From a virus, in the IMG/VR virus record IMGVR_UViG_3300048016_000049, positions 1 through 24,087 of that record: a stretch of 24,087 nt of DNA. One strand, written 5' to 3'. The number at the start of each line of letters is the position of its first letter. Positions within the stretch are counted from its first letter, which is position 1. Shown piece by piece: positions 1 through 24,087 of this stretch. The notes under the pieces are model-generated. The model was not told where the DNA came from, made no database searches, and saw only the letters and a list, made by a program, of their open reading frames with translations. Position numbers and translations under genes: made by a program.

Positions 1-573
1 TTATTAATATCAGAAAATAAAATAAAAAACTGGACAGCATTAGATGATAATGTACAAGTCGATGACATTGTACCTTTTGTCTTTAATGCACAAGATCTCT
101 ATTTAGAACAGTCATTAGGCACTAAATTTTACAATAGATTAAAAGAAGGTGTAACTAATAATGATTTAGTACAAAAAGAAAAAGATTTGTTAAACAATTA
201 TATTGCGCAAATGTTAATGAACTACGCGCTTTATTTGGCTATTCCAGCTTTAAAGTACAAATTAACAAATGCATCTATACTAGCACCTAAATCAGAAACA
301 GCAGATTCTACTACTTTAGATGAAGTTAAATGGTTACGCCAAACTGTTTTAGATACTGCAGAGTATTATGATAAAAGATTGAGATTATTTTTATATGAGA
401 ATCCAGGATTATTTACACAATATGATATTCCTGGTGTAACAGGTGTTAAACCACAAAAACAAAGCCCATATTTTTCTGGGTTAGTAATTCCAAAATCAAA
501 AAAATCTTATGATGCAGACAATTCAGCATGGCAGTGCGATGAATGTTTCGACGACGAACAAACCTGGGGTTAA
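1..573 (+). CDS. Head-tail connector/adaptor-like protein (5' end lies at the other end of the window)
   Basis: The frame is open from base 1 to the TAA at 571-573 with no start codon before it. Its first codons (LLISENKIKNW) continue the ATG-initiated stub at 24070-24087, giving a protein of about 196 residues. The N-terminal part, with a NAQDLYLEQSLGTKFYNRL segment, resembles short helical proteins that follow the portal gene in many Bacteroidota phages and are thought to act as gp6-type connectors. It is 4 bp downstream of the portal gene across the junction, which supports a neck role. An internal ATG at 187 would give only 128 aa and would discard the conserved-looking N-terminus, so it is not the true start. 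The connector role is inferred from pattern and position. Confidence 0.7.
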   Translation, partial: LLISENKIKNWTALDDNVQVDDIVPFVFNAQDLYLEQSLGTKFYNRLKEGVTNNDLVQKEKDLLNNYIAQMLMNYALYLAIPALKYKLTNASILAPKSETADSTTLDEVKWLRQTVLDTAEYYDKRLRLFLYENPGLFTQYDIPGVTGVKPQKQSPYFSGLVIPKSKKSYDADNSAWQCDECFDDEQTWG

Positions 574-593
574 TCGATTAACGACTGAATCGA
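574..593 (+). other. Small hairpin just after the connector stop codon
   Basis: TCGATT (574-579) and AATCGA (588-593) form a perfect 6-bp inverted repeat with an 8-nt loop. An overlapping 12-bp palindrome, TTAATCGATTAA (570-581), contains the stop codon. No T-run follows, so it does not look like an intrinsic terminator. It could be an mRNA processing or stability element, or chance. Confidence 0.35.
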
Positions 594-635
594 CAAAAAC
601 TAATATTAAAAAATTAAAATTATATTTAAAACGTG

Positions 636-812
636 ATGATCAAAAAAATAGTAGATGACTCTGTTATAGGCTGGAATGCAGCAGCATTTTCATTTAGTCT
701 AACTGATCTAGATTTGATAGTAAAAATAGCAGTTGGTCTGTCTGTTTTTGTCTATACGATGATCAAGATTAAAAAAGAGTTATACGACAATAATGAGCAA
801 GGAAACGATTGA
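636..812 (+). CDS. Small single-pass membrane protein, lysis-associated candidate
   Basis: A 58-residue frame runs from ATG 636 to TGA 810-812. It begins MIKKIVDDSV, has one hydrophobic segment at about residues 27-43 (LIVKIAVGLSVFVYTMI), and ends with a charged tail (KIKKELYDNNEQGND). The last 20 bases overlap the next gene, also a small membrane protein, so the two are probably translationally coupled. A pair of tiny membrane proteins in this setting suggests holin/antiholin or accessory lysis functions, but no motif proves this. The leader is A/T-rich with no Shine-Dalgarno sequence. An AAAATTATATTTA element lies at 616-628. Confidence 0.6.
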   Translation: MIKKIVDDSVIGWNAAAFSFSLTDLDLIVKIAVGLSVFVYTMIKIKKELYDNNEQGND

Positions 813-990
813 TAAAATAACTTCAAAGTGGATTAGTAGAAAATTACTAGTTTTTGTTACTTCTGCTGCAGCCCTATTTATGGGTAAATTAGATGGTGAC
901 GCTTGGGTTATAATAGCAGCAGTTTATATTGGTGTCGAAGGCACAATAGACGCTGTAACAAGATTAAAAGGTATAAAAAACATTAACTAA
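793..990 (+). CDS. Holin-like small membrane protein
   Basis: 65 residues. A basic, amphipathic N-terminus (MSKETIDKITSKWISRK) is followed by a hydrophobic segment at about 18-31 and a second at about 37-50 (AWVIIAAVYIGVEG). Two short membrane spans with an SRKLLVF start and a YIGVEG segment resemble small holin-like proteins of Bacteroidota phages. It would insert into the inner membrane and control lysis timing. The start overlaps the previous small membrane gene in another frame, and the next gene begins 1 bp after the stop. No endolysin is recognisable nearby, so the lysis assignment is moderate. Confidence 0.6.
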   Translation: MSKETIDKITSKWISRKLLVFVTSAAALFMGKLDGDAWVIIAAVYIGVEGTIDAVTRLKGIKNIN

Positions 991-991
991 C

Positions 992-1720
992 ATGGGTAGT
1001 TTACACAACAAAAAATTAAGCGAGACATACGATGGTATGATCAAGACCGAAGATGAAAATGCTTTGGATTCAACTTTTAAAAACCTACAAGATGGTACTG
1101 GTCAAAATCTACCTATGCAAGTCAGAGGTGGAGCTAATGCTGCTATCAAATGGTATGGTGAACAAGACTTTTCAAGCGCACAAGTAATTGGTGCTGGTTT
1201 AAATGGTACAAGTGGAACTAGCGGTGTATCTGGTACAAGTGGAATTAGTGGCAGTAGCGGTATAAGTGGAACAGCTGGAACTAGTGGTAGTTCTGGTAGC
1301 TCTGGATTAACAGGAGCATCTGGAACTAGTGGTGTAAATGGACCACAAGGTGCACAAGGACCTATTGGATATCAAGGTGCTCAAGGTCAACCTGGACAAA
1401 ATGGACCACAAGGTGCACAAGGACTACAAGGACTACAAGGTGCACAAGGACCACAAGGACTACAAGGTGCACAAGGCGTTGCAGGCGCTAACGGCACAAG
1501 CGGTGTAAATGGATTACAAGGTGCACAAGGTGCTGCAGGTAATAATGGTTTAGATGGCACCAGCGGTGTTTCAGGCTCTTCTGGCACAAGCGGAATTTCA
1601 CCTTCTAATACTATTACTTCGTCTGGTCCTAACACAATCTCAAACATCTGGAGCGGTACTCAAGCTGAATACAATGCTTTAGGTACATATTCAGCAACTA
1701 TACTATACTTTATTGAATAA
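992..1720 (+). CDS. Collagen-like fibre protein with Gly-X-Y repeats
   Basis: 242 residues. Residues 1-70 form a leader domain ([20 protein letters not shown] and following) of a type seen at the N-terminus of phage appendage proteins. Residues 72 to about 203 are nearly uninterrupted Gly-X-Y triplets, first GTS/GSS/GIS types, then GPQGAQ/GLQ types, then GTS again. This is the collagen-like triple helix pattern, which implies a trimer. The C-terminus (about 204-242) has [13 protein letters not shown] and ends in LYFIE, a short capping or tip domain recurrent in phage fibres. Likely a virion fibre (head or tail). Its TAA shares its last A with the ATG of the next gene. The DNA repeats mirror the protein repeats, so copy number may vary. 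Confidence 0.8.
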
Positions 1721-1929
1721 TGGCAGACATTAAAAGACAAATAAATAACATAACAGACCTAAAAAGAGGTGGCACTGACATAAATTTTGTGTATAGAGCC
1801 ACTACTTTAGTTTGGCAAAGAAGCGTTGTTACGGTTGCTAAATGGTTAACTAGCAGTTTTAATTTAGAATTAAACGAACCAACAAATCAATATAGAACAT
1901 CCGCCTTTAAAATAAATTTTAAAAAATGA
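1720..1929 (+). CDS. Small fibre-associated protein of unknown function
   Basis: 69 residues starting [18 protein letters not shown], with a central FVYRATTLVWQRS segment and a basic end (KINFKK). The ATG overlaps the stop of the collagen-like gene by one base, and its own TGA overlaps the ATG of the following gene (ATGA), so it is tightly coupled to the fibre operon. Short proteins with a motif of the form xxVYRGTTxVW sit next to fibre genes in other Bacteroidota phages as far as I recall, suggesting a structural or assembly accessory. I do not recognise a defined function. Confidence 0.55.
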   Translation: MADIKRQINNITDLKRGGTDINFVYRATTLVWQRSVVTVAKWLTSSFNLELNEPTNQYRTSAFKINFKK

Positions 1930-2099
1930 TAGTTTATTCAGATACAACACCAGATTTCGAAACCATATATGATGTGCACGAAACACCAGATTTTTTCTAT
2001 GTTAGTGTGAGTACTTCAAATGATAGTATTAAATCTTTGGTAGTTTTCAATGGCACACTAGATGAGTGTGTAAATTTTATAAATAAAAATATTAAGTAA
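1926..2099 (+). CDS. Small hypothetical protein
   Basis: 57 residues, beginning MIVYSDTTPDFETIYDV and ending FINKNIK. It overlaps the preceding gene by 4 bp (ATGA) and ends 2 bp before the next ATG, so spacing alone argues it is translated as part of the fibre operon. Composition is acidic, with alternating hydrophobic and polar residues suggesting beta structure. No signal peptide or membrane segment is seen. Function unknown; it may be a fibre chaperone or small structural protein. Confidence 0.5.
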   Translation: MIVYSDTTPDFETIYDVHETPDFFYVSVSTSNDSIKSLVVFNGTLDECVNFINKNIK

Positions 2100-2101
2100 C
2101 A

Positions 2102-3787
2102 ATGGCAATTTGGTATACAGACAACATAAATGGTAATGATACAACTGGTTTAGGAACTATCGCAGCACCATACAAAACTATTGTTAAAGCTATTCAAGTA
2201 GGTACACAAGGAGATGAAATCAGAGTAGCTGGTTCAGGCTTTACAGCCCTTCCTGGTACAGCAACTGCTTCAGGTGGTAGTTTTTTTACTACTTCACAAT
2301 CTTTGGTGGGTTTAGTTAATCCTGGTGATATAATTACATATAATGATGTTGATTATGGTGATAAAAAGTTTTTCTTTAAAGTCTTTTCTGTTACTGCAAC
2401 TACTTTAACACTTGCATCTAGTCCAAATATTAGAGATGGTGTTGCAGTAAATTTGAGTAAATTAACTCAAAATCATTATTTTACAAATTCAACTAACATC
2501 ACGATTGAGAATATAAACTCAGTAACTACACTTGTTAAATCACAATTTGATATTAGAGGTGGTTGGATTAATAACTTTACAGAACAAACGGGTTGGACTG
2601 CAATGGTTTATCACTCTACATCATCTGCATCTGCTCAATCAAGTACAGCTTTTTCTGGTCCACAGGGACCTAACATGTACATGGATCGTTTTATGTTAGT
2701 GCATTTGTCTAACGGTTTAACGGGTTCATCTGCAGTTTCACACGTCTTTTTCCCAGGCACTATTGCAGCATTGCACATGTTAAATTCACTAAATATTTAC
2801 ACAGCACAAGCTAAAGATCATACTAACCCAGCGTATATAGCTAAAGATGCCTATTTAACCAATGCACCATTTGCTCAAATACAAACACCGCAAATAAATG
2901 CAGATGGTTCACCAGCTTTATCATATATGAATGTTTGGTCACAAAGAAATGCTTCTGTAGGAAATATAGGATCTGCTGTTAAAATTGAAAATTTATACGC
3001 TAAATCATTTGGCGGTAATAACCCAATGTCGAGTAATCAAAATTTAATTCCTTCAGCTCATACCGTTTTAAATAATTTATTTGTATCTAGTACTGCTGCG
3101 GGAATACAATATAATAATATAGTTTCAATTGGAGCTGTATTATATTTAAATGGTTCAATTACAAAATTGGGTTCAAATAAAGCTAGCATGTATTTTGGTT
3201 CTTTGGGTATGGCGCAATATATTTTACCAACTCAAAATATTGAAAATATCGATACACCAGATAATAGTGGTTTTCAAAGTATAAATGCTGGTTTAACCAA
3301 TCAAAACTTTTTAAACGCTATTAAACCTACAGGTTACATTAAAGATCAAGAAGGTGAAAAAACTATATTAGGTACTGGTCAAATCATTTTTGCAGATCCT
3401 ACACAATACAGTACAGGCACAAACTCTTTGAGAGTTAGTAAATCTTTGATTTTTCTAGGTGGATATCCAATATGTCCGATTGAGTCTTTATATGTTGATT
3501 CTTTAACAGCAAAAACAATAACTGTTAGATGTAAATCATCAACAGCAGGATCTGTTGTTTTCTCTTTAATATCTAGTCAAAAATACGGATTGTATAATAC
3601 ATCAACGCAAGTAATACCACTTTCAGCACAAACTAAAACAGTTAGCACTGAATGGACAGATGTTACATACACAGGTTTAGATGCATATTATGCTACTTTA
3701 TTTTTAAATTCATACATAGGATTGGGTATTGATGCTGCTGGATTACCAGGCAAATATATTTGGATTGACTCTGTAACAGTTTCATAA
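2102..3787 (+). CDS. Tail fibre or spike protein, beta-helix-like
   Basis: 561 residues. The N-terminus has a YTDNINGNDTTGLGTIAAPY segment followed by KTIVKAIQVG and then GDEIRV. This resembles the DUF1565/right-handed beta-helix entry motif in which a (Y/W)xDxxxGND...PYKTI segment precedes a parallel beta-helix. The remainder is rich in Asn, Ser, Thr, Gly and Ala with regularly spaced hydrophobics, consistent with repeated beta strands. The C-terminal 140 residues look like a separate beta-sandwich, possibly receptor or carbohydrate binding. It probably forms the adsorption fibre or spike. No catalytic motif was identified. It is the last gene before the large gene-free region, and a strong intrinsic terminator follows about 90 bp downstream. 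Confidence 0.65.
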   Translation: MAIWYTDNINGNDTTGLGTIAAPYKTIVKAIQVGTQGDEIRVAGSGFTALPGTATASGGSFFTTSQSLVGLVNPGDIITYNDVDYGDKKFFFKVFSVTATTLTLASSPNIRDGVAVNLSKLTQNHYFTNSTNITIENINSVTTLVKSQFDIRGGWINNFTEQTGWTAMVYHSTSSASAQSSTAFSGPQGPNMYMDRFMLVHLSNGLTGSSAVSHVFFPGTIAALHMLNSLNIYTAQAKDHTNPAYIAKDAYLTNAPFAQIQTPQINADGSPALSYMNVWSQRNASVGNIGSAVKIENLYAKSFGGNNPMSSNQNLIPSAHTVLNNLFVSSTAAGIQYNNIVSIGAVLYLNGSITKLGSNKASMYFGSLGMAQYILPTQNIENIDTPDNSGFQSINAGLTNQNFLNAIKPTGYIKDQEGEKTILGTGQIIFADPTQYSTGTNSLRVSKSLIFLGGYPICPIESLYVDSLTAKTITVRCKSSTAGSVVFSLISSQKYGLYNTSTQVIPLSAQTKTVSTEWTDVTYTGLDAYYATLFLNSYIGLGIDAAGLPGKYIWIDSVTVS

Positions 3788-3800
3788 TTTTAAAACTCTA

Positions 3801-3825
3801 CAAAATTATTTAGTATAAATACTAT
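3801..3825 (+). promoter_or_regulatory. 25-bp TATAAATA module, copy 1
   Basis: This shares 20 of 25 aligned bases with 4098-4122: both begin CAAAAT, carry TATAAATA at the same offset and end in TAT. Here the core is also an inverted repeat (TAGTAT-AA-ATACTA, 3812-3825). It lies 59 bp upstream of a terminator hairpin. I infer a promoter for a short RNA or an operator; TATAAATA resembles the T4 late promoter box, but there is no evidence that a T4-type factor is used. Confidence 0.4.
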
Positions 3826-3879
3826 GTAATGATTTGTGCCAACATTGATTACATATTTTATTTGTTATTTTATTATGTT

Positions 3880-3915
3880 AAAGCCGTTAGTATCTCATCA
3901 TCTAACGGCTTTTTT
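3880..3915 (+). terminator. Intrinsic terminator with 11-bp perfect stem
   Basis: AAAGCCGTTAG (3880-3890) pairs perfectly with CTAACGGCTTT (3902-3912) across an 11-nt loop, and six T residues follow the GC part (3910-3915). It would end the fibre operon transcript that comes from the left, or a short RNA started at 3801-3825. Confidence 0.85.
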
Positions 3916-3972
3916 ATTGAAACTAATTTTTATTCATCTATATAACCTTTATATATTATTCACAATTTAAAC

Positions 3973-3996
3973 GCGTGAAAAGGACACGCCTTTTTT
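3973..3996 (+). terminator. Hairpin with two mutually exclusive pairings, T-rich end
   Basis: GCGTG (3973-3977) can pair with CACGC (3985-3989), while AAAAGG (3978-3983) can pair with CCTTTT (3989-3994), which is followed by more T residues to 3996. Only the second pairing looks like a terminator; the first would prevent it. This could be a weak terminator or a switchable element. Confidence 0.45.
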
Positions 3997-4052
3997 AAAT
4001 TTGCTAAGAGCAGTACGCGTATTGAATGTGACGTATATCCAAACTTCTTTAT

Positions 4053-4086
4053 AAAAAAGCCAGAACTAGTCCCTCTGGCTTTTTTT
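4053..4086 (+). terminator. Bidirectional-type intrinsic terminator
   Basis: AAAAAAGCCAGA (4053-4064) pairs perfectly with TCTGGCTTTTTT (4074-4085) across a 9-nt loop. The A-run on the left and the T-run on the right allow termination on both strands. No gene ends immediately upstream, so it must act on read-through or on a short RNA starting within this region. Confidence 0.85.
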
Positions 4087-4097
4087 ATGAAACAAAT

Positions 4098-4122
4098 CAA
4101 AATAGATTGGTATAAATAGTAT
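4098..4122 (+). promoter_or_regulatory. 25-bp TATAAATA module, copy 2
   Basis: Second copy of the module at 3801-3825 (20 of 25 bases identical; TATAAATA at 4111-4118). A 14-bp perfect palindrome follows directly at 4127-4140 (AGCATCATGATGCT), flanked on both sides by CTCA. A terminator hairpin begins 45 bp further on. The arrangement module, short spacer, terminator is the same as for copy 1. Confidence 0.4.
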
Positions 4123-4126
4123 CTCA

Positions 4127-4140
4127 AGCATCATGATGCT
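4127..4140. repeat. 14-bp perfect palindrome flanked by CTCA direct repeats
   Basis: AGCATCATGATGCT is its own reverse complement. CTCA lies immediately before (4123-4126) and after it (4141-4144). A dimeric protein-binding site (operator) placed just downstream of the promoter-like module is the simplest reading. Confidence 0.5.
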
Positions 4141-4167
4141 CTCATAATATTTTTTCTTTTATTTTTT

Positions 4168-4196
4168 AAGGCTGGACGTTCTGTTCAGCCTTTTTT
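4168..4196 (+). terminator. Intrinsic terminator, 9-bp stem with one G-U pair
   Basis: AAGGCTGGA (4168-4176) pairs with TTCAGCCTT (4184-4192), with a 7-nt loop and a T-run to 4196. It is the last terminator before the early/replication operon starting at 4291. Confidence 0.8.
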
Positions 4197-4252
4197 ATGT
4201 AATATTATAATATAATTTTCAAAATGTGTTGAAACATAAATTTATTTTTATA

Positions 4253-4260
4253 TATAAATA
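4253..4260 (+). promoter_or_regulatory. TATAAATA in the leader of the replication operon
   Basis: A third TATAAATA in this region, 30 bp upstream of the ATG at 4291 and downstream of the last terminator. It lies where a promoter for the small protein and helicase genes is required. A TTG at 4229-4231 could serve as a -33 element, though the spacing is not a clean match to the Bacteroidota consensus (TTTG, 17-23 nt, TAnnTTTG). Low to moderate confidence. Confidence 0.35.
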
Positions 4261-4290
4261 AAACAAACAAATAAATAAAATTTAATTATT

Positions 4291-4551
4291 ATGACAAAAA
4301 AACGAAAACCAACCAACTCAAAATTAGACTCTCATGCTTTTAGAGATGTAAACCCAGAAATAGTATATAATACTCAAGTCCCATACTATCAAGGTACTGA
4401 GATGGAAATCACACCAGTATTTAGAGTACTTCCACATTTATGTCTTGATAATCTTGAATTAGATTTATCGGGTATCTGTTTTACAGAAGAATATCATGAT
4501 ATGCAAGTCGCTGAATTTTTAATTGAACAATTTTTAAATGTAAAAAAATAA
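4291..4551 (+). CDS. Small hypothetical protein upstream of the helicase
   Basis: 86 residues, beginning with a basic stretch (MTKKRKPTNSKLDSHAF) followed by an acidic, hydrophobic C-terminal half with ELDLSGICFTEEYHD and an amphipathic final helix (AEFLIEQFLNVKK). It is the first gene after the terminator array and lies 9 bp before the helicase gene, so it is likely co-expressed early and may assist or regulate replication. I do not recognise a family. The basic head could contact nucleic acid, but this is inference only. Confidence 0.6.
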   Translation: MTKKRKPTNSKLDSHAFRDVNPEIVYNTQVPYYQGTEMEITPVFRVLPHLCLDNLELDLSGICFTEEYHDMQVAEFLIEQFLNVKK

Positions 4552-4560
4552 AATAAAAGT

Positions 4561-6345
4561 ATGACGTATTTACAAGAGAACTCTGATAGAATTTTGATTA
4601 ACCATGCATTAGATAATCCTAATGTATGGTCTCAAGTTTCTATTCCAGATTTTTACAATGATCCTATAGCTAAAGCATTAGCATGGAGTATTATCAAATT
4701 TAAATTAGAACATCATAGATTACCATCAAAAGAAGAAATTATTGATAAAGTAGACATTAGACGTATCAAGGCTGATAAAGATGATGTAACACTTTATTTG
4801 AGTATGGATCCTATTGATGAATCTACATTACAAGACACTATTAATTGGTGGAAAGCATCTCGTATGATCGTAGATATTTGGTTAAAGGATCTAACTAATG
4901 ATCGTTTAACAGATGTTGATAAAGATCGTTTAAAGAAATGTGCTGGCGTTTTAAAAGAAGGCACGTGGAGTGAAAAAATTGGTAATTATATAGAAACTAT
5001 GTGGATTAAAGTATGTGATCCCAAATTCTTTAAAAAGACACCAGAAAGATCTAACTCTTCGACAGATACAAGTACTGACACTGAAGGCGAGGCCTATGAT
5101 AGAATCCTAGATAATTATGCATGGATTGGACCTGACATTTATCTAATCTATCCTAATGGTGAACAAGTTAAGTATAATCAAGCTGGTTTTAAAGCACGTT
5201 TTCCAGGTAGGGATATATCTCCGAGTCATATTCCAAATATCTTTTCATCTGAAGGTTATAAACCCAATTATTTTGATCCTAATAGACGTATCGAGAATAA
5301 CAAGTACAATACTTTTAAAACTCCAAATGTTAAAATAGAAGAAGGCGATTGGTCTATGACAAAAATTTTATTAAAGCACATCTTCGGTGAACAATATGAA
5401 CTGGGTTTAGAATACTATTGGGTTAAAAGACACAGACCAACTCAAGCATTACCTGCATTATGTTTAGTAGGTGATGAAGACGCTGGTAAATCAACTATCG
5501 GTTTACACCAAGAAATGTGTTTTGCTAATGCAGTTAAGATACAAATGCAGCGTTTAGAAAAAGACGAAAACGCGTTTGTAGTTGGTGTACAAGATATTAT
5601 TATTGAAGAATCTAGCCAACATGGTAGTAATAAATCAGTCAATCCACAATTAGTAGTTGATAAAATCAAAGATATGGTTACTTCAACTGGCGGTAAAATA
5701 CCATGTAAACAATTATATGCTAATGCTGCTGAGACTGAATACTTTGCCAAGATTATGATGTTCTCAAACGATATGACGCCTATTAAAATGGATGGTGAAG
5801 CTACTCGTTTTTGGATTCGCAGAATTGGTAAACCAGAAAAGCATGAGAACTTTACTCAGATATTACGTCAAGAAGTTGGAGCGTTTTTATATTATTTAGA
5901 CAATCAATTCGAACCTTCAAGAACTGAAAGTAAAGAGCGTTTATGGTTTCATCCTTCTGAGTATTGGACATTACATAAAGAAGTAGCCAGAAATGCCAGT
6001 GGATCTGTAGGCTATAACGCTGTTAAAGAAAGACTTTTAGAATGGTTTGAGGAAAATCCAAATGAAGAATTCTGTTACTTTGATTTAAAATCTTTAAAGT
6101 CCTATGTGTGTGATGATAATTTTATGGCTACAACATATCAATTAAAAGATATTTTACTAAAAGAATTTAAAATGACACCACCTTCTGGTGAGAGAAAACC
6201 TGTACCTGATAGCCTTGATATTTTAAAAAATACTGATGGAAAATGGACAAAGCGCAAGATGGATTACTTCAAAATCAATCGAGATTTTAAAAATATTCAA
6301 ACTTTAGAGACCACCGAGGACCTCGCAAATGTCTTCGAAGTGTAA
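4561..6345 (+). CDS. SF3-type replicative helicase (D5/DUF5906-like)
   Basis: 594 residues. Residues about 1-110 look like a DnaB-N-type helical domain (FYNDPIAKALAWSIIKFKLE). The middle holds the ATPase core: Walker A GDEDAGKST at 304-312, Walker B DIIIEE at 345-350, sensor-1 MMFSND ending at 404, and an arginine-finger-like EATRFWIRR at 413-421. Residues about 495-594 look like a C-terminal winged helix, as in D5-like helicases. No primase (TOPRIM or AEP) motif is visible in the N-terminal half. It should unwind phage DNA at an origin, most plausibly the repeat cluster that begins within its own 3' end (an inverted repeat copy lies at 6245-6253). Transcription probably ends at the hairpin at 6345-6392. 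Confidence 0.85.
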   Translation: MTYLQENSDRILINHALDNPNVWSQVSIPDFYNDPIAKALAWSIIKFKLEHHRLPSKEEIIDKVDIRRIKADKDDVTLYLSMDPIDESTLQDTINWWKASRMIVDIWLKDLTNDRLTDVDKDRLKKCAGVLKEGTWSEKIGNYIETMWIKVCDPKFFKKTPERSNSSTDTSTDTEGEAYDRILDNYAWIGPDIYLIYPNGEQVKYNQAGFKARFPGRDISPSHIPNIFSSEGYKPNYFDPNRRIENNKYNTFKTPNVKIEEGDWSMTKILLKHIFGEQYELGLEYYWVKRHRPTQALPALCLVGDEDAGKSTIGLHQEMCFANAVKIQMQRLEKDENAFVVGVQDIIIEESSQHGSNKSVNPQLVVDKIKDMVTSTGGKIPCKQLYANAAETEYFAKIMMFSNDMTPIKMDGEATRFWIRRIGKPEKHENFTQILRQEVGAFLYYLDNQFEPSRTESKERLWFHPSEYWTLHKEVARNASGSVGYNAVKERLLEWFEENPNEEFCYFDLKSLKSYVCDDNFMATTYQLKDILLKEFKMTPPSGERKPVPDSLDILKNTDGKWTKRKMDYFKINRDFKNIQTLETTEDLANVFEV

Positions 6346-6392
6346 AAAAGATGACAAAGTACGTAAAAAAGTATCAGCTTTGTCATCTTTTT
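6345..6392 (+). terminator. Terminator-like hairpin with 15-bp perfect stem
   Basis: AAAAAGATGACAAAG (6345-6359) pairs perfectly with CTTTGTCATCTTTTT (6378-6392), with an 18-nt loop, and starts at the last base of the helicase gene. The arms contain the TGACAAAG/CTTTGTCA version of the repeat that fills the next 200 bp, so terminator and repeat cluster are fused. Confidence 0.7.
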
Positions 6393-6606
6393 AGCAGCTT
6401 TGTCCGAGCTTTGTCCACAGCTTTGTCCACTAAAAAATGCTGTTTGGGCGCTCTATTATATCTTTATCTCTCTTTTTTAAAGAAAAAGTATATAAAATGG
6501 ACAAAGCTGGGGGAAACCATTAGGAGGATATAATAAACCCTATAGAGAGGGTACCCTGCACCCGAGCAGAGGTTTCTGGTGGGCTTTGTCCATCGGCTTT
6601 GTCCAT
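6376..6606. repeat. Iteron-like cluster of GCTTTGTCC repeats (origin candidate)
   Basis: Copies of (A/G)GCTTTGTC(C/A) lie at 6376-6385, 6396-6405, 6407-6416, 6419-6428, 6582-6591 and 6595-6604 on the + strand, and inverted at 6499-6508. One more inverted copy lies inside the helicase gene (6245-6253). The left group is spaced 11-12 bp centre to centre (about one helical turn), the right pair 13 bp. Between the groups are an A/T-rich stretch (6430-6498) and a GC-richer structured segment. The pattern fits iterons bound by an initiator next to a replicative helicase gene. The copy at 6411-6419 (TTGTCCACA) is one base from the DnaA box TTATCCACA. No gene is visible between 6346 and 6653. Confidence 0.7.
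6497..6593 (+). other. Multi-branched inverted-repeat structure inside the iteron region
   Basis: ATGGACAAAGC (6497-6507) pairs perfectly with GCTTTGTCCAT (6583-6593). Inside it GAAACC (6513-6518) pairs with GGTTTC (6571-6576), and two further hairpins sit within: ACCCT/AGGGT (6537-6541 with 6548-6552) and CTGC/GCAG (6556-6559 with 6566-6569). The segment is clearly richer in G and C than its surroundings and contains a lone AGGAGG (6522-6527) with no suitably placed ATG. It could be a cruciform at the origin or a structured RNA. Confidence 0.5.
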
Positions 6607-6613
6607 ATTATAA
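6585..6613 (+). promoter_or_regulatory. Possible promoter for the HNH-to-sigma gene block
   Basis: TTTG at 6585-6588, within a repeat copy, and TATTATAA at 6606-6613 are separated by 17 nt, close to the Bacteroidota -33/-7 arrangement, although the -7 box is a poor match to TAnnTTTG. It lies 40 bp before the ATG at 6654. If correct, binding of an initiator to the repeats would also repress this promoter. Confidence 0.3.
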
Positions 6614-6653
6614 AACAAACTTAAACATTAATAATAAAAATAATATATAATTT

Positions 6654-7019
6654 ATGAAAGCAGAACAATTCAAAACATTTAAAAAGAAACCTTACGGTTA
6701 TAGAGTACCACAAAGCAATGGTACAAAAACAGAATATGTAGGGATATCAGAGTGGTTAATCTCAGATCATGGTAGAGTAATCCTAAAACATTACAGAGAT
6801 GACATGTCATTGATTAGTGAAAGAGAAGTTAACCAATTTTGGAAAGGTAAACCAGGATCTCCTAAAATGCTAGGTATACCAACTGGTGAATATGTTAATC
6901 GTCTTGTAGCCCTAAACTTTTTAGACAACACAGAAAACTGTAGATTTGTAAAACACATAGACGGTAACAGAGAAAACAACCACGTAGATAATTTAACTTG
7001 GTCTAAAACCCATAAATAA
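6654..7019 (+). CDS. HNH endonuclease-like protein
   Basis: 121 residues. The C-terminal 42 residues match the HNH_3-type pattern: a RLVALNFL core, then VKHIDGNRENNHVDNLTW, where H101, N109, H110 and N113 are the candidate metal/catalytic positions. The N-terminal half (ISEWLISDHGRVI) resembles the NUMOD4-type DNA-contact element usually paired with HNH homing endonucleases. The residue before RLVA is Asn (N82) where the family usually has His, which may affect metal binding or fold. Alone between the origin candidate and a winged-helix gene, it may be a homing endonuclease or a nicking enzyme for replication or packaging. Confidence 0.75.
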   Translation: MKAEQFKTFKKKPYGYRVPQSNGTKTEYVGISEWLISDHGRVILKHYRDDMSLISEREVNQFWKGKPGSPKMLGIPTGEYVNRLVALNFLDNTENCRFVKHIDGNRENNHVDNLTWSKTHK

Positions 7020-7026
7020 AATAAAA

Positions 7027-7719
7027 ATGAAACTATACATACCATCAAGTTACTCAGAATGGCTCTCAACTAACCCTAAAGAAGGCCAAGTTCTACTCAT
7101 AGGATTACTCACAAAGTTTGCAGGCATCTACGGACCAGATCATTACTTTGAAATGTACACGGATGATATCGATACAGTTAACTATAATGCACCACAAGGC
7201 AAAGCACACCAAGAGACTAAAAAACTTCAAGATTTAGGCCTAATTGAAACCATCAGAGGATTAGATGCTAAAGTAACTCTACGTTGTGCAGCAGAACACA
7301 TGGGAGACGTCAGGAGAAGATCAATTTATACTGAGTGTATAGAATACGATCTGTCACAAAAAGCTGCTCTGTTGTGGTCCTATCTGTTAGGAAGATTAGC
7401 TAATGTTGATGAAACACAAGAAATTACAGAGATTGCAATCATTAGACCTACAAATTTAAAAAGTTATAACAAGTCTTCAAAGATTTCTGTCACTCATATT
7501 TTAGCACCTATCTACAACGATATCTTTACCAAGCATCATATCTCTTATAGTCGTGTAGATAAACCTGAACCAGAACCAAAACTAGTTAAACCTAAAAGTT
7601 TAAAACAGCAACAAGCTAAAGAATGGTATGAAAAAAACAAAGAGCGTATGTTACAAAAGAAAAAAGAATGGTACTACAACAAAGTAATAAAACCAAAAGA
7701 AGATAAATATAAAAACTGA
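7027..7719 (+). CDS. Winged-helix-like DNA-binding protein, initiator or regulator candidate
   Basis: 230 residues. Residues about 20-90 read as a winged-helix: a hydrophobic helix (GQVLLIGLLTKFAG), an acidic segment, then helix and turn HQETKKLQDLGLIETI followed by a short strand pair, as in Rep-type and MarR-like folds. The C-terminus (about 180-230) is very basic, with two KxWYxxNK-like repeats (KEWYEKNKERM, KEWYYNKVI) that could contact DNA. It starts 7 bp after the HNH gene and sits just beyond the iteron cluster, so it is the best local candidate for the protein that reads the repeats. This is inference; I do not recognise the family. Confidence 0.55.
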   Translation: MKLYIPSSYSEWLSTNPKEGQVLLIGLLTKFAGIYGPDHYFEMYTDDIDTVNYNAPQGKAHQETKKLQDLGLIETIRGLDAKVTLRCAAEHMGDVRRRSIYTECIEYDLSQKAALLWSYLLGRLANVDETQEITEIAIIRPTNLKSYNKSSKISVTHILAPIYNDIFTKHHISYSRVDKPEPEPKLVKPKSLKQQQAKEWYEKNKERMLQKKKEWYYNKVIKPKEDKYKN

Positions 7720-7725
7720 GACTAA

Positions 7726-7980
7726 ATGATGGAGATTGAAGACTTTTATTTGGATTTTACATACAATCAATATAAAGCTATGACAATACCTCAGCGCATC
7801 GATGTTTATAATTATATTTACATGTTAATTAACAATGCAAGTTTAGACTTTAATATGCCTAAACTTGCATGCTTGGATTGGTTAAAAAAACATTGTCACG
7901 AACACGAGGCTTATGAGCATTTACAAATTTTAAAAGATTTTGAGATGCATCATGAAAACAACCTAAAAAATTACTTTTAA
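7726..7980 (+). CDS. Small hypothetical protein
   Basis: 84 residues, acidic and predicted mostly helical, beginning MMEIEDFYLDFTYNQYKAM and rich in Tyr, Leu, Asn and His. No membrane span, signal peptide or catalytic motif is visible. It starts 6 bp after the previous gene and ends 2 bp before the next, so it belongs to a tightly packed operon of small proteins between the origin region and the terminase genes. Either of the two adjacent ATG codons could be the start. Function unknown. Confidence 0.55.
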   Translation: MMEIEDFYLDFTYNQYKAMTIPQRIDVYNYIYMLINNASLDFNMPKLACLDWLKKHCHEHEAYEHLQILKDFEMHHENNLKNYF

Positions 7981-7982
7981 CT

Positions 7983-8231
7983 ATGGAACTATTAATTAAA
8001 TCGATAATGCTAGCTGCCTTTTGGGCAGTACTGTTAAACTCTAAACCATATAACTGGATCAGAGAAGCCTTTAATATAACACATGAATTCACCCGATGCT
8101 GCCTGTGCACAGGATTTTGGTTTGGCGTAGTAATATCTGGTTTAAATGGTCACAGCGCCCTAGAGTGTCTAATGATCTCAGGCACTATTTCATTTACAGC
8201 TGAATGGATTGACAGAAAATTAAACTCATAA
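7983..8231 (+). CDS. Small membrane protein with a CCLCTGFWFG motif
   Basis: 82 residues with a hydrophobic N-terminal segment (about 3-19), a second from about 41 to 57 (CTGFWFGVVISGL) and a weaker third (about 61-74, CLMISGTISFTAEW). The segment RCCLCTGFWFG resembles a Cys-x-x-Cys-x-(G)FW motif found in small predicted inner-membrane proteins of phages and bacteria, similar in look to DUF1360-type proteins. It might bind metal or be acylated. The role is unknown; membrane takeover, superinfection exclusion or a lysis accessory are possibilities. Neighbours lie 2 bp away on each side. Confidence 0.55.
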   Translation: MELLIKSIMLAAFWAVLLNSKPYNWIREAFNITHEFTRCCLCTGFWFGVVISGLNGHSALECLMISGTISFTAEWIDRKLNS

Positions 8232-8233
8232 CT

Positions 8234-8449
8234 ATGACAGAAATTAATTATCAATGGTTACTCGAACACAAGCAATACCTTTACGGTAGAGTGTCAATTA
8301 AACGAGAGGATTGGTTAGATCTCTACAGGATTTATAACGAAACCTTTAACGAAACAAAAAGCCCGAATGGTTGCGGCGCTTGTCAACGCACAACGCTTGA
8401 CAAGTTACGCGTAGCATTTGAGGCATATCAAATTAATGATAGCCAATAA
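8234..8449 (+). CDS. Small protein with a CGAC motif
   Basis: 71 residues. The first half is helical and charged (WLLEHKQYLYGRVSIKREDW); the second contains NGCGACQRTTLDKLR, a CGxC pair followed by an amphipathic helix. Similar short proteins with a (K/N)GCGxCxRN motif recur in Bacteroidota phages, but their function is not known to me. The two cysteines could bind metal with a partner. It overlaps the start of the sigma-like gene by 14 bp, suggesting coupled translation. Confidence 0.55.
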   Translation: MTEINYQWLLEHKQYLYGRVSIKREDWLDLYRIYNETFNETKSPNGCGACQRTTLDKLRVAFEAYQINDSQ

Positions 8450-8942
8450 ATGGATCTCAGATAATTATGTAGCAATACTCGAATGGTCTAAAAACATAGC
8501 TGGTACTAAAGACTACGAGGACCTCGCACATTATGTGATTGAGGTCTTTTTAGTGCATAAAAATAGAGAAACCATAGTTGAAGACGGTGGAGCTAGATGG
8601 TTTATAGTTCGAACCATGATGAATGCTTACAGATCTTCAACCTCAGAGTATCATACCATTTATAGAGAAAAAGGTCGAATGGTTGGATTAACCAACGACG
8701 GCGCGAAGACAGTTGAAGATCATTACGATTATGAATTAGATGTTACAATTGTGAACATCGAAACTTTATTAGCTACAGCTTTAGCATCAAAAGATCCAGC
8801 ACTTTGGTACCGAGCACAGTTATTTAAACTTTATCTTGAGACATCAAACTATTCAGAGTTAGCTCGATCAACTGGCATTGCAAGAACTTCAATCTCTATT
8901 GCAGTTAATGAGTTTAAAGATTGGATCAAAACAAATTTATAA
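8436..8942 (+). CDS. Sigma-70-like (ECF-type) transcription factor
   Basis: 168 residues from ATG 8436; a TTG at 8418 would add six residues but lies deeper in the previous gene. Residues about 10-75 resemble sigma region 2: YEDLAHYVIEVFL is like the DxxDLxQEVFL helix and ARWFIVRTMMNAYRSS like the following helix. Residues about 125-162 form a region-4-type helix-turn-helix (NYSELARSTGIARTSISIAV). The linker is short, as in ECF sigma factors. It should direct host RNA polymerase to phage promoters, probably those of the structural genes that begin shortly downstream. Divergence from bacterial sigma factors is considerable, so a terminase-linked DNA-binding role is the alternative. Confidence 0.6.
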   Translation: MIANKWISDNYVAILEWSKNIAGTKDYEDLAHYVIEVFLVHKNRETIVEDGGARWFIVRTMMNAYRSSTSEYHTIYREKGRMVGLTNDGAKTVEDHYDYELDVTIVNIETLLATALASKDPALWYRAQLFKLYLETSNYSELARSTGIARTSISIAVNEFKDWIKTNL

Positions 8943-8958
8943 AAATTATATTTATAAT

Positions 8959-9126
8959 ATGAACACATTTTATTTACAAGAAGCAGAAGGCCAATGGATC
9001 GTCTCTTCAACAGAAACCCAAACGCGCGTAACATGTCAAGATATTGAAAAGTATTTGATGACTTTAAACGCAGTAGTTAAAACACTAGCTGCTAAACCTA
9101 AAAAAACACGCAAGAAGAATGTCTAG
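8959..9126 (+). CDS. Small hypothetical protein before the terminase genes
   Basis: 55 residues, beginning MNTFYLQEAEGQWIVSSTET and ending in a strongly basic tail (AAKPKKTRKKNV). I chose ATG 8959; the TTG at 8878 in the same frame lies wholly within the sigma-like gene. An AAAATTATATTTA element ends 4 bp before this ATG. The stop overlaps the terminase small subunit start by 8 bp. The basic tail could bind DNA; no family is recognised. Confidence 0.55.
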   Translation: MNTFYLQEAEGQWIVSSTETQTRVTCQDIEKYLMTLNAVVKTLAAKPKKTRKKNV

Positions 9127-9469
9127 TACACCAAATATATTAAAGTATAATGAAGAAACGGGGCATGGACCAGGACGTAAACCAGGTTCACCTAATATAA
9201 TTACTCGTAGAACACGTGAGGTCTTTGCGCAATTGCTTGAAGAAAAACTACCACAGATCTCTGAGTATATTGATAGAGTAGCTCTAACGGATCCTAAAGG
9301 TGCAGTTGAGTTGATTATTAAGATCTCTGAAAGATTCTTGCCAAGATTACAACAACACCAATTAACAGGCGCTGAAGGTGGTCAATTGGATATTAAATTT
9401 ACATTTGGTAAAACTATAGAATTGCCACAAGACTTTGATTTAGATGAGACTATAAACAACATATCATAA
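9119..9469 (+). CDS. Putative terminase small subunit
   Basis: 116 residues. The N-terminus has GPGRKPGSPNIITRRTREVF, close to the GRPKGSPNKxTRxxR element of DUF5681-like phage proteins found directly upstream of large terminase genes. A helical middle (LLEEKLPQISEYIDRVAL to ISERFLPRLQ) would form the oligomerisation core, and the acidic C-terminus (PQDFDLDETINNIS) could contact the large subunit. Its stop codon is immediately followed by the ATG of the large terminase. It would recognise the packaging site and load the motor. Assignment rests on position and the N-terminal motif. Confidence 0.65.
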   Translation: MSSTPNILKYNEETGHGPGRKPGSPNIITRRTREVFAQLLEEKLPQISEYIDRVALTDPKGAVELIIKISERFLPRLQQHQLTGAEGGQLDIKFTFGKTIELPQDFDLDETINNIS

Positions 9470-10696
9470 ATGGAAATATTAGGCGCAGAATTACATAAAG
9501 GTCAAGAACGAATAGTCGAACACGTAAAAGCTGGCACCAAATATATTGTTGTTAATGCATCTAGACAAGTAGGTAAATCATTTTTAGCTACACAACTAAT
9601 ATGTTATTGGGCTATTAATAATCCAGGCGCTGTGATTTTAGTTGTAGCACCAGTTTATTCGCAATTAAAAAGACCATTTGAAGAACTCATCGATGGTTTG
9701 CAAGGCTCGAAAATAATTAAAGATGCCAACAAATCTGAATTCATTATTAGATTTACAAACAAATCCAAAGTCATATTTAAATCTGCAGAAAGACCAGACT
9801 CAATGAGGGGTTTAACTGCAGATTTTTGTATTATGGATGAAGCAGCTTACATGTCAGAATCAGTTTGGTCAGCTGTAGTTAAACCAATCCTATTAGTTAA
9901 AGGTAAACAAGTCTTGTTTATTTCAACACCTCGAGGCAAAAACTGGTTTCATGACTTGTATAATTTAGGTCAATCTCTAGATCATCCAGACTATGTTTCA
10001 GCTACCATGAATTATGAAGAAAATCCATTTGTCAATAAAAAAGAGATTGAAGAAGCGAGAACTACTTTACCAGAACACATCTTTAATGCAGAGTATTTAG
10101 CGTATTTCGAGGACTCAGGTAATACTGTCTTTAATAATTTAGATGCATGTGAATTCTCAACATGGCCTCGAGTTAATGGGCGTGTATTTGCTGGGTTAGA
10201 CCTAGGTCGAGCTAATGACTACACAGTCCTGACAGTTATAGATGAATCTGGTCAAGTTTTAGAAATCTACCGAGATAACCAAAAGGATTGGTCAACGATG
10301 ATCGCCAGAGTGCTTGAAATAGTCAAGAAGTGGAATGCACAGCTATTAGTTGAAAGCAATTCTATTGGTGATGTTATAGTCGAACAAATTAAAAAGACTT
10401 GGCGCAATACTCAACCGTTTGCAACGACTAGTCAAAGTAAACAAATGATTATTGAAAACCTAATTATGGACTTTAATGCTCAAAAGGTTAAAATACCATC
10501 AAATAAACTATTCACGCATCTCAGATTTGAGTTAGATGTATTCTCATACAACTATTCACCTAAAGCCAGAACTATACAATACTCAGCGCCAAACGGTTTA
10601 CACGATGACTGTGTTATGTCATTAGCTATAGCTAACCAGTGTCGCAAAGTCCAACAAAATAGAGGATCATATACTGTTGGCGGAATAAAATTATAA
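9470..10696 (+). CDS. terL: Terminase large subunit
   Basis: 408 residues with both terminase activities visible. ATPase: Walker A ASRQVGKS (30-37), Walker B FCIMDEAA (119-126, catalytic E124), coupling motif FISTPRG (150-156). Nuclease (RNase H-like): D244 in AGLDLGRAND, E295 in LLVESNSIG, and D379/D380 in HDDCVMS. It cuts concatemeric DNA and pumps it into the prohead through the portal. Length is typical. Unlike most tailed phages, the portal gene is not next: a tail gene follows, after a 39-bp gap that contains a promoter-like A/T motif. Confidence 0.93.
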   Translation: MEILGAELHKGQERIVEHVKAGTKYIVVNASRQVGKSFLATQLICYWAINNPGAVILVVAPVYSQLKRPFEELIDGLQGSKIIKDANKSEFIIRFTNKSKVIFKSAERPDSMRGLTADFCIMDEAAYMSESVWSAVVKPILLVKGKQVLFISTPRGKNWFHDLYNLGQSLDHPDYVSATMNYEENPFVNKKEIEEARTTLPEHIFNAEYLAYFEDSGNTVFNNLDACEFSTWPRVNGRVFAGLDLGRANDYTVLTVIDESGQVLEIYRDNQKDWSTMIARVLEIVKKWNAQLLVESNSIGDVIVEQIKKTWRNTQPFATTSQSKQMIIENLIMDFNAQKVKIPSNKLFTHLRFELDVFSYNYSPKARTIQYSAPNGLHDDCVMSLAIANQCRKVQQNRGSYTVGGIKL

Positions 10697-10718
10697 TACA
10701 TAATTCATGTTATCAGTG

Positions 10719-10730
10719 TTTTATATTTAC
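10719..10730 (+). promoter_or_regulatory. TTTTATATTTAC element before the tail operon
   Basis: The 12-mer TTTTATATTTAC ends 5 bp before the ATG at 10736 and recurs exactly at 22548-22559. TATATTTA matches five of the six fixed bases of the Bacteroidota -7 box TAnnTTTG. If it is a promoter, the mRNA would be nearly leaderless. No clear -33 box is seen at the expected distance. Confidence 0.4.
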
Positions 10731-10735
10731 TAGTA

Positions 10736-11413
10736 ATGATTGATGTTGTAATTAACTCAAAGACATATAGACTAAATACCATGTCGGTAGAAAAGTGGCA
10801 AAAGATAGCCCGCTTTGACATGAATGAAAAGCAATATTGGCCTAAAATTCTAGCTGTAGCTTTAGATATTGATGAAATTCAATTACGAGATGCGCCTGAA
10901 GAAACCCTAGAATTAGGTGTTTCATTTATTAGATACGCTCTTGAATATGGTGAACATGAAAAAGCTCAAGTTAAACCACTAGATGACATGACATTTGGTG
11001 ATTTTATAGACCTTGATATTTTTATGTATGATGGCGCTGTTAAATCACTGCATCAAATTATAGAAAAATTTACAGACAAGGATAGAACGTTAGAAATGCC
11101 TGCAGCACTAAAAGCTTTACAGCAAATTTCAAACTGGCGCAAACAAGTCTATAGAAACTTTGAGGGTTTATTATCAGATGGCGAAGTCTATGATAATGAA
11201 ATAGAAGAAGAGCAAGAAGAGAGTCAAGCGCCAGATCCTAGAAGAATTTGGTATTCTGTTCTAGTTAATCTAGCACAAGAAGATATACTAAAAATGGAAA
11301 CTATTACACAGCAACCTTTTAGAAATGCATTAAACTTTATGTCTTGGCGCAAAGAAGATAATCAACGCAGACAAAGAGAATTAGATAAAATTAAACAAAA
11401 CACAAGAAGATGA
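10736..11413 (+). CDS. Putative tail assembly chaperone
   Basis: 225 residues. The first 130 residues resemble a gpG-like chaperone (VVINSKTYRLNTMSVEKWQK, then acidic helical sequence). An acidic linker (about 158-168, EIEEEQEESQ) is followed by a basic C-terminal domain (DPRRIWYSVLVNLAQED to QRRQRELDKIKQNTRR) that looks like the T-domain normally produced by a ribosomal frameshift. Here both parts are in one frame, with no slippery run noticed in the linker. It would bind the tape measure during tail assembly. It overlaps the next gene by 4 bp (ATGA). The role rests on architecture and on following tail genes, so it is moderate. Confidence 0.5.
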   Translation: MIDVVINSKTYRLNTMSVEKWQKIARFDMNEKQYWPKILAVALDIDEIQLRDAPEETLELGVSFIRYALEYGEHEKAQVKPLDDMTFGDFIDLDIFMYDGAVKSLHQIIEKFTDKDRTLEMPAALKALQQISNWRKQVYRNFEGLLSDGEVYDNEIEEEQEESQAPDPRRIWYSVLVNLAQEDILKMETITQQPFRNALNFMSWRKEDNQRRQRELDKIKQNTRR

Positions 11414-11892
11414 CATATTTAGATACCATTAACAAGATTAAAATTTTAGTTGAACAACACCCACAGTTGGCTCAATTTGGATATGGCTACTTGTCAGATA
11501 TCAGAATCAACCAGAACACCACAGAAGTGGCTGGTCAGTACATAACTAATGCTGTCGATTATCCATACGTTTTTTTAGTGCCTAATCCACACAAGCTTCA
11601 AAATAATCAGAAAATCTATTCATTCAATATGATTGTCATGGATCAATTAGCTGTTAAAGAGACAGAAATAGATGGTATGGCTAATTATTTAAAAGTGCAA
11701 TCTGACTGTGAATTATACGTTACAGACTTGTTAGCGCAAATGTATTTTTCAGAAGACAAATCTTGGTTTGTATCTAACATTGGTCAGATTACTACATTTA
11801 AAGAACGCTTTGATGATTGGGTTGCAGGTGTTACAGCAACTATAGAAATAACAATTCCTGGTGGATTAAACGCATGTGACGTACCATATTAA
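11410..11892 (+). CDS. Putative tail completion/terminator or neck protein
   Basis: 160 residues, mixed alpha/beta: an N-terminal helix (TYLDTINKIKILVEQHP), then strands (VDYPYVFLVPNP, IYSFNMIVMDQL) and a C-terminal strand with FDDWVAGVTATIEI ending PGGLNACDVPY. The YSFNMIVMD and VAGVTATIEI pattern fits the tail-terminator fold (lambda gpU-like, which also ends in a beta strand), and proteins with the same C-terminal CD/CxxPY ending occur in Bacteroidota phages next to a gp10-like gene. It sits between the chaperone and gp10-like genes, as expected for a neck or tail completion protein. Confidence 0.5.
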   Translation: MTYLDTINKIKILVEQHPQLAQFGYGYLSDIRINQNTTEVAGQYITNAVDYPYVFLVPNPHKLQNNQKIYSFNMIVMDQLAVKETEIDGMANYLKVQSDCELYVTDLLAQMYFSEDKSWFVSNIGQITTFKERFDDWVAGVTATIEITIPGGLNACDVPY

Positions 11893-11894
11893 TT

Positions 11895-12314
11895 ATGACA
11901 GTAGAACAATTCGAATCAGCACTTGGTCAATTTGGCCAACAGTTAAATAATTTAGATGCACATCTATTAACCATTGGTGGTGAATTAGTTGCGCAACTAA
12001 AAGCTATAGCGCCAGAAGATACAGGTGCACTCAAATCGAGTTTACAAGCTGTCGTAGATCAAAATCAATTAAAGATTCAAATGCTTTATTATGGTATGTT
12101 TCAAAACTATGGCGTATCTGGTACAGAAGATTCTTTAGGTATTGCAGTACCCGAAGGCATTGATCCTAAACCAACATCAGGTGAAAAATATACGTTTAAA
12201 ACACGTCAATTTGGTATACCAGCTCAACATTTTTTTAATCTTCAACAATTAGAACAACAAGTAGCAACAAGATTAGACCAATTATTACAACAAGACCTAA
12301 ATAATATAAATTAA
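11895..12314 (+). CDS. HK97 gp10-like neck protein
   Basis: 139 residues. The core IAPEDTGALKSSLQAVV, followed by a strand and YYGMFQNYGV, matches the gp10-family pattern (A..DTG.L..S......, then YG.FQNYG). Such proteins join the head completion complex to the tail. It starts 2 bp after the previous gene and precedes the distal tail gene by 2 bp. The C-terminal third is helical and Gln-rich (LQQLEQQVATRLDQLLQQ). Confidence 0.7.
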   Translation: MTVEQFESALGQFGQQLNNLDAHLLTIGGELVAQLKAIAPEDTGALKSSLQAVVDQNQLKIQMLYYGMFQNYGVSGTEDSLGIAVPEGIDPKPTSGEKYTFKTRQFGIPAQHFFNLQQLEQQVATRLDQLLQQDLNNIN

Positions 12315-12316
12315 AA

Positions 12317-13906
12317 ATGGCATCAATACTTATTGAACAACAAGGTGGTTATAACCAAGAGCCTAATCAACCAATTTATGGTAATTTATTAATAACAGCT
12401 TCTCGAACTGGTGCATCTGCATTACAAGCTGGTTATAAATTCAGAGTTAGAGTGATTGCAAATGGCGTAACCATTGCAGAAGTACAACAACCTGCAAATC
12501 CAGATGGTAAATTATACTTCGATCCTGCAGCATATTTAAAGGCGTATGTTACAGATAACGAAATAGATTCGAATGCAACTCAAGGTAATATAATCAAAGA
12601 TAGATTACAAAGTTGGGGTGTAGTTTATTATGTAATGATATCTGGTGTTATTGATAATGTTGAAGTCGATCCTACTGTTAGCACTAGACAAAATATTGGT
12701 TATAACGGTGTAACTGGTTTTGCGCAACCTTTGTTTATAGATGAGCAAATGTCTTGGTTTAAAAATGATCAATTACCAACAAATTGTATTGATTGTTTAA
12801 CAACATCAACTAATCAAGGTTTATTATCTTTTCAGCCAAACTGGATTACTAAAGCACAAGATCCTACGATCACATGGGCCGTGTATAATAGTTCTTATGA
12901 ATTTCCACAAGTCGACTTACCAAGACTACAAGGTGCTATAGTGCCAATGTATGTACAACAATGGAGCTCTTCACAATCAAATGCATACGGTGATAGAACT
13001 TCACCTTTTACTGTGTATGGCATATTTGCATTTAGAACACAGTATTTTAATGGTAATCAATTGATTGCAACAACATGGGCAACTTCTACAACGACTGGTA
13101 TAGGTGCATCTTCAAATAGTTGGGGCCCATTAACAACATGTGGACAACCAACAGCTATAGTATCAAACACATCGATAACAATAAATCCAGCTTATAGTGT
13201 ACTTTCAATGGGTTATAGTTATAATGCAGCACCTAATGAAATCAATGCAACACACGCTTGGGTAACAGCACATGCTTTTTCTAATCCTCAAAATTGTGGT
13301 CGACCATACACAGGTCCTTTAAACTGTGCTTCTCAAACTTCTATTGCTGAATACGCTGGTATAGTACCAATTGCAGCATATAGAGTTAATTATAAAGATA
13401 CATGTGCTACATTTGATGATCAATCAAGCACAAAAGAAAAGCCAGGTCAATTGATATTCTTGAATTCAGTTGGTGGTTGGGATGTTATTAATTTAAAAAA
13501 TGTAAAAGTTAATTATAACACTAAAAAGTCTACTTGGACTAGTCAAAACCAGCCAACACTTTTTACCAATAATCCAAATCAACAAGCATCTGGTTGGGCA
13601 GCTAAATCAAACCACGTGTATGAATCAGATTCGAATATTACATTTCAGTGCGCTACAGATTATTTAAACGACTATAGTGAGACGTTAATTAGACAAGCTT
13701 TTAATAGTCCATCAGCATATTTAAATACTGGCATGCCATATGATAACATATATCCTGGTGCATCTGGTGATGAATATGCTTTACAAAAAATCAAAGGTAT
13801 TATTACAACACCTAACGTAACTCCTAAACGTAGAGCTACAGATAAATTATATCAATACAATTTTGAATTTTTAGCAGACGCTAAATATAAAACACAACGC
13901 TCATAA
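12317..13906 (+). CDS. Large tail structural protein
   Basis: 529 residues, strongly beta-rich, Asn/Gln/Thr-rich, without signal peptide or membrane span. The N-terminus (MASILIEQQGGYNQEPNQPI to FRVRVIANGVTIAEVQQP) reads as a beta-sandwich with AGYKFRVRV and LYFDPAAYL motifs; similar proteins precede the long tail-tip protein in Bacteroidota siphophages as I recall them. Several cysteines are spaced through 150-380 (for example NCIDCL, NCGRPYTGPLNC). Distal tail or baseplate component is the likely role, with no catalytic motif visible. The stop is directly followed by the next gene. Confidence 0.6.
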   Translation: MASILIEQQGGYNQEPNQPIYGNLLITASRTGASALQAGYKFRVRVIANGVTIAEVQQPANPDGKLYFDPAAYLKAYVTDNEIDSNATQGNIIKDRLQSWGVVYYVMISGVIDNVEVDPTVSTRQNIGYNGVTGFAQPLFIDEQMSWFKNDQLPTNCIDCLTTSTNQGLLSFQPNWITKAQDPTITWAVYNSSYEFPQVDLPRLQGAIVPMYVQQWSSSQSNAYGDRTSPFTVYGIFAFRTQYFNGNQLIATTWATSTTTGIGASSNSWGPLTTCGQPTAIVSNTSITINPAYSVLSMGYSYNAAPNEINATHAWVTAHAFSNPQNCGRPYTGPLNCASQTSIAEYAGIVPIAAYRVNYKDTCATFDDQSSTKEKPGQLIFLNSVGGWDVINLKNVKVNYNTKKSTWTSQNQPTLFTNNPNQQASGWAAKSNHVYESDSNITFQCATDYLNDYSETLIRQAFNSPSAYLNTGMPYDNIYPGASGDEYALQKIKGIITTPNVTPKRRATDKLYQYNFEFLADAKYKTQRS

Positions 13907-13907
13907 T

Positions 13908-16900
13908 ATGGTTCAATTATTTGTTTACGATCCTAAAACTAATATCAAGTATGAACTAGATTTATACGAGACAGATCCGATTAAAATAACTTTATCAGCA
14001 GAGTCAATAACAGAAGCAGGTTCGATTGAATCTGCTTTTTCGCGTGCTTTTAGATTACCATCAACAACAAGAAATGACGTGTTCTTTAAATGGTGGTTTA
14101 ATGTTAATGGCATTGACTTTGATGTAACTAAAAAAATTGCTGCAGAAATCTTTGTTGATTCAGTCTTTTTTAAAGATGGTCAAATTAGATTACAAAGAGT
14201 TATAGTAGATAAACTTTTAGATAGTGTAGATTACGAAACCCTATTTTTAGGTGAAGTTAGAGACTTTGCTTCTGCTGTAGGTCAAGGTTACTTGTCTAAT
14301 TTAGACTTGAGCCAATATAATCACATCCAATCTAGACAATTAATTATAGATTCTTGGAATGCAGATCCTAATAATCCTGCAACTGGTATTTTTAACGGTG
14401 ATATTGTTTATCCATTAATTGATTATGGTAACACATACGATTCGAGCGGTCAACCAAATGAAAGCCAAGTTAACTTAACTGGTCCAAAAAGATTTACACA
14501 AGGTGCGCATCCTTTATCTGTGTATCAGATGAGACCAATGATCAGAGTTAAATCTGTTTTTGATGCTATTTTTGCTCAGACGCCATATACGTATCAATCT
14601 AATTTTTTAACTAGCGCTTTTTTTAAAAAAATCTATTTGTCTGCTTTTGGTAATGAAGCCTCAACTAATGTAATTGTGGGTTCTGGTAATACTATGAATG
14701 CATACACATCTATTAACACTTTTATTTCAGCATCTGGTATATCTACAATTGTAATATTTGACACGGAAATAAATGATTTTAATAATGTTTATAATCCTAC
14801 ATCAGGCGTATACACTGCACCTCAAGCTGGTTATTATAATTTTAATTCTAGTGGAACTATTAGATATACTAATTCTGGTCTTGCAGGTGAAAGTATAATC
14901 CATTTAGATATTTTTAAAAATGGTACGTCTATAGCTGCAACTCAATTTCCTACGTTTGCTCAAAATAACGGTCAAGTTATACAAAACATTTCAGTTGCAT
15001 TGCCTACATCTGTTTTATTAAATACAGGTGATCAAATTACAATTCGTGGATATGTACAATCTTTAGGCGTAGCGCAACCAACTAATGCAACTTATAATGG
15101 TCAGTTTTTCTGTAATATTGCACCAGGTGGTGAGTCTGTAGCAGATCTTTTATCGAGTAAAATAAAACAAATTGATTTTATTAAATCTATTTTAAATCGT
15201 TTTAGACTAGTAATGGTACCAAGTTTATTAGATCCTAACAAATTTATTATTGAACCATGGTATGTTTATATTGGTCAAGGTGATTTATTTGATTGGACTA
15301 AAAAATTAGATTACTCTCGAGATTTAACAATTGAACCTGTTTTTTATTCTCAATCATCTACTATTACATTTTCAGATTCTGAAGGTAAAGATATTTTAAA
15401 CACACAAAACAAAGATATATTTGGTGAAACATTTGGACGTTATATCTACGATTCACAAAATGAATTAATTGATGGAGATCGTAACAATACAAATCCATTT
15501 GCACCTACACCAATTAAACAAATTGAAGGTGGCGTTTCAACATCAAATTGGATTGTACCACAGTTACACAAAGAAGAAACCAAAGATAACGTTACAAGAC
15601 ATATACCTATAGAAATAGAACCTAGGTTAATGTTTTATAATGGTATTCAAACACTTACAACAAATTGGCATTTACAAACAAATCAACCAATTGACGTTGC
15701 GCCAATTGTTTCATACCACGAAAACTGGCCTCCAACTGCAGAAGATGTAAATCTAAACTGGGAAGTTGAAGCGCCATACTATGGTGATCAAGTAGCAGGT
15801 TATAATGGTTTGTTGGGTACGTCTGTTTATGACAAATATTGGAAAGCCTATATAGATTCTTTATACGATCCAAGCGCAAGAAAACTAACAGCATATTTTA
15901 TGTTAGATGCAGTAGATTTAGCATCTATTACATTTGATGATGTTATTTGGGTTGAAAATGCATATTGGCGCATACAAAAAATCTATGATGCACCTGTAGG
16001 TAATTTAGCACCTGTTAAAGTCGACTTGATTAAATTAACAAACTTTGCACTCGTTCAACCTTTACAAATTATTACAGTAAATCAAGATTTGTTAGCATGC
16101 TCAGGCGGTAGCGGTGGTACTGTACAAATCTCCGTAACTGGTGGTACGTCGCCATACACGTATGTGTGGACAAAAAATGGAGTTAACCAACCATCTTTAA
16201 CTGGACCTAGTATAACTAACGTTGCAGCTGGTTTATATGCAGTGGTAGTCACTGATGCTGCTGGTAGAACTGTATCTCAGGCTTGGTCGATTACAAATTC
16301 ACCGCAGATGCAACTAAATTTATCTCATAGTTGTAATGGTACGAATTCTAATAATATCACATCATTTTTATCTGGTGGTACTGCACCTTTTAGTTATTTA
16401 TGGTCTAATGGAGCAACTACACAAAATTTAACTGGTGTGCCAGACGCGGCATACTCTTTAACTGTAACTGATGCAGCTGGTTGTACCATAAATCAAGCTA
16501 TTAATGCAGTTTGTGTAGTATATTCAGCGTACAGATCTGGTACATTTACCAGAAATAATTGTGAGCCTGGTTATACTGGTTCTTCTGTATTTTATGATCA
16601 TACATACACTTCAAATATTTCACAAGCAGATGCTAATGCTATAGCTGATGCAAACTTTAATACAGATGGTCAAAGCTATGCAAATGCCAATGGTACATGT
16701 ACAGTTACACCGCCTATTACATATTCAGCATACAGATCTGGTACATTTACTAAAAATGATTGTCCAAGTGGTTATACTGGTTCTTCTGTATTTTATGATC
16801 ATACATACACTTCAAATATTTCACAAGCAGATGCAGATGCTATAGCTGATGCAAACTTTAATAACGATGGACAAAACTATGCAAATGCCAATGGTATATG

Positions 16901-17114
16901 CGACCCAATACCAGTAGGTGATTGTAGAGAAGTTAGCGTTATTAACGAATCTCAATTCCAAGTAGAAGTACAATGGCAAAATTGTGATGGTACATACGAC
17001 AATATTATTTTAGATCCTGGTTTTGACACAACTATTAGCTGTCCAGGTGCAATATACGGAACACTAACAGCATTCGGTGGTCAACATAGAATTATATGGG
17101 GAGCTACTTGCTAA
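13908..17114 (+). CDS. Long tail-tip protein with SprB-like and DUF5977-like repeats
   Basis: 1068 residues. Residues 1 to about 725 form the structural body; the start (LFVYDPKTNIKYELDLYETD, then TLSAESITEAGSIESAFSRA) and LGEVRDFASAVG around 110-126 fit the tail-tip family of Bacteroidota phages. Residues about 731-800 and 807-868 are two SprB-type beta modules (GGTSPYTYVWTKNG and GGTAPFSYLWSNG, each ending in a VTDAAG turn), as in the gliding adhesin SprB. Residues 872-932 and 939-999 are two near-identical DUF5977-type repeats (YRSGTFT, SSVFYDHTYTS, SQADA). About 1000-1068 is a distinct Cys-containing cap. The repeats probably extend from the tail and bind the host. A terminator follows. 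Confidence 0.8.
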   Translation: MVQLFVYDPKTNIKYELDLYETDPIKITLSAESITEAGSIESAFSRAFRLPSTTRNDVFFKWWFNVNGIDFDVTKKIAAEIFVDSVFFKDGQIRLQRVIVDKLLDSVDYETLFLGEVRDFASAVGQGYLSNLDLSQYNHIQSRQLIIDSWNADPNNPATGIFNGDIVYPLIDYGNTYDSSGQPNESQVNLTGPKRFTQGAHPLSVYQMRPMIRVKSVFDAIFAQTPYTYQSNFLTSAFFKKIYLSAFGNEASTNVIVGSGNTMNAYTSINTFISASGISTIVIFDTEINDFNNVYNPTSGVYTAPQAGYYNFNSSGTIRYTNSGLAGESIIHLDIFKNGTSIAATQFPTFAQNNGQVIQNISVALPTSVLLNTGDQITIRGYVQSLGVAQPTNATYNGQFFCNIAPGGESVADLLSSKIKQIDFIKSILNRFRLVMVPSLLDPNKFIIEPWYVYIGQGDLFDWTKKLDYSRDLTIEPVFYSQSSTITFSDSEGKDILNTQNKDIFGETFGRYIYDSQNELIDGDRNNTNPFAPTPIKQIEGGVSTSNWIVPQLHKEETKDNVTRHIPIEIEPRLMFYNGIQTLTTNWHLQTNQPIDVAPIVSYHENWPPTAEDVNLNWEVEAPYYGDQVAGYNGLLGTSVYDKYWKAYIDSLYDPSARKLTAYFMLDAVDLASITFDDVIWVENAYWRIQKIYDAPVGNLAPVKVDLIKLTNFALVQPLQIITVNQDLLACSGGSGGTVQISVTGGTSPYTYVWTKNGVNQPSLTGPSITNVAAGLYAVVVTDAAGRTVSQAWSITNSPQMQLNLSHSCNGTNSNNITSFLSGGTAPFSYLWSNGATTQNLTGVPDAAYSLTVTDAAGCTINQAINAVCVVYSAYRSGTFTRNNCEPGYTGSSVFYDHTYTSNISQADANAIADANFNTDGQSYANANGTCTVTPPITYSAYRSGTFTKNDCPSGYTGSSVFYDHTYTSNISQADADAIADANFNNDGQNYANANGICDPIPVGDCREVSVINESQFQVEVQWQNCDGTYDNIILDPGFDTTISCPGAIYGTLTAFGGQHRIIWGATC
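16521..16901 (+). repeat. Tandem 201-bp-period repeat within the tail-tip gene
   Basis: Copy A starts at 16521 and copy B at 16722, an offset of 201 bp or 67 codons. About 180 bp of each unit align, including an exact run of roughly 66 bp (in copy A from about 16564). Near-identity at the DNA level, including synonymous positions, points to a recent duplication or ongoing homogenisation. Confidence 0.85.
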
Positions 17115-17125
17115 AAAAATTAAAC

Positions 17126-17154
17126 AAGAGTCCGTTTCAATAGCGGACTCTTTT
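17126..17154 (+). terminator. Intrinsic terminator after the tail-tip gene
   Basis: AAGAGTCCG (17126-17134) pairs perfectly with CGGACTCTT (17144-17152) across a 9-nt loop, with a TTTT end. It separates the tail operon from the tape measure gene and implies a new promoter between 17155 and 17185, where TTTTATATTT (17151-17160) overlaps the terminator tail. Confidence 0.85.
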
Positions 17155-17185
17155 ATATTTCTAAATAGAAAACACAATTACACAA

Positions 17186-19273
17186 ATGGCAGTAGTTAAT
17201 ATTAGCTTTAAAATAGATGGTATCGATCAAGAAATTAAATCTGTTGAAGATTTAAATAAAGTGATGGGTAATTTAGTGCAAGAAAACGAAGATGTACAGA
17301 AAGCCCAAAATAAAACATCTGAGTCTGGTAAAAAACAGGCTAAACAAAACGACGACACTAAAGATTCATTTACTAAATTACAATTACAGATTCGCCAAAC
17401 GCAAACAGAATTGCAAAAAGCAGCTGCTGCTGGTGATAAAGTAAAGTTTAAAGCACTTCGTGGTCAATTAGATGATCTCGAAGAAAGTTTAGAAAAGACT
17501 AAATTTCAATCTAGTCAGTTTGATGATCAATTAGCCTCATTACCTGGTCCTGCTGGTGCAGCTGGTAATGCAATGAAAGGTTTAGATGGTGTCTTTAAAA
17601 TCTTTATGGCCAATCCAATACTTGCAGTTATTGCAGGTATCGTTGGTGCATTTATGTTGATGAAAAAGGCTTTAGGCTCAACAGCTGAAGGTCAAGCCAC
17701 ATTAAACAAAATTAGTAGTGCCTTTTCAAAAATTATAGGTCCTATTTTAGCTCTTGTAGAAAAAGTAGCGTTACCTATTTTTAATGCATTTGCCAATGTA
17801 CTTGAATTTGTTGCTGAAGGTTTTGGTGATATGGTTGCTGCTTTAGGTATATCTGAAAAGAAAATCAAAGAAGCTACGTTTAACATTGACGAAGTACAAC
17901 AAAAAGCTGCAGAAAAAGCCAAAGAAAGAGCAGAAAAAGACAAAGAAAGAGCAGAAAAGGAAAAGAAAACACAAGAAGAATTAGCTGCTAAACGTAAAGA
18001 GACTTCAGAAAAAGCTATAGAAGCAGAAAACAAGCGCAGAGAGAATGCAGAAGCTGTGGCTGACAAGTTACAAGAACTACAAGATAAACAATTAACTGAT
18101 ACTGTTGAGATCGCCAGACGCACCGTATTAGCCCAAAAAGAGGCTGATCTAAAGATGTTAAAAGAAAAAGGTGCAACTGCTCAACAAATCAAGCAATTAA
18201 ATGCGGCATACGCTGTACTTGAAACTCAAGCTGTAGCTAAAGCTAACGAAGATAAAACTAAAAAGTCTGAGGAAGATGCTCAAAAAGAAAAAGACAGAGT
18301 AAAAGCACAAGAAGAATGGTTATTGGGTTATAAAATCCAAATGACTGAGAAAACATATACTGATACCAAAGCTATCACAGATGCTGAAGAAGCTGATGCA
18401 TTAGCTAAAGCTAAACAACGTTTAGATGAAAAATTATCGACTGAGGAAGAGTATCTAAAAGCTCAAGACACTATCGAAGAGTTTTATGCTAATAAACGTA
18501 AAGAACAAGCCCTAGCAAATCAAGTAGCTAAAGATGCATTATTAGATCAATACAAAATCGATCGATCTGAGACTGTTTTTGAGGCTGAAGATGCTCGTAT
18601 TGCAGCAGAAGAAGCTAAAGCTTTAGCAGAATTAGAAAAATTAAAAGGTAATGAAGAAGAAAGAACTAAAATTGAAGCTTTCTATGATGATTTACGTCTA
18701 AAAAATAAAAAAGCAGCCGCTGAAAGAACTTTAGCTGTTGCTGCGGGTGCATTTGGTTCAATATCAGATTTACTTGGTAAAGAAACAGCAGCTGGTAAAG
18801 CTGCAGCAATTGCGCAAGCTACTATCAATACTTACTTGGCAGCTTCACAAGTTATGAAAGATCCTACAATTGTACCAACATTCTTGAAACCCGTTTTAGC
18901 AGGTGTACAAATTGCATTAGGTTTAAAACAAGTAAAACAAATCATGTCAGTTGAGCCACCTAAAGCGGCTACTGGTGGTATGATTGTTGGTAATTCGCAC
19001 TCGGCTGGCGGAGTAGCTATTGAAGCAGAAGGCGGTGAATTTATAATTAATAAATATGCTATGGCTCAACCTGGCGTAGCTGAAATGGCTATGTCACTAA
19101 ACTCTGTAGCTAGACCTAAATTTGCTGACGGCGGTATTGTTCCTTCAATAACAGAATTACAGTCTTCAGTACAAAGTTCATTAAACGTACCTATCAAGAC
19201 TTTTGTTTTATCAGATGATATGACATCTAGTCAAGAGGCAACAGCCAAAATTAACAGATTAGCAAAATTATAA
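17186..19273 (+). CDS. Tail tape measure protein
   Basis: 695 residues. Features are those of tape measures: long charged coiled coils (about 45-115 and 235-400, rich in KAEKA/EKE), a hydrophobic stretch between (NPILAVIAGIVGAFMLMKKA, then IIGPILALVEKVALPIFNAF), more coiled coil (400-530), and a C-terminal globular part with the GGMIVGNSHSAGGVAIEAEG element (about 595-614) common at the ends of these proteins. It sets tail length and threads the DNA. It is unusual here in lying after the tail-tip gene and behind a terminator. The next gene starts 9 bp downstream. Confidence 0.85.
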   Translation: MAVVNISFKIDGIDQEIKSVEDLNKVMGNLVQENEDVQKAQNKTSESGKKQAKQNDDTKDSFTKLQLQIRQTQTELQKAAAAGDKVKFKALRGQLDDLEESLEKTKFQSSQFDDQLASLPGPAGAAGNAMKGLDGVFKIFMANPILAVIAGIVGAFMLMKKALGSTAEGQATLNKISSAFSKIIGPILALVEKVALPIFNAFANVLEFVAEGFGDMVAALGISEKKIKEATFNIDEVQQKAAEKAKERAEKDKERAEKEKKTQEELAAKRKETSEKAIEAENKRRENAEAVADKLQELQDKQLTDTVEIARRTVLAQKEADLKMLKEKGATAQQIKQLNAAYAVLETQAVAKANEDKTKKSEEDAQKEKDRVKAQEEWLLGYKIQMTEKTYTDTKAITDAEEADALAKAKQRLDEKLSTEEEYLKAQDTIEEFYANKRKEQALANQVAKDALLDQYKIDRSETVFEAEDARIAAEEAKALAELEKLKGNEEERTKIEAFYDDLRLKNKKAAAERTLAVAAGAFGSISDLLGKETAAGKAAAIAQATINTYLAASQVMKDPTIVPTFLKPVLAGVQIALGLKQVKQIMSVEPPKAATGGMIVGNSHSAGGVAIEAEGGEFIINKYAMAQPGVAEMAMSLNSVARPKFADGGIVPSITELQSSVQSSLNVPIKTFVLSDDMTSSQEATAKINRLAKL

Positions 19274-19282
19274 TAAATTATC

Positions 19283-20398
19283 ATGAGACCCATTAAAAAA
19301 ATTGTTGAATTAGTTATTAACCATGACGAATTAGACACAGAAGAAGCTGGTGTATCTGTCGTATCGATTGTAGACCAGCCCGCGATAGAAGTTGACTTCT
19401 TTGCATTTAAAAAAGAATTAACAGATATCACAAAAGAAGTTGAATTGTGTGATCATAAAATGGCATTAACTGTAGAGCAAGAAGAAAGTATTTTAAAAAT
19501 GGCCGAAGTATTAGGTCAAGAATTATCCGTTGAAGCAGTTTGGTTAGAATTAGGTAAAACAGAATTTGCTACATTAGGTGATTATCTAAAAGGATTAGCT
19601 GGTTTAGATGCATTAGCTGGTCCTAACAGATCTGTAGTTACAAAATATCAATATGCTGGTCCAAGTGCAGAGCGCAATTTCTGTAAAGCTATGTTGAGAC
19701 TAAATCGTCTTTATACCAAAGATGAATTACAACAAATGGCATCACTAAACACGAGTGAATACATTTCTACGGGTGAAAGAACTGATGCACACGGCGCAGA
19801 CTCAAATCCTTTATTAGAGTGGAAGTCGGGCAAAAATTGTCGACACTATTGGAATGAAATCCAAGTCTTTACACAACAAGATGGTCGAGAAGTTTACGTA
19901 AATAAAGGACCAGCAAATGGTGCAGCAGGTTTGAGTAATAACCAAGATGCACCTAGTCCTAATGGCTCAGTTCCAGATAATGCAAGATTTACTAAATTAG
20001 GTTTTGCAATTGAAGATGCTGATCAACGCATTATTATAGCACCAGCTATGATCCCAAATAAATTTATATTACGACAAGATGAAGAAACTGGTGAATTATA
20101 TTATGTGTATTTTACGAAAAAAACTATTAGAGATATTGCAGAACGTTTCTTTAAAAAATCGTATCAAAATAATACTGATGTTAATCATAATGGTGACGTC
20201 GTGGCTAGTAATACTTTACTTGAATCTTGGATTATTGTCGACCCTAAATTTGATAAATCTGCTAAATATGGCTTTAATTTACCTATTGGCACATGGATTC
20301 TCTCATATCGTATCAATGATGATGAAACTTGGCAAAAAATCAAAGAAGGAAGATTAAAAGGTCTATCAGTTGAAGGTCTTTTTATTGAATTGCATTAA
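19283..20398 (+). CDS. XkdF-like prohead protease with an extra central domain
   Basis: 371 residues. Residues 15-45 (EAGVSVVSIVDQPAIEVDFF) match the start of XkdF-type proteins. Residues about 235-371 hold the protease part: IIIAPAMIPNKFI, then the His of DVNHNGD (H302) and the Ser of GLSVEG (S362), the two expected catalytic residues of the assemblin-like fold. Between them lies a domain of about 150 residues (about 63-215) with YAGPSAERNFCKAML and NCRHYWNEIQVF, a pattern also seen in MuF-like minor head proteins. It should process the scaffold and capsid inside the prohead; scaffold and capsid genes follow. Confidence 0.75.
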   Translation: MRPIKKIVELVINHDELDTEEAGVSVVSIVDQPAIEVDFFAFKKELTDITKEVELCDHKMALTVEQEESILKMAEVLGQELSVEAVWLELGKTEFATLGDYLKGLAGLDALAGPNRSVVTKYQYAGPSAERNFCKAMLRLNRLYTKDELQQMASLNTSEYISTGERTDAHGADSNPLLEWKSGKNCRHYWNEIQVFTQQDGREVYVNKGPANGAAGLSNNQDAPSPNGSVPDNARFTKLGFAIEDADQRIIIAPAMIPNKFILRQDEETGELYYVYFTKKTIRDIAERFFKKSYQNNTDVNHNGDVVASNTLLESWIIVDPKFDKSAKYGFNLPIGTWILSYRINDDETWQKIKEGRLKGLSVEGLFIELH

Positions 20399-20402
20399 AA
20401 CT

Positions 20403-20430
20403 TTTGTCAATATATACAATGGATATACTT
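20403..20430 (+). promoter_or_regulatory. Candidate promoter of the scaffold/capsid unit
   Basis: TTTG (20403-20406), 17 nt, then TATACTTC (20424-20431) approximates the Bacteroidota -33/-7 promoter (TTTG, TAnnTTTG), with the -7 matching four of six fixed bases. It starts just after the protease gene and 50-80 bp before the scaffold ATG, a reasonable leader length for the most expressed structural genes. Confidence 0.35.
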
Positions 20431-20436
20431 CTTTAC

Positions 20437-20463
20437 GGAGTTTAGCTCCAAATTACGTAATTT
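20437..20463 (+). promoter_or_regulatory. Leader hairpin and 14-bp palindrome before the scaffold gene
   Basis: GGAG (20437-20440) can pair with CTCC (20446-20449), followed at once by the perfect palindrome AAATTACGTAATTT (20450-20463). The pair lies in the only non-coding gap of the head gene cluster. It may be an operator or an mRNA leader structure that stabilises the capsid message. Confidence 0.4.
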
Positions 20464-20483
20464 TTAAAAAAAACTAACAAAAC

Positions 20484-20999
20484 ATGACTGCAAAACAAGC
20501 TTATCACAAATTATCTGTGATGCTAGGGTTAACTGAAACTGCATTCGCTGAGGCCATTTTAATCGATGGTACTGTTGTAAAAACAGAAGGTGAATTAGTT
20601 GAAGGCACTGCATTGATGGTTGTAACTCCTGAAGGTGAAATACCTGCTCCTGCTGGCATTCACGAAACTCAAGAGTCAATGATCATTACTGTAGATGAAG
20701 CGGGTATCATCGTTAAAATTGAAGAGAAAGAAGCAGAAGCTGAACCTACTGTAGAAGTAGAAGTTGAGGCTGAAGCTGAAGAAACTTTTTCAATTGAAGG
20801 CGTTGTAAATGCTATTCAACCACTAGTAGATCAAGTAACTGCATTGAAGGCAGAACTGGAAGCACACAAAGCTGAATTCTCAGCTTTCAAAGGCGAACCA
20901 GCTGCTCAACCAATCAAAAACAATTTTAAAAAGGTAGAAGAATCTAACACTAATGCTAGAATCGAATTTTTATCTTCTTTGAGAAAGAAAACTAAATAA
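20484..20999 (+). CDS. Putative scaffolding protein
   Basis: 171 residues. Very acidic and Ala/Glu/Val-rich in the middle (about 70-105, with EAEAEPTVEVEVEAEAEE), then a coiled-coil helix (NAIQPLVDQVTALKAELEAHKAEF) and a basic, partly hydrophobic C-terminus (ARIEFLSSLRKKTK). Acidic centre, coiled coil and basic capsid-binding tail are typical of scaffolds, and it lies between protease and major capsid genes. It would template the prohead and be cut by the protease. Confidence 0.7.
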   Translation: MTAKQAYHKLSVMLGLTETAFAEAILIDGTVVKTEGELVEGTALMVVTPEGEIPAPAGIHETQESMIITVDEAGIIVKIEEKEAEAEPTVEVEVEAEAEETFSIEGVVNAIQPLVDQVTALKAELEAHKAEFSAFKGEPAAQPIKNNFKKVEESNTNARIEFLSSLRKKTK

Positions 21000-21021
21000 C
21001 TAAAAACAAACCCCTATTATT

Positions 21022-21927
21022 ATGGCTTACGGTTTCGATTTAAACGCTTTAACTCCATTTACTGATGAGTTGAGCTACGAATTAATCTCTAAATCTGTAT
21101 TGAACACTAACGAGTTAAACTACGTTTCAGTTCGTACAGCTCTTGCTGCAGGTACTGTTCAAGTAACACAATTAGACGCTGACTTTTTAGCTGGCGATTT
21201 AACTTGTGGTTGGACATCTGACGGACAAGTAACATTAACTCCTCACAACATTGTGATCAGAGACAAACAATTTAAAACACAAATGTGTGCTGAAGATTTA
21301 CGTTCAGTTTACATGGCAATGAAGATGAACCCATCTGCATACGGTCAAGAAGAAATTCCTAACGAATTGCAAGCAGCTTTAGCTGACATCTACACTAAAA
21401 AAGTTCAAAAATCTATTTCTGAATTTATTATGAAAGGTGACGGTGTTGCTGATGGTTTAAAAGCTCAAATTACTGGTGCTAACGGTGCAAACGTACCTGC
21501 AGGTGCTGCAATCTGGACTTTAGAAAACGCAATCGAACAAGCATTAGATTTAATTGACGCAGTTGGTGCTGAATCAGCTGACGCTGATGATTTAGTAATG
21601 TTCGTTTCTCCAGCTAACTTTAGAACTTTATCAAGAGCTTTAGTTGCACAAAACTTGTATCACTATACTCCATCTGAAGATACTAAAGAAATTATCATTC
21701 CTGGAACTAACGTAACTGTAGTAAAATCTGCTGGTTTAGTAGGTTCAAACAGAGTATTCGTTGGACGTAAAGCTGATATCATCTTTGGTACTGGTTTAGA
21801 ATCAGATGCATCTGCAATGAACATCTTCTGGGATGCTTCTAACGATGTAACTAAAGTTAAAATTGCTTTCAGAGAAGGTATTTTAGCAGTAAACATTGAT
21901 CAATTCGCAACAAACGATTTAGCATAA
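21022..21927 (+). CDS. Major capsid protein
   Basis: 301 residues, soluble, no repeats. Position after protease and scaffold, the length, and the alternation of strands with a long helix (QAALADIYTKKVQKSISEFI, about 118-137, the spine-helix position of the HK97 fold) support the call. The C-terminal half has a P-domain-like segment (DADDLVMFVSPANFRTL) and VNIDQFATNDLA at the end. Codon choice shifts toward C-ending codons (AAC, TAC, TTC, ATC) compared with AAT/TTT-dominated neighbours, as expected for the most abundant virion protein. An HK97-type fold is inferred, not proven. Confidence 0.8.
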   Translation: MAYGFDLNALTPFTDELSYELISKSVLNTNELNYVSVRTALAAGTVQVTQLDADFLAGDLTCGWTSDGQVTLTPHNIVIRDKQFKTQMCAEDLRSVYMAMKMNPSAYGQEEIPNELQAALADIYTKKVQKSISEFIMKGDGVADGLKAQITGANGANVPAGAAIWTLENAIEQALDLIDAVGAESADADDLVMFVSPANFRTLSRALVAQNLYHYTPSEDTKEIIIPGTNVTVVKSAGLVGSNRVFVGRKADIIFGTGLESDASAMNIFWDASNDVTKVKIAFREGILAVNIDQFATNDLA

Positions 21928-21950
21928 TCTAAAAAAAATTAATTAAAACT

Positions 21951-22475
21951 ATGGCATGTATTTTAACAGCTGGTATCGAAAATTTAGGATGCCGCGACAA
22001 CCAAGGTGGTATTGAGTACGTATACATTGCGTCAGTAGTTGCAGCTCCTGCTACAATCACTGAGACTGCAGGTAAAGTAACCGCAATTTCATACGATGGC
22101 AATGCTGTAGCTTCTTCAGATTTTTTTAAATTTGCTGTCAATAAACAAACATCATCTTTTACAGAAACTTCAACTGCAAGTTCTGAAAATGGTAGTATCT
22201 TCTACCAACAAGATGTTAACATTATTTTCAGAAAGTTAGAAAGTGCTAAAAGAGACATCATCAAATTATTAGGACAAGCGACTAATCTTTTGGTAGTTGT
22301 AAAGGACAACAACGGTAAATTTTTCTCAGCGGGTATTACTCGTGGAGCTGAATTAACGGCTGGTTCTGCACAAACAGGTGTGGCCTATGGCGATTTGAAT
22401 GGCTATAACATTACACTAACAGGCTTTGAGCCAGATCCTTCATACGAAGTAGCTGGCGCATTAGTTGGTGAGTAA
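21951..22475 (+). CDS. Structural protein, possible major tail tube protein
   Basis: 174 residues starting MACILTAGIENLGCRDNQGG, a pattern I have seen after capsid genes in Bacteroidota phages and crAss-like relatives. The body alternates strands with one helix (IIFRKLESAKRDIIKLLGQA, about 87-106), then VVVKDNNGKFFSAGI and GYNITLTGFEPDPSYEV, resembling the beta-sandwich plus helix of tail tube proteins. No other gene in the genome is a clear tube candidate, although the large protein at 12317 is possible. It could instead be a capsid decoration protein. Two conserved-looking cysteines sit at positions 3 and 14. A terminator follows 20 bp downstream. Confidence 0.5.
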   Translation: MACILTAGIENLGCRDNQGGIEYVYIASVVAAPATITETAGKVTAISYDGNAVASSDFFKFAVNKQTSSFTETSTASSENGSIFYQQDVNIIFRKLESAKRDIIKLLGQATNLLVVVKDNNGKFFSAGITRGAELTAGSAQTGVAYGDLNGYNITLTGFEPDPSYEVAGALVGE

Positions 22476-22495
22476 TAGAAATAACTATTAAAAAT

Positions 22496-22526
22496 AAAAA
22501 GGAAGTCTTTATGGCTTCCTTTTTTT
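22496..22526 (+). terminator. Intrinsic terminator after the capsid/tube unit
   Basis: AAAAAGGAAG (22496-22505) pairs perfectly with CTTCCTTTTT (22515-22524) across a 9-nt loop, with a run of seven T residues (22520-22526). It ends the scaffold-capsid-tube transcript. Confidence 0.85.
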
Positions 22527-22547
22527 ATTTCTGACAACTTGTATGTT

Positions 22548-22559
22548 TTTTATATTTAC
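22548..22559 (+). promoter_or_regulatory. TTTTATATTTAC element before the portal unit
   Basis: The same 12-mer as at 10719-10730, here between the terminator at 22496-22526 and the gene at 22584. A new promoter is needed in this gap, and this is its most conspicuous motif (TATATTTA, near TAnnTTTG). Confidence 0.45.
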
Positions 22560-22583
22560 AGATATAAACAAATATGTTGAAAA

Positions 22584-22952
22584 ATGTTTCTACAGATAAT
22601 CGATTTAAATCCATACATATACATAAACAAAAACGTACTTGACATACCAAGTGGCGTTGAATTTGTTATAACTAGTAAATTTACTAATAGAGCATTCCCT
22701 GAAGGTGCTGCACCTATTCCAGCGTATTTTATTCAGACTAACGAACGTTATACTCAATATCAATTAGAGTTGCCCCAGTTTTGGTTTAATAACCCCGAGG
22801 CTAATGGTATATTTTCATATCAATTACGTTCAATTGAATTTGGGACTATTTTAGATTCTGGGTTAGTTAAAGTAATTTCAGCTGCCCCTGAAAACAATAC
22901 ATATATTTCAAACAACGATGACAGAGAAGCTGTTGTCTACTTCGAAAATTAA
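22584..22952 (+). CDS. Small structural protein of unknown function
   Basis: 122 residues, beta-rich, beginning MFLQIIDLNPYIYINKNVLD and ending DREAVVYFEN; aromatic-rich with alternating hydrophobic positions. No membrane span or motif. It precedes the portal gene by 9 bp in a unit that includes portal and connector, so a head decoration, neck or fibre-adaptor role is likely. An earlier ATG at 22574 is in another frame and gives only 22 residues. I do not recognise a family. Confidence 0.5.
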   Translation: MFLQIIDLNPYIYINKNVLDIPSGVEFVITSKFTNRAFPEGAAPIPAYFIQTNERYTQYQLELPQFWFNNPEANGIFSYQLRSIEFGTILDSGLVKVISAAPENNTYISNNDDREAVVYFEN

Positions 22953-22961
22953 TAATAATTT

Positions 22962-24065
22962 ATGAAATCAGAACAAATAACAGGATTTTCATTCAAAGCA
23001 TTCGATTTACCTAAAATTACAGAAGTAAAAGGTAAAGATTGGATGTATTTTGGTGAAGACAACCTATTTCCTAAAAAATTAATCGATATTTTTAACAATT
23101 CATCGATGCACAGAACGTGTATACAAGCTATTTCAGCTGCTACCACAGGTCAAGGTTTTAAAGACTATGGTGACACGATTTTAAATCAAAAAGGTGAAAC
23201 CTTAAATGAAGTATTTGATAAAGTAGTTTCTGATTATGCAATTCACGGTGGATATAGTGTAAATATAATTTGGAATAAAGCATCAGACGCTGTAGTAGAA
23301 ATTTATCATATTCCATTTGAAAGAGTACGTTCTGGTAAATGCAATGAATATGGAGATGTAGAAACATACTTCTACTCAACTGATTGGTCAAACACACGCA
23401 AATACGTACCATTAGAGTACAAATCTTTTGATAGAACAGACAACAAAAAAGAAAATGCATCGCAAATTTTTTATTTTAAAGATTACACGCCAGGTAATGA
23501 GTATTATCCATTACCTGATTATTCTGGTGCTTTAAATGACTGCGAATTAGATATTCGTATCTCGCGTTTTCATAACTCTAACATATCCAATGGATTGTCA
23601 CCTTCTTTGGCTATTAATTTTAGAAATGGTCAACCAACTGAAGAAGAAAGACTTGAGATCTATAACGATATTAAAAACACATTTAGTGGTGAAGATAATG
23701 CTGGTCGTTTCTGGTTAACTTTCTCAGAACCAGGTCAAGAACCAACATTTCAACCAATTCAATCGGCAAATGACACGTATTACAGTACGTTAGAAGAGCG
23801 TATCTCGTCTCGAGTACTGACAGCACACCACATTACTTCACCTCTACTTTTAGGTATTAAAGATTCTGCAGGTTTTTCAAGCAATGCAGCTGAAATTGAA
23901 ACTGCATGGGCACACTTTTTAGGTACAGTAATTGTGCCTAAACAAAATTTGTTGATTAAATCAATCAAACCAATCATTCGTGCTTTTGGTTTAAATGTAA
24001 CTTTAGAAATTGAACAATCTCAAGTACTTTACGTAGACGCTATACAAACAAACACACAAGGTTAA
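22962..24065 (+). CDS. Phage portal protein
   Basis: 367 residues. Recognisable portal features of Bacteroidota siphophages: KDWMYFGEDNLFPKKLID near the start, a YYPLPDYSGAL segment, an ISRFHNSNISNGLSPSLAI region, and EERISSRVLTAHHITSPLLL followed by SSNAAEIETAW, where the long crown/stem helices are expected. It forms the dodecameric ring at the capsid vertex through which DNA enters. It is shorter than many portals (400-550 aa). It lies after the capsid gene and directly before the connector, 4 bp away across the window junction, rather than next to the terminase. Confidence 0.8.
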   Translation: MKSEQITGFSFKAFDLPKITEVKGKDWMYFGEDNLFPKKLIDIFNNSSMHRTCIQAISAATTGQGFKDYGDTILNQKGETLNEVFDKVVSDYAIHGGYSVNIIWNKASDAVVEIYHIPFERVRSGKCNEYGDVETYFYSTDWSNTRKYVPLEYKSFDRTDNKKENASQIFYFKDYTPGNEYYPLPDYSGALNDCELDIRISRFHNSNISNGLSPSLAINFRNGQPTEEERLEIYNDIKNTFSGEDNAGRFWLTFSEPGQEPTFQPIQSANDTYYSTLEERISSRVLTAHHITSPLLLGIKDSAGFSSNAAEIETAWAHFLGTVIVPKQNLLIKSIKPIIRAFGLNVTLEIEQSQVLYVDAIQTNTQG

Positions 24066-24069
24066 ACAC

Positions 24070-24087
24070 ATGGCAGCAGTATTATTA
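24070..24087 (+). CDS. 5' end of the connector gene (continues at base 1)
   Basis: ATG followed by GCA GCA GTA TTA TTA (MAAVLL), cut by the window end, 4 bp after the portal stop. Joined to base 1 the frame continues without interruption to 573. If the terminal TTATTA is a 6-bp assembly overlap with the first TTATTA, the protein would have LL rather than LLLL there, still in frame. Confidence 0.7.

Follow-up and report, generated by a model that had tools for sequence, protein, structure and literature searches.

A putative tandem cluster of three small-RNA genes at the late/early boundary of a 24-kb phage genome

The window analysed here, that is, the whole stretch of DNA under study, is an IMG/VR virus record of 24,087 bp (IMGVR_UViG_3300048016_000049) whose ends share a 6-bp overlap, TTATTA (1-6 and 24082-24087). 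Since the ends are shared and the sequence of a related contig, L084, is continuous through the end joint of the window record, the map is circular and essentially complete, at ~24,081 bp, in a circularly permuted record. All large genes are located on the + strand, and the late genes are separated from the early ones by a gap of 504 bp (3787-4291) with a G+C content of 24%. The genes around this gap are the following.

2102-3787, + strand: fibre gene, the last of the late genes
4291-4551, + strand: first early ORF, 86 aa, in the predicted operon of the promoter at 4230; 55.6% to L087
4561-6345, + strand: DUF5906/primase gene, early, after the 86-aa ORF

A first-pass annotation, made from the sequence alone, had described a gene-free region of about 500 bp at this place, which is confirmed by the present analysis, given that the gap is the only one in the window above 220 bp and that it contains no ORF of 60 aa or more. 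A tRNA/tmRNA search of the window returned none. The elements delineated in the gap, in map order, are listed below.

3791-3818, + strand: promoter PA, TAAAAC-N17-TATAA, with one mismatch to TGAAAC (relatives have TGAAAC), preceding RNA A
3826-3915, + strand: RNA A (predicted, ~90 nt), with a 5' hairpin, a U-rich linker (3853-3879) and terminator T1
3880-3916, + strand: terminator T1, hairpin 3880-3912 (-14.0 kcal/mol), then a T run; ends RNA A
3918-3945, + strand: promoter P2, TGAAAC-N17-TATAA, preceding RNA 2
3953-4088, + strand: RNA 2 (predicted, ~135 nt), with the AAAAGGA hairpin T2, a second small hairpin and terminator T3
3973-3989, + strand: hairpin T2 (-5.2 kcal/mol, 5 bp only), stem GCGUG/CACGC, loop AAAAGGA, then U6
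4053-4088, + strand: terminator T3, hairpin 4056-4082 (-10.8 kcal/mol), then a T run; ends RNA 2
4088-4115, + strand: promoter PB, TGAAAC-N17-TATAA, preceding RNA B
4123-4197, + strand: RNA B (predicted, ~75 nt), with a 5' hairpin, a U-rich linker (4144-4167) and terminator T4
4168-4197, + strand: terminator T4, hairpin 4168-4192 (-14.2 kcal/mol), loop CGUUCUG, then a T run; ends RNA B
4201-4219, + strand: AT-rich element AATATTATAATATAATTTT, directly upstream of the early promoter
4230-4257, + strand: early-operon promoter, TGAAAC-N17-TATAA, preceding ORF 4291

Four hairpins facing the same direction had been claimed for this region, and all of them are present on the + strand, each followed by a T run. 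By a simple terminator scan, which lists T4 and T2 but passes over T1 and T3 on account of loops longer than 8 nt, five terminator-like sites were counted over 3000-5200 on the two strands together, where the shuffled expectation is 0.7. T3 is also a good predicted terminator on the - strand (-11.5), and a further weak hairpin (3823-3855) is found where RNA A begins. The fourth, weaker terminator of the first-pass annotation, T2, exists as a hairpin but does not delimit a unit of its own, being internal to RNA 2, where it is possibly a leaky terminator. Elsewhere in the window, strong intrinsic terminators are found after the primase gene (6350-6387), after the 13908-17114 gene (17126-17152) and after ORF 21951-22475 (22496-22524), and the TGAAAC promoter is absent behind these three.

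The same 25-bp module had been noticed in two of the intervals. This module belongs to a repeat pair, D1 (3788-3825 and 4085-4122, 71% over 38 nt), and is, by comparison with related phages, the promoter of units A and B, but further copies of its core had escaped notice at 3918 and 4230, which raises the number of predicted promoters to four. A second repeat pair, D5, follows D1 in register (spacing 297 and 294), so that promoter region and U-rich linker are common to both units. The units are preceded by TGAAAC, 17 nt and TATAA or TATAT, the consensus in related IMG/VR phages being TTGAAAC-N17-TATAA. In the window, TGAAAC-N12-20-TATAWWA occurs twice (0.11 expected) and mismatch-free GAAAC-N17-TATA three times, in every case inside the gap. 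In the arrays of related phages, TATAA was spaced 17 nt from GAAAC in 27 cases, with none at 16 or 18; in kin contigs fetched by terminase, independently of the motif, there were 13 cases at a spacing of 17 (a few of these contigs are near-identical), and the spacing pattern was found in 0 of 56 distant terminase loci. The canonical Bacteroidetes promoter, TTTG-N-TAnnTTTG, was not above chance in the window. The AT-rich element at 4201-4219 could be an operator or a UP-like upstream promoter element, and such an element (AATATTATAATATAATTT) also stands before TGAAAC in L084 (13788), L085 (3331), L087 (7304) and L159 (- strand).

Contigs with the same slot were identified by protein search, namely L084 (portal 88%), L085, L086 and L087 (fibre 42-47%), a wider circle of kin contigs was fetched by terminase (42-50%), and L159 was retrieved by the terminator-promoter junction pattern. 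Across the gap, the window aligns with L087 at 83% over 3853-4083 and with L084 at 85% over 4077-4278. Conservation of the segments between terminators in related phages had been suggested as a check on the first reading, and the units are indeed present in the same slot and conserved, the order seen in L011-L015, L018, L084-L087, L105, L141 and L159 being last late gene, promoter a few nt behind it, RNA, terminator and early promoter. The combination of units varies, with A and B in L084 and L159, A and 2 in L085-L087, and A alone as a further arrangement, suggesting that the units are exchanged as cassettes. Promoter, terminators, conservation at the RNA level and exchange of units among phages are all shown by this comparison. 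Among named phages, protein similarity is only distant (portal 31% to Nonlabens/Persicivirga phage P12024S), and no convincing nucleotide relative of the gap region or of its relatives was found among annotated phages.

Some further observations were made in these contigs. In L001, the primase-region DNA is 97% identical to window positions 4600-6627, and the portal and other genes are at ~40%, a disparity that suggests recent mosaic exchange. A further promoter followed by a shared non-coding motif, TAATCCGCNCCTGCTTNYCAG, is found in L086 (7994-8060) and L105 (520-600), and is perhaps a fourth RNA cassette. In L173, a unit of ~55 nt with promoter, U-rich stretch and terminator lies on the - strand (~4281-4190) amid structural genes, indicating that cassettes of this kind are not confined to the late/early slot.

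RNA A and RNA B appear to share one design, composed of a 5' hairpin, a long U-rich single strand and a GC-rich terminator. In RNAs of the A and B types, U makes up 50-67% of the body, and on the whole + strand of the window 24-mers containing 17 T or more are confined to RNA A and RNA B. With the terminator included, none of 200 shuffles folds as well as either RNA (z -4.1 for A and -4.3 for B). Units akin to RNA A were found in all the kin contigs in which the slot order was seen, and RNA B in L084 and L159. In six phages, 98.5% of the T1 cells are paired, with both-sided changes at 6 of 11 pairs and none of 500 shuffles as good; since terminator stems would covary for termination alone, the covariation of T1 and T3 is not by itself proof of RNA function. 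The exact T1 core had no match in viral_contigs. In the wider circle, the hairpin loop (A)GCCAUU(U) of unit A is kept on wholly different stems (L014, L018, L021, L089 and L105), and a GCCAUU hairpin loop was also recognised by eye in unit A of L141; similarly, the T4 loop CGUUCUG is invariant on a stem that differs in L159. Given that third positions of unchanged codons between the window and L084 are already at 81-93%, the 87% of unit B is not exceptional.

RNA 2 is predicted to follow a different design, more structured than A and B and with AAAAGGA displayed in a hairpin loop. Its 5' UAUUCACAAUU strand pairs with a later AAUNGUGA strand, and in independent minimum-energy folds from four phages the 5' UUCACAAUU strand pairs with a later AAUNGUGA-type strand, the L086 centroid being different. 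When the terminator is included, RNA 2 also folds better than every one of the 200 shuffles (z -4.2); for its body alone, z is -2.8 in the window, and relatives show no significance. The two hairpins are 97% paired, with both-sided changes at 4 pairs; no variation is seen in the loop AAAAGGA, in UAUUCACAA upstream of it or in the U6 that follows, and the T2 stem is changed on both strands. Between the window and L087, unit 2 with its promoter is at 84.9%, the fibre gene at 67.6% and third positions of unchanged codons at 66.4%, and between the window and L085 the values are 78.0% for unit 2 and 66.4% for third positions. This excess may be regarded as support rather than proof, and horizontal exchange of the cassette could contribute to it. 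Single-base indels separate RNA 2 of the window from that of L087 and L085, which argues against coding. ORF 3960-4127 (- strand) was discarded, its frame being broken in relatives by single-base indels, and frames of 18-23 aa over RNA 2 in L105 and L141 have no counterpart in the window or L085. Only four copies of RNA 2 are clear; a diverged copy in L141 is weakly matched by the RNA 2 model (22 bits, E 0.085), and the L105 copy is not picked up by it. In L087, T3 has decayed and a new terminator adjoins it (6708-6735). The RNA 2 core had no copy in cellular genomes.

We consider it probable that the gap is a tandem cluster of three phage small-RNA genes. Each gene would have a TTGAAAC-N17-TATAA promoter and an intrinsic terminator to itself, each unit's terminator would abut the promoter of the next unit, and a fourth promoter of the same type would start the replication operon. 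The predicted units have what is expected of small-RNA genes, that is, a dedicated promoter close upstream that is conserved in kin, an intrinsic terminator within ~150 nt (T1, T3 and T4), no conserved reading frame, and sequence or structure conserved beyond that of the neighbours. The proposal of serial promoter-terminator units making short non-coding RNAs thus stands in its comparative part, since promoter, terminator position, loops and pairing are kept in kin, and we infer that the RNAs accumulate. Their lengths had been put at 60-90 nt, a range that has to be revised to predicted units of ~90, ~135 and ~75 nt. No match to Rfam was obtained at the gathering threshold, and sub-threshold matches were all far below gathering scores; the RNA families would therefore be new to Rfam and represent a known kind of element in an exchangeable cassette arrangement. 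A resemblance of the sequence TATTCACAA to CRISPR repeats would be conjectural. RNA anti-CRISPRs (Racr, PMC10651486), which mimic a host CRISPR repeat, are, like the window units, solitary short phage RNAs. A closer resemblance is found to the trans-acting phage small RNAs PreS of lambda and VpdS of VP882 (PMC12197685), which are also short, have their own promoter and intrinsic terminator and lie between phage genes, whereas the window, from a phage of Bacteroidota type, has three units in tandem that follow two designs. The FopS/GibS family of Bacteroides (PMC11697453) is likewise present in several copies and comes from Bacteroidota, but it is host-encoded, has another sequence and is driven by canonical sigma-ABfr promoters.

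A scan for T6AT-(0-2)-GAAAC-N17-TATAA retrieved at least 119 stretches, most of them with a strong hairpin ending at the T run, and a terminator directly followed by a TGAAAC promoter appears to be a widespread layout, shared by at least about 100 unrelated viral contigs. These contigs (L094-L207) reach 430 kb, and many carry strong sigma70-ECF genes. In cellular genomes, one strict form of the junction had no copies, the pattern being too strict to prove absence. Such a common layout would suit an insulator, in which stacked terminators bar late fibre transcripts and, via T3, opposite ones, the promoters only replenish polymerase, and the short RNAs are by-products. The array does lie exactly at the late/early boundary in kin phages, T3 is bidirectional, and T1 must also end fibre-gene transcripts. 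Nevertheless, we regard this explanation as unlikely, because it accounts neither for the conserved loops on changing stems (AAAAGGA, CGUUCUG and GCCAUU) nor for the conserved U-rich linkers, nor for an RNA 2 better conserved than the fibre gene. In addition, mini-units, in which another terminator soon follows the promoter, depart from the ordinary layout, being found in 8 of 14 kin contigs (some of them near-duplicates) against 2 of 105 unrelated contigs among the matches listed.

Several ECF sigmas, such as Bacillus SigW, have TGAAAC as their -35 box, and the phage has a candidate reader for its promoters.

8418-8942, + strand: ECF-like sigma factor, putative reader of the TGAAAC promoters

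This ORF, whose product would be a diverged sigma, is conserved in kin phages, near the terminase genes. The TIGR02937 sigma70-ECF model is matched at E <= 0.1 by 15 of 17 homologues, with a best E of 1.4e-8, but none exceeds the curated cut-off, and the window copy gives no match by itself, so that its own assignment is weak. With Foldseek, the structure model (pLDDT 82.7) matched ECF sigmas best, at E 7.9e-3 and with a TM-score of 0.33 across two domains that are joined flexibly. A sigma70-ECF match was present in 30 of 40 unrelated junction contigs among the matches listed, 15 of them above the curated cut-off, and in 12 of 33 control records, none above the cut-off and mostly to the C-terminal part only; the two sets differ in genome size and lineage, so the association of sigma and junction is a lead, and the link of this sigma to the promoter is likewise an association. 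As in ECF sigma promoters, the -35 box is TGAAAC and an ECF-like sigma gene is at hand, but in the window it is followed by TATAA after N17 rather than by a CGTA-type -10.

The same ORF bears on another explanation. In the lambda pR'-tR' leader, which yields the 6S RNA, a promoter, a short RNA and a terminator stand upstream of an operon, and the gap could by analogy hold antitermination leaders, with a constitutive start, a stop at T1, T3 or T4 and later factor-driven read-through. This layout is shared, and among the homologues of ORF 8418 there are weak matches to PHROG 79, 'anti-termination protein Q-like' (8 of 17), and to PF06530 (6). However, more of them match the ECF sigma model and the best fold matches are ECF sigmas, the candidate factor thus resembling a sigma more than Q, the operon has by sequence its own promoter at 4230, behind T4, and three serial leaders would be unnecessary, all of which makes such leaders very unlikely. 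A replication origin or RNA-primer region, with the AT-rich stretch and promoters serving initiation, is very improbable, since the 24% G+C, the adjoining primase gene, a small local change in GC skew and the conserved element at 4201-4219 are offset by the absence of iterons seen in the gap and of a clear skew turning point, by T4 and RNA loops left unexplained and by an AT-rich element that tracks the early promoter, and for a packaging locus, also suggested at first, no evidence was found.

Under the small-RNA cluster, the promoters are all of one type and the RNAs should therefore be made together with the early operon, by a polymerase that would carry the phage ECF-like sigma factor or a host sigma. 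The most likely mode of action would be in trans, through the U-rich strand in the case of A and B, as antisense, chaperone-bound or sponge RNAs, and through the loop in the case of RNA 2, with T1 secondarily shielding the replication operon from fibre transcripts. Binding partners, too, are inferred. The best duplexes with phage translation starts were no better than those of shuffled RNAs, complements of the conserved loops were absent from phage gene starts, and pairing of the GCCAUU loop with ATGGC gene starts was rejected, no site having the full complement. For an RNA that is held by a chaperone or serves as a sponge, a U-rich single strand ending in a terminator is a suitable form, and in Bacteroides the protein RbpB is found in association with FopS RNAs, which combine a single-stranded 5' stretch with a terminator (PMC11697453). 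Speculatively, the AAGGA loop could pair with the 16S 3' tail, to which it is complementary, with an energy of -5.9 to -11.7 kcal/mol as a plain duplex with an assumed tail; in Bacteroidia this tail is hidden, and an exceptionally strong SD is used at rpsU (PMC9976891). In a broader and quite doubtful scenario, a class of Bacteroidota phages would possess, where late genes meet early ones, a stock of interchangeable small-RNA cassettes, all read by the phage's own ECF-like sigma, and the SD-like AAGGA loop of RNA 2 would engage the 16S 3' tail or an RNA-binding protein, redirecting host translation where ribosomes normally hide the anti-SD.

Small RNAs in phages infecting Bacteroidota have hardly been studied, none being described in the literature searched, and for the present cluster the sequence alone allows the starts and ends of the RNAs to be predicted and points to conserved loops and to a candidate sigma factor. 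Moreover, TTGAAAC-N17-TATAA is possibly a general promoter of such phages, and it may provide a general key for reading their transcription units.
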